Assembly (NCBI RefSeq): GCF_003258705.1
Contig: NZ_CP029480.1
Coordinates: forward strand, 5,084,001-5,148,000
From: Arcticibacterium luteifluviistationis
GTDB taxonomy: Bacteria > Bacteroidota > Bacteroidia > Cytophagales > Spirosomataceae
Direction of reading: 5' to 3'
Length of the DNA: 64,000 bases
Shown here: positions 1-64,000 of the stretch, piece after piece
Layout: every line of letters starts with the position of its first letter
How positions within the stretch are numbered: position 1 is the stretch's first letter
Notes under the pieces: generated by a model
Seen by the model: only the letters and a program-made list of their open reading frames with translations
Database searches by the model: none
What the model was told of the DNA's origin: nothing
Program-made: the position numbers and the translations under genes

Positions 1-1158
1 TATGGTGTAAAACTTATCAAAGATGTGGTGCTAAACCATTGCGGAAGTAATCACTGGTGGATGAAAGACCTACCATCAAAAGACTGGATTAACTACGAAG
101 GAAACTTCAAAGGCACCAACCATAGAAGAGAGGTTCAAAGAGACATTCATGCCTCTCAGGCAGATACTAAGGTATTTTCGGACGGTTGGTTTGTAAGTAC
201 TATGCCCGACATGAACCAAAGGAATCCGTTTCTTGCTAATTACTTGATTCAAAATAGCCTTTGGTGGATTGAAATGGCAAACCTTGACGGTTTACGTGTA
301 GACACCTACCCATATTCTGACCAAAGCTTTTCTAGCAGATGGAGCAAAAGAATCATGGAGGAGTATCCAAATTTCAATATCACCTCAGAAGAATGGAGTA
401 CAAACCCTGCCATCACATCTTACTGGCAAAGAGGAAAAGTAAACGCGAATGGCTACCAATCTTACGTGCCTACGCCTATGGATTTTCCGTTGCAAGATGC
501 TTTGGTAAAAGGACTGAATGAGTCGATAGCTTGGGGTACAGATTTCAACAGAGTGTACCAATCTATCTCTAATGATTTTCAATACGCCGATGCGTCTAGT
601 TTATTGATTTTTGCAGATAACCATGACATGAGTCGTATTTATACACAGCTACATGAAAACTATGACCATTTTAAAATGGCAATGGTTTTGATGGCTACCA
701 TGCGTGGTATACCTCAGTTTTATTATGGTACTGAGATATTGATGACCAACCCAAACTCAGATTCTCATGGAGAAATAAGAGGAGATTTCCCTGGTGGTTT
801 TGAAAACATGAGTAGGAACGCTTTTACAGCTATTGGCCTTTCGGAACAACAAAAAGAAGCACAAAATCTCCTTAAAACACTCTTAAACTACAGAAAATCA
901 AACCCTGTATTGCACACTGGAAAACTAATACACTTCGGTCCAGAAAATGGCGTGTATGTTTATTTCAGACATTCTGATGCCGGTAAGGTAATGGTGATTT
1001 TAAATAAGAATGAGAAGCCGCAAACTCTTGATTTGAGTAGATTTAGGGAGTTATTACCTGAAAACAGCATTGTAAAAAATGTACTTTCTAAGGAGACTTT
1101 GACCTTAGGTCAATCATTAGAACTAAAAGGTAGCTCTGCTACTGTTTTTGAATTTTAA
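1..1158 (+). CDS. GH13 alpha-amylase / cyclomaltodextrinase-like enzyme, 5' partial
   Basis: This is the C-terminal part of a glycoside hydrolase family 13 enzyme that hydrolyses alpha-1,4 glucans or maltodextrins. The reading frame is open from base 1, so the start lies left of the window and 385 residues are visible. The conserved GH13 regions appear in order: DVVLNH at residues 8-13, GLRVDTYPY with the nucleophile Asp101, ITSEEW with the acid/base at Glu130 or Glu131, and FADNHD with the third carboxylate Asp209. The motif RGDFPGG and the short beta-rich tail resemble the SusA/neopullulanase and cyclomaltodextrinase branch common in Bacteroidota. Location (periplasm or cytoplasm) cannot be judged because the N-terminus is missing. 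A terminator follows, so it is probably the last gene of its unit. Confidence 0.93.
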   Translation, partial: YGVKLIKDVVLNHCGSNHWWMKDLPSKDWINYEGNFKGTNHRREVQRDIHASQADTKVFSDGWFVSTMPDMNQRNPFLANYLIQNSLWWIEMANLDGLRVDTYPYSDQSFSSRWSKRIMEEYPNFNITSEEWSTNPAITSYWQRGKVNANGYQSYVPTPMDFPLQDALVKGLNESIAWGTDFNRVYQSISNDFQYADASSLLIFADNHDMSRIYTQLHENYDHFKMAMVLMATMRGIPQFYYGTEILMTNPNSDSHGEIRGDFPGGFENMSRNAFTAIGLSEQQKEAQNLLKTLLNYRKSNPVLHTGKLIHFGPENGVYVYFRHSDAGKVMVILNKNEKPQTLDLSRFRELLPENSIVKNVLSKETLTLGQSLELKGSSATVFEF

Positions 1159-1187
1159 GCATAGAAAGACATATTAGCTAAATCTTA

Positions 1188-1217
1188 AGAATCTCCAGGA
1201 ATGGGGATTCTTTTTTT
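1188..1217 (+). terminator. Rho-independent terminator after the GH13 gene
   Basis: A 9-bp stem (AGAATCTCC pairing with GGGGATTCT, one G-U pair) has a 6-base loop and is followed by seven T. It lies 30 bases after the GH13 stop codon and separates it from the secreted-protein block. Confidence 0.8.
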
Positions 1218-1245
1218 GCATTAAAGAGAATAAAAAGTTCCTAAA

Positions 1246-1273
1246 GGTTACAAAAACACATACCACCCGGATA
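1246..1273 (+). promoter_or_regulatory. ECF-sigma-type promoter, copy 1 (GGTTACA-N16-GGATA)
   Basis: GGTTACA at 1246-1252 is followed after exactly 16 bases by GGATA at 1269-1273, 42 bases before the ATG of the next gene. The same pair of boxes with the same spacing precedes four further units downstream, which is why I call it a promoter and not a chance match. Confidence 0.75.
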
Positions 1274-1315
1274 TAGCATAAATGAAGTTTCTCATACATT
1301 TAAAACTATATCTAA

Positions 1316-2437
1316 ATGAAAAAATTAATACCACTATTAGTCTTTTTCTCTTTAACCATTACCTGTATGGCACAGTCCATAACCTTAAATGGAGCGTCTC
1401 CTAATGGTTCTTCTTATGAATACAATGGAGTCTATAATTTATCGCAAACCAATCCTCCCTTTTTTAGTGGAAAAGACTCTGGCACAAATGTTTATGCTAA
1501 AAGCAACACAAACCAAATATATTCTTACCACTACATTTTTCGATCAAATAATTATTGGTATATAGCAAATGACTGGGATGCCAACCTTGGTTACTACGGC
1601 TCTCAAATTGCTTACAGATGGAATACCTTTTCTAATTCCATAGACCCACCATGTCTTGCGGATTGGGAAAAATACACTGCCCCCGTATATACAGTACCAT
1701 TCACCCCCACTCCTATTACTCCAGAAATGCCATCTGGCAATTTTGAGACGCTTGCCATTAACGGAAATTGTTTTGACACCACATCTTGCAATACTTCTTT
1801 TCTAGCTGCTCCTCAGTATATTCAAATGCCAACTATTCCAAATCAGGATATAAACAGTATTAGTCCACCCCATAAAAGTATGATGACCTATGATTGTGAA
1901 TTAGGAAAACTTATGCTGCACGACGGCACAGAATGGATAATGGTACAAGGCTCTAAAAAAGACGTGATTTTACCAAACGCTGCTAATGTAGTTTTTGATA
2001 ATGGGTATAATATTTCTCAAGCCTCAACTGATGGTTTAAATATCAACAAAGCCAATAACCAAATTATCACCTTGAATACAACGGGTTACAACAAAGTAGG
2101 TATTAATAATAGCACCCCAAGCTCGGCTGTTCATTTGACAGGTTCTAATGCCTATTCGGTAAGTACCACATCGTCTGACCTTACACTAAATCAAAACCAT
2201 CGTTATGTAATAGTGACAGGCACAGTATCAAGAACCATGACCCTGCCCGACCCTTCTACGTGCCCAGGAAGGATTTATAGTATAGCAAACTACACCACAC
2301 AGAGTGTCGATGTAACATCTACCACCAATAGCATTCAAATGACTGCAGCAAATCAGTTTACTACATTTCCACTCGCCTCAGATTACGTACTAATACTTAT
2401 ATCAAACGGTACTAAATGGTATCGTATGGGGACTTAA
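1316..2437 (+). CDS. Secreted protein of unknown function, paralogue of 2981-4261
   Basis: I do not recognise a named family. The 373-residue product starts with a Sec signal peptide (hydrophobic residues 4-16, cleavage near CMAQ-S at about residue 20), so it is exported. It lacks a lipobox and a clear T9SS C-terminal domain. The central part shares short landmarks with the product of 2981-4261: a PPC-x4-WEK segment, a TYDC/FNC segment followed by L-x-hydrophobic-x-DG-x-x-W, and similar spacing between them, so the two look like diverged duplicates. The last 150 residues, rich in Asn, Ser and Thr, resemble the beta-structured ends of Bacteroidota surface proteins. It has its own copy of the GGTTACA/GGATA promoter and its own terminator, so it is probably monocistronic. 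Confidence 0.8.
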   Translation: MKKLIPLLVFFSLTITCMAQSITLNGASPNGSSYEYNGVYNLSQTNPPFFSGKDSGTNVYAKSNTNQIYSYHYIFRSNNYWYIANDWDANLGYYGSQIAYRWNTFSNSIDPPCLADWEKYTAPVYTVPFTPTPITPEMPSGNFETLAINGNCFDTTSCNTSFLAAPQYIQMPTIPNQDINSISPPHKSMMTYDCELGKLMLHDGTEWIMVQGSKKDVILPNAANVVFDNGYNISQASTDGLNINKANNQIITLNTTGYNKVGINNSTPSSAVHLTGSNAYSVSTTSSDLTLNQNHRYVIVTGTVSRTMTLPDPSTCPGRIYSIANYTTQSVDVTSTTNSIQMTAANQFTTFPLASDYVLILISNGTKWYRMGT

Positions 2438-2467
2438 GAGAGCATAAATCTTACGTATATCAAAAAT

Positions 2468-2498
2468 CGATGGGACTCAGATTCCGTCGTTTTTTTTG
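2468..2498 (+). terminator. Rho-independent terminator
   Basis: An 8-bp stem CGATGGGA/TTCCGTCG (two G-U pairs) is followed by nine T. It ends the unit 1316-2437. Confidence 0.7.
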
Positions 2499-2590
2499 TC
2501 AATCAGAATATCACTTTGACTAATCCTTTTGCCTGTAAGTAATAAAAACAGGTTGTCGATGACTGTATAATAAAAATATTTAACCTATAA

Positions 2591-2618
2591 GGTTACAAAA
2601 CAGAAAAGGCTTGGGATA
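2591..2618 (+). promoter_or_regulatory. ECF-sigma-type promoter, copy 2 (GGTTACA-N16-GGATA)
   Basis: GGTTACA at 2591-2597 and GGATA at 2614-2618 have the same 16-base spacer as copy 1. The site lies 27 bases before the ATG of the LytTR gene and would drive the two-gene unit 2646-4261. Confidence 0.75.
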
Positions 2619-2645
2619 TCTATTTATAAAACATGAAAATCTGAT

Positions 2646-2984
2646 ATGAAAGAAATTCCAAATGAAGCAGTATTCTTAGGAGCCCAGACTTTCCTGCTAC
2701 CTCAAAACATCACACACTTAGAAGCAGACGTGAATTATACCACCGTATATTCAGGATCTGGCAAACAACAAACCCTTTCCACCACCTTACACAAAGTGCA
2801 TAAATGCTCGAATGAGCATGGTCATTTTATAAGAATAAGCCGTAAACACGTGGTGAATATGGACTTTGTGGAAAATCAAAAAAAAGACGGACGCATATTA
2901 GAGAATGGCTTAAAACTAAGCTTCTCTAGACGAATGGGAAAGGCCTTTTTAGAAAACTTAAACCTTCTAAACTTAACAGCATGA
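2646..2984 (+). CDS. Stand-alone LytTR-domain DNA-binding protein
   Basis: The 112-residue protein consists almost only of a LytTR DNA-binding domain (about residues 12-105), the beta-rich fold found in AgrA and AlgR type regulators. Landmarks are ITHLEADVNYTTVY near the start, FIRISRKHVVN in the middle (the usual F-x-R-x-HRS-x-hVN motif with K for the usual H) and SRRM near the end. There is no receiver domain or membrane segment, so its signal input is not visible. Its last four bases overlap the ATG of the next gene, giving translational coupling to a secreted protein. It may regulate that protein or other members of the block. The family call is firm; the targets are inference. Confidence 0.88.
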   Translation: MKEIPNEAVFLGAQTFLLPQNITHLEADVNYTTVYSGSGKQQTLSTTLHKVHKCSNEHGHFIRISRKHVVNMDFVENQKKDGRILENGLKLSFSRRMGKAFLENLNLLNLTA

Positions 2985-4261
2985 AAAAAATACTATTTCT
3001 ACTTTTAATTAGCACTTGCAGTTTTGCACAAGTCACCATTTCTGGAGCTAGCGAAGCTTATTTAAATGTCACCTATAACCCATTATCTTACAGCTCATCC
3101 TTGGATTATTATGGCTGTATTGCACCAACTCCGCCCTCTAGTCCATACGAACTTTATGATGCAGGCACTTCCATTTACACGGCTACCATCAGTATCCCCG
3201 GATACTCCTCAAACACAGAAGCATTTATCATTAGAAGAAATGCCCAATGGAATATTGAAGCTCGAGACATTTACGGTAGTTACATTGTTTTCTATAGGTC
3301 TGTTGGCACTAATTCTGACCCTGAGCCTCCATGTGACACCACTTGGGAGAAATGGGACTCTTGGTGCTTTAGTTATGGAGACATTGACCCCACGGGTATT
3401 TACACTTCAAGCATTCATCTAACAGGAAATTGTGTTAGCTGCGAAACACTAAGTGGCATCATACTTCCTGAGATAATTGACTTCCCTATTATAAGTGACT
3501 TTACCATGAATTCTCTTACGCCGGCCGATGGACTAAGAAAAGGCTCTACTGCCTTTAATTGTGCTCTTAACTCACTTGTGGTATATGATGGATGTAAGTG
3601 GGAAAAAGTAAAAACAGAATCAATGTATAAGCCGAGTCTTATAACGGCTGGTATGCAAGGCAGTGCTTCAAATCAGCAAGTCAATTTTACTTGGTTTCAC
3701 CCCAAGCCTTCCATTGTTTCACAGTTTGTTCTTCAATACTCTATGAATAATGGGCCATGGACAGACTATCAATCATTCAATAATGCTACCTTTGCTTATG
3801 TCAACAACAGCTTGCCTACCAATACATTTGACCATAATCAAACCTACAATTGGCGTGTTAAAAGCATTGAAACCTGCGGTATCAATACCTACTCTTGTTT
3901 AAAAGGAATCTATTTCCCTTTTTATAACAACTACGGAAACTCTTATCCAGCACTAATAAATATTGATGCTCCATTTACAGTAGGGTCTGCTATCTTAATT
4001 AAAATGGTATCTAATAGTTCAGGAACTGGAACAACCAGCTGGCAATATGACCTAGAATATTACAATGGAACTTCTTGGCAAAATGTTTTAAATGACAATT
4101 TAGTCATAGCCTCTTTCCCGCATAATTTCGTTATTCCGGGAAGCTCCTTATTACTAGATGGCAAATACCGAGTAAGCGTTAAAAACCCTACATATGGAGG
4201 AGCGGGATTCCATTATGTTACTTTTTATTACGCTAAGGCTAAGGAGATTTGCCCAGATTGA
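2981..4261 (+). CDS. Secreted protein of unknown function, paralogue of 1316-2437
   Basis: The 426-residue product has a Sec signal peptide (residues 1-16, ending SFAQ). It repeats landmarks of the product of 1316-2437: a PPC-x4-WEKW segment near residue 110, a Cys pair near residue 150, and a FNC/L-x-V-x-DGC-x-W segment near residue 200. The region from about residue 215 resembles a fibronectin type III-like fold, with VNFTWFHP, FVLQYS and YNWRVKSIE. No lipobox, catalytic motif or T9SS tail is seen. It is coupled to the upstream LytTR gene by an ATGA overlap and is followed by a strong terminator. It is probably a surface or periplasmic binding protein, but nothing in the sequence names its ligand. 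Confidence 0.8.
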   Translation: MKKILFLLLISTCSFAQVTISGASEAYLNVTYNPLSYSSSLDYYGCIAPTPPSSPYELYDAGTSIYTATISIPGYSSNTEAFIIRRNAQWNIEARDIYGSYIVFYRSVGTNSDPEPPCDTTWEKWDSWCFSYGDIDPTGIYTSSIHLTGNCVSCETLSGIILPEIIDFPIISDFTMNSLTPADGLRKGSTAFNCALNSLVVYDGCKWEKVKTESMYKPSLITAGMQGSASNQQVNFTWFHPKPSIVSQFVLQYSMNNGPWTDYQSFNNATFAYVNNSLPTNTFDHNQTYNWRVKSIETCGINTYSCLKGIYFPFYNNYGNSYPALINIDAPFTVGSAILIKMVSNSSGTGTTSWQYDLEYYNGTSWQNVLNDNLVIASFPHNFVIPGSSLLLDGKYRVSVKNPTYGGAGFHYVTFYYAKAKEICPD

Positions 4262-4324
4262 TTTCTAATAAAACACCCACCTTATTCTAAAGCTAATTTA
4301 TAGCTCAATAGGATTGAATCTAAA

Positions 4325-4359
4325 TACATCCCGCATAACACATGCGGGATGTATCCTTT
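4325..4359 (+). terminator. Rho-independent terminator
   Basis: A 12-bp perfect stem TACATCCCGCAT/ATGCGGGATGTA with a 5-base loop is followed by a T-rich stretch. An upstream ATG at 4342 lies inside this hairpin, which argues against that start for the next gene. Confidence 0.85.
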
Positions 4360-4387
4360 TATAAAAGACAAGTTTTTCCACTTGGGA

Positions 4388-4415
4388 CGTTACAAAAAAG
4401 CCCATCACTAGTATT
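4388..4415 (+). promoter_or_regulatory. ECF-sigma-type promoter, copy 3 (CGTTACA-N16-GTATT)
   Basis: CGTTACA at 4388-4394 and GTATT at 4411-4415 show the same spacing as the other copies, with C replacing the first G. The site lies 19 bases before the ATG at 4435, which supports that start. Confidence 0.7.
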
Positions 4416-4434
4416 TGACCATAAACTGTCGAAT

Positions 4435-5391
4435 ATGAATAAAATACTAGTAGCTCTCTTATACCTTACAAGCCAATTTGCGTTCTCACAGTCGCCAGCC
4501 GAAACTATTCCAGATACACTTGATCTAGAAATAGAAACTACTGAAGAAGAGTTGGAAGAATCTTCTTGGGAATTTCTTTTCACCCTTGGTCTGAACGTAA
4601 GTCACGCGATGGAGCGAAACAACCCAAGCGGCACAGACAATAAAGGTTTTGCCACCAATAATTCCTTGGATATAGGCGTCAATTACATCAAAGAAAATGC
4701 AAGATTTAATATGACCAACGATTTCCATTATACTATAGGACTTCTGAAAGATGGGGGAAACAGTAATTTGCCGCTAAAGCGAACCTCAGATGACTTAAGC
4801 TCATTTCATGACTTCTCCATATCATCAAAGAAAAATCAAAAATGGAATGTAAACCTCATAGCCAAAATATTTACCTCCGCTTTAAAAGTATATGATGGCG
4901 ACTTCCTAAAAGACGAATATCAAACTGGTCAAATTCAAGGGTTCTTTAACCCTTATGACATCTCCTTTTCTCCTGGCATTAAATTTCAACCAGATGATTA
5001 TCTCAGGATTTCACTCTCTCCATATTCTGTTAACCTATACGGCCTGACTAATCAAAGCATTGCCAATACAGGCTTTTATACCGACTCTTTAAAAAGCAAT
5101 GGAGATTATATCAAGAAAGTAACAAGCCCTTTAGGTGCAGAGGTCAATGTATGGTATGACAGAAGTTTTAAAGAGTGGCTTGAATTACAATATAGAGTTG
5201 GAGTGTCGTCAAATTACTTTACAAACATTGCCAAAAATGGGCTATTGGATGGCCTTTTTATAACTAAAGTCAAACTATTCTCTGATGTCTATTTAATGCA
5301 CAGAGCCACCTTGCAGGTCGATTTCACAAACAAGCCGCTGAAACCACACTATCAGCGGACCATTTTACTAAGTTTTTCTAAAAGTTTTTGA
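4435..5391 (+). CDS. Exported DUF3078-like protein
   Basis: The frame is open from 4342, but that start sits in a terminator and upstream of the promoter. ATG 4435 gives a 318-residue protein beginning with a Sec signal peptide (MNKILVALLYLTSQFAFSQ). The mature protein is a series of alternating hydrophobic and aromatic strands ending in LSFSKSF, with a terminal Phe as in outer-membrane beta barrels. The order of segments (a W-rich N-terminal strand, then KRTSDDLSSFHDFSI, FSPGIKF, SLSPYSVNLYG, LGAEVNVWY) resembles DUF3078, a Bacteroidota family of unknown role. An acidic stretch follows the signal peptide. It is probably an outer-membrane or periplasmic barrel. The DUF3078 link is from memory of the family and is moderately sure. 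Confidence 0.75.
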   Translation: MNKILVALLYLTSQFAFSQSPAETIPDTLDLEIETTEEELEESSWEFLFTLGLNVSHAMERNNPSGTDNKGFATNNSLDIGVNYIKENARFNMTNDFHYTIGLLKDGGNSNLPLKRTSDDLSSFHDFSISSKKNQKWNVNLIAKIFTSALKVYDGDFLKDEYQTGQIQGFFNPYDISFSPGIKFQPDDYLRISLSPYSVNLYGLTNQSIANTGFYTDSLKSNGDYIKKVTSPLGAEVNVWYDRSFKEWLELQYRVGVSSNYFTNIAKNGLLDGLFITKVKLFSDVYLMHRATLQVDFTNKPLKPHYQRTILLSFSKSF

Positions 5392-5398
5392 GACTGGA

Positions 5399-5426
5399 GG
5401 TTACAGAAACTGTACGCACAAGTATT
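5399..5426 (+). promoter_or_regulatory. ECF-sigma-type promoter, copy 4 (GGTTACA-N16-GTATT)
   Basis: GGTTACA at 5399-5405 begins 8 bases after the preceding stop codon and GTATT follows at 5422-5426 with the fixed 16-base spacer. The leader to the ATG at 5496 is 69 bases, the longest of the five. Confidence 0.72.
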
Positions 5427-5495
5427 ACCTATTAAACAAAGCAGATAACCGAAACGGCTTAAAGGGAGTAGGGCTAAAACATAAAAGACAAAAAA

Positions 5496-5864
5496 ATGAA
5501 AAGTACATTATTAACAATCGCATTCTTATTTACAGCACTAATTGGTTTTTCTCAAGAAAAAGCAAATTATAATACTACTAGAACTAACAAAGTCAACGGT
5601 ATTGTGGCTAAAGGAGATGATAAAATCATTCTTAATATCGACACTAATAATGGTAGAGCTTCGGAAGCAAGGATTAAGAGCTCTATTGAATCCCAAATAA
5701 AAAGACAGAAAGTTGATTTATCTTCAGAAGACATAAGTCAAATTACGGAGTACATTACGAAGGTTTCCTCTGCTGTAAATTCAGAAGGGGATAATGTCCA
5801 AAAATTAAAAATTAGAATTGAACTAAGATTTAAGAAATTTACAATTATCATAACCATAGGTTAA
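5496..5864 (+). CDS. Small secreted protein of unknown function
   Basis: The 122-residue product starts with a Sec signal peptide (hydrophobic residues 5-17, ending GFSQ). The mature part of about 100 residues is polar, with many Lys, Asn and Ser, one likely amphipathic helix (residues 55-90) and a hydrophobic C-terminal strand (KFTIIITIG). It has no cysteine in the mature part and no recognisable motif. It has its own promoter copy and its own terminator, so it is a separately transcribed member of the same candidate regulon. I do not recognise the family. Confidence 0.75.
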   Translation: MKSTLLTIAFLFTALIGFSQEKANYNTTRTNKVNGIVAKGDDKIILNIDTNNGRASEARIKSSIESQIKRQKVDLSSEDISQITEYITKVSSAVNSEGDNVQKLKIRIELRFKKFTIIITIG

Positions 5865-5881
5865 TTCTAAACTAAAATAGA

Positions 5882-5908
5882 GCCCACCATATAATCTGGT
5901 GGGCTTTT
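5882..5908 (+). terminator. Rho-independent terminator
   Basis: A perfect 8-bp stem GCCCACCA/TGGTGGGC with a 7-base loop is followed by TTTT. It ends the 122-residue protein gene. Confidence 0.85.
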
Positions 5909-5949
5909 CGTATTATTACCAAGAAACCTCATTTTTTTAATTATCAAAA

Positions 5950-5977
5950 GGTTACAAAAACCACCCTTAGAAGTATA
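5950..5977 (+). promoter_or_regulatory. ECF-sigma-type promoter, copy 5 (GGTTACA-N16-GTATA)
   Basis: GGTTACA at 5950-5956 and GTATA at 5973-5977 match the other four copies in sequence and spacing. It lies 26 bases before the lipoprotein gene and would drive the lipoprotein-CHAT operon. Confidence 0.75.
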
Positions 5978-6003
5978 AACCCCTAACAAACCAATATTTT
6001 AAA

Positions 6004-6963
6004 ATGAAATCAATAAAACTATTATTTCTCATCATTACAGCCGCTCTTGCCTTTCAAGCTTGCAGGGTTAACAAGCCCATTACTTCTGAAATGAAGTTGA
6101 CAGAAGTTTATGTAGAGTCTGGAAACATCAATCCTTCTACCTTAAACTTTTCTTCCAATGGTCACTTTAATTCTAGCCATTCGGTTATTGGACTAATTGA
6201 TAGTACGGCAGATTGTGTAAATAGCAATGGATACATGGCTAAAGATAATTATGTCTATGTTTTTGAAGGGGGTGCCATCCCAAATAAAATAATCAAAATG
6301 GGTCCTTTTTTGAGGTACTTGTTCTTCAAAAAAGCCAGATGGACAAACAATTACAATTATAACCTCCCTTTTGATGCCGAAATATGTAAGGACGAACCAA
6401 ATAAGCATTACTATTTCAGATTGGCAGGCAATACTTTACGACAAGAAGCTACTATAAGAGGTGAAAAAGTATATAGATTTAAAGAAGATATTGTGGAAGA
6501 GAATTATACTGAAATTCTAAATACAATGAAATTCCTTAAAGACAGAAAAAGTCCTATTAATTATCACAGTTTATTGCGTCTAAATCCTTCTGTTTTTAAA
6601 ATGGAGAGTACTAGACCCGGACTTATTGTTAATACTGATTCAGGAACTATAGATTTAAGTAACAGTTCAGAAACGCCTTTAGGAAGTGTTGACAAAATCC
6701 TTTTCAAATCAAATAATCCTAGAATCAAATCTTTCAGGTTTAGAACTATTTATAAACAACTAAACCCTCAAATACAAAATAGATATTTTGACCAAAATGG
6801 TGATGTTATAGATTTCTCCGCTTGGCTAAGTTATTTACAAGGGAATGTTTTCCTCAAATATAATGAGAAAACAGTAAAGGGTTATACCTGTTTAAAATGT
6901 TCCCACAATAACCCTTCTATCAGAGGTGAAGACAGTAATCCACCTCCAGGAATGATGCCTTAA
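6004..6963 (+). CDS. Lipoprotein of unknown function, operon partner of the CHAT protein
   Basis: The 319-residue product has a lipoprotein signal peptide with lipobox AFQAC (Cys20), so it is anchored in a membrane facing the periplasm or surface. Apart from this the sequence is unfamiliar. It has a basic, aromatic middle region (FLRYLFFKKARW near residue 105) and a C-terminal C-L-K-C pair at about residues 298-301. The stop codon TAA shares its last A with the ATG of the CHAT gene, so the two are translationally coupled and probably work together. A role as sensor, anchor or substrate of the CHAT protein is possible, but the sequence does not show which. Confidence 0.8.
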   Translation: MKSIKLLFLIITAALAFQACRVNKPITSEMKLTEVYVESGNINPSTLNFSSNGHFNSSHSVIGLIDSTADCVNSNGYMAKDNYVYVFEGGAIPNKIIKMGPFLRYLFFKKARWTNNYNYNLPFDAEICKDEPNKHYYFRLAGNTLRQEATIRGEKVYRFKEDIVEENYTEILNTMKFLKDRKSPINYHSLLRLNPSVFKMESTRPGLIVNTDSGTIDLSNSSETPLGSVDKILFKSNNPRIKSFRFRTIYKQLNPQIQNRYFDQNGDVIDFSAWLSYLQGNVFLKYNEKTVKGYTCLKCSHNNPSIRGEDSNPPPGMMP

Positions 6964-9614
6964 TGAAGATTTATCTAATCATATTATCCCTTGCCCTGAG
7001 TTTCGCTTTAGAAGCTCAGGACTTGGTGTTTTCTACTCATAGTAATTACCCATCTAAAATAATCGACTCTTTAAACAATGGTCGTATTGAGCCATATCAA
7101 GCTAGGGCAAAACTAATATCCTATCAAAGCTGGGCTAAGAGAAAAGGCAAAGTTTCTGAAGCTATTGATAATTATTACTACCTGCCATGGACTTTTTATG
7201 CAGAGGCGAATTATAATGAGGTTATTAAAACATATCAAAAAGGCATTAAGGAAGCTTTAGAGTTCACAAGCACGCCTATTGATACTATTCGGTTTAAGCT
7301 ACTTTCTGATTTGGGTTCTCTTTATTTAGTTGAGAACAATTTAGTTGAAAACCTTTCAATGGCTTATCAGTTATATAAGTCAAATATTGAAATTGAAAAA
7401 AGTGTACCAACAAATCTACTGAGCCTCTTAAATAATTATGCCTATTACCACCAATTAAATGGCGATTGGGAACAAAGTGTCATTTATTTAAAAGAAGCTC
7501 AAAGAATAGGAAAAACATACCTTAAAGACCCAGAATTACTTTCATATGTTTATCGAAATTTAGGCCGAGCTTACTATTTTCTAAACCAGAAAACCGAAAC
7601 AGAAAAATATTACTTGCTAGCGGTTCAAACATCAAAAGAAGCCCTAAACAAGGCCAAAGGACTTTATGATTTAGGAATATTATATCAGGAGACTAATAGG
7701 CCAGTAAAAGCAGAAACAAGTTTTCATAACTCCATAAGTACCATTACTCATTCAGGGTTTGCTAAAAAGCCTCTTGGCCAAATAGTAGTCCAAAGAAACC
7801 AACTCGGTCTTGCCAAATCATCAATTTCAAGAGGTGATTACAATTCTGCGTTGAAAAAAGTCTTATTAGTAAAACAAAATCCAATTAGCATATTAGAACA
7901 ACTGGATGCAATTCTAATTCAATTAGAAATTCCAAATCACAATCTGGACACATTGTATGAAGCTGGCCTAGTTTTAAGCAATACTAATTTGACTAATTAT
8001 ACCAGTATATCTCCAAATCACACAACCGCTTTTCTTTATAAAAAAGCAGAAAAAACTAAAGCAATTTCCGACTACCAGAATTTAGTTAACTGGCTTTCTC
8101 ACGTACGTCAAAACAATATAGGTTCTCAAGCAAAATTTAGAGTTTCAGCAGAGGTTCATGATTTAACTTCGGAGGTTTTAAAATATGCTAATTCCCAAAA
8201 TGCTTTTGAGTTTTTGGAATTAACTAAAGCAGCAGAACTTTTAGAAATAAATAGACGAATAAATATAAAGGAACCTTTTGTGAAAGAATTGGCACATTTA
8301 GACAGAAAAATAAGTTCTCTTTCCATTAAGGCTACAGAATACGGATTGGATTCAACTCTCTCCCTAAAAATAAGACAGGCACAAATAGAACAAAGTATTT
8401 TAAGTCAAAAAATAAAAAAAGAAAACCCCACATACTATCAGGAAAACTATTTCTGGAAACCAGCTGAAACAGAGGAAATCCAAAAAAAACTTAAACCAAA
8501 AGAGCTCTTAATTTCCTATTTCATGGATGAAACTGATATCTACATTTATGTTATAAAGAATAATAAAAAGGGAATCATAAAACTTCAAAAAGATACCGAA
8601 TTTGACAACAGACTTTTAAGCTTTATTAATAATATAAGTTTAAACCCTGGCTTGGGAGTTTATAACTCCGATTCAGAAGCTCAATTCTTTTATAGCAAGT
8701 TGATTGAACCTATATCTGATTACTTAAAGGGCGTTGAGGATTTAACAATCATTAGAGATGGACTCTTAAATATACTTCCCTATGAAGTTTTAGCGTACGC
8801 TACAGATAGCTATTTATTAGAAAAATATTCCATCACTTATAACTACTCATCCACTTTGGCTTTAGAGCAAAGAGTAAAAAAACACTTAAGTGATTTGACA
8901 AATATTCTTGCTTTCGCCCCATATACAAATCAAGGCTGGACCTCAAGCTTATTTAGAAATAAAAGCTTGGGCCAATTGCCTTTTTCGGACAGCGAGGTAA
9001 ACCAAATTGACGGAACAGTTTACAAAAACGAAAATGCCACAAAAATCAAATTCTTAGAAAACTACCAAAAGCATGGCATAATCCATTTTGCCACCCATGC
9101 TCAAATGGACGACACCGACCCTTCCAAATCCTTTATAGCTTTCTTTCCAGATAGTTCCGACTATAAACTTTATACCGAAGAACTCTATAATTTATCGCTT
9201 AAAAACACGCAATTGGTGGTGTTATCTGCCTGTGAAGCTGGCGGCGGAAAACTTCAAAAAGGCGAAGGTTTAATGTCGCTTGCCAGAGGATTTGCTTACG
9301 CTGGATGCCCTGCAGTAATCACCACCTTGTGGAAAGCAAACGACCAGAGCACCGCTTGGCTTTCTGAAAGGCTACACCATTACCTGAGTAAAGGTTGGAA
9401 CAAAGCAAAAGCATTACGTCAGGCGAAATTAGACTTTAGGGCATCCGACATTGGTCAAGAATTTGACCATCCTTACTATTGGGCTAACTTTATTTTAATA
9501 GGCAGTGATGAACCATTAGAAAAGACATTTTGGCAGCTTTACAAATGGTGGCTAATTGGAAGTATGTTTATAGTCCTAATACTAATTGGGGCCTGGAGAA
9601 TTAAGAAAACCTAA
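6963..9614 (+). CDS. Exported TPR-CHAT protein (caspase-like protease fold)
   Basis: The 883-residue protein starts with a Sec signal peptide (residues 1-18). Residues about 70-300 form tetratricopeptide-like helical pairs (for example ALYKSNIEIE and YRNLGRAYYFLNQ regions), followed by more helices to about residue 500. Residues about 510-850 are a CHAT domain, a relative of caspases and separase. The His/Cys dyad is intact: His712 in FATHAQ and Cys757 in LSACEAGGG. Also typical is the later RGFAYAGCPAVITTLW stretch. A single membrane helix at about residues 858-878 is followed by a basic tail (RIKKT), so the protein is probably anchored with its TPR and CHAT domains in the periplasm. It is coupled to the lipoprotein gene and overlaps the convergent anti-sigma gene by 3 bases. 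Cleavage of the anti-sigma factor or another secreted partner is an inference. Confidence 0.9.
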   Translation: MKIYLIILSLALSFALEAQDLVFSTHSNYPSKIIDSLNNGRIEPYQARAKLISYQSWAKRKGKVSEAIDNYYYLPWTFYAEANYNEVIKTYQKGIKEALEFTSTPIDTIRFKLLSDLGSLYLVENNLVENLSMAYQLYKSNIEIEKSVPTNLLSLLNNYAYYHQLNGDWEQSVIYLKEAQRIGKTYLKDPELLSYVYRNLGRAYYFLNQKTETEKYYLLAVQTSKEALNKAKGLYDLGILYQETNRPVKAETSFHNSISTITHSGFAKKPLGQIVVQRNQLGLAKSSISRGDYNSALKKVLLVKQNPISILEQLDAILIQLEIPNHNLDTLYEAGLVLSNTNLTNYTSISPNHTTAFLYKKAEKTKAISDYQNLVNWLSHVRQNNIGSQAKFRVSAEVHDLTSEVLKYANSQNAFEFLELTKAAELLEINRRINIKEPFVKELAHLDRKISSLSIKATEYGLDSTLSLKIRQAQIEQSILSQKIKKENPTYYQENYFWKPAETEEIQKKLKPKELLISYFMDETDIYIYVIKNNKKGIIKLQKDTEFDNRLLSFINNISLNPGLGVYNSDSEAQFFYSKLIEPISDYLKGVEDLTIIRDGLLNILPYEVLAYATDSYLLEKYSITYNYSSTLALEQRVKKHLSDLTNILAFAPYTNQGWTSSLFRNKSLGQLPFSDSEVNQIDGTVYKNENATKIKFLENYQKHGIIHFATHAQMDDTDPSKSFIAFFPDSSDYKLYTEELYNLSLKNTQLVVLSACEAGGGKLQKGEGLMSLARGFAYAGCPAVITTLWKANDQSTAWLSERLHHYLSKGWNKAKALRQAKLDFRASDIGQEFDHPYYWANFILIGSDEPLEKTFWQLYKWWLIGSMFIVLILIGAWRIKKT

Positions 9615-10252
9615 AACAAAAGCCTTACTTTCATTTTTAACCTTTCCATGATTGAAATTGGATATTTAAACGGCTCCTTAGCTTGCAGTTCATCAAAAAG
9701 TAATGACGCTTTTTCTTCATCAACCTCTGATAAAGCTACTACCTCATACCATCGAGCTGCATCTTGATAATATGTTCTCAAATCAGTATTAGATTTCAGC
9801 TCAGAAAAAGCATTTGCCGCCTCTTTAAAATCGCCCTCCCCTAAAAAATCCTGAGCTTTTATATATTTTTGATACACTTCATTTTCTCCTACAGATGAAT
9901 CTGTTGCTCCCCTTTCTTCTAAAACAAGTTGATTTGGCAACTCAAAAGAGGCATTTCCAAGATAGATAGTAAACACAAGACAAGCCGCCGCTAAAGCACT
10001 TACCACCTTAATATAAACGCGATTTGGAGTAAAGTTAACTACCTTCTCGTCGCTCCACTCGGTCATCTTACTTTGGTGAATTCCTATTATCTTATCACGT
10101 AGAGCTTGACGCTGAAAACCCTCATAAACTACCGTCATAGACGCCAAAGCTTCTGAAAGTTCCGGCTCATTTTTAAGACGAACCTCTAACTCTTTATCTT
10201 CCTTGCCTGATTTAAGATAGGCTTCTAATATTTCTAAATCTTGTTCTGACAT
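9611..10252 (-). CDS. Probable membrane anti-sigma factor
   Basis: The 213-residue protein has a cytosolic N-terminal part (about residues 1-75, acidic, helix-rich), one membrane helix at about 80-100 (VVSALAAACLVFTIYLG) and a periplasmic C-terminal part with a helical repeat-like stretch (AQDFLGEGDFKEAANAF). No zinc HxxxCxxC motif is seen. The gene starts one base after the stop codon of the ECF sigma gene. That position and topology are the usual arrangement of a sigma factor with its membrane-bound antagonist. The family itself is too divergent to name, so the role rests on context. The periplasmic domain faces the same compartment as the neighbouring CHAT protein and lipoprotein. Confidence 0.75.
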   Translation of the reverse strand: MSEQDLEILEAYLKSGKEDKELEVRLKNEPELSEALASMTVVYEGFQRQALRDKIIGIHQSKMTEWSDEKVVNFTPNRVYIKVVSALAAACLVFTIYLGNASFELPNQLVLEERGATDSSVGENEVYQKYIKAQDFLGEGDFKEAANAFSELKSNTDLRTYYQDAARWYEVVALSEVDEEKASLLFDELQAKEPFKYPISIMERLKMKVRLLF

Positions 10253-10253
10253 T

Positions 10254-10835
10254 TCAACGAAATCTGGTATCTGTAATTACTTGCATCAGTTTTTTTAAGC
10301 ATTTGCTTTTTGCGTTTCTAAGTACTTGTTCGTTATCATAAACGCCTTCAGCTACAAGTTCAGCTCCAAGTTCTTTTATAGTATATCCGAGTCCGAAGAC
10401 AGAATGTAATATCCTTTTGCAATTTTTTCCTATTTTCTCAAAAATTTGAAGATAATTGTCCCACGTTTCTTTATCTGATAATAATTGATACACATCAGGT
10501 TCTACTTGGTCTTGGTCAAAATAAGTATGCTGACGATTTAATCTAGCAGACTCCGAACTCAATTGTTTAAACCATAAATTCTTTAAGATGCTTTTTAGGT
10601 AAGAATTCAAGGCAACCCCTTCCTTAAAAGAATATTTTCCATTCCTGACATTATTAACTAGAGCCTCTATTCCTTCCCAAATAATATCTTCTGGTTCTTT
10701 GGCATTCTCCTGATTATTGAATTTTCTGAGAAAGCCTAGAAGCAACATCTTATTCTGTTCATAGAGCTGTTCAATAGCTCTATTCTCAGCAAGGCCACCT
10801 GCCTTAATACCTTCAATTATATCTTTATCAGTCAA
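10254..10835 (-). CDS. ECF-type RNA polymerase sigma factor
   Basis: The 193-residue protein has the two-domain ECF layout. Region 2 spans about residues 15-95, with EPEDIIWEGIEALVNNV in place of the usual DAEDLVQE-type polymerase-binding segment and SFKEGVALNSYLKSILKNLW as the DNA-melting part. Region 4 spans about residues 125-185, a helix-turn-helix with RILHSVFGLGYTIKELGAEL and NAKSKCLKKL. It would direct polymerase to its own set of promoters. A plausible target is the GGTTACA-N16-GKATW promoter repeated five times between 1.2 and 6 kb. Its own upstream region lacks that motif but has a TAATTTTG box, suggesting housekeeping transcription. Confidence 0.88.
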   Translation of the reverse strand: MTDKDIIEGIKAGGLAENRAIEQLYEQNKMLLLGFLRKFNNQENAKEPEDIIWEGIEALVNNVRNGKYSFKEGVALNSYLKSILKNLWFKQLSSESARLNRQHTYFDQDQVEPDVYQLLSDKETWDNYLQIFEKIGKNCKRILHSVFGLGYTIKELGAELVAEGVYDNEQVLRNAKSKCLKKLMQVITDTRFR

Positions 10836-11251
10836 AATTCTTAGCCATTTATTACAAGAAGTGGTCAGTCTCTTTCATCCAAATAAACAAAATTAAGGCT
10901 AGAACTTTATTAAACGCTAATAAAAACTCCATGCCAAGATTACATAATACCTTCCCAACCGTATATACATAACAAACAAGTGCTTATTCTAACTCGAATT
11001 ACTCTTTAAATAATTATCAAATAGAAAGACTATTTATCTCAACTTTCTAGTTTAATCTGAAAAGATAAAAGTCACTTATTCTATTTATTTCGGTCTCTTA
11101 TATTCTAATTTCAATTTATTGGATGCTCTTAATTAAAAATTTATACAAACTTTGAATTAAAAACCAAAACTTTTTAGTTATTCCAAATAGAAAACAACAC
11201 CTTTGTTACTAATAATCAGAGGCTTTCCATAATAATTCGTTTTCCTTCTAA
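10836..11251. other. 416-base AT-rich divergent intergenic region
   Basis: This is the only gap above 300 bases. It separates the divergent sigma gene and the large secreted protein gene. Apart from a likely -7 box for the sigma gene (10888-10895) and a weak promoter-like pair near 11204-11231, I see only AT-rich sequence with short AATTAAAAA direct repeats (about 11130-11165). There is no open frame of convincing length, tRNA or terminator. Confidence 0.6.
10888..10895 (-). promoter_or_regulatory. Bacteroidota -7 box (TAATTTTG) for the sigma/anti-sigma unit
   Basis: Read on the minus strand, TAATTTTG fits the Bacteroidota consensus TAnnTTTG and lies about 52 bases before the sigma ATG. No clear upstream TTG box is at the expected distance, so the call is tentative. 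Confidence 0.45.
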
Positions 11252-12946
11252 ATGTTATACAAAATCATCAAAAGCGGTGATCTATTTAGAATTTCTTGTT
11301 TTTTTCTCATTAGCTTTTCGCTTGTAGCACAAGACAAAAAAGAACCGCGTAAATCCTACAATTCTGTCAGCACCATTTATGATAGCTGTCAGGTAGTTTG
11401 TAATCTATTCCCAGCCAATAGAGAAAATCTAGTAGCTACAGAAGAATTAGTTTTCCCAGCCATTACTAATAATTCAGAATGTTATAAAGTACCAAACGAT
11501 TTTAACCCTGGATGCCTTTTAAGTTACAATAATTCCAAATGGTTTCTTGTCAAAGTACTTGATGGAGATTCTCTGACCTTTAATTTTGAGAACTCCAATA
11601 ACTATGATATTGATGCTGCTATTTGGGGACCTATTGCCGGTAACGATTTAGATTCGACTTGTTTTACAAGTACACAATTTCCACAATCCTGCGACTACTC
11701 TGCCATTAATCCAACTTTAAATCTTTATAACGCAGACTCTGGAAGTTTCTATCTACTGACCATTACAAATTACTCCAACGACGACACCGACATTTTACTA
11801 AAGCAACCAGAAGGAGGAAGTGTGATATACTCCTACTTCTGCTCTGAAACAAGTAATATAAGTTCACCAAGTGGCGGAAAGCAAAACCTACAAGCAATCA
11901 ATAGCTTACAGCTAAGTTTTGAAATATCGCCTTCTAGCTCCTTTACAGCCAAAGGTGGTAACAGTATTGAGCTGCTCCCAGGTTTTGAAACAGACAGTTC
12001 CACAGTGTTTAGTGCCAATATTGGCGAATGCATCAATACCAGTCAAAATTATAATCCAGATAGTTCTATAATTGTTTGTGAAAATTTTGACAATCACAGT
12101 AAAAATAGCCCACACTTGTATACCAATGCAAGTTCAAATGAAATGGTAGGAACTGTCTTTGCCATTACACAGCCAGAATGCAGAATAAATTCTGAAGATT
12201 CTTTTTTAAAAATGAGTAAAATTGGCGTGGACAAAGATTCTACTAGGTTTTTATGGGGTTATAGAGAACCATATACATCTCCATCTAATATACACCTTAG
12301 AACAAATGAAGGATGTCCTACTTATCCAGACCAGAGAACTACCCAAATGGAATATCTCTATAGAGCGGAAAGAACATTGCCTATTTTAGACACCATTGAG
12401 AATTATGCCAATTTAAATACCCCGTTTCACTTATCAAATGACTTAAGTTATGGCCAGTATAACAATTATGACCTCTGGAATTTTTATTTAAAAGGTGGCA
12501 TAACAAACCTGACGTATAGAATTAACGGTGGTTCATGGCGTGCGTCAATAGATTATACACCTGTTTGGGAACCATTTACGGAAAGATATCTAGATGTAAC
12601 TAGAATAGAACACATTGGTAATGTCCCAAAAGACTTCTACATGGATTTCACTACCGACGATGGGCTAACAGTTGACCGCTATTTAGTCACCAGAAGCTCC
12701 TGTGGTGGACATTTTTGTGGAACAACGGTATTCAACAGACTCGCAGATTCTACTGTAATTGTAAATGTTTTTCAAGGCGACATAAATGTGGACATGCAAC
12801 TAGGCAGCTATGCTCCTTTTGGTGGATTTGGTACTTGCTTTAACCTTGGCAAACTATCAGAAGGAGAGCATTCCTTTCCTTTAAAATCAGCCAAAGGCGA
12901 TTTTGTTTTAGACCCAGATATCTTTGTGAGAGTTAAGTTTGACTAA
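11252..12946 (+). CDS. Large secreted protein with 3-coathanger-like segment
   Basis: The 564-residue product has a long signal peptide (residues 1-26, ending LVAQ). Residues about 60-180 resemble the beta-sandwich found at the N-terminus of Bacteroidota adhesins (AAIWGPIAGNDLDSTC followed by a strand ending GSFYLLTITNY). Residues about 205-250 (SLQLSFEISPSSSFTAKGG, then IELLPGFETDSSTVFSANI) match the small 3-coathanger stack repeat common in secreted Bacteroidota proteins. The remaining 300 residues are unfamiliar, with several Cys and aromatic residues. There is no T9SS tail or lipobox. It ends 4 bases into the convergent pxpA gene. A surface or extracellular location is likely, function unknown. 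Confidence 0.78.
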   Translation: MLYKIIKSGDLFRISCFFLISFSLVAQDKKEPRKSYNSVSTIYDSCQVVCNLFPANRENLVATEELVFPAITNNSECYKVPNDFNPGCLLSYNNSKWFLVKVLDGDSLTFNFENSNNYDIDAAIWGPIAGNDLDSTCFTSTQFPQSCDYSAINPTLNLYNADSGSFYLLTITNYSNDDTDILLKQPEGGSVIYSYFCSETSNISSPSGGKQNLQAINSLQLSFEISPSSSFTAKGGNSIELLPGFETDSSTVFSANIGECINTSQNYNPDSSIIVCENFDNHSKNSPHLYTNASSNEMVGTVFAITQPECRINSEDSFLKMSKIGVDKDSTRFLWGYREPYTSPSNIHLRTNEGCPTYPDQRTTQMEYLYRAERTLPILDTIENYANLNTPFHLSNDLSYGQYNNYDLWNFYLKGGITNLTYRINGGSWRASIDYTPVWEPFTERYLDVTRIEHIGNVPKDFYMDFTTDDGLTVDRYLVTRSSCGGHFCGTTVFNRLADSTVIVNVFQGDINVDMQLGSYAPFGGFGTCFNLGKLSEGEHSFPLKSAKGDFVLDPDIFVRVKFD

Positions 12947-13671
12947 AGCTCCCCTTTAATAAATTGAGCTATTTCTAAGGCATTTTCAGCATCACCATGA
13001 ATACAAAAAGAGTCTCCAGATATCTCTATAATTTCGCCAGAATAACTTACTAATTCACTCCTTTCAAGAACTGTATTAACTTGTTCAAAAGCTTTTCGAG
13101 GCTCAAGAATTAAAGCACCTTCTAACTTTCTATTCCTTAAACTACCATCTCGCTCATAAGTTCTATCCGCAAATACCTCTTGCCACACTTTCAATCCTAG
13201 CTCTTTATACTTAGCAACACCTTTAGACTGAGCCAGTCCAAATAAAATCAAATTATCATCAATCTCCTTGGTTACATCTGCAACTAACGCAGCCACTTCA
13301 AGATTAAGAGCTGCTTCATTATATAAAGCTCCATGGGGTTTTACATGATGTAGTTTTCCTCCATGCTTTTCCACCAAGTTTTTAATATAACTAACTTGCT
13401 CTTTGAGCAAATCTTTAAGTTCCTCTATAGATATACGTATAACATTACGTCCAAAATTCTCTCTATCAGGATAACTCGGGTGAGCTCCTATTTGCAGACC
13501 AAGTTCGATTGCATATTTAATAGTTTCTTCAATGAGCAAATGATTTCCAGCATGCTCACCACAGCAAACATTCACAGCGTCCACATGGCCTAAAAGAGCT
13601 TTATCTCTACCAGAGTCCCATGAATCTTGAATTTCACCCATGTCGCAGTTGATGTTTATCGACCGAGCCAT
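12943..13671 (-). CDS. pxpA: 5-oxoprolinase subunit A (LamB/YcsF family)
   Basis: The 242-residue protein belongs to the LamB/YcsF family, subunit A of the ATP-dependent prokaryotic 5-oxoprolinase that opens 5-oxoproline (pyroglutamate) to glutamate. Family signatures are NINCDMGE at residues 5-12, NVCCGEHAGNH with the usual N-x-A-C-G-x-H-A-G-D pattern changed at two places, GAHPSYPD, and HVKPHGALYN. Length is close to the usual 245-255. It is the last gene of the minus-strand run pxpB-pxpC-pxpA, 30 bases after pxpC. 5-oxoproline forms spontaneously from glutamine, so this is a housekeeping repair role in the cytoplasm. Confidence 0.93.
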   Translation of the reverse strand: MARSININCDMGEIQDSWDSGRDKALLGHVDAVNVCCGEHAGNHLLIEETIKYAIELGLQIGAHPSYPDRENFGRNVIRISIEELKDLLKEQVSYIKNLVEKHGGKLHHVKPHGALYNEAALNLEVAALVADVTKEIDDNLILFGLAQSKGVAKYKELGLKVWQEVFADRTYERDGSLRNRKLEGALILEPRKAFEQVNTVLERSELVSYSGEIIEISGDSFCIHGDAENALEIAQFIKGEL

Positions 13672-13701
13672 ATTATATTGGATTGAAATATTTTCTATAG
13701 A

Positions 13702-14661
13702 TTATAAATACAGCTGAACTGCCGATTTAAACTTTTTCATTTCCCTTTCTTGTTTAAGAAAAACGCTTTCAGCCACTTCCATAGAAATTTCTCTAAATGT
13801 TACATGCTGCCCTACTGACAGTTGAGCCAAAATAGACAAGTCTACAGAAATAACATTAGCCAGCTTAGGATAACCCCCAGTAGTTTGATGGTCGGCCATT
13901 AAAATAACTAATTGCCCATCAGGCAGTAACTGAATAGTTCCAAAGGCAACAGAAGAAGAAATCTGTTCTTCAGAAGACTGTAAATTCAAGCAGTCCCCTT
14001 CTAACCTATAACCCATTCTATCTGCATGAGAAGAAATGATAAAAGATTGATTAAATATTTTGTTTCTACTCTCTAAATCTAAGTTGCTAAGGTCTTTACC
14101 TACGATAACCCTTATTTCTTGATTTTGCTCAAAAGCAGGTCTTAAGTTAACATTGACTGTCTTAGGGGCTAGGTAAACCTTTTTGGTAGCGGCAAATAAT
14201 TGCCCGTTTTTCAGGTTTAAATCTAAAGAGTCTCCTTTTTCAATCTTTTTCCCGCCAAAACCGCCTAATAAATTAGTGCTATTAGAGCCTAAGGATTTCT
14301 TAAGATTGAAACCGCCTTTGATAGCTATGTATGCCCGTTCTCCGTTTACTTTCTTACCAAAACAAAGCATATCTCCCGGTTTGGCCTCAAGAACCTTCCA
14401 GTTAGAAACACTTTTATTATTTAAAGAACCCGAAAAATTAGCTCCGCCAATGGCAAAGAGAGCATGCTCCTCAAAAGTAATGGTAGGGGTAGGATAATGA
14501 AACTCCAAAACCGCTTCGGTGTCTTCGTTTCCTAATAAAATATTCAGTAACCTCATTGAAAGAGTGTCCATTGCACCAGAGGGATTAATCCCTTTGTCTT
14601 TGAAACCACACCTTCCAATATCCTGAATACTTGTCAATATTCCAGATTTTAGAAAAATCAA
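13702..14661 (-). CDS. pxpC: 5-oxoprolinase subunit C (biotin-dependent carboxyltransferase-like)
   Basis: The 319-residue protein is the KipA/PxpC subunit of 5-oxoprolinase, a cyclophilin-like fold related to urea amidolyase and allophanate hydrolase C-terminal domains. Signatures are GILTSIQDIGRCGFKDKGINPSGAMD near the N-terminus and SSVAFGTIQLLPDGQLVILMADHQTTGGYP at about 230-260. The start is a TTG at 14661; the frame upstream has no ATG before a stop, and the protein alignment begins right there. A 107-base gap separates it from pxpB, more than usual for this operon. Confidence 0.93.
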   Translation of the reverse strand: MIFLKSGILTSIQDIGRCGFKDKGINPSGAMDTLSMRLLNILLGNEDTEAVLEFHYPTPTITFEEHALFAIGGANFSGSLNNKSVSNWKVLEAKPGDMLCFGKKVNGERAYIAIKGGFNLKKSLGSNSTNLLGGFGGKKIEKGDSLDLNLKNGQLFAATKKVYLAPKTVNVNLRPAFEQNQEIRVIVGKDLSNLDLESRNKIFNQSFIISSHADRMGYRLEGDCLNLQSSEEQISSSVAFGTIQLLPDGQLVILMADHQTTGGYPKLANVISVDLSILAQLSVGQHVTFREISMEVAESVFLKQEREMKKFKSAVQLYL

Positions 14662-14768
14662 TATTAAGAGCTTTATTTTAAGAGTTTTATATCACTAATT
14701 CACTGCTTACAAACATCAAGGTAGATGGATTCTTGAAATATTCAAACGAAATGCACACAAATCTTAGT

Positions 14769-15431
14769 TCATCCTTCTACAAACCTGACGGTATCTCCGT
14801 TATTCAGTAAGGTCATTTTTTTCATTTTCGGGTCAAAAAGAACAGCATCTGTTTGTCCTATCAATTGCCATCCTCCTGGGCTTGATACTGGATAAATTCC
14901 CGTCTGATTTCCAGCAATCCCTACACTCCCTTTTGGCACTCGTATTCTTGGTTTAGCCCTTCTTGGCATACTTAATTTCTTATCCAAACCTCCTAAATAG
15001 GCAAACCCCGGAAGGAAACCCATCATGTAAACCCTATAATCTGGAGCCGTATGAAGTTTGATTAATTCCCTACGGTCAATCTCTTTTGCTTCGCAAAGCG
15101 ATATCAAGTCTTCACCATTATATTTTACGGGTATCTCCACAATTTTCGGTTCCCTTTCTAGCTGTGTTAATTCTTCAAAAGGAATACTTTTCAAATAATC
15201 TTCAACATATTCAGAAATCGTCCCACTCTTTATTAGCGGTTTTATTTCCAAAATCTTATAAAAAACTGTCAGTGAAGCATAAGCAGGCACCACTTCCACA
15301 AATCCTATCATAGGATTTTTATTTATCCACTCGCAAGCCGACAAAACCAAATCATTAATTTCGGGTGAAATTTTTTGTTCAAAGTATAGACTTATGGAGT
15401 GCTCACTTAAAGAATAAATTTCATACTTCAT
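14769..15431 (-). CDS. pxpB: 5-oxoprolinase subunit B (KipI family)
   Basis: The 220-residue protein is the KipI/PxpB family partner that forms a complex with PxpC. The signatures are at the C-terminal half: VYMMGFLPGFAYLGGLD, then PRRAKPRIRVPKGSVGIAG and TGIYPVSSPGGWQLIGQT. It heads the order B-C-A on the minus strand, reading from right to left. In Bacillus subtilis the homologue KipI was first described as a kinase inhibitor, but beside pxpA and pxpC the oxoprolinase role is the more likely one. The 37-base gap to the upstream gene holds no exact -7 box. Confidence 0.93.
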   Translation of the reverse strand: MKYEIYSLSEHSISLYFEQKISPEINDLVLSACEWINKNPMIGFVEVVPAYASLTVFYKILEIKPLIKSGTISEYVEDYLKSIPFEELTQLEREPKIVEIPVKYNGEDLISLCEAKEIDRRELIKLHTAPDYRVYMMGFLPGFAYLGGLDKKLSMPRRAKPRIRVPKGSVGIAGNQTGIYPVSSPGGWQLIGQTDAVLFDPKMKKMTLLNNGDTVRFVEG

Positions 15432-15468
15432 CGAAAATCAATTTGAGTTTATTAGCACAAATGGTAAG

Positions 15469-17082
15469 CTACCATTTTATAACCTTCTTAGAAAACGATT
15501 GATTCTTAATCTTGATTTGAAGAAAAAACTGATTGGCTTGTATATTAGAAACATCTAGTTCAATTTCATTGAGACCTTTTGCTACCTGATGAAACTCCTC
15601 TTTAAGAACTTCGCCTTTTGCTCCGATAAGATTTACTACTGCAGAACCTGCAAAATTTGAATCAAACTTAGCTTTCAATCTATCACTTGTCGGATTAGGA
15701 TAAACCACCATCAAGGGCTCTTCTAAAGTATTCCCTAGCGTACTCATGTCAAACTTGCACAGAAATACCTCATAGCCTTTTAAGGTAACCGTACCTGACC
15801 AGTTTTGATAGGCTACACCAATAGTGACCTCTTCATTCTCATCTGCTGCAAAAGGATTGTGAGCCGCTATCAATATTTCATTTCCCTTTACCGCACCACG
15901 CCATATAGGCTGCTTATTTTCATTATAATCACGAGCAGATGTCTCTTGCACCAACTCATAGGAGCCTTCGAAGAAAGACTTAAATTGACTGAAGCGATAA
16001 AGACCTTTATTGAAATATTCGTAAGCCTCGAAATCTGTTTGCGTACCTATCAACGTAGGATTTTCCCAGAGCCACAAACCATCCGCACCTGAGAAAAAAG
16101 GAAAAATGGCTGTCGCTTCCGCCATCCATGGCCTAATTGATTGATTAACCAAATCAGGATTAGCACTATACTTTAACCATAAAAAAGGAATCACAGGCTT
16201 AGTTGTCCAAGCCTTATTTGCCTCAATTTGAAACATCATATAGGATAAATATTCCCCTGCAAACGGATGTGGATAATCATAATAATAATATGCAGAGGGT
16301 GACATAAAGTCCATTTGCTCGTAAAATGGACCTCCCACATTACCATTATCATCTTTGGTGATAAAATTCACATGGTCTGAATCCTGAACCCATTCGTCCC
16401 ATGATTTCCCCTGAATATTACTAAAAGTGTTAAAAACGGGGGCATCAGCATAAGAGCTAATTTTAGTATCTGGATGCTTTCCATTTTTAAGAAAGTCGCT
16501 TACCGCCTTAGCATATAAATCTCTGTTATCTTTTTTATAAGTACTTATGAAATCTAGAATTGGAAGCTCTTTATAAAAATCAGGGACAATATCTGAGTTC
16601 TTGAATTGAAGAATTTCATGGTCAAACCGCCAAACACGTTCAATATCAAACATGAAAATATCACTGTCAATAAAATTACCATTCCCAAGAGAGTTTGCAA
16701 AATTCATGAAATCTGAATTCCATTTTTGCTGGTAAATACCCAAATCGTTTCCCCATGGACTTCTCTCTAATTCCCAAGGTTGGTTTTGGTTTGGGTACGC
16801 CACACCGTAATAAATGAGTGCCCTGTTTGCAAATGGTACACTAGTTAAATACCTAGAATCTGTAATATGAGAAAAGCCATGATTTAATGGCCCGCCGGCA
16901 TTTCCATTATGAATTTCACCACCAAATATAAGCTTAAAAGGGAGGTCAAACTCAGGGAATTTATCCCAATTAATTTGGCCGTTTCCTGAAGGGTTAAAAT
17001 CCGCAAAATCATTGCATTCTTGGCCTAAAACGAGGTCAATGGAACAATAAATTAGGAATATAAATGTGAAGAAAGCTCTCAA
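15469..17082 (-). CDS. T9SS-exported protein, possible glycoside-hydrolase-like TIM barrel
   Basis: The 537-residue product has a Sec signal peptide (residues 1-20) and a C-terminal T9SS type A sorting domain (about 455-537, opening with VVYPNPTSD and ending KKVIKW), so it crosses the outer membrane. The start is a TTG at 17082, because the frame upstream hits a stop after one codon. The 430-residue middle part has features of a sugar-cleaving TIM barrel (DIFMFDIERVWRFDHE near 145, MDFMSPSAYYYY near 255, PFLWLKYS near 300, GADGLWLWENP near 335), but I cannot place it in a family. The acidic pair in FDIE is a candidate catalytic site. It is divergent from the small lipoprotein at 17140. Confidence 0.78.
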   Translation of the reverse strand: MRAFFTFIFLIYCSIDLVLGQECNDFADFNPSGNGQINWDKFPEFDLPFKLIFGGEIHNGNAGGPLNHGFSHITDSRYLTSVPFANRALIYYGVAYPNQNQPWELERSPWGNDLGIYQQKWNSDFMNFANSLGNGNFIDSDIFMFDIERVWRFDHEILQFKNSDIVPDFYKELPILDFISTYKKDNRDLYAKAVSDFLKNGKHPDTKISSYADAPVFNTFSNIQGKSWDEWVQDSDHVNFITKDDNGNVGGPFYEQMDFMSPSAYYYYDYPHPFAGEYLSYMMFQIEANKAWTTKPVIPFLWLKYSANPDLVNQSIRPWMAEATAIFPFFSGADGLWLWENPTLIGTQTDFEAYEYFNKGLYRFSQFKSFFEGSYELVQETSARDYNENKQPIWRGAVKGNEILIAAHNPFAADENEEVTIGVAYQNWSGTVTLKGYEVFLCKFDMSTLGNTLEEPLMVVYPNPTSDRLKAKFDSNFAGSAVVNLIGAKGEVLKEEFHQVAKGLNEIELDVSNIQANQFFLQIKIKNQSFSKKVIKW

Positions 17083-17090
17083 ATTTTAAC

Positions 17091-17098
17091 TAAATTTG
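17091..17098 (+). promoter_or_regulatory. Bacteroidota -7 box (TAAATTTG)
   Basis: TAAATTTG is an exact match to TAnnTTTG. It places transcription start near 17104, which favours the ATG at 17140 over the upstream ATG at 17107 for the lipoprotein gene. Confidence 0.6.
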
Positions 17099-17139
17099 TA
17101 TGTTAAATGCGTTATACAAATGTACCTATATTTGATTTC

Positions 17140-17589
17140 ATGAAAAAAGTTCTGGTTTTAATATTAGTCTCTCTAGTTTTCACGGCCTGTAAGGACAAAG
17201 ATGACGACCCATCTTCGGCAAAAACATCTGCTGAATTAATATCCTTGAATCAATGGAAGTTATCAAGATTTACAGATGTTTCAGGTCAGACTATCTCAAA
17301 CTCTAATTTAGAAACCGAAGCACTTTTTCTATTCGCTATGAATTTTGAATTCAGAAATGATGGAGAAGTAAGAGGTGTGGACAAAACAAGTGGAAATATT
17401 ATAGAGAAAGGCGTATGGGTTTTCCTAGAAGGAGAAGATGCTGTTAATGTCAAACTTGCCGCTTTAGATTATGACTTCAAAATTGTGGTCTTGCAAACAG
17501 GGAAACTAACTCTTCAAGCACCTACGGGTAACTTCTTATCTGGTGTAGGTGATGAAATCAATCTCGAATTTAACGCTGTTTCACTTTAA
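17140..17589 (+). CDS. Small lipoprotein of unknown function
   Basis: Translation from ATG 17140 gives 149 residues beginning MKKVLVLILVSLVFTAC, a lipoprotein signal with lipobox VFTAC (Cys17) followed by an acidic linker (KDKDDDP). An ATG at 17107 would add 11 residues ahead of the signal peptide and lies almost at the predicted transcription start. The mature domain (LISLNQWKLSRFTDVSGQ, then FEFRNDGEVRG and GVWVFLEGEDAV) resembles lipocalin-like small lipoproteins of Bacteroidota, in which a W-K-L strand is followed by a short beta barrel. The function is unknown. The next gene starts 12 bases later, so they are probably co-transcribed. Confidence 0.8.
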   Translation: MKKVLVLILVSLVFTACKDKDDDPSSAKTSAELISLNQWKLSRFTDVSGQTISNSNLETEALFLFAMNFEFRNDGEVRGVDKTSGNIIEKGVWVFLEGEDAVNVKLAALDYDFKIVVLQTGKLTLQAPTGNFLSGVGDEINLEFNAVSL

Positions 17590-17601
17590 ACCTAACTTAC
17601 T

Positions 17602-19077
17602 TTGAATAACGAACACATCAAACTAATTTTTGGTCTTAAGCTAAAACAATTAAGGCAAGAAAAAGGACTCTCCCTTCAAGATTTATCTTCTAAATCAGGC
17701 ATTTCTAATTCTTATTTGAATGAGATAGAGAAAGGTAAAAAATACCCAAAAACTGACAAAATTACCGCATTAGCTACCGCTCTAGAAACGGAATATGATG
17801 AACTTGTTTCTTTAAAGATGAGTAAAAAGCTAGAGCCTATTACCAAGCTTTTAAAGTCAAACTTACTTACTGAACTTCCTTTTGACTTCTTTGGAGTTGA
17901 TACCGCTCAAATTTTAGAACTTTTCTCTTCAGCTCCTGCAAAGCTGAGTGCTTTTATAAATGCCATTTTTGAAATTGGGAAAAACTATAATCTTACTGTT
18001 GAGAAATTCTACTTTGCTGCTTTAAGATCGTATCAAGAACTGCATCAAAACTATTTTCCAGAATTAGAAAATGAGGCGGCAAGGTTTATTAATGAAAAAA
18101 TAGACCCTAACGAACAGTTTATTGGCGAGCAGCACCTTATTGAGCTTTTAGGTAATCTCTATGGCATTAGCATAGAGTTTTTTGACGAAGAAGACCAGCC
18201 AGTAATTAGTAATATGCGTTCTATTTTCCGACCTGAAAGCAAGGTTTTGATGATAAACAAACGCATATCTCGAAATCAAAGAGCCTTCACCATGGCAAAG
18301 GAACTCGGTTTTCAATTCATGAGCTTAAAAGAGAGACCTTATACAAGTGCGTCTATTGATGTCAAATCTTTTGAGGAAGTATTAAATAACTATAAGGCCT
18401 CCTATTTTGCCGGAGCTATCTTAATAAGAGAAAAATTAATAGTACAAGATATTGAAAATTGGTTTGGTTCTGAAACATGGAATCCAGATGCCTTAATAGA
18501 AATGTCTGAAAGGTTTTCAGCTACACCAGAAACATTATTCTATAGAATAGGGAACGTACTTCCGAAGTACTTCGGCATTGATAATTTCCTTTTCATGCGT
18601 TTTGACGCACTTCCAGGAAGTCAAAAGTATTTTTTAACAAAAGAACTGCACCTTTCTAAAAGATTAGGACCGCAGGAAAACAAAGAAGAACACTATTGCC
18701 GCAGATGGGTTTCTATTAGCATACTTGATCACTTGTCAAGTAAACAAGAAGCTGGTAAATACGATAAACCAATAGTGGATGCCCAAAAGTCTTTCTTAAG
18801 CAATAGAAAAGAAGATTTCTTTGTGTTTTCAATGGCGAGACCTTTGAATATTCTTAAGCAACTGAATATTTCTGTGAGCCTCGGGTTCGAAGTAGATGAA
18901 AGTTTAAAATCTAAGATTAAATTCTTGGCAGATAAAAACATTAACCGCCAAGAAGTTAATCAAACTTGTGAAAGATGTGGCATTTTTGAGTGCAAAGAAC
19001 GCGTTGCAGCCCCTACTTTGTTACAGAAAGAGCGTCATGAAGAAGAAATTAGAAAAGTGTTAGAGAAGCTCCATTAA
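17602..19077 (+). CDS. ScfR-like XRE regulator with inactive peptidase motif
   Basis: The 491-residue protein starts with an XRE-type helix-turn-helix (residues 10-65; LKQLRQEKGLSLQDLS, then SNSYLNEIEKGKKYPK). The middle part (about 170-290) resembles the IrrE/M78 peptidase-like domain of short-chain fatty acyl-CoA regulators (ScfR/RamB group), but the zinc motif HExxH reads KELGF (233-237), so it cannot be a zinc protease. The C-terminus has a C-x2-C-x4-C cluster (Cys456, Cys459, Cys464) typical of the group. The start is a TTG at 17602 with no other start before the HTH. Known relatives control acyl-CoA and glyoxylate or methylcitrate genes; targets here are unknown. Confidence 0.85.
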   Translation: MNNEHIKLIFGLKLKQLRQEKGLSLQDLSSKSGISNSYLNEIEKGKKYPKTDKITALATALETEYDELVSLKMSKKLEPITKLLKSNLLTELPFDFFGVDTAQILELFSSAPAKLSAFINAIFEIGKNYNLTVEKFYFAALRSYQELHQNYFPELENEAARFINEKIDPNEQFIGEQHLIELLGNLYGISIEFFDEEDQPVISNMRSIFRPESKVLMINKRISRNQRAFTMAKELGFQFMSLKERPYTSASIDVKSFEEVLNNYKASYFAGAILIREKLIVQDIENWFGSETWNPDALIEMSERFSATPETLFYRIGNVLPKYFGIDNFLFMRFDALPGSQKYFLTKELHLSKRLGPQENKEEHYCRRWVSISILDHLSSKQEAGKYDKPIVDAQKSFLSNRKEDFFVFSMARPLNILKQLNISVSLGFEVDESLKSKIKFLADKNINRQEVNQTCERCGIFECKERVAAPTLLQKERHEEEIRKVLEKLH

Positions 19078-19652
19078 AGAGCTTCTGCTACTACTTGCTT
19101 TACTTCAGGAACCATATTAGTTAAAAGACGCTCAATACCGTCTTTTAAAGTTACGCTGGCTGAAGGGCAACCGCTGCAAGAACCTTGAAGTACCACGGTA
19201 ACTATGCCCGACTCTTCGTCAAAGTCTGCAAAGTTTATTGCTCCGCCGTCAGACTCTACCGCTGGACGAACGTATTGGTCTAAAGCTGCCTTTATTTTAC
19301 CAACTGCTTCAGAATCGTTAGCATCAACAATTAACGTGTTATTCTCTATTGTAGCTTCCGTAAAAACTGGATTTTCATCGTCAAAGTAGATTTTCAAAAA
19401 CTTCTTAAAGTTCCCTAAAACCTCTTCCCACTGTGTTTCATCGTCTTTTGTAATGGTTATAAAGTTAGACGCCATAAAAACACGTTGTACAAAAGGAAAC
19501 TGAAAACAATCTGCCGCTAAAGGAGAAGCCTTTTCTTTATCCAAAGCCGCCTTCATGTCTGGATAGTCAAATGACAAACCATCAGGAACTAGCTCATAAT
19601 TAAGCACAAACTTCATAGAATTGGGATTTGGACTCAATTCCGTATAAATCAT
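19074..19652 (-). CDS. Nfu-type iron-sulfur cluster scaffold/carrier
   Basis: The 192-residue protein has an N-terminal Nfu_N domain (about 1-90; YTELSPNPNSMKFVLN) and a C-terminal NifU-like domain (about 110-192) with the cluster-binding C-S-G-C-P motif in VVLQGSCSGCPSAS. It carries or assembles Fe-S clusters and delivers them to target enzymes in the cytoplasm. The frame opens at 19670, but ATG 19652 fits the family N-terminus better. The gene converges on the ScfR-like gene with a 4-base overlap. Fe-S proteins in this window that might need it include NuoC's complex and CcoG, though no specific link is shown. Confidence 0.92.
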   Translation of the reverse strand: MIYTELSPNPNSMKFVLNYELVPDGLSFDYPDMKAALDKEKASPLAADCFQFPFVQRVFMASNFITITKDDETQWEEVLGNFKKFLKIYFDDENPVFTEATIENNTLIVDANDSEAVGKIKAALDQYVRPAVESDGGAINFADFDEESGIVTVVLQGSCSGCPSASVTLKDGIERLLTNMVPEVKQVVAEAL

Positions 19653-19782
19653 CGTGTTTCTTTTCAACATATTATTTTTTATCTAATCTATGCCAAAACA
19701 TAGAGCTACTTGAAATAGTTTTTAATGAGCCTAAAACTTTCAAACTCATGAATTAAATAACTAAACGTAATTTAACACCAAA

Positions 19783-19808
19783 AGCCAAACTCATTTCTGA
19801 ATTTGGCT
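19783..19808 (-). terminator. Rho-independent terminator of the rplU-rpmA unit
   Basis: On the minus strand an 11-bp stem (AGCCAAATTCA/TGAGTTTGGCT, one G-U pair) closed by a GAAA tetraloop is followed by TTTT. It lies 24 bases beyond the rpmA stop codon. Confidence 0.75.
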
Positions 19809-19832
19809 CTTAATACTTTAGACTGCCTTTAT

Positions 19833-20102
19833 TTACGCTTGAGCTGCTTCAGCAGGTAAAACGTGAACAAAAGACTTACCGCCACGACCTTTCTTAAAAG
19901 TCACAACACCGTCTTTTAATGCAAATAAGGTATGGTCACGACCAAGACCTACATTTACACCTGGGTTATGAGGAGTACCACGCTGACGAACAATAATGTT
20001 ACCAGCGATAGCCGCCTGACCACCAAATAATTTTACTCCTAAACGCTTACTTTCCGACTCTCTTCCGTTTCGAGAACTACCTACACCTTTCTTATGTGCC
20101 AT
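19833..20102 (-). CDS. rpmA: 50S ribosomal protein L27
   Basis: The 89-residue protein is bacterial L27: it opens [24 protein letters not shown] and contains the GNIIVRQRG and [17 protein letters not shown] type segments. L27 sits near the peptidyl transferase centre of the large subunit. There is no Firmicutes-type N-terminal extension to be cleaved. It follows rplU by 70 bases in the usual order and the two share a promoter and terminator. Confidence 0.98.
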
Positions 20103-20172
20103 TATTCTAGATATTTTATTGGTTAAAGGTTTGCCTTATTTAAAAGACAAGAAACCATTGAATTAATTTTAA

Positions 20173-20484
20173 TTAAGCTACGATATCACTGATCATCAAT
20201 TTCGTCAAATATTGACGATGACCATTGCTTTTCTGGTAACCTTTTCTACGTTTTTTCTTAAAAACTATCACTTTGTCACCTTTAAGGTGCTCTAAAATGG
20301 TAGCTTTTACTTTAGCACCATCTACAGTAGGAGCTCCTACAGTAACAGTTCCATTATTATCTACAAGGAGTACCTTGTCAAATACAAGCTCAGCGTTCGA
20401 ATCACCTTCTAATCTATTAGTGAAGATGTAACGACCCTTTTCAACTTTAAATTGCTGGCCTGCGATCTCTACGATTGCGTACAT
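20173..20484 (-). CDS. rplU: 50S ribosomal protein L21
   Basis: The 103-residue protein is L21, a 23S rRNA-binding protein of the large subunit. It opens [20 protein letters not shown], a standard L21 start, and has the basic [20 protein letters not shown] segment that contacts RNA. Length is normal. It is the first gene of a two-gene ribosomal unit with rpmA, driven by a well-formed Bacteroidota promoter at 20516-20547. Confidence 0.98.
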
Positions 20485-20515
20485 TATTAATTAATTTATG
20501 TTATAAATTGGTTTG

Positions 20516-20547
20516 CAAAGGTACGACAAGTATTTCGAAATCCCAAA
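20516..20547 (-). promoter_or_regulatory. Bacteroidota promoter of rplU-rpmA (TTTG-N20-TACCTTTG)
   Basis: On the minus strand TTTG (20547-20544) is followed after 20 bases by TACCTTTG (20523-20516), which matches the -33/-7 consensus of Bacteroidota housekeeping promoters. The leader to the rplU ATG is about 30 bases. Confidence 0.75.
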
Positions 20548-20585
20548 GCTTCAATCAAACATGCTTTGAAAAGATAAACTCTTAA

Positions 20586-21227
20586 TTAAGACCCGAAACT
20601 CAAGTCTGGTTTTAATAAACCCTTTACTATTAAATATTGGGCCAAGCCATAAGTACTCATCACCCAAAACGTAGGCCATAAAACAGGCTGAACAAATTCA
20701 TTTACCGCAATAAATGCATCTGAAATCACAAACAAAATGGCTCCTACTAGCACACTTTCAAAGCTTTTGACATTTACCTCTCTACAAGATGCCAAATAAG
20801 CCATAGTACTAATCACCAACATATAGATGTAAACTGGAATGGTCATTTCTTCTGAAAGCTTATTCCATAATACGCCAAAACAAAACAGACCCACAAAACC
20901 TATAAAAGGTAGGGCTTTCAGCAATGACGCTTTAACTGATTTTCGGTAAATAAATATATAGACCAAATGAGCTAGAAGAAAAGAACCAAGCCCAAAAACA
21001 AAGAAAGACTCTCTCTCAAACATCAAAAATAAATCGCCAGCCCAAGATAACACAAGTGCCAATATCAAAGCCCATTTGAAAGAGTACCTACTCCCTTCTA
21101 GCCAAACCAGTCCTATTAAAACAGGCATAAGCAAGGGCTTTGTCACCAAAGCTAGTTCCTGAATCCCGAATAAGCCACCAATAATATTTAGGGCTAGTAA
21201 AGCGAAATAAAGGACGGTTAATTTCAT
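20586..21227 (-). CDS. YhhN family protein (lysoplasmalogenase-like)
   Basis: The 213-residue integral membrane protein has about seven or eight hydrophobic helices. It matches the YhhN/TMEM86 family, whose characterised members are lysoplasmalogenases that cleave the vinyl-ether bond of lysoplasmalogens. Typical segments are TKPLLMPVLIGLVWL near residue 28, ALVLSWAGDLFLMF near 57 and AILFVISDAFIAVN near 165, with the conserved Asp residues in SWAGD and ISD. It lies 9 bases after the deoxyribonucleotidase gene on the same strand. The substrate in this organism is not shown. Confidence 0.88.
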   Translation of the reverse strand: MKLTVLYFALLALNIIGGLFGIQELALVTKPLLMPVLIGLVWLEGSRYSFKWALILALVLSWAGDLFLMFERESFFVFGLGSFLLAHLVYIFIYRKSVKASLLKALPFIGFVGLFCFGVLWNKLSEEMTIPVYIYMLVISTMAYLASCREVNVKSFESVLVGAILFVISDAFIAVNEFVQPVLWPTFWVMSTYGLAQYLIVKGLLKPDLSFGS

Positions 21228-21236
21228 GGCAGTTTT

Positions 21237-21770
21237 TTATAGTAAAACGTCGGCTACTTCTTTCCAATTATGTACTCGCTGATGTCCTTCTGTTTTTACA
21301 TTATGAATGGCATCAAAAAGTAAAGTTTGACCGTCAAAAACACTTAAGTTTTTCAAATGGTCGTCAATTAATATATCGCCTTTCAATATACTCTTATCTC
21401 CACAGAGTATCATATTTTTCCAGTGAATGAACGGGAAATGCTCTTCTAACCACTCGTGTTTCTCTTTTAGAGAGTTTGGAAACTCCATGGCAGCCGAAGC
21501 TATATAAACATTATACTTTTCATTAAGCTCACGTACCACCTCAATGGCATCATCTTTAACAGCCAAATTTCTAAAAAAGCCAGGATTATGCAGTTGGTTT
21601 CTTACAGACAGGTAATTAGCTCCTATTTCTTCTTCCCAAAGCGTGTTTTGAGCAAGGCTTTCTTTAGTATGATTTGTTTTGAAATGTGCGTTGTATATAT
21701 CTAAGATGCCTTGACCAGCATCGGCCATTACATCATCCATATCTAAAAAAAGTATCTTCTTTTCGGGCAT
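21237..21770 (-). CDS. 5'(3')-deoxyribonucleotidase
   Basis: The 177-residue cytosolic protein is a HAD-superfamily phosphatase of the NT5C type, which dephosphorylates deoxynucleoside monophosphates and helps balance dNTP pools. The nucleophile and acid/base are in FLDMDDVMAD (DxDxV motif, residues 8-14). The motif II region is YIASAAM and the metal-binding motif is GDILIDDHLKNL. Length is normal for the bacterial branch. It is co-directional with the YhhN gene with a 9-base gap. Confidence 0.9.
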   Translation of the reverse strand: MPEKKILFLDMDDVMADAGQGILDIYNAHFKTNHTKESLAQNTLWEEEIGANYLSVRNQLHNPGFFRNLAVKDDAIEVVRELNEKYNVYIASAAMEFPNSLKEKHEWLEEHFPFIHWKNMILCGDKSILKGDILIDDHLKNLSVFDGQTLLFDAIHNVKTEGHQRVHNWKEVADVLL

Positions 21771-21851
21771 ATAGTTTTTTTCTTCAAAGATAAGGATTTT
21801 GAAATCCCATGCCCCAGTTCCGTTTAAAGATATGATTAAGCTTTGTTGCTT

Positions 21852-23207
21852 TTAAAAAGCATACCCGAATTTAACATTTGGCTGCACCCTTAGATTTAAA
21901 TCGCCAAAAATTTCATAAGGAGCAAGACTTATCTTTCCAGCATCTATTGAAATATCAAAAAAGTATTTATCCAATATCTTTCTTTGATAGCCTACAGTTC
22001 CTCCGTAGTTAAATGGGTATTCTTCCGAATATAAAGTGTACGAATCTTTAGGCGAACCTACCTCCGCAAACCTTACAAATGAGCCAAGATATAGACCAAA
22101 CAAACCCTCAGCACTTTTGCCTGTGGCTACATCACGTTTTTGTGTTACATAATATCTCAAACTTAGGACTGCACTATAATAAAAATTATCATTCCATTTT
22201 AATTCAGCATCTTCAAATTTCGGTCTTTCAAAGAAACCTGACTCCTCTGAGCCCAAAAGAATATTTTCGCCAGAATAAGGAAAAAACTTCAGCCCAACCC
22301 AGTTGAAACCTACATCTCCAGCCAGAGAAAGAGGCAAGTGCCCTAACTTCTTTTCATAGGACAAATTACTGCTCACATTTCTAAAGTAAGAATCGATATA
22401 AAGTAAATTTGAAACATCAATTTTTAGCATACTTTTCACCTCTTTTTGACAATTAATAAACTCACAAAAATCAAACTCCTTTTTATTCCTTGGGAAGTCT
22501 AAACCTATCCCTACCGCCGCTTTAGTAGCCAAAAATGGAATGAAAGTACTAGCAGAGCTACTTCTAAAATACAAACCATCAATTCCCATTACTTTCGGTC
22601 TTACTTGTTTCATTCCAAAATTTAAAGAATAATCTAATAGCGAGCCGAGCTGCTTCCCAAGACTGATTTTAACCTGACTGTGTCCATTAGCATAAGGTGA
22701 AATGTTGAAAGGAGCTAAATACCCGCCATTTGAATTTTGGGGAGGGTCAGGATGAATTCCAAAATTCACCCTGGTACCACCATCGCCATCTTCTTTTTTG
22801 TATAGAAAACTTAAACCAAGATAATTTCCATTTAGATTTTTTGCTGCTTCCTTTCTTTTAAAGTAGTTCCTAAGCTCCACGCCATATCTCCACTGCTGGT
22901 AGCCATCAAACTTGGTGGTGGGCTTTTGACTAAACAGCATGCGTGCAGATAGATTATCAATCAGCCTATACTCCACAGAAAACTCCATACCCTTGTAAGC
23001 AATAGGTAAACGTGGGCTATAATCATACAATCCCGCCTTAAAACGCCATCGTTTATCAGCGTTTTGCCCAAATGCTTTATCAAATTCATCAATCAAACGT
23101 ACGTGTTGTAATTGTTCAACTGTTTCTGTGCTATGACTGACATATACACTATCTTGGGCTACTAAAAGCGTAGGAAGTATAAGAAATAAGGTAAGTAGTT
23201 TTTTCAT
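21852..23207 (-). CDS. Exported barrel-like protein, member 3 of a local paralogue set
   Basis: ATG 23207 gives 451 residues with a Sec signal peptide (MKKLLTLFLILPTLLVAQ). The frame is open to 23252, but that would run into the upstream gene and precede the signal peptide. The protein shows alternating aromatic and polar strands throughout and ends VKFGYAF with a terminal Phe, as outer-membrane barrels do. It is a close relative of the product of 23218-24543: both have V-x-L-x-D-x-F-x-x-AFG near the start, a C-x-F-x-N-C pair in the middle, RYYxxQxR and a GLxGxYLG segment near the end. It is the last gene of the sigma-factor operon. Function unknown. Confidence 0.8.
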   Translation of the reverse strand: MKKLLTLFLILPTLLVAQDSVYVSHSTETVEQLQHVRLIDEFDKAFGQNADKRWRFKAGLYDYSPRLPIAYKGMEFSVEYRLIDNLSARMLFSQKPTTKFDGYQQWRYGVELRNYFKRKEAAKNLNGNYLGLSFLYKKEDGDGGTRVNFGIHPDPPQNSNGGYLAPFNISPYANGHSQVKISLGKQLGSLLDYSLNFGMKQVRPKVMGIDGLYFRSSSASTFIPFLATKAAVGIGLDFPRNKKEFDFCEFINCQKEVKSMLKIDVSNLLYIDSYFRNVSSNLSYEKKLGHLPLSLAGDVGFNWVGLKFFPYSGENILLGSEESGFFERPKFEDAELKWNDNFYYSAVLSLRYYVTQKRDVATGKSAEGLFGLYLGSFVRFAEVGSPKDSYTLYSEEYPFNYGGTVGYQRKILDKYFFDISIDAGKISLAPYEIFGDLNLRVQPNVKFGYAF

Positions 23208-23217
23208 TTTCCTAGAT

Positions 23218-24543
23218 TTAAAAAGCATAACCAAATTTGAAATAAGGAACAAAATTCACTTTTCCTATGCTAAAAAAAATACTGGACGTATCTCCAAATC
23301 TAGTTCCAACATCAATAAAATATTTACTAGCTATTTTTTTTTGATAGCCAGCAACTGGCCCCCAAGACATGGTATAAGGCACATCCCAAACAGGTTTAAT
23401 AAATTTGCTATTATCAAACCGACTATCTAATATCTTTTTATTAATGAACAATCCCAAATAGGCCCCATGTAAGCCTTCTTGGGCCTTTCCCTCTAAAACT
23501 TGTCTTGTTTGAAGCGGGTAATAACGTACTTCAGAGCTTATTACTGTCCTCAAGCTCCCCTTATATTCTTGTATATCTTCATACTTGACTGTCATGGCTT
23601 TATTGCCATAATTATCTTCTATCTCGACTCGTTCCTGCGTCCATTTATAAGTTGAATACCCTCCTATACCAATAGATATGCCTGCAGATAATGATACTGG
23701 GAGTCTTCCTAATTTCTGTTCATAAACGAATTCCGTTTGAATATTCTGTTTATACTGGTCCATATATAGCATGCCTGAAAAATCAATTTTAAAGAGGTGG
23801 TTTACTTTTTCGTAACAATTCAAAAAGGAACAATATTCTTTTACAGACTTCTTTTTAGGGTAATCTAAACCTAAACTAATACTTGAGTAACTACTGAAAT
23901 ATGGGAAAAACTTTTTCGACTCATCACTGAATTGAAGAGCTCCCTGTTCACTAAGAAACGAACCTTTAGACCTTCTTAAACCAAACTTCAAACCCATATC
24001 TATAAACCCGCCAAACTGCTGCCCGTATTTTATATCAGCAATACTTCTATCTGCCGAATAATTAGTTTGATCAGAAAAGTTGAAACTATCAATATGCCTA
24101 TTATAAGCTCCAGGCTCGTCAAACTTTGCAAGGTTGAAAGTCTTCGATATTGAAATATATTTTCCAGATAAATTATTGAGAACTGAATGAGATTTTAAGT
24201 ATCTTCTAAATTCAAGATTACTAATCAAATACACCCCTCCATAATTACCAAATCGAGGCTTTTGATAGATATCTAATTTGAGAGAGTTTAAACCCCTTAA
24301 TCTTATTTCACCAGAAACCTCCCATATTTTTTGTGTATTAAATCGGACATTATCATAACTCCTTAGCCCACCCTTCACTCTTAGCTTCACCTCTTTATCA
24401 TAGCCAAAAGCATCTTCAAAAGCGTCTACAAGTTTAACTTGCTCAAAAGCATTAACCTTACTTGAACTATACTGTATATAGGTACTATCTTGAGCATAAA
24501 GCCCCTGAATCCCAATAAAAAATAGAAGTAATAACTTTTTCAT
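23218..24543 (-). CDS. Exported barrel-like protein, member 2 of a local paralogue set
   Basis: The 441-residue product has a Sec signal peptide (MKKLLLLFFIGIQGLYAQ) and the same plan as its neighbour at 21852-23207: KLVDAFEDAFGYD near residue 38, a C-x-F-x-N-C-pair segment near 240, RYYPLQTRQVLEGKAQEGLHGAYLG near 350, and the identical ending KFGYAF. The two genes are separated by 10 bases and clearly arose by tandem duplication. Its ATG directly follows the stop codon of the DUF4097-like gene, so translation is coupled. It is probably an outer-membrane barrel of unknown function. Confidence 0.8.
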   Translation of the reverse strand: MKKLLLLFFIGIQGLYAQDSTYIQYSSSKVNAFEQVKLVDAFEDAFGYDKEVKLRVKGGLRSYDNVRFNTQKIWEVSGEIRLRGLNSLKLDIYQKPRFGNYGGVYLISNLEFRRYLKSHSVLNNLSGKYISISKTFNLAKFDEPGAYNRHIDSFNFSDQTNYSADRSIADIKYGQQFGGFIDMGLKFGLRRSKGSFLSEQGALQFSDESKKFFPYFSSYSSISLGLDYPKKKSVKEYCSFLNCYEKVNHLFKIDFSGMLYMDQYKQNIQTEFVYEQKLGRLPVSLSAGISIGIGGYSTYKWTQERVEIEDNYGNKAMTVKYEDIQEYKGSLRTVISSEVRYYPLQTRQVLEGKAQEGLHGAYLGLFINKKILDSRFDNSKFIKPVWDVPYTMSWGPVAGYQKKIASKYFIDVGTRFGDTSSIFFSIGKVNFVPYFKFGYAF

Positions 24544-25395
24544 TTATTTAATTTTCAAGTTGCCCGAATTAGTTTCAATTTCTAACAGGGTAGAAGACTT
24601 TTCATTATAAGCTTCAAGTCCTTTTAAAGCTTCTGGTATTTGAAGTGAGGTACCCTTTAAATCTAGTTTGTACCCAGCACGCATCCAGTCTGTACTTGAC
24701 AGTTCTATGAGAGCATTTTTGCTAGAAATCATAACCTCCTGCCCTTCTGACAAATAACTATAAACCAGACTGCCATACGTAATATCGCCTTTAAAATCTG
24801 ACTTATGAGAAGTTACCAAATTAGTACTATGGTCTGTATTTAGGTTTAGTGCCTTTATGCCCTGCCCCATGGTATTTTCACCAAAATAAGACTTCACTTT
24901 AGCAGCTCCTTCACAATCTGAAATTTCTGTTTGACAAAATTTCAAATCTAAATCAAGACTAGCTTTAAGTCCTTTCAATGTCACTTCTCCAAAGCTATTA
25001 CTAAGCTTTACTTCTAAGTTTCTCGGAACGTAAACAATGTACTCGGCATCATAATTTGATTGTGGCTTGGCTTGTCCTTTTTTCAAAACCAGGTAGTTTC
25101 TCAAAAAGTAAGTTTTGCCCATTTTTTGATTTAAGAAGCCCATGTAAGCGAGTTCCTTTTCAGCTACTTCTTTATTAGGATGTTTGGTAGAGATATTGAC
25201 TTTAAAACTTATGGTGGCTTTATCCCATCCTATTATTTTTACATCTGCACGTTCTGCTGTGATTTGAATTTGAGTGAGTCCTTTAGCACTTAATTGTTTT
25301 TGTATGGATTTAGTAACGATTTGTAGTTTCACCTGGCCAATGGAAACCCGCGGAAACCAAAGTAAGATTCCCAGAAATAGGATTAGCTTTTTCAT
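24544..25395 (-). CDS. Exported DUF4097-like / adhesin-like beta-helix protein
   Basis: The 283-residue product has a Sec signal peptide (ending VSIG-Q, about residue 20). The mature chain is a run of short beta strands with the rhythm of DUF4097 and the related head domain of putative autotransporter adhesins (VKIIGWDKATISFKVNIST, LEVKLSNSFGEVTLKG, LNTDHSTNLVTSHKSDFKGDITYGSLVYSY), probably a right-handed beta solenoid. Such genes often sit with sigma/anti-sigma pairs in Bacteroidota. It lies one base after the anti-sigma gene and directly before the barrel genes. Function is unknown; a periplasmic sensory or surface role is inference. Confidence 0.75.
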   Translation of the reverse strand: MKKLILFLGILLWFPRVSIGQVKLQIVTKSIQKQLSAKGLTQIQITAERADVKIIGWDKATISFKVNISTKHPNKEVAEKELAYMGFLNQKMGKTYFLRNYLVLKKGQAKPQSNYDAEYIVYVPRNLEVKLSNSFGEVTLKGLKASLDLDLKFCQTEISDCEGAAKVKSYFGENTMGQGIKALNLNTDHSTNLVTSHKSDFKGDITYGSLVYSYLSEGQEVMISSKNALIELSSTDWMRAGYKLDLKGTSLQIPEALKGLEAYNEKSSTLLEIETNSGNLKIK

Positions 25396-25396
25396 A

Positions 25397-25963
25397 TTAT
25401 ATGAGTTTTGCCAATTGATTTATAAGTTGTGTTTTTTCTCTTTCTATGGCCTCCAGTTGCTGTAATAAGCCTTCATCTATATTATAATTACCCATTACTT
25501 CCCTCAAATCGCTCTCTGCCATTTTAAGGTATTCATATTCTGCTTTTAAGTTTTCAAACTCATGGTCATCGCACGCTACCGTTTGAATTTCACAAAAAGC
25601 TAAAATCTCCTTGTACGCTTTTTCGGAGCTCAGGTTTTCAGGCAAAACCTTTATTTCTTCTATACTTTTTTGAGCATAAACCAAGTCTTCTTTGGATTGG
25701 AAATAAAAGACAGAAAAACTAAAAAAAACTAATACACAGGCAGCCACCGACCACCATTTAATTCGGCTATTTCTATCTAAAGACTTTTCTAGTTTAAGCC
25801 AAGAATCCGCATTAGGTTCATGAATAGGAAGCTCTTTCAAATTCTGCTTTAAAGCAGCTTGGTCTAGCTGCTTTTCCATCTTTGACCAGAGTTCATTCTC
25901 AGGAACAAACTCTTGGAGATTTTTCAGCTGTTGCGATATGTCTTTTTTATCCTTGTGTTCCAT
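25397..25963 (-). CDS. Probable membrane anti-sigma factor
   Basis: The 188-residue protein has a cytosolic N-terminal half (about 1-74) in which a short motif is repeated: VPENELWSKMEKQLDQ and EPNADSWLKLEKSLDR. A membrane helix follows at about 75-94 (WWSVAACVLVFFSFSVFYF), then a periplasmic helical tail. Its start codon overlaps the end of the ECF sigma gene by 17 bases. Topology and position fit an anti-sigma factor, though no named domain is recognised. The periplasmic tail has two Cys (in FCEIQTVACDD) that could form a disulfide. Confidence 0.75.
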   Translation of the reverse strand: MEHKDKKDISQQLKNLQEFVPENELWSKMEKQLDQAALKQNLKELPIHEPNADSWLKLEKSLDRNSRIKWWSVAACVLVFFSFSVFYFQSKEDLVYAQKSIEEIKVLPENLSSEKAYKEILAFCEIQTVACDDHEFENLKAEYEYLKMAESDLREVMGNYNIDEGLLQQLEAIEREKTQLINQLAKLI

Positions 25964-26471
25964 CTAACTTTAAAACCAATTCTTTCAATTTCTTTTTCCC
26001 GTGATAAAGCTGAGACTTAGAAGTACCTACCGCTATACCCAGCATTTCACTAATTTCATGGTGTTTATACCCTTCTATTTCATAAAGTACTATCACCGTT
26101 CTAAAACCTTCTGGAAGCATGAGCAAAGCTTTTTGAAGCAGCTCTCCATCATACTGTTTATCCCAAACAATTTCTCTTTCCGCTGCTTTAGAATCCAAAT
26201 GGTCAAAAATCACACGATTACGGTATTTCCCAATTGCCTTTCTACTGACAATCACCTTAATCCAAGCTCCAAGTGTACTTTTCATCTGGAAATTTTTAAT
26301 GCCAGAGAAAACCTCTAAAAAAGCCTCTTGAAGCACATCTTCTGCCTCCGAAAAATCACCGCATAACCTGTAGGCAAGCGTGAACATAGCCGTCTTATAC
26401 TTTTCATAAAGTAATTTCTGGCATTCGCGATTTTTAGAAATACAGCCTTTTACAAGTTCGGCTTCGGTCAT
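25947..26471 (-). CDS. ECF-type RNA polymerase sigma factor (RpoE-like)
   Basis: The 174-residue protein is a standard ECF sigma factor. Region 2 (about 10-80) contains LCGDFSEAEDVLQEAFLEVFSGI, the usual DAEDLVQE-type segment, followed by the TLGAWIKVIVSRKAI DNA-melting part. Region 4 (about 112-165) has LPEGFRTVIVLYEIEGYKHHEISEMLGIAVGTSKSQLYHGKKKL, a classical helix-turn-helix. It heads a five-gene minus-strand operon with an anti-sigma factor, a DUF4097-like protein and two barrel-like proteins. None of the GGTTACA promoters is upstream of it. Confidence 0.93.
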   Translation of the reverse strand: MTEAELVKGCISKNRECQKLLYEKYKTAMFTLAYRLCGDFSEAEDVLQEAFLEVFSGIKNFQMKSTLGAWIKVIVSRKAIGKYRNRVIFDHLDSKAAEREIVWDKQYDGELLQKALLMLPEGFRTVIVLYEIEGYKHHEISEMLGIAVGTSKSQLYHGKKKLKELVLKLDGTQG

Positions 26472-26566
26472 TCAGCGTCGTGTTTGTATTAAAGTGCAGA
26501 AAACAGGAAGAATGGTTGTATGGGTCTATAAATATCTGATTAAAATTAGATTTAGCAAATACAGAA

Positions 26567-26603
26567 CAGCTCCTAATCCACCAGAAAGGCTGATTAGGAG
26601 CTG
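26567..26603 (-). terminator. Strong 12-bp inverted repeat, probable terminator of 26671-27849
   Basis: CAGCTCCTAATC (26567-26578) and GATTAGGAGCTG (26592-26603) are perfect inverted copies with a 13-base loop. On the minus strand it lies 67 bases after the stop of the barrel-like gene and about 95 before the sigma gene. The following minus-strand bases are only moderately T-rich (TTCTGTATTT), so termination or a regulatory hairpin are both possible. Confidence 0.5.
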
Positions 26604-26670
26604 AATAATATTTCAATTAACAAAAGAGAAAGTTTTAAAACCGATTGGTTTTGATTGAATATTGTTTGGA

Positions 26671-27849
26671 TTATTTCACCCAGTAAAGGTCAATACCTCC
26701 ACCAAAGAAGAAATTATTTGCAAGTTTATTATCATTAAAAATACCAGCATGAGCATCTAAAAGCATACCTCCCATGAGCATTTTTTGAGCACCAAGACCT
26801 AAGCCCATATTAAAAGACGAGAATTTATCATACTCCCAAAACTGCCTTTTAACCTCCTCGGTACCCGTCATAACTTGGGCTGATGCTTTAAAATATAAGC
26901 CTTCTAATGTAGAGCCACCTTGCTCTATACCCTTATGCCCTACATAATATCGGAGTTCGGGAGAGAAGAAAAATAAAATGTATTGACGTAAATAAGACTC
27001 TGCTGAAACCTCTGAATCGTTCACATCTAAATACTTAGCTCTATAATTAAATGCTTCAGCTGTCAGGTTAACCGAAAGCCCCGATTTCCCAAAGCCATAT
27101 TCATAAGCAATTTTAGGATGGAAAAAGAAGCCTTTCTTTGAAACGCTCAAAACGTCATTGACCCCAAACTTTAACAAGTATGAGTTATCTACTTTTTGAT
27201 TAAGATTGGCTTTCCAAAGTTGATTAAAGTCGCCGTTTCCTATTGGCAAAGCCAAATAACTATATGTTTTTAGGATACCTGAATTAACACTCCCCTGCCC
27301 CCTTTTTTGAAGATTTTCAATCCCTCCAAAAACACCAAAATCTATAAAGCCTTGAAATTGCCTTCCAAACTTCAAACCTAAAGCATAGTTGGTTTCATAA
27401 GGGCGATTTGATTCAGGAGAATCCTCAAACGAAAAAGGTAGCTCGTTTAAACTACCCTCATTTAATGTGTAAGAAAAAGAAGGTGCTAAGTAATTCCCGC
27501 TAAAAGAAGCTCCTGTTTTTAGCTTGTAGATGGGGTCAAAGAAATATCTAATTTCCGCTACTGCATTTAAATCGTTTGAATAGTTCGTCCAACTTTCATG
27601 ACTTTCTACGCCAATATTTAAACTCAGGTTTTCTCCGAAACCAAGCTCTAATTGACCATTTATTTTAAAGGAATTAAAACTAGTTCTAGCCGAATTCGCA
27701 TTCAAATATCCACCTAACTTCAGTATTCCACTAAGCTGGTGTTTTACATCTTGAAAATCATTATTCTTTGATAAAGTGTCTATTGGCGAAGCCGAAGAAG
27801 TTAAGAAGCCTTCTAAAAATATCAACAAAAACAGGAGTGTTGATTTCAT
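26671..27849 (-). CDS. Exported barrel-like protein, member 1 of a local paralogue set
   Basis: The 392-residue product has a Sec signal peptide (residues 1-20). It resembles the barrel-like proteins encoded at 21852-23207 and 23218-24543 in length, strand pattern and landmarks: F-x-F-FSPELRYYVGHKGIEQGGSTLEGLYFKAS near 300-330 corresponds to the RYY...EGLxGxYLG segment of the others, and GRQFQGFIDFGVFGG corresponds to GQQFGGFIDMGLKFG. The mid-protein Cys pair is absent and it ends DLYWVK, without the terminal Phe, so it is the most diverged member. It lies outside the sigma operon, behind a hairpin, and 7 bases after the small gene 27857-28105. Confidence 0.75.
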   Translation of the reverse strand: MKSTLLFLLIFLEGFLTSSASPIDTLSKNNDFQDVKHQLSGILKLGGYLNANSARTSFNSFKINGQLELGFGENLSLNIGVESHESWTNYSNDLNAVAEIRYFFDPIYKLKTGASFSGNYLAPSFSYTLNEGSLNELPFSFEDSPESNRPYETNYALGLKFGRQFQGFIDFGVFGGIENLQKRGQGSVNSGILKTYSYLALPIGNGDFNQLWKANLNQKVDNSYLLKFGVNDVLSVSKKGFFFHPKIAYEYGFGKSGLSVNLTAEAFNYRAKYLDVNDSEVSAESYLRQYILFFFSPELRYYVGHKGIEQGGSTLEGLYFKASAQVMTGTEEVKRQFWEYDKFSSFNMGLGLGAQKMLMGGMLLDAHAGIFNDNKLANNFFFGGGIDLYWVK

Positions 27850-27856
27850 ATTAAAA

Positions 27857-28105
27857 TCAAGGTTGGTAGCCTATAACCACCTTTTTAGAACGGATAAAGC
27901 CATTTTGACTAACTATCACGAAGTAGTTTCCATCCTTCAAACCAGTAAGGTCAAAATCATGCAACCCCTTATCGTGAACAGCCTCTTGAAGAACTTTTCC
28001 CGGCAAATCTTGAAGTTGAAAATGTGTTTCAATATCCATTTCCACCTTCACATACACCTTTAAGTCCTCCTCGTTAAGATATATTACTACGTCGTCTTTT
28101 ATCAT
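27857..28105 (-). CDS. Small protein resembling a free T9SS C-terminal domain
   Basis: The 82-residue product has no signal peptide. Its sequence follows the pattern of T9SS type A C-terminal sorting domains: an amphipathic strand pair, then LHDFDLTGLKDGNYFVIVSQNG and a final SKKVVIGYQP, like the usual ...DLS.L..G.Y.v.i...g...KKvvi ending. Normally this domain ends a large exported protein. Here it forms a separate gene 7 bases ahead of a barrel-like protein gene on the same strand. It could be a remnant of a lost exported protein or an independent cytosolic or chaperone-like small protein. The similarity is by eye and moderately sure. Confidence 0.65.
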   Translation of the reverse strand: MIKDDVVIYLNEEDLKVYVKVEMDIETHFQLQDLPGKVLQEAVHDKGLHDFDLTGLKDGNYFVIVSQNGFIRSKKVVIGYQP

Positions 28106-28193
28106 AATTTGCCCTTTCAGCTGACAAAGGTTAAGCTTAAAGGACTAATTAACAAGAAAAGAATAGATGAAATGAAATTTGCAAAGGCCTTAA

Positions 28194-28787
28194 CTAGTCA
28201 GCCACGGTAGGCCACACTATAAATCTTTTCAATTTTCCATAAACTAGGTGAATAGGCAAACCCATAACAGTATAAAAAGAACCCTTAAGGCTTTTTACAC
28301 CTATCATTCCTATAAAGTCCTGAATACCATAAGCTCCCGCCTTGTCAAATGGCATACAGGTTTTGATATAATATTCAATCTCAGAATCTGATAATTCTTC
28401 AAAATCTACTAGGCAGGTATCATAAAAACTTTCGATAACATTACCCGTTTTGAAGGCTACTCCTGTAATCACTTCGTGCTTTTTACCACTTAGTGCTTTC
28501 AGCATTTCGGTGGCTTCTGACTCATTAGCAGGTTTATTCAGTATTTCCCCATCTAAAACCACTACCGTATCAGCACACAAAACTATCTTATCAGCATACT
28601 CTTCGCCAAATTCAGCAAGTTTTTGCTTCGCCAAAAACACAGGAATTTCTTCTGGCATTTGACTTGGGTCAAATTCTTCTGAAGTAGGTTTTGTTTCTAC
28701 ATCAAACTCAAAACCGGCATTTTGTAAGATTTCTTTTCTTCTTGGAGAGCCAGACCCCAGTATTAAATGCTTTGATAATTTAATCAT
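28194..28787 (-). CDS. Maf-family nucleoside triphosphate pyrophosphatase
   Basis: The 197-residue protein is a Maf/YhdE-type enzyme that hydrolyses non-canonical or excess nucleoside triphosphates (dTTP/UTP type) to monophosphate and pyrophosphate. Signatures are LILGSGSPRRKEIL at residues 8-21, the catalytic ADTVVVLDGEILNKP at about 72-86, KALSGKKHEVITGV and DKAGAYGIQDF at about 148-158. Full length and intact. It is divergent from the MarR regulator gene. Confidence 0.93.
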   Translation of the reverse strand: MIKLSKHLILGSGSPRRKEILQNAGFEFDVETKPTSEEFDPSQMPEEIPVFLAKQKLAEFGEEYADKIVLCADTVVVLDGEILNKPANESEATEMLKALSGKKHEVITGVAFKTGNVIESFYDTCLVDFEELSDSEIEYYIKTCMPFDKAGAYGIQDFIGMIGVKSLKGSFYTVMGLPIHLVYGKLKRFIVWPTVAD

Positions 28788-28874
28788 AATAAGAACTAAA
28801 GGCAGAACTAATTGCGTTGCTTAGTAGTATTTAGAATCGAACTTTACGCTAGTTTCGGCGTATTTCACAAAGTT

Positions 28875-29339
28875 ATGACATTAGAGAAAGACATAAAGCA
28901 AACCAAAGCTTTTAAAAATCCTGTTGAAAAAACTTTTGTAAACATCATGTTTACAAATAACAAGATTTGTGATTTGCAATACAAAATGCTCAAAAAACAC
29001 GACTTAACATTTCAGCAATACAATGTTTTAAGAATTTTAAAGGGGCATCATCCAAAACCTATTACCATCAATGGCATCATTGAAAGAATGCTAGATAAAA
29101 TGTCTAACGCGTCTAGATTGGTTGACAAACTGCTTCAAAAAGGGTATGTAAACAGAGAGTTCAGGGCAGATGACCGACGGGCTTGTGATGTTACCATTAC
29201 AAAAGAAGGACTTAGTTTTTTGGAGAATGTAAATATGAATATGAATAAAGAAGTGCTATCAAGAAGTGCCCTTTGCGAAGAAGACCTAGAAATACTAAAT
29301 ACTTTACTAGATAAATTTAGAGCCGTTTACGAAAAATGA
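28875..29339 (+). CDS. MarR-family transcriptional regulator
   Basis: ATG 28875 gives 154 residues; a TTG at 28812 would add 21 residues unrelated to the family. The winged helix-turn-helix spans about 45-115: LTFQQYNVLRILKGHHPKPITINGI, RMLDKMSNASRLVDKLLQKGYVNREFRADDRRACDVTITKEG. The D-x-R-A wing motif is the DNA-binding part of the family. It is coupled by an ATGA overlap to an esterase lipoprotein gene, so it may control that gene, perhaps in response to a small lipophilic compound. The ligand cannot be read from the sequence. Confidence 0.9.
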   Translation: MTLEKDIKQTKAFKNPVEKTFVNIMFTNNKICDLQYKMLKKHDLTFQQYNVLRILKGHHPKPITINGIIERMLDKMSNASRLVDKLLQKGYVNREFRADDRRACDVTITKEGLSFLENVNMNMNKEVLSRSALCEEDLEILNTLLDKFRAVYEK

Positions 29340-30532
29340 AAAATATTCAAATAGTCCTTTTTTTTGCGTTCAGTCTTATCTTTTTCAGCTCTTGCGACTC
29401 TGACGATGTCCAAGTCCAAGAAAATCAATACCTGAAAAGTGTAGAGCTTGTTGGCACTTTAGAGAAAGAAGCTTTTAAAGAAACAATTACACCCATATTG
29501 GGAGAGCAAGGCTCTGCTGTATTGCTGTTTGTTCAGTCTGGTATAAAGCAATACAAAATCACCTACGAGACTAAAGATGTTTACGGGAATACCATTCTGG
29601 CATCAGGGGCTGTACTGCTTCCTACAGACATAACCGAAAACTTAGCCATGGCTAGTCTCCATCATGGTACTTTAATTAATGAAGCCGACGCTCCATCCTA
29701 TTTTAAATTTGAAACAGAAACTACCTTAGCCTCTTTCATGGCTTCCACAGGAATTATTGTGGGTATGCCTGATTATGTAGGTTATGGTGCGTCTAAGAAT
29801 ATAGATCATCCTTATGAGCATTATGAAGGTTTGGGTGAGCCTGGAGCTGATTTCGTACAAGCCATGATAGAAATGGTGAAAGACGAGGGTGTAAACTGGA
29901 ATGAGGTTTTAATGCTCGGTGGATATTCAGAGGGTGGTTATGCTGCCATGGCAACTCACAAGTGGATAGAGGAGAATATGGCAAATTCTTTAAAAGTAAA
30001 AGTGTCGGTTTGTGGAGCAGGGGCTTATAATAAAACAGCTACGTTTAAAAAGTTGCTAAATGAAGGGGGAAGCTCGGAACTCGCAAATAACCGCTCTTAC
30101 ATCTGGGTTTTAAGAACATATAATGAAATATATGGCCTTAATAAACCCATGTCATATTACTTCAAAGAACCTTATGCCTCAGAAATTGAAAGCAAAGGTT
30201 TAGAAGCAGTAATTGAAACGAGTTTAAAAGAAACAGCTACAGACCAGTTTAAAGATGATGTAAACAATGGCAATTACCCTGAGCTATTGGCCGCCATTGC
30301 TGAAAATGACATTTTTGACTGGAAACCCAATGCCAAAGTAAGCCTCTATCACGGTACAGCAGATGACTATGTGCCTTTCCTGAATTCTGAAACGGCATTT
30401 AATGCCATGACAAATAAAGGTGCAAACGTTTCATTATCACCTATAGAAGATGGCACCCATGGCTCTACTATTTCTAGTTACTTTTTAGGCGTATTACAAG
30501 AATTTTCTAGCAACAAAGGCTCTAGTAATTAA
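29336..30532 (+). CDS. Alpha/beta-hydrolase lipoprotein (secretory lipase/esterase-like)
   Basis: The 398-residue product is a lipoprotein (lipobox FFSSC, Cys20, followed by an acidic DSDD). The rest is an alpha/beta-hydrolase of the secretory lipase or prolyl-oligopeptidase-like type. The nucleophile elbow is GGYSEGG with Ser198. Asp and His candidates are in LYHGTADDYVPF and DGTHGST near the C-terminus, so the triad is complete. An oxyanion region MPDYVGYGAS lies at about 143. It is probably anchored in the periplasm or on the surface and cleaves esters. It follows a MarR regulator with a 4-base overlap, forming a two-gene unit. Confidence 0.88.
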   Translation: MKNIQIVLFFAFSLIFFSSCDSDDVQVQENQYLKSVELVGTLEKEAFKETITPILGEQGSAVLLFVQSGIKQYKITYETKDVYGNTILASGAVLLPTDITENLAMASLHHGTLINEADAPSYFKFETETTLASFMASTGIIVGMPDYVGYGASKNIDHPYEHYEGLGEPGADFVQAMIEMVKDEGVNWNEVLMLGGYSEGGYAAMATHKWIEENMANSLKVKVSVCGAGAYNKTATFKKLLNEGGSSELANNRSYIWVLRTYNEIYGLNKPMSYYFKEPYASEIESKGLEAVIETSLKETATDQFKDDVNNGNYPELLAAIAENDIFDWKPNAKVSLYHGTADDYVPFLNSETAFNAMTNKGANVSLSPIEDGTHGSTISSYFLGVLQEFSSNKGSSN

Positions 30533-30584
30533 GAGTTTAAAAGGCTTGCAAAATTCAGATTGCTCGACTTAGTTCTGTAGATAA

Positions 30585-30612
30585 TTGTATTATCGCTTCT
30601 ATTCTAAATTTG
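30585..30612 (+). promoter_or_regulatory. Bacteroidota promoter (TTG-N17-TAAATTTG)
   Basis: TTG at 30585-30587 and TAAATTTG at 30605-30612 fit the housekeeping consensus. The box covers the region just before a GTG at 30614, so the Dabb gene must start later, at ATG 30644. Confidence 0.6.
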
Positions 30613-30643
30613 AGTGGCTATTTTTGCTAAAAAAACATACATT

Positions 30644-30964
30644 ATGTCATCATTACAAAAAGGTTTTGTTCACACTGTTTTCTTTTGGCTCAAAGAAAAA
30701 GACAATGCTGAACACCGTGCAGGGCTTAGAGCAGGGATTTTGAAATTAGCGGAGAATGAGCTTATCGCTACAGCACACGTGGGAGCACCGGCAGACACGA
30801 ATAGAGAGGTAATTGATTCTACTTTCGATTTCTCTATTACTTTTATTTTTAAAAATAAGGCAGACCACGACGAATATCAAATTCATCCGAAGCACCTAGT
30901 TTTTATAGACACTTGTGCTCATCTATGGACAAAAGTACAAGTCTATGACGCAGAGGGTTTATAA
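30644..30964 (+). CDS. Dabb family (stress-responsive A/B barrel) protein
   Basis: ATG 30644 gives 106 residues that match the Dabb dimeric alpha/beta-barrel family: FVHTVFFWLKE at the start (the usual hhHhVhFklK), a VGAPADTNREVIDSTFDFSITFIFKNKADHDEYQIHPKHLVFID stretch, and a short C-terminal strand. A GTG at 30614 is too close to the promoter and adds residues with no family match. Bacterial members are often of unknown function; plant relatives respond to stress. It appears to be monocistronic. Confidence 0.88.
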   Translation: MSSLQKGFVHTVFFWLKEKDNAEHRAGLRAGILKLAENELIATAHVGAPADTNREVIDSTFDFSITFIFKNKADHDEYQIHPKHLVFIDTCAHLWTKVQVYDAEGL

Positions 30965-30997
30965 TTCCTCTGTTTTACACACTATTCCTGATAATTA

Positions 30998-32284
30998 ATG
31001 AAAAAGTGCTTCCTTCTAATTTTTGTCTTATTTATTGAATCTTCTTTTGCACAAAACATCACTTTTGACGCCAAAGGTTTAGTCTTTTTGTCAGACGCCG
31101 ACATGTCGGCCTTTACACTTATAGATGGGAAATTGCGAAAAACAGGTGAAACAACAGACCAACTATCAAGCCTTACCTTTCCATTATCTTATGGAAATCC
31201 GGCTCAAATAAAAAGTGATAAAGCGTCAAACTCTGTACTTAACAGCAAACGAAACATTGCTATTTCTTCAAATCAAAAGCTAGCCTACATCTTAGAAACT
31301 AAAGGCGAAACCAAATTTAATGAAACAGATATCCCCGATATGCAACAGGATTTCCCAATGGGAAAATATGTAACGGTCGTTGATATTGAAAATTTGAATC
31401 AGCCTGAGTCTCAGTACAGGTTTCCAGTAGGTGAAAACCCAAGTTCAATTTCTATTAGCCCTAAAAATAAATATTTGGCAGTAAGCTGCGACCAATACGG
31501 AAAAGAAATACAGGTTTTTGAATTAGACAACTCAGGTAAACCTCAAAGAATAATAAAAAAGCCAAACAACTTTGAACCAGGTAGAATAGTAGATGTAGTT
31601 TGGCATTCTAGCGGAGACTATTTGGCCTATATAAATGAAGATGAAGCTCAAGTAGGCTTAATTAGAGTATTAAGAGACGGCCCTACTCAGCAAATAATAC
31701 GTTTAGAAACCATGGGTGACCCCGTTAAAATTGGTGGCAAACCAACCATGGGAAAGTTTACACCTGACGGCAAATACTTCTTAGTATTAGACAAAAGAAA
31801 AGAACTAACCGATCAAGATTCAAGAGAAAAGGGAGAGCTTTTTGTGATTAAGTTTAATATGGATACACAAAACCACTTCTTACTATCTAAAGCGAGCGTA
31901 GGTGAAAACCCCTTAGGTTTTGAAGTTCATCCAGAAGGAAATTACATTTTAGTTAATAACCTTAAACGTTCATTTTATCCACCTGAAAAATTTGCAGATT
32001 CAGGAGAGTCTTCACTTTCCGTTCTGTACCTTGATCATGACGGCTCTATCGCTAACAAACTCGAATTTCCTATTGATGGAATTTTACCAGCTTCCGTGGT
32101 ATTTGACAAAACTGGTAGAAACATTGCTTTCTCTGTGTATCAATACCTAACATTCGGTTTTTCTTTCGGAGGAATTGAATTCCTTAAGTTTAATCCACAA
32201 TCCAAAAAAATGGTGGAGTATCAAAAAGGCAAAATTTATGTTCCAAGAGGAATCAATAGCCTAAGAGTCATTAAAGAATACTAG
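30998..32284 (+). CDS. Exported beta-propeller protein (lactonase/YVTN-like)
   Basis: The 428-residue product has a Sec signal peptide (residues 1-18, ending SFAQ). The mature protein has repeated blades with the pattern GENPSSISISPKNKYLAVSCDQYGKEIQVFEL, W-H-SGDYLAYINEDE, MGKFTPDGKYFLVLDKRKE and GFEVHPEGNYILVNNL, typical of a seven-bladed YVTN/lactonase-like propeller. No catalytic residues can be assigned, so it may be a binding or scaffolding protein. It lies 33 bases after the Dabb gene. Export to the periplasm or beyond is likely. Confidence 0.8.
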   Translation: MKKCFLLIFVLFIESSFAQNITFDAKGLVFLSDADMSAFTLIDGKLRKTGETTDQLSSLTFPLSYGNPAQIKSDKASNSVLNSKRNIAISSNQKLAYILETKGETKFNETDIPDMQQDFPMGKYVTVVDIENLNQPESQYRFPVGENPSSISISPKNKYLAVSCDQYGKEIQVFELDNSGKPQRIIKKPNNFEPGRIVDVVWHSSGDYLAYINEDEAQVGLIRVLRDGPTQQIIRLETMGDPVKIGGKPTMGKFTPDGKYFLVLDKRKELTDQDSREKGELFVIKFNMDTQNHFLLSKASVGENPLGFEVHPEGNYILVNNLKRSFYPPEKFADSGESSLSVLYLDHDGSIANKLEFPIDGILPASVVFDKTGRNIAFSVYQYLTFGFSFGGIEFLKFNPQSKKMVEYQKGKIYVPRGINSLRVIKEY

Positions 32285-32307
32285 CAAATCCTAAAAAAAT
32301 TAAAAAA

Positions 32308-32325
32308 ACAAGCTGTTTAACTTGT
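32308..32325. promoter_or_regulatory. Possible operator: ACAAG-N8-CTTGT
   Basis: The arms ACAAG and CTTGT are perfect inverted copies 8 bases apart. They lie just upstream of a -7 box (32333-32340) and 44 bases before the ROK regulator gene, a good place for autorepression. Short arms make chance a real alternative. Confidence 0.35.
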
Positions 32326-32332
32326 AAAAGTT

Positions 32333-32340
32333 TACATTTG
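32333..32340 (+). promoter_or_regulatory. Bacteroidota -7 box (TACATTTG) of the ROK gene
   Basis: TACATTTG is an exact match to TAnnTTTG, 29 bases before the ATG at 32370. No TTG at the proper -33 distance is evident. Confidence 0.5.
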
Positions 32341-32369
32341 AGATAGCATTAATAATTTTTTTTAGGAAT

Positions 32370-33572
32370 ATGTCCTCAGATCCACTGTTTCTCTCACCTC
32401 AATCATTGGTTGATAGTAAGAAGAGAATAAGTTTCACTAAGATTTTAGCAGAGCTTTATAAAAACGGAAGTACATCCATTGCCAATTTGGCAAAAGAACT
32501 TCACACTAGCGTACCATCAATAACTGCAATGCTTGCAGACCTTATTGATAACGGATGGGTGATGGAAACCGGCTCGGCCAAAACAAAATCAGGGAGAAGA
32601 CCCGTCTTCTATGATTTAAACCCCAACAAGAAAAGCATTTTGGTCATAGATGTAAATCTATATGAGACCAATTTCATATTCCTCAACCTCCGGAATAAGA
32701 TTGATACCAAAACTACTTTAAAAATCAAAATTGCCGATACTAAATACCTCACTGAGGTATGTAAGGAAATTGACAATTTGCTAAAAATAAATAAGCAAAC
32801 TTGGGCAGTTGGCATTTCAGCACCTGGGCTTATAGAGTCTAAAAGGGGAATTAACTTTACTCATGAGAATCTAAACCAAGAGGGTCTTTCTTTTGGCGAG
32901 GTACTTAATTCAAGATATAGTTTACCTGTTTATAGTATAAATGATACGCGAGCATCTTTACTTGGAGAGCACCACTTTGGCCTTGTAAAAGAAAAAATGA
33001 ATGCTTTACTGGTCAATTTAGACTGGGGAGTAGGTCTTGGTATTTTACATAATGGTGTCATTGTAGAAGGAACCGATGGTTTTGCTGGAGAAATTGGTCA
33101 TGTGCAAGTTACTCCAAACGGTAAATTGTGTAAATGCGGAAAAGTGGGTTGTTTAGAAACAGTGGCTTCTGCCTCTGCCCTAATCGCTAGAGCCCATGAA
33201 GGTATTAACGATGGAAAAGCCACCTCCTTATTAAAGCTAAAAAAAGAGATTGAACTTAAAGATGTCATAAACGCAGCCTTAAAAGGCGACGAATTTAGTA
33301 TTGACATTATATATGATATTGGCAGAGAGTTAGGCAAAGGACTTTCCACTGCTGTTCATCTTTTTAATCCTGAAATAATTATTGTGGATGGTATCTTGAA
33401 AACAGCAGGTGACCTGATAGTTTCAACTTTAAAACAGTCCATTCAGAAGTATTGTTTAGCCCCTTTTAAGCAAAATCTGGCTGTACAAGTCTCACCTTTA
33501 AGTGAAGAAGCGAAGGTTTTTGGAACAAAGTCATTTGTTTTTCAAAGGATGATGGATTTTTATGCCAGCTAG
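32370..33572 (+). CDS. ROK-family transcriptional regulator (NagC/XylR-like)
   Basis: The 400-residue protein has an N-terminal winged helix-turn-helix (about 20-75; STSIANLAKELHTSVPSITAMLADLIDNGWV) and a C-terminal ROK sugar-kinase-like domain. The ROK zinc site C-x-C-G-x2-G-C-x-E is present (Cys254, Cys256, Cys261), preceded by the GFAGEIGHVQV motif. The phosphate-binding part AVGISAPGL is seen at about 150. Members respond to sugars or sugar phosphates and repress uptake and catabolic genes. No sugar genes are adjacent, so targets are unknown. A palindrome overlapping its promoter region suggests autoregulation. Confidence 0.92.
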   Translation: MSSDPLFLSPQSLVDSKKRISFTKILAELYKNGSTSIANLAKELHTSVPSITAMLADLIDNGWVMETGSAKTKSGRRPVFYDLNPNKKSILVIDVNLYETNFIFLNLRNKIDTKTTLKIKIADTKYLTEVCKEIDNLLKINKQTWAVGISAPGLIESKRGINFTHENLNQEGLSFGEVLNSRYSLPVYSINDTRASLLGEHHFGLVKEKMNALLVNLDWGVGLGILHNGVIVEGTDGFAGEIGHVQVTPNGKLCKCGKVGCLETVASASALIARAHEGINDGKATSLLKLKKEIELKDVINAALKGDEFSIDIIYDIGRELGKGLSTAVHLFNPEIIIVDGILKTAGDLIVSTLKQSIQKYCLAPFKQNLAVQVSPLSEEAKVFGTKSFVFQRMMDFYAS

Positions 33573-33586
33573 GCCACGGTTTTTAT

Positions 33587-33594
33587 TAAATTTG
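33587..33594 (+). promoter_or_regulatory. Bacteroidota -7 box (TAAATTTG) ahead of pyrB
   Basis: An exact TAnnTTTG match lies 19 bases before the pyrB ATG, in the 41-base gap after the ROK gene, so the pyrB-nuoC-phosphoesterase run can be transcribed independently. Confidence 0.55.
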
Positions 33595-33613
33595 TGAAAC
33601 TTTTCAGTTCCGA

Positions 33614-34537
33614 ATGCAAACATTAAGTACCCGGCATTTATTAGGAATCAAGCATCTCCAGACCTCCGATATCGGCTTAATTCTGGAAACAGCTAAGGAA
33701 TTCAAAGAAGTCATAAACAGACCAATCAAGAGAGTTCCCTCGCTACGTGACATTACTATTGCCAATGTTTTTTTTGAAAACTCTACTAGAACTAGACTCT
33801 CTTTTGAGCTAGCAGAAAAGAGGCTTTCAGCAGATGTTATAAATTTCTCATCCGCGTCAAGTTCCGTTAAGAAAGGAGAAACCCTTCTAGATACGGTCAA
33901 CAATATTTTGTCGATGAAAGTAGACATGCTGGTCATGCGTCATAGCAGTCCAGGAGCACCAGATTTCCTTTCCAATAAAATCAAAGCAAACATCATTAAT
34001 GCAGGCGATGGCACACATGAGCATCCTACACAGGCTCTTTTAGATGCCTACTCCATGCAAGAAGCTGTTGGTGATTTGACAGGAAAAAAAGTAGCTATCA
34101 TAGGTGATATACTTCACTCCAGAGTTGCTCTCTCTAATATATTTTGCCTCCAAAAATTAGGTGCAGAAGTGCTGGTTTGCGGACCAAGTACACTTATTCC
34201 AAAACATCTACCTAGTTTAGGTGTTAAGGTGATGCATGATGTCAATGAAGCTTTAGCTTGGTGTGATATAGCCAATGTGCTACGAATCCAGCTAGAACGT
34301 CAGCAAATTAAATATTTCCCGTCTTTAAGGGAGTACTCTCTATATTTCGGAATAAATAAAGCCATGCTTGACAAGCTTGACAAAGAGATTGTCTTGATGC
34401 ACCCTGGTCCTATTAATAGAGGTGTAGAACTTAGCTCAGATGCTGCTGATTCAGAACATTCTATCATCTTAAATCAGGTAGAGAATGGAGTAGCAGTTAG
34501 AATGGCCGTTTTATATCTCTTAGCCCAAAAAAACTAA
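33614..34537 (+). CDS. pyrB: Aspartate carbamoyltransferase catalytic chain
   Basis: The 307-residue cytosolic enzyme joins carbamoyl phosphate and aspartate to form N-carbamoylaspartate, the second step of pyrimidine synthesis. The carbamoyl-phosphate site FFENSTRTRLSFE is at about 52-64, the second-site motif SSASSSVKKGET at about 77-88, GDGTHEHPTQALLD at about 131-144, and HPGPINRGVE near 260. All key residues are intact. No regulatory subunit gene pyrI is next to it. The following gene, nuoC, begins 7 bases after the stop, an unrelated function. Confidence 0.97.
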   Translation: MQTLSTRHLLGIKHLQTSDIGLILETAKEFKEVINRPIKRVPSLRDITIANVFFENSTRTRLSFELAEKRLSADVINFSSASSSVKKGETLLDTVNNILSMKVDMLVMRHSSPGAPDFLSNKIKANIINAGDGTHEHPTQALLDAYSMQEAVGDLTGKKVAIIGDILHSRVALSNIFCLQKLGAEVLVCGPSTLIPKHLPSLGVKVMHDVNEALAWCDIANVLRIQLERQQIKYFPSLREYSLYFGINKAMLDKLDKEIVLMHPGPINRGVELSSDAADSEHSIILNQVENGVAVRMAVLYLLAQKN

Positions 34538-34544
34538 GTTAATT

Positions 34545-35057
34545 ATGGATTTCTCTGCTTTTGAAAACATTAGTTCAGCTATTGAAGCCAAGTTTGGCTC
34601 TGAAAGCATTTTAGATAAAAAGGCAGAAGCTATTCAACCCTACATTGTTATTGACAAAAAAAATCTGGTAGCAATATGTGAATTCCTTCATGCCGACGAA
34701 GGCTTTTATTTTGACCTTCTGAATTGCATTACGGCTATTGATAATGGACCAGAAAACAATACTATGGAACTGTGGTATCACCTCACTTCTATTCCTTTTG
34801 AAAAGTCTTTTATTATTAGAGTAATTATTGATCGCACTCCAAAAGAAGACGAAGAACTACCTACTGTGCCTTCGCTAAATTCTATTTGGAAAACGGCAGA
34901 CTGGCATGAAAGAGAAGCTTTTGACCTTTTTGGAATAAATTTCTCAGACCATCCTGATTTAAGAAGAATACTTTTACCAGCCGACTGGGTGGGCTATCCG
35001 TTAAGGAAAGATTACCAAGAAATGGAAGAATACCACGGCATCAAAGTCAAGTACTAA
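34545..35057 (+). CDS. nuoC: NADH-quinone oxidoreductase subunit C
   Basis: The 170-residue protein is the 30-kDa-type subunit (NuoC) of respiratory complex I, a part of the peripheral arm. The family signature is TADWHEREAFDLFGINFSDHPDLRRILLPADWVGYPLRKDY at about residues 111-151. Length is normal for a single NuoC, not a NuoCD fusion. No other nuo gene lies in the window, so it is separated from at least its immediate neighbours nuoB and nuoD. It is co-directional with pyrB and a phosphoesterase gene, with gaps of 7 and 2 bases. Confidence 0.95.
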   Translation: MDFSAFENISSAIEAKFGSESILDKKAEAIQPYIVIDKKNLVAICEFLHADEGFYFDLLNCITAIDNGPENNTMELWYHLTSIPFEKSFIIRVIIDRTPKEDEELPTVPSLNSIWKTADWHEREAFDLFGINFSDHPDLRRILLPADWVGYPLRKDYQEMEEYHGIKVKY

Positions 35058-35059
35058 GC

Positions 35060-35554
35060 ATGGCAGTAATTGGTCTTATATCTGACACTCACGGTTATTT
35101 AGACCCAAAAGTAGCAGAACACTTTGTCAACTGTGACCAAATATGGCACATGGGAGATATAGGAGACCAAGACATTTTAGAAAGTCTAAACAAACTCAAA
35201 CCCACCACAGCAGTTTTTGGAAATATTGACTCTAAAGAAATTCAATGGAACTTAGAGGAAGATGAAGTAATAGACTTGGAAGGACTTCGTTTTCTATTAA
35301 GACACATTGTAGGAATGCCTCCAAAATATAACAAAGCCACTAAGCAGCTCATATTGGAACAAAAAATAGATGTACTAATTTGTGGGCATTCGCATCAAAA
35401 ATGCGTTATTAAAGATAAGGAGAACGGGATTATATTTATTAACCCAGGAGCCGCCGGAAAGCAGGGTTTTCATAAAGACCGATATCTAATGATAATGACG
35501 GTGGAAAATAAAAAAATTGTAAATTTAGAACAGATTAATCTAGGCAAACGATAA
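35060..35554 (+). CDS. YfcE/MJ0936-type metallophosphoesterase
   Basis: The 164-residue cytosolic protein is a small calcineurin-like phosphodiesterase. The metal-binding motifs are in order: ISDTHG (7-12), HMGDIGD (30-36), FGNID, LRHIVG (the usual xHG site, here with H-I-V-G) and GHSHQ (110-114). Characterised relatives cleave phosphodiester bonds with Mn or Ni. The physiological substrate is unknown. It follows nuoC by 2 bases. Confidence 0.92.
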   Translation: MAVIGLISDTHGYLDPKVAEHFVNCDQIWHMGDIGDQDILESLNKLKPTTAVFGNIDSKEIQWNLEEDEVIDLEGLRFLLRHIVGMPPKYNKATKQLILEQKIDVLICGHSHQKCVIKDKENGIIFINPGAAGKQGFHKDRYLMIMTVENKKIVNLEQINLGKR

Positions 35555-35601
35555 AGATATTGATGGTATCAAAAACCAATGAGAAAACCACTTTAATGGG
35601 A

Positions 35602-37086
35602 ATGAACAAGGCTTTTTTATGGAAGTTCTTTTGCCTTATAAGCCTAAGTCAAATCACGTACATTTGTAATGCTCAACTGGTTACCGAAAAGAGAATTGAA
35701 CTAGAATTAAAAGATGCTGAAAACGATGAGTTTAACGTAATTTCCTTTGGTGATAAAGGCATTTTATTGCTTAATAGCAGAGCCAATAATTTCGGAAGAA
35801 AACTCGATATAAATTTCACTAAGTACGACACCACGTTAAGCCAAGTATGGACTAACAGCTACCAACCAAGCTTATTATTTAAGTTAGTAAAATACTACGA
35901 AAGCGAAAGCTACCTTTACTGTCTTTTTAGAGAAGAAGAAAAAGAAAACATTACTATACTTAGACTTGACATTGCTACGGGTGACTATGTAATTTCAGAA
36001 TCGAGATTACTTACCACTATGGATATTGACCTCTTTTCTGTCTTAAAAAGTAAGGCTCTTATTGGTGGGCGATATAACGACCGTCCTGTGGTGGAAATGA
36101 TAAACCTCTTTGCCAACACGGCAAAAGTGCTACCCGAGATTCATTCTAATAATGTAAAACTGAACAACATTCAGGTAAATGAAGCCGAAGGACTCGTTTA
36201 TGTTCTTTTAAAAAACTCTAGAAACTGTAAGCTCTTTTTAAAAGTATACGATTATGATGGCAAAATAATTGGCTCCAAAACGCTAGGAGAAAAAAACAAA
36301 CTGCCTCTAAATGGAAGATTGATTCAAATACCAAACGGAGATTATGTTTTAGCAGGAAACTATGCCGACAATTGTTCTGATTACTCCGTAGGCTTTTATA
36401 CGCATAGCTTAACCCGTGAGGAAGACACCAAGTACTACGACTTTGTAGACTTAGATAATTTCTTAAGCTATATGCCAAAGAAAAGGCAAAACAGACTCAA
36501 AACAAGGATTAAAAAGAAAAACCTCAAAGGAAAAGATTTTAAACTTAGGCAAAGGCTTATTCTTCAAGACCCAACAGAAAACCCTGAAGGAATGACTATT
36601 ATGGCAGAGGTTTTTTATCCAGAATATAAAAACTACGTTTCAAATTTTAATTCTGTAGGAAGAAATTATAGATGGGGAGATAATAATTATTACACCTACA
36701 ATAATTTCAGATACACACACGCACTTATTCTGAATTTTGATAAAAATGGCAAGCTAATCTGGGACAGTAGCATTAGTCTTAAAGACCTAGAAAGCAGAAC
36801 ATTAGACCACAAAGTTCAATTTTCTGTAATTGGTGATAAATATATATTGGCTTATCCTGATGAAGGAACTATAAAGACATCTATCATAGACCGAAACTCT
36901 GAAACAGTAGAAGAGCTTCCGCTTGAGTTGTCAGATGAGAATCAACGTGTTATAGACACCTATCAAAGTGAACTTTCTGCCTGGTATGGACATAACTTCA
37001 TTGCCTATGGTATTCAAAGTGTACGTAAAAACACAACCGCTTATTCGAAACATGTTTTCTACTTGAGTAAGCTTACGTACGAATAA
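35602..37086 (+). CDS. Exported protein of unknown function
   Basis: ATG 35602 gives 494 residues starting with a Sec signal peptide (MNKAFLWKFFCLISLSQITYICNAQ). Starts at 35560 or 35563 would add 13-14 polar residues before it. The mature protein is strand-rich (FNVISFGDKGILLLNS, YLYCLFREEEKENITILRLD, IQVNEAEGLVYVLLKNS, GDYVLAGNY), with a rhythm like beta-propeller blades, and has a basic segment near 300 (KKRQNRLKTRIKKKNLKGKDFKLR region). No motif identifies a function. It is the last gene of the pyrB run or stands alone. Confidence 0.75.
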   Translation: MNKAFLWKFFCLISLSQITYICNAQLVTEKRIELELKDAENDEFNVISFGDKGILLLNSRANNFGRKLDINFTKYDTTLSQVWTNSYQPSLLFKLVKYYESESYLYCLFREEEKENITILRLDIATGDYVISESRLLTTMDIDLFSVLKSKALIGGRYNDRPVVEMINLFANTAKVLPEIHSNNVKLNNIQVNEAEGLVYVLLKNSRNCKLFLKVYDYDGKIIGSKTLGEKNKLPLNGRLIQIPNGDYVLAGNYADNCSDYSVGFYTHSLTREEDTKYYDFVDLDNFLSYMPKKRQNRLKTRIKKKNLKGKDFKLRQRLILQDPTENPEGMTIMAEVFYPEYKNYVSNFNSVGRNYRWGDNNYYTYNNFRYTHALILNFDKNGKLIWDSSISLKDLESRTLDHKVQFSVIGDKYILAYPDEGTIKTSIIDRNSETVEELPLELSDENQRVIDTYQSELSAWYGHNFIAYGIQSVRKNTTAYSKHVFYLSKLTYE

Positions 37087-37091
37087 GTTGA

Positions 37092-37745
37092 TTACATAAA
37101 GAACTTAATTATACTAGTTATTCCCACAACTAAGATTAACCAAAGAGCTATTTTCCTGAAGTTTTCTTGAGATATTCTGTCCAGCATTTTCTTTCCGATC
37201 CAAGTACCCACAAAAGAAATCACAAGTAAAACAGGAGCTTTCCAGAGCATATCTAGTGTGATATAGTCTTGTGAATAATAGACCACAAATCTGCTAGAAT
37301 CAACCCAAAAATCTATCAATGCAGATGTAGCCAAAAATGTAGCCTTTTCTACATTAAAAGAAGCCAAAGTAAGCCCCCTGATGGCTCCACCAGTACCTAA
37401 AACACCCGCTGCAAAACCAGATAAGCTACCACCCAGAATACCATTTTGATTACTCGGCTTTAGCGTAAAACCTGGTTTTAATAGCAAAAAGAAAGAAAAG
37501 CTTACTAGGAACAAACCCAGTATTAATGCTGGGATTTCGCCTTTTAAGAACTGAGACAAATAAGCTCCTATAATCACAAAGACAATACTCGGAATTCCAA
37601 TAATTAGAAAAATTCGGACATCCATGCCCTTGAAAAATAGAACTATCTTAGAAATATTGCTAAAGACATAGTAAAGTGATGTTAGTCCTAAAACAGCTTG
37701 GAAGTCATAGAAAAAACCAGCAATTGGCACAAAAAAGACAGACAA
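37092..37745 (-). CDS. TauE/SafE-family membrane permease, N-terminus without canonical start
   Basis: The frame from the TTG at 37745 gives 217 residues with about seven membrane helices, matching the TauE/SafE (TSUP) family of sulfur-compound or organic-anion exporters. The second-half motif GVLGTGGAIRG is at about 112. The equivalent first-half motif LGTAGGFS lies just upstream of the TTG, in the same open frame (codons from 37808 down to 37746). That stretch contains no ATG, GTG or TTG before a stop at 37811-37809. So either translation starts at a rare codon such as the ATT at 37799, or the start was lost by mutation. The substrate is unknown. Confidence 0.75.
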   Translation of the reverse strand: MSVFFVPIAGFFYDFQAVLGLTSLYYVFSNISKIVLFFKGMDVRIFLIIGIPSIVFVIIGAYLSQFLKGEIPALILGLFLVSFSFFLLLKPGFTLKPSNQNGILGGSLSGFAAGVLGTGGAIRGLTLASFNVEKATFLATSALIDFWVDSSRFVVYYSQDYITLDMLWKAPVLLVISFVGTWIGKKMLDRISQENFRKIALWLILVVGITSIIKFFM

Positions 37746-37858
37746 ACTAAAACCTCCGGCAGTGCCTAAAGCATTATTTATTAGGGTAATATAATAAATC
37801 TGCGATATTCAAATGGTTCTAGTTTTACAAAGCCAAAGAGCATAATTACAAACTACTC

Positions 37859-37878
37859 TTTTTATGAGCATTATCATA
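37859..37878. promoter_or_regulatory. CRP/FNR-type site 1 (TATGAG-CATT-ATCATA)
   Basis: The 20 bases TTTTTATGAGCATTATCATA agree with site 2 at 49991-50010 in 19 positions. The core is TGA-N6-TCA, the layout bound by CRP/FNR-family regulators. It lies 58 bases before the ATG of the L,D-transpeptidase gene, which leads into ccoI and ccoS. Confidence 0.65.
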
Positions 37879-37922
37879 CTTAGACATGTTGCTAGCTAGC
37901 ATTTAGCTTTTAAATATAGACT

Positions 37923-37930
37923 TAACTTTG
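37923..37930 (+). promoter_or_regulatory. Bacteroidota -7 box (TAACTTTG)
   Basis: TAACTTTG matches TAnnTTTG exactly, 44 bases downstream of CRP/FNR-type site 1 and 6 bases before ATG 37937. If used, the L,D-transpeptidase mRNA would be nearly leaderless. Confidence 0.45.
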
Positions 37931-37936
37931 ATAGAC

Positions 37937-39028
37937 ATGAAACAAATGCTGATTCTCTTCTTTTTTGTGAATCTCATGGCCTTAGGTCAAGACGATTTTT
38001 CGCACCTGGCTTCTGAAAGAAATATTAAGCTTAGTCAAACTGAAGGAAATAAAGTTTTAAGCGAACTGGCTTATGAAACCTACTACGGACACAAACCAAA
38101 ACTACTTTTTTATAACGCACTCGACGAAAAAATTGACAGCCTCAATGTAGAACAATGGATAAAAGTAGCCTCTAACAGCACTTCTAAAGACGCCTTATTA
38201 AGTCATCTAGAACCTGACTTTTCGGAATACACTTCAAGTTTGCAGTACAAATATCATCCTGATTACTACAAACTGAGTGAGTTTCAAAACTTCTTTCGAT
38301 GGGTAAACAGATTTGAGCATAGCTCTTTTATACTTATCAATGTAGCATCCAACGAACTCATATTTTATAAAGACAATCAACCTTGGCTTACTATGAATGT
38401 GATAGTAGGCACCACAAAAAATAAGACACCTATCATGGCTACGGAAGCCGATGCCATTATGGTTTACCCCTATTGGACTCCCACAAAAAACATCGCGATA
38501 AATGAAATTTTACCAAAAACAAAAGAAGACCTCAACTACTTAGAACGAAACAACTTTGAAGTACTAAATCAAAAATATGAAGTTATTAATCCCGCCAGCA
38601 TTCATTGGGACACCTTAAACGCCAAGAACTTCAAGTACACATTTCGCCAAGGTACAGGATGCGATAATTCATTAGGCTTACTCAAAATAAATATCAAAAA
38701 CCCCTACAGTATTTACATGCATGATGTGCCGCATACGGCTTACAGTCAAAGTCTCTTCAAAAGAGAAAGCCGTTTTTTTAGTCATGGGTGTATACGCCTT
38801 GAGCGACCAATAGACTTGGCAAAGTTACTACAGCCTAAGGAAATCATTAATGAAGAGCTATTAGCCCAATGCCTTATAGACAAAAAACCACAAGTCATTG
38901 AATTAAAACAAAGTGTACCTGTTTTCATCATGTATTTCACTGACTATATTGACCAAAAAGGTGAATGGAAATCAGTAAAAGACCATTACAAAATCATTAA
39001 ATATGACCAAAGTCATGTTTCTAATTGA
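37937..39028 (+). CDS. Exported L,D-transpeptidase (YkuD/YcbB-like)
   Basis: ATG 37937 gives 363 residues with a Sec signal peptide (residues 1-15, ending ALGQ); a TTG at 37928 overlaps the -7 box. The YkuD catalytic domain covers about 125-330. It contains SSFILINVASNELIFYKDNQ, TPIMATEADAIMVYPYWTPT and the active-site motif S-H-G-C-I-R with Cys285. The enzyme forms 3-3 or protein-peptidoglycan links in the periplasm. It is followed 61 bases later by ccoI and is preceded by a CRP/FNR-type site, so it may be expressed with the cbb3 maturation genes. Confidence 0.88.
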   Translation: MKQMLILFFFVNLMALGQDDFSHLASERNIKLSQTEGNKVLSELAYETYYGHKPKLLFYNALDEKIDSLNVEQWIKVASNSTSKDALLSHLEPDFSEYTSSLQYKYHPDYYKLSEFQNFFRWVNRFEHSSFILINVASNELIFYKDNQPWLTMNVIVGTTKNKTPIMATEADAIMVYPYWTPTKNIAINEILPKTKEDLNYLERNNFEVLNQKYEVINPASIHWDTLNAKNFKYTFRQGTGCDNSLGLLKINIKNPYSIYMHDVPHTAYSQSLFKRESRFFSHGCIRLERPIDLAKLLQPKEIINEELLAQCLIDKKPQVIELKQSVPVFIMYFTDYIDQKGEWKSVKDHYKIIKYDQSHVSN

Positions 39029-39092
39029 GCAATTGCAGATTTCTTAACTGTAGCTCTAGTCATATTTGTAATGTGTTGTTAAATTGCAGACT

Positions 39093-41513
39093 ATGCCAGC
39101 CATTTTAGAACAAGTTATATGTCATCATTGTGGTGAAATCTGCCAAGAATCTGGTGTTGATTTTGACGGCAAAGACTTTTGCTGTGTAGGCTGTAAAACA
39201 GTCTACGAAATTCTATCAGACAAGGACTTATGCACCTACTACGACCTCAATCAACATGCTGGCGTAAGCCTGAAAAGCAAAAACTTTGAAGGTAAATTTG
39301 AATACCTCGGCATTGAGGAAATTGTAAATGAACTTCTTGATTTTAAATCTCAGAACTTCCATAAACTCAATTTATATCTTCCAGATGTACATTGCAGCTC
39401 CTGCGTTTGGCTCTTAGAAAACTTACAAAAAGTAAAAAAAGGGGTAATTAGTTCTAAATTAAATTTCACAAAGAAAGAACTTGAATTGGCCTACAGGCCA
39501 AGTGAAACTTCGCTGAAAGAAATTGTGGAATTATTAGCCACTTTAGGTTACGAACCGCTTATCTCTCTGAATAATACTGCGAATAAAAATGCTCCTAAAA
39601 AGTCAAATAGGCTTATAAAACAAATAGCCGTGGTTGGCTTTTGTGCTGGAAACATCATGCTACTAAGTTTTCCAGAGTATTTCAATTTAGACTTAGATAA
39701 CGCCGTTGATTCCCAATATCAAGCCTTCTTTTTATACTTAAATGTACTTTTGGCATTGCCTGTATACTTTTATGGAGCATGGGACTATTTAAAAGGTGCC
39801 TATATTTCTATTAAAGAACTAATTGCTAAAAACACCGACATCCTGAGTGTTGACATTCCGATTTCACTTGGTATTTCGGCTTTGTTTTTTAGAAGTTTAT
39901 ATGAAAGTTTCTTTAATCATGGCGGAGCTTATTGGGACAGTTTAGCCGGCTTGGTGTTCTTTCTTTTAATAGGAAAATGGACTCAAACCAAAACCTTTGA
40001 GTTTCTATCTTTTGAAAGGAATTATAAATCTTACTTCCCACTGGCGGTACAAATTATAAGCAAAAAATCAACAACTTACAGAACTGTAGAAAGTCTAAAA
40101 AAGGACGAGGTCATGCTTATTCATAATGAGGAGCTAATTCCTGCCGATTCTGTACTAATGGAGGGTAAAGCCTACATAGATTATAGTTTTGTAACTGGAG
40201 AAAGTGAACCAATACGAATAAACGAAGGAGAACTAGTTTATGCTGGAGGCCGTCAAAAAGGCGACAATATCAGTTTGAGAATACAAAAAGAGGTGTCTCA
40301 AAGCTATTTAACACAGCTCTGGAACAATGCCGCTTTAAAGAAAAACCAGGTCAAGCAAGACACCAAACTCTCCGCTGCTTTCACCAAATACTTCACCTAC
40401 ATTACGCTAGCCATAGCTATATCGACAGGTGTATATTGGCAATTTAATGACCCTTCACTGGTTTGGCCAGCACTTACGGCCGTGCTAATGGTGGCATGCC
40501 CATGTGCACTTACACTCTCTATGCCTTTTACCATGGGAACTGTTATGAACATTTTTGGGAGAAATAACTTTTATGTTAAAAACCCCTTGGTAATTCAGCA
40601 GATGTCAGAAATTGACCAATTGATTTTTGACAAAACGGGAACCTTAACTAAAAATAGTTCTTCGGAAATAAACTTCATTGGTGAAGCACTTAGCCACGAA
40701 GAAATAACATTGCTCAAAAGCATCACCAAACTATCCTTACATCCTATCAGTAAGATAATTTTCGCTAATTTAACCACGAGTAAAACTTTAGAAACAGATT
40801 ACTTTTTTGAGCATAAAGGTGCAGGATTAGAAGCGATAATTGCGGGTAAAGAAATAAAACTGGGTAACGCTGACTTCCTTAATATTCCAAATGCCCAAAG
40901 GACCCAAGAAGCCTCTGTATATCTAAAAATTGGCAAAGAACTAAAAGGCTACTTCGTCATTAAACCTAGTTATAGAGCAGGTTTAGATAGCGTTTTGCAG
41001 CAAATAAACGGGAGCTACCAAACGCAACTCCTTTCTGGCGATAATAGTAAAGACAGAAAGCACTTAGAAGCTTTTTTCAAAGCTCAAAACCTTCATTTTG
41101 GACTGAAACCTCAAGAAAAGTTAGACTTCATTGCTGACCTTCAAAACCAAAACCAAAACATTATGATGCTAGGTGATGGACTTAATGATGCCGGAGCTTT
41201 AGGCCAAAGTGATGTAGGAATAGCTATTTCGGAAAACACACAGGCATTTACGCCAGCATCAGATGCTATTTTAGATGCTGAAAAATTCAGCCTACTTCCT
41301 AAGTTTCTTTTGTTTAGCAAAAAGTCTGTTAATATTGTTAAACTTAGCTTTTTACTCTCTTTAGTTTATAACTTTGTTTGCATAGGATGGGCTGTCACCG
41401 GACAATTATCGCCTGTTTATGCAGCCATATTTATGCCCCTCAGCTCCATTTCTGTTGTGCTATTTGCTATTCTTTTAACACATATTTCTGCTAAAAAACT
41501 TAAACTTATTTAA
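39093..41513 (+). CDS. ccoI: Copper-translocating P-type ATPase for cbb3 oxidase (CcoI/FixI)
   Basis: ATG 39093 gives 806 residues. The N-terminus has a Cys-rich metal-binding domain of cation-ATPases (CHHCGEIC, then CCVGC, about 9-42), followed by an HMA-like domain with CSSC (Cys101, Cys104). About eight membrane helices follow. The ion site CPC is at Cys469-Pro-Cys471, the phosphorylated Asp513 is in DKTGTL, TGES is in the actuator domain and GDGLNDAGAL is near 705. This layout and the neighbouring ccoS identify CcoI, which moves copper for insertion into cbb3-type oxidase. A TTG at 39084 is less likely as the start. Confidence 0.94.
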   Translation: MPAILEQVICHHCGEICQESGVDFDGKDFCCVGCKTVYEILSDKDLCTYYDLNQHAGVSLKSKNFEGKFEYLGIEEIVNELLDFKSQNFHKLNLYLPDVHCSSCVWLLENLQKVKKGVISSKLNFTKKELELAYRPSETSLKEIVELLATLGYEPLISLNNTANKNAPKKSNRLIKQIAVVGFCAGNIMLLSFPEYFNLDLDNAVDSQYQAFFLYLNVLLALPVYFYGAWDYLKGAYISIKELIAKNTDILSVDIPISLGISALFFRSLYESFFNHGGAYWDSLAGLVFFLLIGKWTQTKTFEFLSFERNYKSYFPLAVQIISKKSTTYRTVESLKKDEVMLIHNEELIPADSVLMEGKAYIDYSFVTGESEPIRINEGELVYAGGRQKGDNISLRIQKEVSQSYLTQLWNNAALKKNQVKQDTKLSAAFTKYFTYITLAIAISTGVYWQFNDPSLVWPALTAVLMVACPCALTLSMPFTMGTVMNIFGRNNFYVKNPLVIQQMSEIDQLIFDKTGTLTKNSSSEINFIGEALSHEEITLLKSITKLSLHPISKIIFANLTTSKTLETDYFFEHKGAGLEAIIAGKEIKLGNADFLNIPNAQRTQEASVYLKIGKELKGYFVIKPSYRAGLDSVLQQINGSYQTQLLSGDNSKDRKHLEAFFKAQNLHFGLKPQEKLDFIADLQNQNQNIMMLGDGLNDAGALGQSDVGIAISENTQAFTPASDAILDAEKFSLLPKFLLFSKKSVNIVKLSFLLSLVYNFVCIGWAVTGQLSPVYAAIFMPLSSISVVLFAILLTHISAKKLKLI

Positions 41514-41516
41514 GCC

Positions 41517-41654
41517 ATGTCAATCATAATACTCTTAGTTATTTTAGCACTTTTGGTGGCAGGAGGTTTCTTGATGGCCTTCTTCTGGGCTACAGATGAT
41601 GGTCAATTTGACGACACAGAAACCCCAGCCATGAGAATTTTAGGAGATGACTAA
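41517..41654 (+). CDS. ccoS: CcoS, small cbb3 oxidase maturation protein
   Basis: This 45-residue gene begins 4 bases after the ccoI stop codon. The protein has one N-terminal membrane helix (about 3-24), then the CcoS signature FFWATDDGQFDD followed by a short tail ending ILGDD. CcoS is required for cofactor insertion into cbb3-type oxidase and is nearly always next to ccoI. The match in length and motif is very good. Confidence 0.93.
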   Translation: MSIIILLVILALLVAGGFLMAFFWATDDGQFDDTETPAMRILGDD

Positions 41655-41736
41655 CCCCTAAAACCCTCAAAAATCCCTACTCTTAGTTTATATTACTTTG
41701 CCTTAATCTACCTTGAAAATAGGGCAAAACCATGGA

Positions 41737-41752
41737 TGTGACCAGCGTCATA
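41737..41752. promoter_or_regulatory. CRP/FNR-type site 3 (TGTGA-CCAGCG-TCATA)
   Basis: TGTGACCAGCGTCATA has the same TGA-N6-TCA core as sites 1 and 2 but a different spacer, and lies in the 175-base gap before orf158-ccoNO. A -7-like TACTTTTA follows at 41796-41803, 43 bases downstream, almost the same distance as at site 1 (44 bases). Confidence 0.55.
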
Positions 41753-41829
41753 ATCTTGCCTTACCTACCTCATTATTCCTGTGGTGTTCTGCTTCTACTT
41801 TTAGGTCTTTATAATAAATACCCATAAAT

Positions 41830-42306
41830 ATGAGAACTATGAATAGTGGCCATCTGGTGTTACAAGCTTCTAAAGAACTTAATGCATATGAAAACATGCT
41901 ATTAAAGGCTCAAAAAGAAATGAGTCAGTTTCTAACAACTGTTAATCACCTTAAAACCAAAACTATTGGCGACAGCAAGAAAGCACTCCTAGTTGCTGAA
42001 TTTTCTCAAGATTCTAATATTATAAAAACAATCATAAGTAGGCTTTTAGAAGAACTTAACATACTATTCAAACCACAAAACAGTAGGTCAAAAAAAGTAG
42101 TGCTGGCAAATGCAAATAGCATCCAAAACCACCAATACTTTAAAAATGAAATGGCTTATTTCAGAGCTAATTACAAGGAATACAAGGGTACCTTGGCTAT
42201 ATTCGCTTCGGAATTTGAAAACAAATATGACCAATGTCATAAATGTTTAAGAAGCACGTCATGTTTCCTAAAAACGTGCGGCTCTAGTTTTACATCTGAT
42301 AATTAA
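41830..42306 (+). CDS. Unknown protein with C-terminal Cys cluster, inside the cbb3 region
   Basis: The 158-residue protein (or 155 from ATG 41839) has no signal peptide or membrane helix. It is mainly helical, with a long helix pair at about 12-75, and ends with four cysteines: C136-x2-C139-x5-C145-x4-C150. This could bind a metal or an Fe-S cluster, or be a redox switch. It lies between ccoS and ccoNO, 17 bases before the latter, and probably shares its promoter. I do not recognise the family. A role in oxidase regulation or assembly is suggested only by position. Confidence 0.75.
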   Translation: MRTMNSGHLVLQASKELNAYENMLLKAQKEMSQFLTTVNHLKTKTIGDSKKALLVAEFSQDSNIIKTIISRLLEELNILFKPQNSRSKKVVLANANSIQNHQYFKNEMAYFRANYKEYKGTLAIFASEFENKYDQCHKCLRSTSCFLKTCGSSFTSDN

Positions 42307-42323
42307 ACAACAAAATACGGTTT

Positions 42324-44468
42324 ATGGATCTAAACGTTACCACTACCAAATCAGGTGAGTCTTTAGAAGGATTTCACTACGACAATAAGATTGTCAAGGC
42401 ATTTATGATAGCCACGGTAGTTTTTGGGATTGTAGGAATGCTTGCAGGCTTGACCGCTTCCATTCAGCTCTTTTTCCCAGCTGCCAACTTTAATCTACCT
42501 TATACTACTTTTGGTAGAATGAGACCTCTGCATACCAATGCAGTCATTTTTGCTTTTGTAGGAAATGGCATGTTTGCAGGTATTTACTATTCGCTACAGC
42601 GTCTTAGTAAGGCTCCCATGTTTAGCAAAACACTTAGCTGGCTCCATTTCTGGGGATGGCAACTTATCATTGTAGGTGCTGCTGTTACATTACCATTAGG
42701 CTTTACTACTTCTAAAGAATATGCCGAACTAGAGTGGCCTATTGATATAGCTATAGCTGTAGTTTGGGTTATTTTCACCATTAACTTGGTAGGAACTTTA
42801 GTAAAAAGAAGAGAGCGACATATGTATGTCGCTATTTGGTTTTATCTAGCCACAGCTGTTACTATTGCTCTTTTACATATCGTCAATTCTCTTGCTATAC
42901 CAGTTAGCTTATTTAAAAGTTATACTTTATTCGCGGGTGTTCAAGATGCCCTTGTTCAGTGGTGGTATGGTCATAATGCCGTGGCATTCTTTTTAACCAC
43001 ACCTATTTTAGGTTTGATGTACTACTTCTTACCTAAAGCAGCTAACAGGCCTGTATTTTCATATAAATTATCTATCATCCACTTTTGGTCTTTGATATTT
43101 ATATATATCTGGGCGGGTCCTCACCATTTATTATATACTGCTTTACCTGATTGGGCACAGAGTTTAGGTGTAGCTTTCTCTATCATGCTTTTAGCTCCTT
43201 CTTGGGGTGGTATGCTTAACGGGCTTTTGACATTACGTGGAGCCTGGGACAGAGTTAGAGAAGACCCTGTTCTTAAATTCTTTGTAGTTGCTGTAACTGC
43301 ATACGGTATGGCCACTTTTGAAGGCCCTATGCTTTCACTTAAAAACGTGAACGCTATATCTCATTATACTGACTGGACCGTAGCTCACGTGCACGTAGGT
43401 GCTCTTGGTTGGAACGGTTTTATGATTTTTGGAATGTTGTACTACCTAGTTCCAAGAATGTGGAAAACAAAGCTGTACTCTACTAAACTAGCCAATGCAC
43501 ACTTCTGGATTGCTACTTTAGGAATACTATTTTATGCACTTCCATTATACTGGGCTGGTTTCACACAAAGTTTAATGTGGAAAGAGTTTGATACTGATGG
43601 TTTCTTAGCTTATCCAAACTTCTTGGAGACGGTAACTCAAATTCTTCCAATGTATGTGATGCGTTCTATTGGTGGTACTATGTATTTGATAGGAACATTC
43701 ATCATGGTTTATAATTTATTAAAAACCGCAGGTACTGGTATTTTCCAAACAGAAGAATATGCAGAAGCACCAGCTCTAAAGAAAAACGTAAAAATAGCTG
43801 GTGGACACTGGCACGCCGTTTTAGAGAGAAAACCAGTTCTATTTACTATATTATCTTTTGTTGCCGTATTAATTGGTGGAGTTGTTGAGTTTGTTCCCAC
43901 TTGGATAATTGATTCTAATGTGCCTACTATCTCTTCTGTAAAACCTTACACACCATTAGAAATAGAAGGTAGAGATATTTATATCAAAGAAGGCTGTAAT
44001 AACTGTCACTCTCAAATGATTCGTCCGTTTAGAGACGAAACAGAGCGATACGGTGAATACACCAAAGCTGGTGAGTTAGTATATGATCACCCTCACTTAT
44101 GGGGTTCAAAAAGAACTGGACCAGACTTGCAGCGTGAAGGAGGCAAATACCCTAACAGCTGGCATTATAACCACATGTTAGACCCAAGCAGTATGTCGCC
44201 TGGCTCCATTATGCCTTCTTACCCATGGTTATTTGACAACGATGTAGACACTGAACTTACGTCTAAAAAGCTATCTGTTATGCAGACTCTAGGTGTACCA
44301 TACTCCGATAAGGAGGTTGAGAATGCCGTAAGCACTATGCAAGAACAAGCTGAAGCTATATCTGAAAATTTGGCCGAAGGCGGAATTGAGGTGAGCGAGA
44401 GCACAGAAATAGTAGCACTTATAGCCTACTTACAAAGATTAGGAACCGACATAAAAGTAAACCGATGA
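42324..44468 (+). CDS. ccoNO: Fused cbb3-type cytochrome c oxidase subunits I and II
   Basis: The 714-residue membrane protein joins the catalytic subunit CcoN (about 1-490, some 12-13 helices, with haem and CuB histidines such as in WWYGHNAVAFFL, WAGPHHLLY and VAHVHVGALGWNG) to the mono-haem subunit CcoO (about 505-714). The CcoO part has one membrane helix and the haem c motif CNNCH at 558-562, followed by a Met-containing SPGSIMPSYPWL. In many bacteria these are separate genes; the fusion is known from Bacteroidota. It reduces oxygen at high affinity, with proton pumping. Its stop overlaps the ccoQ start by 4 bases. Confidence 0.95.
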   Translation: MDLNVTTTKSGESLEGFHYDNKIVKAFMIATVVFGIVGMLAGLTASIQLFFPAANFNLPYTTFGRMRPLHTNAVIFAFVGNGMFAGIYYSLQRLSKAPMFSKTLSWLHFWGWQLIIVGAAVTLPLGFTTSKEYAELEWPIDIAIAVVWVIFTINLVGTLVKRRERHMYVAIWFYLATAVTIALLHIVNSLAIPVSLFKSYTLFAGVQDALVQWWYGHNAVAFFLTTPILGLMYYFLPKAANRPVFSYKLSIIHFWSLIFIYIWAGPHHLLYTALPDWAQSLGVAFSIMLLAPSWGGMLNGLLTLRGAWDRVREDPVLKFFVVAVTAYGMATFEGPMLSLKNVNAISHYTDWTVAHVHVGALGWNGFMIFGMLYYLVPRMWKTKLYSTKLANAHFWIATLGILFYALPLYWAGFTQSLMWKEFDTDGFLAYPNFLETVTQILPMYVMRSIGGTMYLIGTFIMVYNLLKTAGTGIFQTEEYAEAPALKKNVKIAGGHWHAVLERKPVLFTILSFVAVLIGGVVEFVPTWIIDSNVPTISSVKPYTPLEIEGRDIYIKEGCNNCHSQMIRPFRDETERYGEYTKAGELVYDHPHLWGSKRTGPDLQREGGKYPNSWHYNHMLDPSSMSPGSIMPSYPWLFDNDVDTELTSKKLSVMQTLGVPYSDKEVENAVSTMQEQAEAISENLAEGGIEVSESTEIVALIAYLQRLGTDIKVNR

Positions 44469-44647
44469 TAAAGAACTACCTATCTGATATAGAAGGGGTA
44501 AGTATTTACCCTATCATATCGCTAAGCATATTTTTCATATTCTTTGTGCTTCTTGGAATATTTGTGTTCAAGTCTGACAAAAAATATATCACTTACATGG
44601 AAAACCTTCCTTTAGGCGACAGCGAAAGGAAGGATTCTCAAGCCTAA
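44465..44647 (+). CDS. ccoQ: CcoQ-like small subunit of cbb3 oxidase
   Basis: The 60-residue protein has one membrane helix (about 14-35, ISLSIFFIFFVLLGIFVF) and a charged C-terminal tail. Size, topology and position between ccoNO and ccoP fit CcoQ, which stabilises the oxidase complex. It overlaps ccoNO by 4 bases and ends 11 bases before ccoP. Sequence alone would not be enough, but the context is strong. Confidence 0.85.
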   Translation: MIKNYLSDIEGVSIYPIISLSIFFIFFVLLGIFVFKSDKKYITYMENLPLGDSERKDSQA

Positions 44648-44658
44648 ACACCAAGTCA

Positions 44659-45468
44659 ATGAATTTTCAAATACAAACTGGAGAACAGTTATTCCAATTT
44701 ATATTATTGGTTGTTCTCATCATTTTTGCCATTATACTTCTTGGTGTAGTTATCAATGTTTTTCTCACTGCTCAAGCTATTTTGAACAAGAGAATAGGCA
44801 TAGAGACTAAATCATTTTCACTGGACACTTGGTGGAAAAAGATTAAAGGTGAAGTGCCCATGGAAATGGAGTCTGAACTAATGATGGATCATGATTATGA
44901 TGGCATTAGAGAACTGGATAATCACCTTCCACCATGGTGGCTAGGTATGTTTTATGCTGGTATCGTTTTCGCAGTTGTTTATATGTTTAACTATCATGTT
45001 TGGAAATGGAGTCCTCTACAAACCGAAGAGTATGAAATAGCCATGAATGAGGCTGCTGAACAGAAAGCACTAGCACAAGAAAATAGCCCTGAGGAGGCTA
45101 TAGATGAAAGTGCTGTAGAACTTATTACTGACGAAACTCAGGTAACTAGAGGGAAAACTATTTATGAAGGTAACTGTGCCGTATGCCACGGAAATTTAGG
45201 TGAAGGTGGCGTAGGACCAAACCTTACCGACGAATTTTGGATTCATGGTGGTTCTGTTAGTAGTATTTTCCAAACCGTGAAATATGGTGTTCCTGAAAAA
45301 GGAATGATTTCTTGGGAAGCTACACTTAAGCCACTCGATATTCAGCAAGTCAGTAGTTTTATTATTTCACTCCAAGGCACTAACCCTCCAAATGGGAAAG
45401 CGGCTCAAGGTGATAAATATACCCCTGAAGAAGCTGCCGAACCAGTAGAAGCCGAAGAGGTAATTTAA
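44659..45468 (+). CDS. ccoP: cbb3 oxidase subunit III (CcoP), mono-haem form
   Basis: The 269-residue protein has two membrane helices (about 13-37 and 94-115) and a C-terminal cytochrome c domain with one haem motif, CAVCH at 173-177. The axial Met candidate is in EKGMISW. Proteobacterial CcoP has two haem c motifs, so this is the shorter mono-haem form. It passes electrons from soluble cytochrome c or other donors to CcoO and CcoN. The N-terminal cytosolic loop and acidic C-terminal tail (EEAAEPVEAEEV) are extra. It lies 11 bases from both neighbours within the operon. Confidence 0.93.
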   Translation: MNFQIQTGEQLFQFILLVVLIIFAIILLGVVINVFLTAQAILNKRIGIETKSFSLDTWWKKIKGEVPMEMESELMMDHDYDGIRELDNHLPPWWLGMFYAGIVFAVVYMFNYHVWKWSPLQTEEYEIAMNEAAEQKALAQENSPEEAIDESAVELITDETQVTRGKTIYEGNCAVCHGNLGEGGVGPNLTDEFWIHGGSVSSIFQTVKYGVPEKGMISWEATLKPLDIQQVSSFIISLQGTNPPNGKAAQGDKYTPEEAAEPVEAEEVI

Positions 45469-45479
45469 AATTTAAAGCA

Positions 45480-46913
45480 ATGTCTACCACCGATGTTTTT
45501 CAGGAATTATATGAAGATGATGAATACCGTGACAGTTTAGCCACGGTAGACAAAGACGGTAAGAGAATCTGGCTATACCCTAAAAAGGCAAAAGGCCCTT
45601 TTCTTAACAAAAGACTTTGGGCAACCATCGTTTTCCTTGCCATCTTCATCAGCGGTCCTTTTATAAAAATTGGTGGGCAACCATTATTGATGATGAACCT
45701 CTTTGAAAGGAAGTTCGTCATCTTTGGTCAATATTTCCTTCCGCAAGACTTCGTTTTGTTTGGCCTAGGCATGATAATCTTTGTGTTGTTTATAGCACTA
45801 TTTACCGTAGCCTTTGGTAGAATCTGGTGTGGATGGCTTTGCCCTCAAACCGTCTTCATGGAAATGATTTTCAGACCCATAGAAAACTGGTTAGAAGGTG
45901 ATGGAAGAAGTCAAAAGAAATTTGACGAAGCCCCTTGGACTTTTGATAAAATTTGGAGAAAAACTCTTAAGCATATTATTTTCATTGCCTTTTCTATCAT
46001 GATAGCCCATATCACCATGGCCTATTTAATTGGAATAGAAAAAGTAAAAGAGCTCATAAGCCATTCTCCTTCTGAAAACCTTTCTGGCTTTATAGGCCTA
46101 GTGGTATTTACTGGTGTTTTCTATTTTGTTTTCACCAAACTTAGAGAGCAAGTTTGTATCGCTATTTGCCCTTATGGAAGGTTACAAGGTGTACTGGTAA
46201 ACAGAGACACCATGACTGTGATTTATGATTACCTGAGAGGTGAGCCAAGAGGCAAAATCAAGAAAAACGCGACCAAAGAAGAAACTGAAGCTCAAGGAGA
46301 TTGTGTAGACTGCAAGCTTTGCATACAGGTTTGCCCAACCGGAATTGACATCAGAAATGGAATTCAATTAGAGTGTGTAAACTGCACAGCATGTATTGAC
46401 GCCTGTGACGATGTCATGGAAAAGGTAAACAAGCCAAAAGGATTGATACGATACGCTTCTGTGGAATCTGTAGAAAAAGGAGTTCCTTACAAATTCTCTA
46501 AAAGGTCTATCGCTTACTCCATTGTTTTAACGCTCCTTATTGGTGTGGAGGCTTTACTAATTATTGGAAGGTCTGACATAGAAACTACCGTCATGAGAGT
46601 GCCAGGCCAACTGTACCAAACTACAGAAAAAGGTACTGTTACTAACCTTTATAATGCCCAAATGGTCAATAAATCTCAGGAAGCCATGAGCATTGAGATG
46701 AAACTAATAGAACCTTCTGGCGTTTTAAGAATAGTTGGGGCAGAAGAAAGTATCCCCTTACCGTCTGGCGAAAAGAATGAAGTAGTATTCTTCTTAGAAT
46801 TAGAGAAAGACAAGGTAACTAGTACCAAAACAGAGGTAATAATAGATTTGTACAGCAAAGGTGAAAAAGTGGAAACTATAGAGACTACCTTTTTTGGTCC
46901 TGTGGCTAAATAG
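45480..46913 (+). CDS. ccoG: CcoG, Fe-S membrane protein for cbb3 oxidase biogenesis
   Basis: The 477-residue protein has about five membrane helices and a NapH-like motif (RIWCGWLCPQTVFME at about 118-132 and CIAICPYGRLQG at about 228). Two 4Fe-4S ferredoxin motifs follow, CVDCKLCIQVCP and CVNCTACIDACD, at about 278-315. The C-terminal periplasmic part is an Ig-like domain. CcoG is reported to reduce Cu(II) for insertion into cbb3 oxidase. It follows ccoP by 11 bases. Confidence 0.94.
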   Translation: MSTTDVFQELYEDDEYRDSLATVDKDGKRIWLYPKKAKGPFLNKRLWATIVFLAIFISGPFIKIGGQPLLMMNLFERKFVIFGQYFLPQDFVLFGLGMIIFVLFIALFTVAFGRIWCGWLCPQTVFMEMIFRPIENWLEGDGRSQKKFDEAPWTFDKIWRKTLKHIIFIAFSIMIAHITMAYLIGIEKVKELISHSPSENLSGFIGLVVFTGVFYFVFTKLREQVCIAICPYGRLQGVLVNRDTMTVIYDYLRGEPRGKIKKNATKEETEAQGDCVDCKLCIQVCPTGIDIRNGIQLECVNCTACIDACDDVMEKVNKPKGLIRYASVESVEKGVPYKFSKRSIAYSIVLTLLIGVEALLIIGRSDIETTVMRVPGQLYQTTEKGTVTNLYNAQMVNKSQEAMSIEMKLIEPSGVLRIVGAEESIPLPSGEKNEVVFFLELEKDKVTSTKTEVIIDLYSKGEKVETIETTFFGPVAK

Positions 46914-46969
46914 CTTTTAGAAAAAATTACTTCAAAAAATAGAGTTCGCTAATCTTAAAATATAGAATT

Positions 46970-47401
46970 ATGAGTTGGGGAAAAGGTATTGCGTTATTAT
47001 ATAGCGGTTTTGTTGTCTTCATGGTTGGGCTAGTTTATATGTGCGTGCAGCAAGAAAACATTTTTTTAGTTAGCTCTGATTACTATAAACAAGAACTGGC
47101 TTACCAAGATAAGATAAACCATAGTCAAAATGCGGCTGACCTAAGTTCAGAAGTTATTATTGACTATACTGAAACAGGACTAGCTATTACTTTCCCTCAA
47201 GAGTGTAATGAGTCTTCTGGTGAAATAAGTCTTTACAGACCTTCAAATGCCAACAAGGATGTGTCAATTCCTTTTAGGTTGAGCTTAAGCAATACCTTAA
47301 ATGTGCCAACCGCTAATTTGGACAAAGGACTTTGGGTTTTAAAACTAAGCTGGTCAAAAAACGACAAAGAATACTACTTAGAGGAAAAAATCACGGTCTA
47401 A
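46970..47401 (+). CDS. ccoH: CcoH/FixH family cbb3 assembly protein
   Basis: The 143-residue protein has one N-terminal membrane helix (about 7-29) followed by a periplasmic domain. SSDYYKQELAYQDKINH after the helix is the FixH signature, and a beta-rich end with LDKGLWVLKLSW follows. It helps assemble or stabilise the oxidase. It is separated from ccoG by 56 bases and its stop is one base before the next gene. Confidence 0.9.
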   Translation: MSWGKGIALLYSGFVVFMVGLVYMCVQQENIFLVSSDYYKQELAYQDKINHSQNAADLSSEVIIDYTETGLAITFPQECNESSGEISLYRPSNANKDVSIPFRLSLSNTLNVPTANLDKGLWVLKLSWSKNDKEYYLEEKITV

Positions 47402-47402
47402 A

Positions 47403-48098
47403 ATGCTTGGGTCAGCATTTATCATGGGCTTGATTGGCAGTTTGCACTGTGCCGGAATGTGCGGACCACTCACGCTTTTACTTCCAAATGATAAAAAAAA
47501 GTATCCTACCTTTTTCGCAGGCAGAACGCTCTATAATATTGGTAGAATATTCACCTATGCCCTACTCGGCTTAGTCATCGGTTTTATAGGTCAAAACACT
47601 ACATTCTTTATCTCAAAAGGAGTGCTATCTGTTTGGCTCGGACTTATTATTATCATAGGTCTATTTGTCTCAGGAAACTTTATTCATAACAAGTTCTTTT
47701 ATAACGCACTGAGCAGATTCACTTCTAAGTTAAAGTCGGGCTTTAGAAAAAGCTTTGATGCCAATTATTTCACTGGTCAGTTCATTTTTGGAGTCATCAA
47801 TGGGCTTTTACCCTGTGGGCTTGTTTACGCCGCATTGGCAGGAGCATTCATCCAGTTAAATCCTCTTACAGGGGCAGCATTTATGGCCTTATTTGGCTTA
47901 GGAACATTACCTATGATGCTGTCAATTTCTTTAGGAAGTGGCTGGATAAAAAAACGATTTGGCAACCGTATAAAAAACATAATACCTGTCACCTATGCTT
48001 TGCTGGCCGTTTGGCTGATTTTTAGAGGTATTACTACCCAAAATCCAGACTTCCACGGGCAGGGTGTCAAAGCCATCGTAAATTGTTTTGTGCCTTAA
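47403..48098 (+). CDS. Sulfite-exporter-like membrane protein linked to cbb3 genes
   Basis: The 231-residue protein has about six membrane helices and belongs to the UreH-like/DsbD-like TauE family, marked by GLIGSLHCAGMCGPL at about 10-24 and GVINGLLPCGLVYAALAGA at about 137. Proteins of this type often end cco clusters and are thought to take part in copper handling. The pairs C-x3-C in HCAGMCG and the Cys in LLPCG could bind copper or a thiol. It is the last gene before a strong terminator. Confidence 0.87.
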   Translation: MLGSAFIMGLIGSLHCAGMCGPLTLLLPNDKKKYPTFFAGRTLYNIGRIFTYALLGLVIGFIGQNTTFFISKGVLSVWLGLIIIIGLFVSGNFIHNKFFYNALSRFTSKLKSGFRKSFDANYFTGQFIFGVINGLLPCGLVYAALAGAFIQLNPLTGAAFMALFGLGTLPMMLSISLGSGWIKKRFGNRIKNIIPVTYALLAVWLIFRGITTQNPDFHGQGVKAIVNCFVP

Positions 48099-48134
48099 AA
48101 AGACATTCTATAAATGACCTTCTAACCTAAAAAA

Positions 48135-48173
48135 GCCAACATTGACACAGGTCAATTGTTGGCTTCCTTTTTT
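48135..48173. terminator. Bidirectional terminator ending the cco operon
   Basis: GCCAACA-TTGAC, loop ACAG, GTCAA-T-TGTTGGC forms a stem of 12 pairs with one bulge. It is flanked by TTCCTTTTTT on the right and AAAAAA-like sequence on the left, so it can stop the cco operon and the convergent isomerase gene. Confidence 0.85.
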
Positions 48174-48189
48174 CAAGTCGTATAGAAGA

Positions 48190-49146
48190 TTAAGACAAGC
48201 CTACAGTAGCTAAAGTCTTCTTAATAGCCGTCATATTAGCTTCAAGAGCGGCATCATTTTCCATATCATTCAGCACTTTATTAAAAGGCTCTGTTCTTAC
48301 CGGTCCATCATAACCTATAGCAATTACCCCTTCTAAGAACTCTTTGATATTTATGATACCTGTAGCCATTGGCAATTCTCTTCTCCCATCTCTTTGTTCT
48401 TTTCTTTCAAAACCTGCTCTAACGTCATTAATATCACACGTAATAATGTCTTCAGGCTTAAGGGTTTTAATGTCTTCCAGCGTGTCATTGGCAGTATACC
48501 AATGAAAACTGTCCAGCACAAAACCCACATTACTCCCTCCTATTTCACCAATCAACTCTTTGCCCTCTTTCATACTAGCGATAAAAGGATACCTTCTAGC
48601 TATCACGGCATCTCTAGTTCCCAGATATTCTAAGCCAAACCTAATACCATAATCTTTCATTACACGAGCACATTCACCTAGTCGGTATGCATGTTCTTTC
48701 ATGTTTTCATTATAGGTCAACTCATTATGGCTTGATATTATCCAAGTATTTATCCTAGTAGCTCCTTGCTTTGCCATGACTTTACAGAACGTCTCTAAGT
48801 CCTTAAAATCATTATTAAATGTAGTTTTGTCTTTCCTAAAATCTACTGGAACATTGGTACTATCATAAGAAATATCATGCTCTTTCATCTTAGCTGTATG
48901 CTCATTAAGTTGGGCATCAGAGTAGGACTTCATCACTTCTTCCGTAAATGGGCTGATGGCTTCATAGCCGTATTTGATAGCGTAATCTAGGGTTTGACTT
49001 AGATTAGATTTGACACCAATAATGCCAGGATTCAAAGCCAATTTAAATTTCCTCTCAGCCAATTGCTGAGCAAAAAGTAAATTTAGAGGAAGAGCTGAAG
49101 CCGCCGCTATGGCAGCAGAAGATTTCAAAAATTGACGACGTTCCAT
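48190..49146 (-). CDS. Exported sugar-phosphate isomerase/epimerase-like TIM barrel
   Basis: The 318-residue protein starts with a Tat-type signal (RRQFLKSSAAIAAA, residues 3-16), so it is exported folded. The rest is a xylose-isomerase-like TIM barrel (AP endonuclease family 2), with GLEYLG near 190, VGFVLDSFHWYT near 230, ITCDINDV near 257, and GPVRTEPF near 290. The Glu, Asp, His and Glu metal ligands of the family appear to be present (in the LEYLG, DSFHW, CDIND and RTEPF segments). The substrate is unknown; related Bacteroidota proteins act on sugars or inositols. It converges on the cco operon. Confidence 0.88.
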   Translation of the reverse strand: MERRQFLKSSAAIAAASALPLNLLFAQQLAERKFKLALNPGIIGVKSNLSQTLDYAIKYGYEAISPFTEEVMKSYSDAQLNEHTAKMKEHDISYDSTNVPVDFRKDKTTFNNDFKDLETFCKVMAKQGATRINTWIISSHNELTYNENMKEHAYRLGECARVMKDYGIRFGLEYLGTRDAVIARRYPFIASMKEGKELIGEIGGSNVGFVLDSFHWYTANDTLEDIKTLKPEDIITCDINDVRAGFERKEQRDGRRELPMATGIINIKEFLEGVIAIGYDGPVRTEPFNKVLNDMENDAALEANMTAIKKTLATVGLS

Positions 49147-49261
49147 TGTTGATTTTCAGTTTGTATAAAACCAAATTACAAAATGAAAATAGCTTTCCGT
49201 TTCGTAGATGCGTCAAAACTTCTTTTTAATCGACTAAAAGATATGATGAGCTAAAAATGTG

Positions 49262-49486
49262 TTAGAAAAAGCGGCGAACGATATAGAGAATAATATTTAA
49301 TAGAACACTAAGCAAAATCATAGTAACTACTGGAAAATAGATTTTAGTGTTGCCCTTTTCAAATGAAATATCTCCAGGAAGCTTGCCAATCCATTCTAAT
49401 TTATCCCAAAAGAAATAAACCAGAACACCTATTATAAGCAGTGTAAGCCCTGCTAGAATGATATATTTCCCTAAGTTTTGATTCAT
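49262..49486 (-). CDS. DUF2905 family small membrane protein
   Basis: The 74-residue protein has two membrane helices (about 6-27 and 50-70) joined by the family signature WIGKLPGDISFEKGNTKIYFP. DUF2905 proteins are widespread and of unknown function. It follows the 128-residue gene by 31 bases on the same strand. Confidence 0.9.
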   Translation of the reverse strand: MNQNLGKYIILAGLTLLIIGVLVYFFWDKLEWIGKLPGDISFEKGNTKIYFPVVTMILLSVLLNIILYIVRRFF

Positions 49487-49517
49487 AGTTTTATCGACCT
49501 AGGCAAAACTAAGCAGA

Positions 49518-49904
49518 CTAATGACCAGATGCAAAAGCTCTTTGCAGCTCAGAACCTTTTCTGTTTTGATGCTCAAGTGTCCAACCTGACGTGAAACTAG
49601 TTTCCAAAACAGACTTACCTACTTTTCTATATACTGCCACCTGAAGTCCCATTTTCTCCCAAAACATCTTCTCCATTTCACGCACAGTCATCTCCGGTTC
49701 AATAGAGAATTTCTCTTGAACTTTCTTTCTGCCATAGTCTTTAAGGCTTTTCCACCTATAATTACCCTCAATACTTTCCCCATTTCTAAAAAACTCGATA
49801 TTCAAAAAGGGAAAAAGAATATTAAACTTACCCTCCACTTCCGCAATGCTCATCTCTGCCAAAACGTCTAATTTATTAATCATTTTCATAGGTTCAGATT
49901 TCAT
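49518..49904 (-). CDS. Small cytosolic protein of unknown function
   Basis: The 128-residue protein has no signal peptide or membrane helix. It appears to be alpha/beta, with a segment WKSLKDYGRKKVQEKFSIEPEMTVREMEKMFWEKMGLQVAVYRK in the middle and a Ser/Arg-rich tail. I do not recognise the family. It sits divergently from the PAS kinase gene, and CRP/FNR-type site 2 in the shared gap lies 86 bases ahead of it. Starts at 49904, 49889 or 49883 are all possible. Confidence 0.65.
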   Translation of the reverse strand: MKSEPMKMINKLDVLAEMSIAEVEGKFNILFPFLNIEFFRNGESIEGNYRWKSLKDYGRKKVQEKFSIEPEMTVREMEKMFWEKMGLQVAVYRKVGKSVLETSFTSGWTLEHQNRKGSELQRAFASGH

Positions 49905-49990
49905 AAGACAAATGTGAAAAGTTCTAATCTAGGGAAATATGAGCCTCGTCATTTTCAACAACCACATTCAACAGTATTTCTTATCATGTC

Positions 49991-50010
49991 TTTTTATGAT
50001 CATTATCATA
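49991..50010. promoter_or_regulatory. CRP/FNR-type site 2 (TATGAT-CATT-ATCATA)
   Basis: TATGAT and ATCATA are perfect inverted arms 4 bases apart (core TGA-N6-TCA). The 20 bases from 49991 match site 1 at 19 positions. It lies 59 bases before the ATG of the PAS kinase gene, against 58 for site 1, so the layout is conserved. Confidence 0.7.
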
Positions 50011-50069
50011 TTTTCAGGTTCTTTATAAACTCTTATTGCAGTAGCTTATATTGAACCCATTTAATTCTT

Positions 50070-51269
50070 ATGAAGAGTTCGCATCAATTTGACGCCGTTT
50101 TCCTTTACGCCAATGAGGCCATCATTATCACAAATGAGCGAGGAGAAATAGTGCGAATAAATCCAGCAACAGAAAGACTATTCGGCTATGCAGATGAAGA
50201 ACTAATTAGCAAGCGAATTGATACATTGATTCCTGATAGATTTAGAAAAGCTCATGATGGCCATGTAAAAAAATACCATCAAAAACCTAAGCCTAGAGCT
50301 ATGGGAGCCGGCATTGACCTTTTTGCTCGAAAAAAAGATGGTAGGGAGTTTCCTGTAGAAGTAAGTTTAAGTCCCTGTGATATTAATGGAACACAGATGG
50401 TAATTGCTTTCATCATTGATATTACCGAGCGTAAAAGAACAGAAACTCAAGCAAAAGACTATCAGCTAAAGCTAGAACAAGACGTAGAAGACAGAACTTT
50501 AATTCTTCAAGAGGCCATTGAAAAGCTAGAAAACACTAAAAAGAAACTAGATGAATCGCTTCAAAAAGAAAGAGAACTTAATCAGTTAAAATCTAGATTT
50601 ATTTCTACCGCTTCTCATGAATTTAGAACACCATTAGCTACGGTACTCTCTTCGCTCACCTTAGTCGAAAAGTATATTGAGCTTAACGATACGTCTAAAC
50701 AAGAAAAGCACCTTACCAGAATCAAGAAGTCAATTTCAAATTTAACAGACATCTTAAACGACATTCTTTCCGTCAATAAAATTGACGAAGGAAAAATAGT
50801 TTCAAACCCCCACTTATTTAACCTAAACGAACTTTTAGAAGATTTAACATCAGAATTAAACCTCATTACTAAACCGGGGCAAAAAATACTTTTAGACATA
50901 GAGAGTTCTGAAGACATAGAAATCAATCAAGACCCCAAACTACTAAGTCATATCATAAGCAACTTACTTTCTAATGCCATCAAGTTTTCTCACATGGAAA
51001 CAGAAATACACGTGAGAGTAACTGACACAGATGATGATATAAGAATTAGCATTAAAGATGAAGGAATTGGTATCCCAGAATCTGACTTGGAAAACCTATT
51101 CACAAGGTTTTTCCGGTCTGAAAATGCCGGTCAAATTCAAGGAACAGGCTTGGGTCTTTCTATTGTTAACCAATATGCTGAGCTTCTAAACGGAAACGTA
51201 GAATGCATAAGCAAACTCCACAAAGGCAGTGAGTTTATTTTAACTATTCCTAAAACACTTGAAGCATGA
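50070..51269 (+). CDS. PAS-domain sensor histidine kinase
   Basis: The 399-residue cytosolic kinase has an N-terminal PAS domain (about 8-120; NEAIIITNERGEIVRINPATERLFGY), a coiled-coil linker (about 125-172), a HisKA domain with phospho-acceptor His183 in TASHEFRTPLAT, and an ATPase domain (about 270-397) with N, G1 and G2 boxes (NLLSNAIKFS, DEGIGIP, GTGLGLSI). No membrane segment is present, so it senses an internal signal, possibly redox or oxygen as in FixL-type PAS domains. No haem-binding His can be assigned with certainty. It overlaps the receiver-CRP gene by 4 bases. Confidence 0.92.
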   Translation: MKSSHQFDAVFLYANEAIIITNERGEIVRINPATERLFGYADEELISKRIDTLIPDRFRKAHDGHVKKYHQKPKPRAMGAGIDLFARKKDGREFPVEVSLSPCDINGTQMVIAFIIDITERKRTETQAKDYQLKLEQDVEDRTLILQEAIEKLENTKKKLDESLQKERELNQLKSRFISTASHEFRTPLATVLSSLTLVEKYIELNDTSKQEKHLTRIKKSISNLTDILNDILSVNKIDEGKIVSNPHLFNLNELLEDLTSELNLITKPGQKILLDIESSEDIEINQDPKLLSHIISNLLSNAIKFSHMETEIHVRVTDTDDDIRISIKDEGIGIPESDLENLFTRFFRSENAGQIQGTGLGLSIVNQYAELLNGNVECISKLHKGSEFILTIPKTLEA

Positions 51270-52318
51270 AAAAAATATTACTAATAGAAGATAACTTAGA
51301 AATAAGAGAAAACACGGCCGAGATTTTAGAGCTTGATGGATTCGAAGTTATCACCGCTGAAAATGGAAAAATAGGTGTAGAAAAAGCTTTAGGGAGTATC
51401 CCAGATTTGATTATCTGCGACATAATGATGCCTGTTTTAGACGGCTACGGCGTCCTACATTTACTCTCTAAAAATGCTAAAACCGAAGGTATTCCATTTA
51501 TTTTCTTAACTGCCAAAGCAGATAGAAGAGATTTTAGAAGAGGAATGGAAATGGGTGCTGATGATTATATCACTAAACCCTTCGAAGAGCTAGAACTCTT
51601 AAATGCTATAGAAAGCCGTTTAAAAAAACAGGAGCTTGTCAATAAGAAATACAAGCAAATGGAAGGCTTAGAAGAACTCATCAAAGATGTGGGTGGCGAT
51701 GAGGATTTGAGAATTCTAAACCAAAATAGAGAGAAAAGAAACTACCCTAAAAAATCTGACATTTATCGTGAAGGGGCTTATCCATTATACCTTTTTTACA
51801 TTGAAAAAGGTAGAGTAAAAACCTACAAAACCAACGAAGACGGAAAAGAACTCATCGTAGGTCTATATGGAGAAGGTGACTATTTTGGCCATGTTAACCT
51901 CATGACTGATGAATCTTATTCAGAGTCGGCAGCTCCAATTGAAGATTGTGAAATATCACTTATTCCTAAATCAGATTTCAACGATTTACTACATAAAAAC
52001 AGACAAGTTTCTCAAAAATTCATTGCTATCTTATCTAAAGAAATAAAGGAGAACGAAGAACAGCTGATTAAACTCGCCTACAATTCCGTAAGAAAAAGAG
52101 TATCTGAAGCCTTGGTGAAATTCTTTGAACCTATGAACCCAGAGGCATTAAAAGAAGGCATAAAAATAAGTAGAGACGACATATCAAATGTGGCCGGAAC
52201 TTCGCTAGAAACTGCTATTAGAACCCTCTCTGACTTTAAAGATGAAAAACTAATTGAAATAGTTTCTGGTAAAATTAGAATTCTGGAAATGGATAAACTT
52301 AAAGCGTTAAGAAATTAG
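51266..52318 (+). CDS. Response regulator: receiver domain fused to CRP/FNR-type DNA-binding protein
   Basis: The 350-residue protein has a receiver domain (about 1-120, phospho-acceptor Asp52 in IICDIMMP, Lys in ITKPF), a linker, a cNMP-binding-like beta barrel (about 155-255; YIEKGRVKTYKTNEDGKEL, GEGDYFGHVNLM) and a C-terminal CRP-type winged helix (about 265-345). In the recognition helix GTSLETAIRTLSDF, Glu315 and Arg319 match the residues that read the TGA core in CRP and FNR. There are no FNR-type N-terminal cysteines. It is a candidate regulator for the TGA-N6-TCA sites before its own operon and before the cbb3 genes. Its last 12 bases overlap the convergent rsmA. Confidence 0.92.
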   Translation: MKKILLIEDNLEIRENTAEILELDGFEVITAENGKIGVEKALGSIPDLIICDIMMPVLDGYGVLHLLSKNAKTEGIPFIFLTAKADRRDFRRGMEMGADDYITKPFEELELLNAIESRLKKQELVNKKYKQMEGLEELIKDVGGDEDLRILNQNREKRNYPKKSDIYREGAYPLYLFYIEKGRVKTYKTNEDGKELIVGLYGEGDYFGHVNLMTDESYSESAAPIEDCEISLIPKSDFNDLLHKNRQVSQKFIAILSKEIKENEEQLIKLAYNSVRKRVSEALVKFFEPMNPEALKEGIKISRDDISNVAGTSLETAIRTLSDFKDEKLIEIVSGKIRILEMDKLKALRN

Positions 52319-53080
52319 GTTGGTAAGCTCCACAAACTCCTGATAAGTTAGCTGTTCCGCTCTTTTCTGAAGATTTGGATGCTCAAAATCTATCCCCATA
52401 GGTTTAAGAGCATTGCTTAGCATTTTACGGCGTTGGTTAAATCCAGTTTTCACTACAGTGAAAAACTTACGCTCGTCGCAGTCAAGTGTTACATTCTTAT
52501 TTCTTACTAGTCTTATCACACCAGAATCTACTTTTGGTGGTGGGTCAAAAGAAATAGGTGGCACATTTATATGATAATCTATATCATAATAGGCCTGTAA
52601 AAGCACACTTAATATTCCGTATTTCTTGCTTCCAGGCTTTGATGCTATTCGTTCTGCTACTTCTTTTTGAAGCATACAAACCACTTCGTCTACTATATCT
52701 TTGTCTTGTAAAACCTTAAAGAAAATTTGTGAAGAGATGTTGTACGGAAAGTTTCCTATGATACCTATCTTTTCATTTCCCTCTAAAGCTAGCTCTTTTG
52801 TGAGCCACATATTCAGTACGTCTTCATTATAAACACGGCCTTTTAAGGCAGGAAAATGCTCATTAAGGTAAACTACGGATTCACCGTCCAGCTCCACCAC
52901 GTGAGTTTCCATATCTTCTCGGTCCAGCAGATATTTGGTTAAAACACCCATTCCCGGGCCTATCTCTAAAACCTTCTTATACCTCCCTTCTGGCAATATC
53001 AAATCAACAATGTCTTCTGCAATTGCCTCATTGATTAAAAAATGCTGACCAAGATGTTTTTTTGCTCTTACTTTTGCCAT
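52307..53080 (-). CDS. rsmA: 16S rRNA dimethyladenosine transferase
   Basis: The 257-residue enzyme (also called KsgA) dimethylates two adjacent adenosines near the 3' end of 16S rRNA, a late step of small-subunit maturation. Signatures are LGQHFLIN (10-17), VLEIGPGMGVLT for S-adenosylmethionine binding at about 40-51, and NFPYNISSQIFF at about 109-120, the catalytic N-x-PY motif. The C-terminal domain has FNQRRKMLSNALK. It is complete and overlaps the convergent regulator gene by 12 bases. Confidence 0.97.
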   Translation of the reverse strand: MAKVRAKKHLGQHFLINEAIAEDIVDLILPEGRYKKVLEIGPGMGVLTKYLLDREDMETHVVELDGESVVYLNEHFPALKGRVYNEDVLNMWLTKELALEGNEKIGIIGNFPYNISSQIFFKVLQDKDIVDEVVCMLQKEVAERIASKPGSKKYGILSVLLQAYYDIDYHINVPPISFDPPPKVDSGVIRLVRNKNVTLDCDERKFFTVVKTGFNQRRKMLSNALKPMGIDFEHPNLQKRAEQLTYQEFVELTNLIS

Positions 53081-53183
53081 TAAAAAAACGGATAATTAGC
53101 CCCAAAAATAGGTATTAATTCTTAGTTTTAGCTGTTTATTAGCTCAGAGGGTATCCTTAAAATATTTATAGTTCATCACTTCT

Positions 53184-56100
53184 ATGCCAAAAAAAAAGAC
53201 AGCATTTGCAGAATTCGACCCACTTCAAGACTTAATTGATAACACCTCCGAAGTGGTGATGATGCTATCGCCTGATTTAAAATTCCTTTTTGTTAATAAG
53301 GCTTTTAGAGAGGCTTATGGCTTTGCATCAGAAGATGTCATCAATATGTCTTTTATTGACATCATTCACCCTATTTCTTTAAAAGATGTAAAAAACAGGC
53401 TACAGCAAGTAAAACAAGGGCAGGTTGTATCAAATTTTCAGATGATAACCCGAAACAAAGAAGACAAAAGGGTTTATTTGGAAGGAGAGATTACTTGTAG
53501 ATTTGAAGAAGATGAAGTAGTAAATTATAGATGTCTTTTTAGAGACATTACCCAGCGAAGAAGAGCCGAAAGAGCACAAGATTTATATTATTCTATTGCC
53601 CAAGCCAACCTAAAAACTCAAGATTTAAAGGCGTTTTTAAAGATGGTGCATGAAGAACTTCAGAAGAAAATTTACGCCAATAACTTCTTTGTGGCTATTT
53701 ATGAACCTGAAGATAGCTCCATATATTTCCCATATCGTGTAGATGAACAATATCCGACACCCGTAGAAGACAGAAGAAAACTTGGAAGTGGAATTGTTGA
53801 ATATGCCTTGGTTCAAAACAAACCATTGCTTTTTTACAAAGAGGAATTCGAGGAACTTGTCAAGACTGAAAAAATATTCCTTTACGGAAAAGAACTACCA
53901 GAAGTACAGGTAATAGTTCCTTTAAAAGTCAATGGAAAAACCACCGGTGTAATTGGTATCAAATCATACACTGACGCCACCAAATTTAGTAGTAGAAACC
54001 TAGAGCTTTTAGAGTTTGTATCTGGTCAAGTAGCCTTGGCTTTGGTTAGAAAGAAATCTCAAGAAGATCTTTTCATTCAAACTGCTCGTTTAAATGCAGT
54101 TTTTGATAGTAGTTCGCATCAAATATGGACGGTAGACAACAAACGCCACCTTAGCTCTTTCAATAAAAATTACGAAAAGCTTATTCAAGAACAACTGGGA
54201 GCTCCCCCTATGCTAAATGTTAGCATAGAAAAGGTAGGTTGGAAATTAATTACCCCTGAAGATAGACCGTTTCTGAGAGAAAAATATAGCCTAGCTTTTG
54301 AAGGGAAACCCCAATATTTTGAAATGCACTGGGGCGGCATTGACGGTGGAGACGACTGGTACGAGTTTTACCTGAACCCTATTATGTCTACCGATACCGG
54401 TAAAATAACAGAGGTTTCAGGAATTGCCAGAAATGTTACCGAAAAGAGAAAAGCCATAGTTTCCATTCAGAAAAGTGAGGAAAAATTCAGAAACATTATT
54501 GAGTCATTTATTGACATTTATTACCGAACTGACTTAGCTGGTAATGTTACTATGATTTCCCCATCCGTGTTAACGCATACCGGTTACTCCTTAGAAGAAG
54601 TCATTGGAAACAAAGTAGATAAGTTCTTTGAAAATGCCCAAGACAGCTCTCAAAACATCAAAACTCTCCTAAAAACGGGAAGTATTACCAATTTTGATGT
54701 TACTGTTAAAAGAAAAGACGGAGCTGTACGTCAATTCATGCTGAACATCAGGATGATTAAAGACAAACGTGGTCTTCCTTATGCCGTTGAGGGTATTGCC
54801 CGTGACATCACCGAGCTGAAAAAATACGCTAATGAGCTACAAATAGCGAAAACCGAAGCGGAGCACTCCCTAGCAGTCAAAGAGCGTTTCTTGGCCAATA
54901 TGAGTCATGAGATAAGAACGCCAATGAATGGCATCATAGGCATGATAGATGTGCTTAATGAAACGCCACTGGAGTTAGAGCAAAAAGATTATGTAAACAC
55001 TATAAAAAAATCTTCTCAAACGCTGTTAACCATCTTAAATGACATTCTAGATTTATCTAAGATAGAAGCAGGTAAAATGGATCTTCATTTGGTAGATTTT
55101 GAGTTGGAAGAGATACTCAAAACACTCATTGCACTTTTTAATCAAAAAGCTTTTGAGAAAGGTGACACCATTAAGTATGAGCTTTCTAGCAAAGTCCCTA
55201 AGTATTTCAAAGCGGACCAAACCAGAATTCTTCAAATACTGTCAAACCTTACTTCTAATGCCATCAAATTTACCGAAAACGGTGAAATTAGAATTGTAGT
55301 AAGCTTAATAGAACAAGAAGACAATATATTTGAACTTAAGTTTGAGGTAATTGACCAAGGGATAGGCATAACAAAAGAAGACCAAGACAAACTCTTCAAT
55401 GCGTTCCAACAGTTAGACAACTCAACTAGCAAATCGTTTGGAGGAACAGGCCTAGGTTTGGTAATTTCTAGGGAGTTAAGCCAAAGAATGAAAGGCGAAA
55501 TGGGCGTAAACTCAGAAATAGGAAAAGGAAGTACCTTTTGGTTTACCTGTAAGCTTCAAAAGGCAAAAAAGCCTTCTAGCAACAGTCAATCCAATGATGG
55601 CAACATAAAACTAACCGATTACTTTAAAGACATTCATCCAAAAATATTACTCGTTGACGACAACGATGTAAACCGTAAAGTAGCAAGAGAGATTTTGAGG
55701 CGTTCTGGCTGTGAAATGGAAGAAGCCGATTCTGGCAAAAATGCGATTGCTACCTTCGAAAGTAGTCAAGACTTTGACCTTATTCTGATGGATATTCAAA
55801 TGCCTGAAATGGATGGTATTGAAACCACTAAAATACTAAGAGAACGTTTCTCTAAAACCCTACCCAAGGTAGTGGCAATGACCGCATACTCTATGCAAGA
55901 CGATAGAGAGAAGTTTCTTAATAGCGGTTTTGATGGCTATGTTTCTAAACCCATTAGAGCGGCAACCCTCATAAAAACCGTAGAAGATATGGTCAGAGGT
56001 AAGAATATTTCAAAATCAAAGCCTAAAAAAACTAAGGCTTTTAGCTTAGATGATGTTCCTTCTTTTGATAGAACGGTTATAGATGGTTTAAAAGAAATGG

Positions 56101-56387
56101 TAGGTCAAGAAATGTTGATTTCTGTTTTTCAAGATTTTGAAAAGGAAGCGGAGGAGCAAATAAAAAACGCTGAAGTGGCTTTTGAAGATCAAGATATAAA
56201 AATAATTCAGCAAGAATTACATACGCTAAAAGGTAACTCAGGAACTATAGGTTTGATGAAAATTCATGAGATAGTTAAGGCCATAGAGGTGCCAGCAAAA
56301 ACAGGAAACCTTGAGAACTTCAAAGAAAACTTCGACTTACTTAAAGCCGAGTTTAATGCGGTCAGAAAAGATTTCAGTAGCCTATAA
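53184..56387 (+). CDS. Hybrid histidine kinase: PAS-GAF-PAS-PAS-HisKA-ATPase-receiver-Hpt
   Basis: The 1067-residue cytosolic protein carries an entire phosphorelay. In order: PAS (about 10-130), GAF (about 145-290), PAS (about 305-420), PAS (about 430-550), HisKA with His575 (NMSHEIRTPMNG), ATPase domain (about 680-795, GTGLGLVIS), receiver with Asp870 (LMDIQMPEMDG), and Hpt with His1013 (ELHTLKGNSG). No membrane helix is present. The signal is unknown, and no separate output regulator is adjacent, so it may feed a partner elsewhere, possibly the receiver-CRP protein two genes away. The layout resembles BarA/ArcB-type tripartite kinases. Confidence 0.93.
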   Translation: MPKKKTAFAEFDPLQDLIDNTSEVVMMLSPDLKFLFVNKAFREAYGFASEDVINMSFIDIIHPISLKDVKNRLQQVKQGQVVSNFQMITRNKEDKRVYLEGEITCRFEEDEVVNYRCLFRDITQRRRAERAQDLYYSIAQANLKTQDLKAFLKMVHEELQKKIYANNFFVAIYEPEDSSIYFPYRVDEQYPTPVEDRRKLGSGIVEYALVQNKPLLFYKEEFEELVKTEKIFLYGKELPEVQVIVPLKVNGKTTGVIGIKSYTDATKFSSRNLELLEFVSGQVALALVRKKSQEDLFIQTARLNAVFDSSSHQIWTVDNKRHLSSFNKNYEKLIQEQLGAPPMLNVSIEKVGWKLITPEDRPFLREKYSLAFEGKPQYFEMHWGGIDGGDDWYEFYLNPIMSTDTGKITEVSGIARNVTEKRKAIVSIQKSEEKFRNIIESFIDIYYRTDLAGNVTMISPSVLTHTGYSLEEVIGNKVDKFFENAQDSSQNIKTLLKTGSITNFDVTVKRKDGAVRQFMLNIRMIKDKRGLPYAVEGIARDITELKKYANELQIAKTEAEHSLAVKERFLANMSHEIRTPMNGIIGMIDVLNETPLELEQKDYVNTIKKSSQTLLTILNDILDLSKIEAGKMDLHLVDFELEEILKTLIALFNQKAFEKGDTIKYELSSKVPKYFKADQTRILQILSNLTSNAIKFTENGEIRIVVSLIEQEDNIFELKFEVIDQGIGITKEDQDKLFNAFQQLDNSTSKSFGGTGLGLVISRELSQRMKGEMGVNSEIGKGSTFWFTCKLQKAKKPSSNSQSNDGNIKLTDYFKDIHPKILLVDDNDVNRKVAREILRRSGCEMEEADSGKNAIATFESSQDFDLILMDIQMPEMDGIETTKILRERFSKTLPKVVAMTAYSMQDDREKFLNSGFDGYVSKPIRAATLIKTVEDMVRGKNISKSKPKKTKAFSLDDVPSFDRTVIDGLKEMVGQEMLISVFQDFEKEAEEQIKNAEVAFEDQDIKIIQQELHTLKGNSGTIGLMKIHEIVKAIEVPAKTGNLENFKENFDLLKAEFNAVRKDFSSL

Positions 56388-56408
56388 CTCTTATTAAAAG
56401 CATTTTAG

Positions 56409-56416
56409 TAAATTTG
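56409..56416 (+). promoter_or_regulatory. Bacteroidota -7 box (TAAATTTG)
   Basis: An exact TAnnTTTG match in the 76-base gap before the M43 metalloprotease gene, 47 bases ahead of its ATG. Confidence 0.5.
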
Positions 56417-56463
56417 TAATACTGACTACTTACTTAGCATATCAGGAAAAGTGAATCTATAAA

Positions 56464-58965
56464 ATGAATTATACCAAATGGATGACCATATCGGTCTGTC
56501 TATTTATTGGTTTTAGTTTTACCACTAAAGCTCAATTAAGCTGTGGAACTACCCCTAGCCCACTTGAAAAAGTGGAGCTAAAATCTCTTTTACAATACAA
56601 TACTAAAAATTTACGCCGAACTAATTATAATCTTGCAGTAAATGCAGTAGTGGTTCATTCAGATACAGCTTTAGCCGCTTTTGGAAGCTCCGAAATTGAA
56701 ATACTTTTAAACAGAGCCAACCTATATTTTGCCGACTTAGGTATCCAATTTATTCTTAAAGACGACAAGATAAAAGACGTTTACAATAGCAAATTTCAAA
56801 CTTTTAAAAGCATAGACGAACTAGCTTTAAGAAACGAACATGACGTTTTAGATGCCATAAATATTTACTTTGTCAAATCCATTACCAATAAAGACGGCTC
56901 CACTTTAAACGGATACAGTGCACTACCTACCTATAAATCAGGAAGTAACAGCGTTATTCTCAGCTATCAAAATAACAGTGCCGAAAACTTCCAAATCTTA
57001 AAAGACAAAACGTTTTTGCATGAGCTAGGCCACTATTTTGGTCTCCTACACACTTTCCAAGATGGCAACAATACCGATATCACAAAAAGAGAACTGGTAA
57101 CTAGAGGCACTAATGCCAACTGTGTTTATACTGGTGATGAAATTTGTGATACGCCTGCTGACCCTTTTGAGAAGTTATCCAGTTTCAACAATATTAACTG
57201 CTCGCAACCCTTCCCTGAAGATTTAGTGGATGCCAATGGGCAAGCCTACCTCCCTGTTTTTGACAATTTGATGTCTTACCATGTAGGCTGTGGCGATAAC
57301 TTCACCCAGCAGCAATATGAAAGAATGGAAGCCGCTTTAGCCATAAGACTATCTCCAAATGCAGAATACCAAATCACTAGTCAAGAAACTTATTTCGTAA
57401 GCCTTAAAACTCCCAAACAAAAAGTGTACTGTGTTGGGGAAAATGTAAGTTTAGAAATGACCACGAGTGGCACATTTGAAAATGACAATTACTACACCCT
57501 AGAGTTTTCAGACCAAACTGGTGATAACTTTCACGATGTAGAAGCTACTTTTTTTCAAGACAGCCTTCATTTTACTATTCCTGAAGCTCTCGTAACTGGG
57601 TTAAACTATAGGTTTCGTCTAAAAACATCTTCTCCCGAAGTAAGCAGTTTCCCTACTCAAAACATTCAAATAAAAGGTAAAGGTCAAATTTCACTTTCTA
57701 CTAACAAATCAATTACCAATATTGGTGATTTTATTTATTTAAATGTAAATACTGTGGGCGGAGGCCCTTGGAGTTTTGAATTATCTGATGGTAGAAAATT
57801 CACAAACATTAATGTGCCTGAATTAGCCATAGCTACCCAAATAAATGAGACCAGTACTTTTTCATTAAAAACAGCCGAGCGTGCATGTGGTTTGAGTATG
57901 GATAGTACACAACTAACCATTGAAGTAGTGCCGCCTGCTATTTCTATTGCAAGTTCTTTCGTTACTGATATTTGCAAAAAATCTATTGTTAAAATCCCTG
58001 CTAGAGGTTTAAATATTGACAAAATTGCGACCTATAATATTATCTTAAATGGTGAGAATAAAAGCTATATCGTAAAACCAACTATCTCCACCACATCGGT
58101 CAACTTTATGGTGCCAGATGAAGTAGAAGAAGGAGAAACCTTTGACCTAAAGATAGATGGAGAGAGTTTAGGAGATTACAGCGAAACATTTAAAGTCAAG
58201 GTGTTTGAAGCTCCAAGCCAACCAAAAATAATAAGTCCAATAAGGTATTGCTTTAACTCCCCTGCCACATCATTAACAGCCGAAGGAGACAGCTTAAGGT
58301 GGTTTTTTGCAGAAAATGATGGCATACCTTACCCTTCAATCACACCAAAAACTGCGGAAGAAGGTATTTTCTATTATTACGTTTCGCAGGTTTCAGCAAA
58401 TGGCTGCGGCAGCGAAAGAAGTAAAATTGAAGTACAAATAAAGCCACCCGTTACTGCAAACCTAAGTGGAGCGGCTGTTATAGTAACAGGCGATTCTACC
58501 AAGCTTAGGTTTGACCTTACAGGAGAAGCACCCTGGAATCTTGAAATGGCAGACGGTACAGTACTAACAGCCAAAAGTGAAACTTTTGAATACTATGTTA
58601 AACCGTATAACTCTACCGAGTATATTCTAAAGAAAGTAAACAACCCATGTGGCAATGGTTTTGTATCTGGCAGTGCTGAAATTCAGGTTATCTTGCCACT
58701 TGGCTTAAACCCTGAAATACCAAAATCTCTAATAGCTTTCCCTGTACCAGCGAAAGACTACCTTGATTTGAGGTTTGAGGAGAATACAAACGAATCTGCA
58801 CCGATGGAATTTTACAGTTTTACGGGTCATCTGCAAATGAAACAAACGCTTCTGTTTCAAAATGGCCTAACAAGAATAAAGCTCCCAGAATTAAATCCTG
58901 GAAGCTATATTTTAAAGTTGACCCGTGGTACGGAAACCTATTACAAAACCATCGTAGTGCGTTAG
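56464..58965 (+). CDS. T9SS-exported M43-type metalloprotease
   Basis: The 833-residue product has a signal peptide (residues 1-23, ending TKAQ). A metzincin catalytic domain of the M43 (cytophagalysin/pappalysin) group follows, with the zinc motif HELGHYFGLLH (His186, Glu187, His190, His196) and the Met-turn NLMSYHVGCGD at about 269. Residues about 310-740 are repeated Ig-like/beta domains with scattered Cys. A T9SS type A sorting domain forms the last 75 residues (AFPVPAKDYLDLRF ... YKTIVVR). The protein is secreted or attached to the cell surface and likely degrades proteins. It converges with the porin gene one base away. Confidence 0.93.
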   Translation: MNYTKWMTISVCLFIGFSFTTKAQLSCGTTPSPLEKVELKSLLQYNTKNLRRTNYNLAVNAVVVHSDTALAAFGSSEIEILLNRANLYFADLGIQFILKDDKIKDVYNSKFQTFKSIDELALRNEHDVLDAINIYFVKSITNKDGSTLNGYSALPTYKSGSNSVILSYQNNSAENFQILKDKTFLHELGHYFGLLHTFQDGNNTDITKRELVTRGTNANCVYTGDEICDTPADPFEKLSSFNNINCSQPFPEDLVDANGQAYLPVFDNLMSYHVGCGDNFTQQQYERMEAALAIRLSPNAEYQITSQETYFVSLKTPKQKVYCVGENVSLEMTTSGTFENDNYYTLEFSDQTGDNFHDVEATFFQDSLHFTIPEALVTGLNYRFRLKTSSPEVSSFPTQNIQIKGKGQISLSTNKSITNIGDFIYLNVNTVGGGPWSFELSDGRKFTNINVPELAIATQINETSTFSLKTAERACGLSMDSTQLTIEVVPPAISIASSFVTDICKKSIVKIPARGLNIDKIATYNIILNGENKSYIVKPTISTTSVNFMVPDEVEEGETFDLKIDGESLGDYSETFKVKVFEAPSQPKIISPIRYCFNSPATSLTAEGDSLRWFFAENDGIPYPSITPKTAEEGIFYYYVSQVSANGCGSERSKIEVQIKPPVTANLSGAAVIVTGDSTKLRFDLTGEAPWNLEMADGTVLTAKSETFEYYVKPYNSTEYILKKVNNPCGNGFVSGSAEIQVILPLGLNPEIPKSLIAFPVPAKDYLDLRFEENTNESAPMEFYSFTGHLQMKQTLLFQNGLTRIKLPELNPGSYILKLTRGTETYYKTIVVR

Positions 58966-58966
58966 T

Positions 58967-60472
58967 TTAGAAAAAAGTACCAATAGTAAAAGTCAAATTA
59001 CCGCTCTTGCTTGAAATCAAAGAAGAGTCAAAATCCTCTGCATTTGATAAACTATATGGTGTATAAGCACTATCAAAGGTATTGGCTGAATAAGCAGCAT
59101 CTATAAAAAACTTAGGCGAACGATAACCTAAACCTCCAGAAACTATCAATTTACTCCTATCGACGCCATCATTCACATTAATTGGGTCACCCATATAATT
59201 TAAACCACCTCTCAGTCTGAAGCTTGACTTTCTAAGTTCTAAGCCTCCTTTAATGTTAACCACATTTTTATAGTAATTACTTATAGCATTTGTTTGTTCA
59301 TCAGCCCATTGGCTAAGGTCTTTATTCTTTATTCCCATTCCTCTATACCCTACATATTCGGCTTGAACGCTAAGCATACCTATTTTTTTAGGTAGCATAT
59401 ACGAGGCTCCTACATTAGCTCTTAAAGGTGACGAAACTTTGTAATTAAAATCCCCGGGAAGGCTTTCTATAGTTGAAAAGTCAGTTTCAAATGTATTTGG
59501 CAGTTGGTTTATTTGAACACTTGAATAAAGTGTCTCTTTCGCTCCTAAAACCGTTGGTGTTGTAACATTGACACCAATGTTAATATTTCTAGATGCTTTA
59601 AAGATTGCTCCCAAACTTAAATTTGCACCAAAACCACTTACTATTAAGTCATCAGTAATTGCAAATTCCTCAAAAATCTCACCTTGAGGAAAGTTTTCGT
59701 AATGATAAGTTACCATGTTATAGTTTAACGTTTGCAAACCTAAACTAGCCCCTAAATAAGTTTTGTCACCCAAATTAGCAGCATAAGATAAGTTTAACTG
59801 ACCCAAATTACCGGACTCAGAAACACTTCCCTGCTGATTTACTGGAAAACTAGGCTCACCCACTACATAACCATCCTCAAAAGGATTAATTAGGTAGGCC
59901 TGATAATACATTGACTCTCTAGTATCGGTATATCCCGTTATAGGGTCAAATTCATTATCTAAATCCGTTGGGGTAGCTCCGCTACTATTTGCTTCTTCTG
60001 CAAAGGCATCCATCATAGAACTTCTTTGATTAGCCCCAGAATAAGAGTGTTCATTATGAAAATTGACAAGTGTATTATAGCTAATACCAAAATTAGAACG
60101 CTTTATTTTACCATTTCGCCCTGGCTTACTAAAAACCACTGAGGCTTGTCCCAAACCAAAATTTGAAGACTTATTACTTGATGTATTTCCTAAATAAGTA
60201 GAAGTGGTAGTTAGATTTCTAAAAACAGGGCTAATGCTAAATTCAGACCTATTATAAAAGCCCAAACCAGCTGGGTTAACAATACTGCTACTAGCATCAC
60301 CTCCTAAGGCTGTAAATGCACCACCCATGCCTAAACTTCTGGCTGACCCATAGTTACTGTATTGCGAAAAACGAAAGGCGTCTTCCCCGTAAAAATGACC
60401 AGCTACATCCTGAGCTTGCACTAGGGCCACGCTTGACAGAAAAGCTGTAAAACTTAATATTAACTTTTTCAT
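58967..60472 (-). CDS. OmpP1/FadL-family outer-membrane transporter
   Basis: The 501-residue product has a Sec signal peptide (residues 1-20) and the FadL-type N-terminus: FRFSQYSNYGSARSLGMGGAFTALGGDASSSIVNPAGLGFY, the NPA motif typical of the family's N-terminal hatch. The remainder is a 14-strand-like barrel ending LTFTIGTFF with a terminal Phe. It should let hydrophobic compounds cross the outer membrane; the substrate is not shown. It is a single gene on the minus strand, downstream of the low-complexity lipoprotein gene but separated from it by a terminator. Confidence 0.9.
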   Translation of the reverse strand: MKKLILSFTAFLSSVALVQAQDVAGHFYGEDAFRFSQYSNYGSARSLGMGGAFTALGGDASSSIVNPAGLGFYNRSEFSISPVFRNLTTTSTYLGNTSSNKSSNFGLGQASVVFSKPGRNGKIKRSNFGISYNTLVNFHNEHSYSGANQRSSMMDAFAEEANSSGATPTDLDNEFDPITGYTDTRESMYYQAYLINPFEDGYVVGEPSFPVNQQGSVSESGNLGQLNLSYAANLGDKTYLGASLGLQTLNYNMVTYHYENFPQGEIFEEFAITDDLIVSGFGANLSLGAIFKASRNINIGVNVTTPTVLGAKETLYSSVQINQLPNTFETDFSTIESLPGDFNYKVSSPLRANVGASYMLPKKIGMLSVQAEYVGYRGMGIKNKDLSQWADEQTNAISNYYKNVVNIKGGLELRKSSFRLRGGLNYMGDPINVNDGVDRSKLIVSGGLGYRSPKFFIDAAYSANTFDSAYTPYSLSNAEDFDSSLISSKSGNLTFTIGTFF

Positions 60473-60551
60473 ATAATTTTTTATTGATGATATAGAGGTA
60501 GCTTCATAACGTATGAAATTAAAGATTCTATATCTCGGGCTTGAATTTCAC

Positions 60552-60597
60552 AAAAATACCCCGCCAAAGGTCCGTTTGGAATCAGGCGGGGTAAAGT
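60552..60597 (-). terminator. Rho-independent terminator
   Basis: On the minus strand TACCCCGCC and GGCGGGGTA form a 9-bp outer stem, CCAAA/TTTGG an inner stem, and TTTTTG follows. It ends the low-complexity lipoprotein gene and separates it from the porin gene. Confidence 0.8.
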
Positions 60598-60639
60598 TTA
60601 TAAATACTTACCACCTCATGTGGTTTTCTAAATGCTATT

Positions 60640-61887
60640 TTATCTAGGTCTTGCAGAAGAAGAACTACGAGATGAACTAGAAGAAGAACTTGAGCTTCCT
60701 CTTGAGTAACTTCCCGTAGAAGGGCTTGAACTCCTTGTAGAAGTAGCCGCACTAGAGTAAGTAGAGTTAGTTCTAGTAGGCGTACTGCTAGAGTTTCTAG
60801 ATGTTCCAGTAGAACTTGAGCTCGGCGTATAGCTTCTTGCTCTTGTAGCCGTTCTAGAATATGTATTAGCACTTGACCTTGGAGAAGTAGCTGTTCTACT
60901 TAATCCAGAGTTAGAAGCACTTCTAGTACTTACGCTTCTTGCTGAGCTCCTAGTGTACGCATCATAAGAAGATGGTCTACTACTTGCTGAAGTATAAGTT
61001 CTTCCGTTTGCTCTGCTAGCAATTGCTGACCTTGAACCCGTTGTACTCGTTCCAGTAGCACGCCTTGCACTATTAGCTGTAGTCACAGGCTTTCTAGTAT
61101 TCACAAAACCATCATTATAAAGACTTGATGCTCTTCCACTGCTAGATCTTGGACCGTAACTTCTACTTCCAGCAAATCTTGAATCACTTGCTAATACTGG
61201 CTGCACACCATAGTAAGAGTTACCATAGCCATTACCATAAGCCGAATACATTCCATAAGAGCTGTAACCCCAAGGGCTATATCCGAAAGAATTGTAACCA
61301 TACGGGCTGTAACCAAATGAGTTCATGCCAAAACGGCTAGACCCAAAACTATTAATACCGTAAAATCCTCCATAAGCCAATGAACCCATTCCTAAGTAAG
61401 AACCAAAACCTGAATTAAAAGGAGAGTATCCAAAAGAATTATAACCATAACCACCACCGAAAGGGTTATTGAAAGAATTCCAGCTATTCAAGTTTCTTGA
61501 GCCACTCCAAGCGTAGTCGTTCCACCCTTCTGCATATCCCTCAGCATATCCTGAAGTGTAACCCGCATCTGGCGTATAAGCTCTCTTAAGAGAATTAGCA
61601 GAAACATAGTTTTCATCAAAGTAAGTATCTGTACCTTCCACACTTTCACCATCCACGCTAGTTTCTACTGGCATGCGGTCATAAGCATCGTTATAGTCGG
61701 TAAGGTATTCAGGAGAATAAGCCTCCGAAGATTTTGAAACTGTAGGGGCGTAAGCTACAGGAGCATCTGATGATGTGCCATACATATCATCATACTCACC
61801 ATTGCTAACTAAAGTCTTACTGGTAGAACAACTAGTCACAGCTGCACCTACGAACAAAGACAAAGCGATATATTTTATATTTTTCAT
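60640..61887 (-). CDS. Low-complexity lipoprotein with aromatic repeats and Ser/Arg tail
   Basis: The 415-residue product is a lipoprotein (lipobox AVTSC, Cys20). Residues about 140-225 contain repeats of N-S-F-G-Y-S-P and Y-G-Y-N-S type units rich in Gly, Tyr, Phe and Ser. Residues about 230-415 are very rich in Ser, Thr and Arg, ending in runs of Ser. An antisense-direction frame of about 96 codons at 60582-60872 is an artefact of this repetitive tail. The protein is probably a surface or matrix lipoprotein; the repeats suggest self-association or adhesion. No family is recognised. Confidence 0.85.
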   Translation of the reverse strand: MKNIKYIALSLFVGAAVTSCSTSKTLVSNGEYDDMYGTSSDAPVAYAPTVSKSSEAYSPEYLTDYNDAYDRMPVETSVDGESVEGTDTYFDENYVSANSLKRAYTPDAGYTSGYAEGYAEGWNDYAWSGSRNLNSWNSFNNPFGGGYGYNSFGYSPFNSGFGSYLGMGSLAYGGFYGINSFGSSRFGMNSFGYSPYGYNSFGYSPWGYSSYGMYSAYGNGYGNSYYGVQPVLASDSRFAGSRSYGPRSSSGRASSLYNDGFVNTRKPVTTANSARRATGTSTTGSRSAIASRANGRTYTSASSRPSSYDAYTRSSARSVSTRSASNSGLSRTATSPRSSANTYSRTATRARSYTPSSSSTGTSRNSSSTPTRTNSTYSSAATSTRSSSPSTGSYSRGSSSSSSSSSRSSSSARPR

Positions 61888-62037
61888 AAACGTAGTATTT
61901 AATAGGACTTAACCAATCTGTATATCTAAAGATGCATAAACTCATTCAAAGGTTGCGTGAGGTCTAAAAAAAAGTAACACACACAAATAGAATAACTAAC
62001 AATACTTCTAGATACATACAAAGCTACCCAAAAAACT

Positions 62038-62045
62038 TATCTTTG
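62038..62045 (+). promoter_or_regulatory. Bacteroidota -7 box (TATCTTTG) of proS
   Basis: An exact TAnnTTTG match 64 bases before the proS ATG; a short GAGAG stretch lies just before the start codon. Confidence 0.55.
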
Positions 62046-62109
62046 CAACCTCTTTAAATAGCCTTATTAAAATAGGCAGAAGAATCATTATAATTTAAAT
62101 ACGAGAGAA

Positions 62110-63579
62110 ATGGCAAAAGGGCTTCCTTTAAGAAGTGAAAATTATTCAGAATGGTATAATGAGCTAGTTAAAAAAGCTGATTTAGCTGAAAACTCAGACG
62201 TGAGAGGCTGCATGATTATTAAGCCCTATGGCTTTGCCATTTGGGAGAAAATGCAACGTGCCTTAGACGACATGTTCAAAGAAACAGGGCATAGCAATGC
62301 TTATTTCCCGCTTTTTATACCTAAATCATATTTATCTAAAGAAGCTAGCCATGTAGATGGTTTTGCAAAAGAATGTGCTGTAATTACACATTATAGGTTA
62401 AAAAATGATGAAAATGGAAATGGCGTAGTAGTAGACCCTGAAGCTAAATTAGAAGAAGAACTTATAGTAAGGCCTACTTCTGAAACAGCCATCTGGAATA
62501 GCTATAAAAACTGGATACAATCTTACAGAGACTTGCCAATTCTTATTAACCAATGGGCTAATGTGGTTAGGTGGGAAATGAGAACAAGGATATTCCTTAG
62601 AACTACGGAATTTTTGTGGCAAGAAGGTCATACGGCACATGCTACCAAAAAAGAAGCGGTGGCAGAGACTAGTATGATGCTGGACGTCTACGAAAAATTT
62701 GCTCACGAGTGGATGGCACTGCCAGTAGTAAAAGGAAGAAAAACTGCTAATGAGCGTTTTGCAGGGGCCAATGATACACTATGTATTGAAGCGTTGATGC
62801 AAGATGGCAAAGCTCTTCAGGCTGGAACATCCCACTTTTTAGGACAAAATTTCGCGAAAGCTTTTGACGTTAAGTTTCAAACTAAAGAGGGTAAACTAGA
62901 ATACGTTTGGGGAACATCATGGGGTGTAAGTACTCGCCTAATGGGTGCTTTAGTTATGGCTCATTCTGATGACTTAGGATTGGTTTTACCTCCAAAACTA
63001 GCTCCTATTCAAGTGGTGATAGTGCCTATATATAAGAACGATGAGCAATTAGACCAAATCACGGAGCTTATTCAGCCAATGATTAATGAGTTGAAAGCTA
63101 ATGGTGTATCTGTCAAATTTGATATTTCAGACCAACGACCAGGCTGGAAATTTGCAGAATACGAACTGAAAGGTGTACCTGTAAGAGTAGCCGTAGGTAT
63201 GAGAGACTTAGAAAAAGGCTTAATTGAGGTAGCTAGAAGAGATGACCTTAGCAAAGAGCAAAAAACTTTAGAAGGTGCTTCAGCATATATTACAGCACTT
63301 TTAGAGGAGATTCAAGAAGCGATCTATACCAAGGCTTTAAACTTCAAAACTGAAAATACGTACGAGGTAAACTCATGGGAAGAATTTGAAGAGAAATTAG
63401 AGAAAGGTGGATTTCTTTCTGCTCACTGGGATGGCAGCTCTGAAACGGAAGACAAAATAAAGGAACTTACTAAGGCTACCATCCGTTGCATACCTTTAGA
63501 CGCTAAAAAAGAGGATGGTAAATGCATCTTAACGGGTAATCCGTCTTCTAAAAGAGTACTTTTTGCGAAAGCATATTAA
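62110..63579 (+). CDS. proS: Prolyl-tRNA synthetase, archaeal/eukaryotic type
   Basis: The 489-residue class II enzyme charges tRNA-Pro with proline. Motif 2 reads [15 protein letters not shown] (about 163-177), motif 3 and the anticodon-binding domain follow, and the C-terminal domain ends FAKAY with the terminal Tyr typical of the archaeal/eukaryotic group. The editing insertion of the bacterial type is absent. This type is usual in Bacteroidota. The gene is complete and has its own promoter. Confidence 0.96.
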
Positions 63580-63621
63580 GAAAGCGTAACAAAGAGAATT
63601 TTTAATCAAATATATAGATAG

Positions 63622-64000
63622 ATGGTAAAGGCAGGCGACACAATCAAAGTACATTACAAAGGAACCTTAAACGATGGCAGTCAATTTGACAGTTCTGAAG
63701 GGCGTGAGCCATTAGAATTCGAAGTTGGTAGTGGAATGGTTATCAAAGGTTTTGAGGACGGCGTAGTAGGAATGAAAGAAGGTGATAAGAAAAGCGTTAA
63801 CATTCCAGCTAAAGAAGCTTACGGCGAGCCAAACGCAGAAATGATTTTTGATTTTGAGAAAGCTCAAATTCCAAGCGAAATTCCTATAGAAGTAGGTGGA
63901 ACTTTGACTATGAACAATGGTCAGCAAAATGTTCCTGTAAAAATAATAGCGGTAGAAGAGACAAATATCAAATTAGATGCAAATCACCCACTAGCTGGTC
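63622..64000 (+). CDS. SlyD-type FKBP peptidyl-prolyl isomerase, 3' partial
   Basis: ATG 63622 opens a frame to the window edge, 126 codons visible. The product is an FKBP with the SlyD plan: KAGDTIKVHYKGTLNDGSQFDSS at the start, PLEFEVGSGMVIKGFEDGVVGMKEGDKK for the FKBP core, an inserted flap domain (about 70-120), then the return of the FKBP strand and LDANHPLAG. It isomerises X-Pro bonds and acts as a chaperone; SlyD relatives can also bind nickel through a His-rich tail, which would lie beyond the window. It follows proS by 42 bases. Confidence 0.93.
   Translation, partial: MVKAGDTIKVHYKGTLNDGSQFDSSEGREPLEFEVGSGMVIKGFEDGVVGMKEGDKKSVNIPAKEAYGEPNAEMIFDFEKAQIPSEIPIEVGGTLTMNNGQQNVPVKIIAVEETNIKLDANHPLAG

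Follow-up and report, generated by a model that had tools for sequence, protein, structure and literature searches.

What does a caspase-like protease do beside a membrane anti-sigma factor? The 64,000-nucleotide stretch of Arcticibacterium luteifluviistationis analysed here (the window) encodes an 883-residue TPR-CHAT protein, a caspase/separase-like protease (6963–9614, forward strand). Its gene lies tail-to-tail with that of a single-pass, 213-residue anti-sigma-like protein (9611–10252, reverse strand), which adjoins the gene of a 193-residue ECF sigma factor with a TTG start (10254–10835, reverse strand). Upstream, the gene of an exported partner protein (6004–6963, forward strand) overlaps the CHAT gene by one base (TAATG). 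A first-pass annotation of this locus suggested that CHAT cleaves the anti-sigma protein and so frees sigma. Direct reading of the window confirmed its open reading frame coordinates, and corrected its three-base overlap of the CHAT and anti-sigma genes to four bases shared by the stop ends (9611–9614). We know of no substrate for Bacteroidota TPR-CHAT proteins.

Architecture and conservation of the three genes

The CHAT protein begins with what reads as a signal peptide, followed by a TPR array, the CHAT domain (residues 576–848; Pfam PF12770, E 1.7e-57, 195.5 bits against a cut-off of 24) and a C-terminal membrane helix (residues 856–882) with a KK tail. As first described, the dyad of this exported protein is intact: His712 (codon 9096–9098, forward strand) and Cys757 (codon 9231–9233, forward strand) were both read directly in the sequence, and aligned residues show the His and Cys kept in 169 of 169 modules. 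A membrane helix is found in 37 of 38 CHAT proteins linked to an anti-sigma/sigma pair versus 27 of 43 other CHAT proteins (Fisher p 9e-5), and the C-terminal helix is predicted to anchor CHAT to the inner membrane on its periplasmic side. The best fold matches are Csx29 (VIA-align; 8eex_B, Z 31.3, 506 residues, rmsd 12.8; 8eey_B, Z 31.2, 547 residues, rmsd 9.1) and separase (5fby_A, Z 27.4, rmsd 3.0 over 310 residues), a common fold that proves no function. When solved structures were searched by sequence, the full protein or a full-length profile returned mostly TPR proteins; the CHAT part alone returned DdvA (E 1.3e-4) and Craspase (E 0.013–0.032).

The anti-sigma-like protein comprises a helical N-terminal domain predicted to be cytoplasmic, one membrane helix (residues 76–100; 9953–10027, reverse strand), a poorly defined linker and a periplasmic TPR-like domain. 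The earlier placement of its C-terminal half and of the CHAT domain in the periplasm agrees with the topology prediction. Sigma binding is a predicted role: zf-HC2 is matched in 4 of 42 family members and unmatched in the window protein, and a fold search of its model against the PDB gave no strong match (best E 0.038, BamD). The window sigma factor scores 43.5 bits with NCBIfam TIGR02937 (cut-off 42.9), which 31 of 31 A5 members match at E ≤ 1e-3, and 19.6 with Pfam region 2, under the cut-off of 24.

Just beyond the membrane, the linker carries one conserved Arg or Met that mostly precedes Gly, Ser or Asp. In the window this is Arg114-Gly115 (9908–9913, reverse strand), the predicted P1-P1' cleavage motif. 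R[GS] occurs at 67 of 3672 linker positions versus 29 of 8132 in the remaining periplasmic part of the anti-sigma proteins, a count made after removal of five hits that resemble anti-sigma proteins but are of a different kind (L013 2429–3280, L018 1380–2018, L019 2905–3621, L029 9854–10543 and L080 8202–9077). The motif residue lies a median of 23 residues past the predicted helix (interquartile range 20–26, range 10–36); Arg114 lies 14 residues outside it, where relatives typically have 20–26, and falls within the lowest-confidence block of the window model (residues 111–120, mean pLDDT 53).

CHAT and the anti-sigma/sigma pair are a conserved module whose neighbourhood exceeds chance. Failure of the genes to co-occur in related genomes had been set beforehand as grounds for refutation; CHAT does recur with the sigma pair across Bacteroidota. 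The host genome itself encodes a second CHAT with the same convergent neighbours, a second copy of the module. Among 81 full-length CHAT proteins, a set that takes in the window CHAT and its paralogue, the pair lies within four genes of 38, two of them the host genome's own; the other 43 have no pair within that distance. In the reverse direction, CHAT lies within five genes at 44 of 60 loci found by an anti-sigma profile, a figure biased upwards because the profile was built from CHAT-linked members, and seven of these 44 neighbours (L134, L135, L137, L138, L141, L143 and L144) amount to a single case, a CHAT that lacks the membrane helix and occupies the same conserved position in related genomes. 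The other 16 loci have no CHAT within five genes in the fetched stretch. Further sets gave the pair at 57 of 80 named CHAT loci and at 36 of 40 in a Met-rich test set. Both the CHAT and the anti-sigma regions comprised the top of a score list and picks from lower down, by hand for CHAT, with none chosen at random. Four gene orders occur among 160 placed modules: convergent (87), same strand with anti-sigma upstream (44), divergent (15) and same strand with anti-sigma downstream (14). TPR-CHAT proteins are common in Bacteroidota: of the 291 genomes searched in the order, 167 have a match.

Co-evolution of CHAT residue 678 with the linker motif

The identity of the motif residue is matched nearly one to one by CHAT residue 678 (Glu678 in the window; codon 8994–8996, forward strand), a predicted S1-pocket residue. 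By alignment column, an acidic residue occupies position 678 in 118 of 119 Arg modules and a non-acidic one in 49 of 50 non-Arg modules, the pattern being broken by L018 (Arg with Gln678) and L029 (Gln with Glu678). The charge logic of the pair is simple: an acid accompanies Arg, and a small or hydrophobic residue accompanies Met or Leu. In the discovery step, the 15 loci of the Met class, of which one has Leu, were assigned by reading, partly contradicting the first pattern. Eleven CHAT proteins missed by the Cys pattern (nine cut by the stretch edge, plus L136 and L145) were absent from that step and are all in the 169-module count; L125 was left out of both. A prediction test found Glu678 in nine of nine Arg-type loci. 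Two further test sets were scored by a rule fixed before both, in place of the alignment column used for the 169 modules. The 50 scorable new pairs comprised 49 Arg/acid, one non/non and no discordant case, with three further pairs receiving no call. In the Met-rich set, where four pairs received no call, 3 of 31 R/M calls were discordant, and the alignment column places these with the majority.

How much of this pairing reflects common ancestry? Plain mutual information cannot answer, since CHAT 678 ranks first against sigma columns as well (z 8.1, versus 10.8 for the anti-sigma motif). Much of that signal is therefore shared ancestry, and we rejected mutual information alone as proof. Only tree-aware tests separate the anti-sigma motif from the sigma columns. 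On the CHAT tree each trait changes eight times, seven of them on shared branches, and none of 4000 tree simulations reached the observed correlation. One clade of 40 accounts for most of the 50 non-Arg modules; the coincident changes include the single-sequence switches L086, L071, L073, L136 and L165. No column other than the motif scored above 0.23 in 1225 anti-sigma and 904 sigma recodings, versus 0.86 for the motif. The second-ranked CHAT column is 710, two residues ahead of the catalytic His.

A pairing of this kind is the pattern expected of an S1 pocket that tracks the P1 residue of its substrate, which leads us to read CHAT as a site-1 protease. The data strongly suggest, at the level of sequence, that CHAT cuts the anti-sigma protein in this capacity at the predicted site, and the action on the anti-sigma protein first proposed from the window alone now has residue-level co-evolution behind it. 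Genomes G564 and G503 count against this reading: both keep the motif, and no CHAT of the module kind was found in them at E ≤ 1e-8 (their sigma gene was either not found nearby or incomplete).

Three other readings were weighed. First, CHAT might recognise the linker through pocket residue 678 and then turn the response off or mature the anti-sigma protein; co-evolution shows recognition and says nothing of the outcome. We nevertheless regard such an outcome as unlikely, given that sigma release begins when DegS cuts the membrane anti-sigma factor RseA, a parallel drawn in PMC10028731, and that a promoter-like element also precedes the CHAT operon of the nearest relative, which suits positive feedback. 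Second, the motif could be a docking or structural element and CHAT the receptor of a non-catalytic complex, its catalysis reserved for the partner or for exported proteins. The motif does persist in some anti-sigma proteins without a CHAT nearby. Against docking stand the invariant dyad, the low confidence of the linker that holds the motif, the charge logic of the residue pair and the position of column 710, and we consider this reading quite improbable. Finally, it is very improbable that linkage and covariation are by-products of the shared descent of a travelling gene block: CHAT, anti-sigma and sigma distances do correlate (r 0.46–0.65) and CHAT–sigma mutual information peaks at 678, but seven of eight changes fall on single common branches, single-sequence switches among them, no other tested anti-sigma or sigma column follows the switches, and the genes occur in four orders.

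Relation to known CHAT and sigma systems

The first-pass annotation held that CHAT control of sigma factors was not established, which is wrong in view of Csx29/Csx30, the ECF54 context and DdvA. In the type III-E CRISPR system Craspase (CASP), PMC10028731 describes Csx29 cutting the sigma inhibitor Csx30, with CASP-sigma binding motifs in Craspase's own locus. There, as predicted here, a TPR-CHAT protein of the same fold (Z 31) acts on a sigma inhibitor encoded by a neighbouring gene. The two differ in that Csx29 is switched on by RNA-guided Cas7-11, whereas the module CHAT is predicted to be exported and membrane-anchored, and in that the predicted substrate in the module, unlike that of Craspase, is a transmembrane TPR protein. 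Membership of Craspase was rejected on this predicted topology and on the score of the window sigma factor with the NCBIfam type III-E sigma model NF041236 (16.3 bits; cut-off 100). In an alignment too weak to rely on, a Gln of Craspase stands opposite 678; this fits the code, given that the Craspase substrate is reported in PMC9729208 to be cut after Leu407. A search for defence systems with PADLOC at E ≤ 1 gave no match for CHAT, sigma or the partner and one weak match for the anti-sigma protein (E 0.0085).

DdvA (PDB 8rot/8rw5), a membrane anti-sigma factor, includes a CHAT region in its chain, and this region shares the fold (Z 24). To judge from its name, the solved protein is presumably DdvA of Myxococcus xanthus, where DdvS is active once its anti-sigma factor DdvA is inactivated, according to PMC4374960. 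A search of the open-access literature found no paper on the structure. DdvA carries in one chain what is here divided between two open reading frames on opposite strands, joined by the conserved motif. CHAT genes also lie near group ECF54 sigma factors, together with subtilase and carboxypeptidase proteins, and proteolytic control has been proposed for them; according to PMC8999054, ECF54 is proposed to act without an anti-sigma factor, whereas the module described here centres on an anti-sigma protein with a predicted cut site.

The RseA/DegS and RsiW-type systems follow the same logic of a cut outside the membrane, more proteolysis and sigma release. PrsW-type enzymes are site-1 proteases of membrane anti-sigma factors; in the module, the site-1 cut would fall to CHAT, a separase/caspase-like cysteine protease, in place of an enzyme of the DegS or PrsW type. 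The open-access literature searched yielded no description of a separate periplasmic CHAT/anti-sigma module.

Proposed signalling pathway and its regulon

We consider it likely that the three genes form a signalling module in which a signal leads CHAT to cut the anti-sigma linker and sigma is freed. At rest, the anti-sigma protein would hold the ECF sigma factor on the cytoplasmic side of the inner membrane, with the catalytic domain of the anchored CHAT protein held in the periplasm just above the membrane. A signal could be registered by the TPR array of CHAT or by the TPR-like domain of the anti-sigma protein, upon which CHAT would cut the linker after Arg114 (after Met in other branches). 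Loss of the periplasmic domain would open the stub to more proteolysis, for which we assume an RseP-like site-2 protease, and the freed sigma factor would transcribe the neighbouring exported-protein genes and the CHAT operon. We infer the catalytic contact, the cut after the motif residue, the activation of sigma by cutting, the later steps and the regulon from the gene association, topology, linker motif and co-evolution described above.

It is possible, though we would not call it probable, that this is a widespread Bacteroidota pathway of periplasmic separase/caspase-like site-1 proteases acting on transmembrane TPR anti-sigma factors under the 678 code (an acid paired with Arg, a small or hydrophobic residue paired with Met or Leu), with Craspase and DdvA as captured or fused offshoots of an older use. 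Substrate, cleavage residue and specificity pocket are here predicted for a whole class of proteins at once. If true, a caspase/separase-like enzyme would work in transmembrane sigma signalling without CRISPR, Craspase could have been recruited from such a background, and the two-letter specificity code (Arg or Met) could serve for building orthogonal protease-substrate pairs.

The partner protein had been called a lipoprotein and a candidate sensor. Its lipobox (FQAC) is poor, and in the nearest relative the homologous protein opens with an apparent ordinary signal peptide. The sensor role is unsupported: across the open reading frames of the fetched loci, relatives of the partner precede CHAT in the nearest relative and Emticicia-type loci and nowhere else, which rules the partner out as a general input. 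A second search iteration added two weak hits elsewhere (L171 14147–15430 and the window's 1316–2437).

The five promoter-like copies described earlier are present in the window, all on the forward strand. They lie upstream of an exported 373-residue protein (1246–1274), of a small LytTR protein (2646–2984) and an exported protein (2591–2619), of an exported protein with likely start 4435 (4388–4414), of a 122-residue exported protein (5399–5425) and of the partner-CHAT operon (5950–5976); a further, unrelated match to the same pattern falls on the reverse strand at 61269. Against an expectation of 0.10, the window contains three matches to GGTTACA-N13-17-GTAT, a count equalled in 0 of 100 shuffles. 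Genome-wide, GGTTACA-N14-16-AGTAT is not enriched (four matches versus four in a reversed control); two stricter forms have five and two matches across the genome, two and two of them within this cluster. The positive feedback earlier proposed through the fifth copy has weak support: in the nearest relative the same element lies 52 bases before the partner gene, and two of six Emticicia loci carry a looser version near the likely start.

Gene Cluster and Its Conservation

The four genes named in the first-pass annotation are all present at the place it gave, within a source genome of 5.38 Mb on one contig. They encode an exported partner (6004-6963, + strand, from ORF reading), a TPR-CHAT protein (6963-9614, + strand; Pfam CHAT, E 1.7e-57), a 213-residue single-pass anti-sigma-like protein (9611-10252, − strand, from ORF reading), and a 193-residue ECF sigma factor (10254-10835, − strand; NCBIfam ECF model). 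The partner stop and CHAT start overlap by one base (TAATG), and the CHAT and anti-sigma genes lie tail-to-tail as described, with stop ends that share four bases rather than the three first reported. The sigma factor scores barely above the NCBIfam ECF cut-off (43.5 vs. 42.9 bits), and the same model is matched by all 31 members of our sigma factor alignment (E ≤ 1e-3).

At E ≤ 1e-5 this genome has just one other CHAT (1333245-1335746), which likewise sits tail-to-tail with an anti-sigma/sigma pair, with identities to the window proteins of 28% (CHAT), 25% (anti-sigma), and 21% (sigma). Across the order, 167 of 291 genomes gave a CHAT match (E ≤ 1e-15) in a survey limited to three scored candidates in each. 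Neighborhoods were compared in 80 regions, most of them ranking high on the score list, plus the window, and an adjacent sigma/anti-sigma pair occurs within four genes of 38 of the resulting 81 CHATs (ORFs >800 aa), both copies of this genome included. In the reverse direction, a profile made from CHAT-linked anti-sigma proteins and run on 296 genomes of the phylum matched in 257 (E ≤ 1e-6), many matches being partial, and a CHAT lies no more than five genes away in 44 of 60 newly fetched anti-sigma loci; seven of these 44 represent one conserved place where the CHAT has no membrane helix. The pair is also present in 57 of 80 named CHAT loci (53 of them new to the analysis), a set covering Emticicia, Spirosoma, Mucilaginibacter, Flavobacterium, Niastella, and many Chitinophagaceae, and in 36 of 40 further loci from the window's family. 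The co-occurrence of CHAT with a sigma pair, suggested earlier from this locus, thus recurs in relatives. Among 160 modules in which both ORFs were placed, the CHAT and anti-sigma genes are convergent in 87, divergent in 15, and on the same strand with anti-sigma upstream in 44 or downstream in 14; because the genes stay together despite rearrangement into four orders, a functional association is supported.

Several variant loci were observed. A divergent form (L095, L107, L108, L110, L111, L113, L115, and L123, with extensions L147-L154), from genomes that belong to the same class and another order, encodes proteins of ~650-680 and 255-340 aa in the interval separating CHAT from sigma, and proteins of ~259, 378, and 343 aa in a row after the anti-sigma gene. 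In the nearest relative (L182, 6677-9417; also L016) CHAT is split into two overlapping ORFs of 645 and 284 aa, reflecting either a frameshift or an assembly error. A Bacteroidota-type module (L218) lies within a metagenome bin that carries the name of an actinobacterium, Williamsia sp., and the bin is probably mislabeled or mixed.

Predicted Topology, Fold, and Known Relatives

A strong N-terminal hydrophobic stretch is present in 33 of 38 pair-linked CHATs, and a C-terminal membrane helix was predicted at a lenient threshold in 37 of 38 linked vs. 27 of 43 unlinked CHATs (Fisher p 9e-5), and at a stricter threshold in 30 and 23 of the same sets. The window CHAT begins with MKIYLIILSLALSFALEAQ and ends in a membrane helix followed by a KK tail, features that predict a periplasmic location for its TPR and CHAT domains. 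Its model (mean pLDDT 80.8, pTM 0.80) matches the folds of Csx29 (Z 31) and the catalytic part of separase (Z 27, rmsd 3.0 over 310 residues), and these matches, together with retention of the His712/Cys757 dyad in 169 of 169 modules, support a working protease. In its AlphaFold2 model (mean pLDDT 88, pTM 0.60), the anti-sigma protein has a helical N-domain, then a helix spanning residues 76-100, an ill-defined linker that covers 101-120 (block means 70 and 53), and, from residue 121, helices of TPR-like type. Among 42 relatives of this protein, TPR-type models match at most 28, and four match the putative zinc finger zf-HC2, which is of a type seen in anti-sigma factors.

Craspase shows that an inhibitor of a sigma factor can be the target of a CHAT protease (PMC10028731, PMC9729208), and CHAT proteins are encoded near ECF54 sigma factors (PMC8999054). 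In DdvA an anti-sigma factor bears its own CHAT domain, whereas here the module consists of two proteins. No paper on a two-protein periplasmic form was found in the open-access literature searched, which is not proof of absence.

Pairing of CHAT Residue 678 With the Linker Motif

Linkers past the anti-sigma membrane helix diverge save at one spot, where an Arg or Met stands, in most cases before Gly, Ser, or Asp. The R[GS] pattern is present at 67 of 3672 positions within the linkers vs. 29 of 8132 in the rest of the periplasmic part. In the 169-module alignment the motif column holds Arg (119), Met (43), Leu (4), Gln (1), Lys (1), and His (1), and this residue lies a median of 23 residues (range 10-36) past the predicted helix. 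The window motif, Arg114-Gly115, the predicted P1-P1', sits in the block modeled with the lowest confidence.

The data were asked which CHAT columns distinguish Arg modules from Met modules. In the discovery set, where the Met class was assigned by reading, position 678 (Glu in the window) is acidic in 56 of 57 Arg modules vs. none of 15 Met/Leu modules. Being acidic with Arg and small or hydrophobic with Met or Leu, 678 behaves like a predicted S1-pocket residue that tracks P1; cleavage after Arg is known from separase. We infer that CHAT would cleave the anti-sigma protein, with a consequent effect on sigma.

Independent loci gave the same pairing. Nine Arg-type loci with an edge-cut CHAT all proved, once extended, to carry Glu678. 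Under a rule fixed beforehand, 50 scorable new pairs from the named loci (three more gave no call) comprised 49 Arg/acid, one non-Arg/non-acid, and no discordant case. That sole acid-free pair, L165 of Spirosoma endophyticum, has Lys678 and a motif called Met by the rule and aligned as His; its relatives L163 and L167 combine an Arg motif with Glu678, and L165 is possibly a decayed or re-specified pair. A set of loci centered on a Met-type CHAT yielded 26 Met/non-acid pairs, two Arg/acid, three discordant, and four without a call (all non-acid); on reading, the linkers of the discordant loci (L245, L251, and L275) contain TMG, ELG, and ERS, which would fit the pocket. With these three loci included in the 169-module alignment, Met never occurs with an acid and the lone Arg without one is L018: Arg accompanies Glu/Asp678 in 118 of 119 modules, and non-Arg accompanies a non-acidic 678 in 49 of 50.

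Shared ancestry was considered as an explanation for the pairing. On a CHAT tree made without column 678, motif and 678 each change eight times, seven of these on shared branches. When the motif trait was simulated 4000 times on this tree, the correlation never exceeded 0.84, against 0.97 observed. By mutual information, 678-Arg114 ranks first among 87,525 column pairs (z 11.0, and 10.8 in a second computation), and the second CHAT position is column 710, two residues ahead of the catalytic His. A control against sigma columns again gave 678 as the top row (z 8.1), which we attribute to one clade of 40 containing most non-Arg modules. A tree-aware scan of 164 modules separates the two signals: among 1225 anti-sigma recodings, the motif column has all six of its changes in common with the seven of 678 (score 0.86), while the next anti-sigma column and the best of 904 sigma recodings both score 0.23.

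For the 16 anti-sigma loci with no CHAT close by, the search was widened to the whole of the 15 genomes concerned (E ≤ 1e-8), and ten encode a CHAT of the module kind elsewhere, some just beyond the fetched stretch (e.g., G375, G479). Among the five genomes in which this search found none, three do not have the motif at the expected place (G030, no motif; G029, RG only 42 residues out; G035, KTG) and two retain it. In one of the latter (G564, L114) the fetched stretch yielded no sigma gene; in the other (G503, L133) sigma and anti-sigma are fused in one ORF with parts of both missing. These cases are few but point the same way.

Promoter-Like Elements and Neighboring Genes

Five elements (GTTACA, 16 or 18 bases, then GTAT or ATAT) lie ahead of the partner-CHAT operon and of four genes or operons in its neighborhood; the pattern has one extra window match, at 61269 on the other strand, and was not found in the window before the sigma gene. 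One form occurs three times in the window vs. 0.10 expected. One stricter form has five matches genome-wide (controls 1 and 1), two in this cluster, and another has two (controls 0), both in this cluster. Among six Emticicia loci, a looser element lies near the likely start in two, and a match lies ~200 bases further up in three. Together these suggest a small regulon, local to this cluster, that feeds back on CHAT, the weakest part of our story. The feedback proposed in the first-pass annotation is weakly supported by the element before the partner-CHAT operon and by another 52 bases ahead of the partner gene in the nearest relative. Genome-wide, one form of the element is no commoner than its reversed control (4 vs. 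4).

Directly past the sigma gene is an exported protein with a GCX_COOH (3-coathanger stack) domain (11252-12946, + strand), before which the window scan did not find the five-element pattern. The window encodes another ECF sigma factor (25947-26471, − strand) adjoining a short single-pass protein (25397-25963, − strand) that is hit by the anti-sigma profile yet lacks the motif; the ORF list of the window shows no obvious CHAT beside this pair, which is a natural contrast to the CHAT module. Right after promoter-like element 2, within the predicted regulon, lies a gene for a small LytTR DNA-binding protein (2646-2984, + strand) that overlaps the start of the following exported-protein gene.
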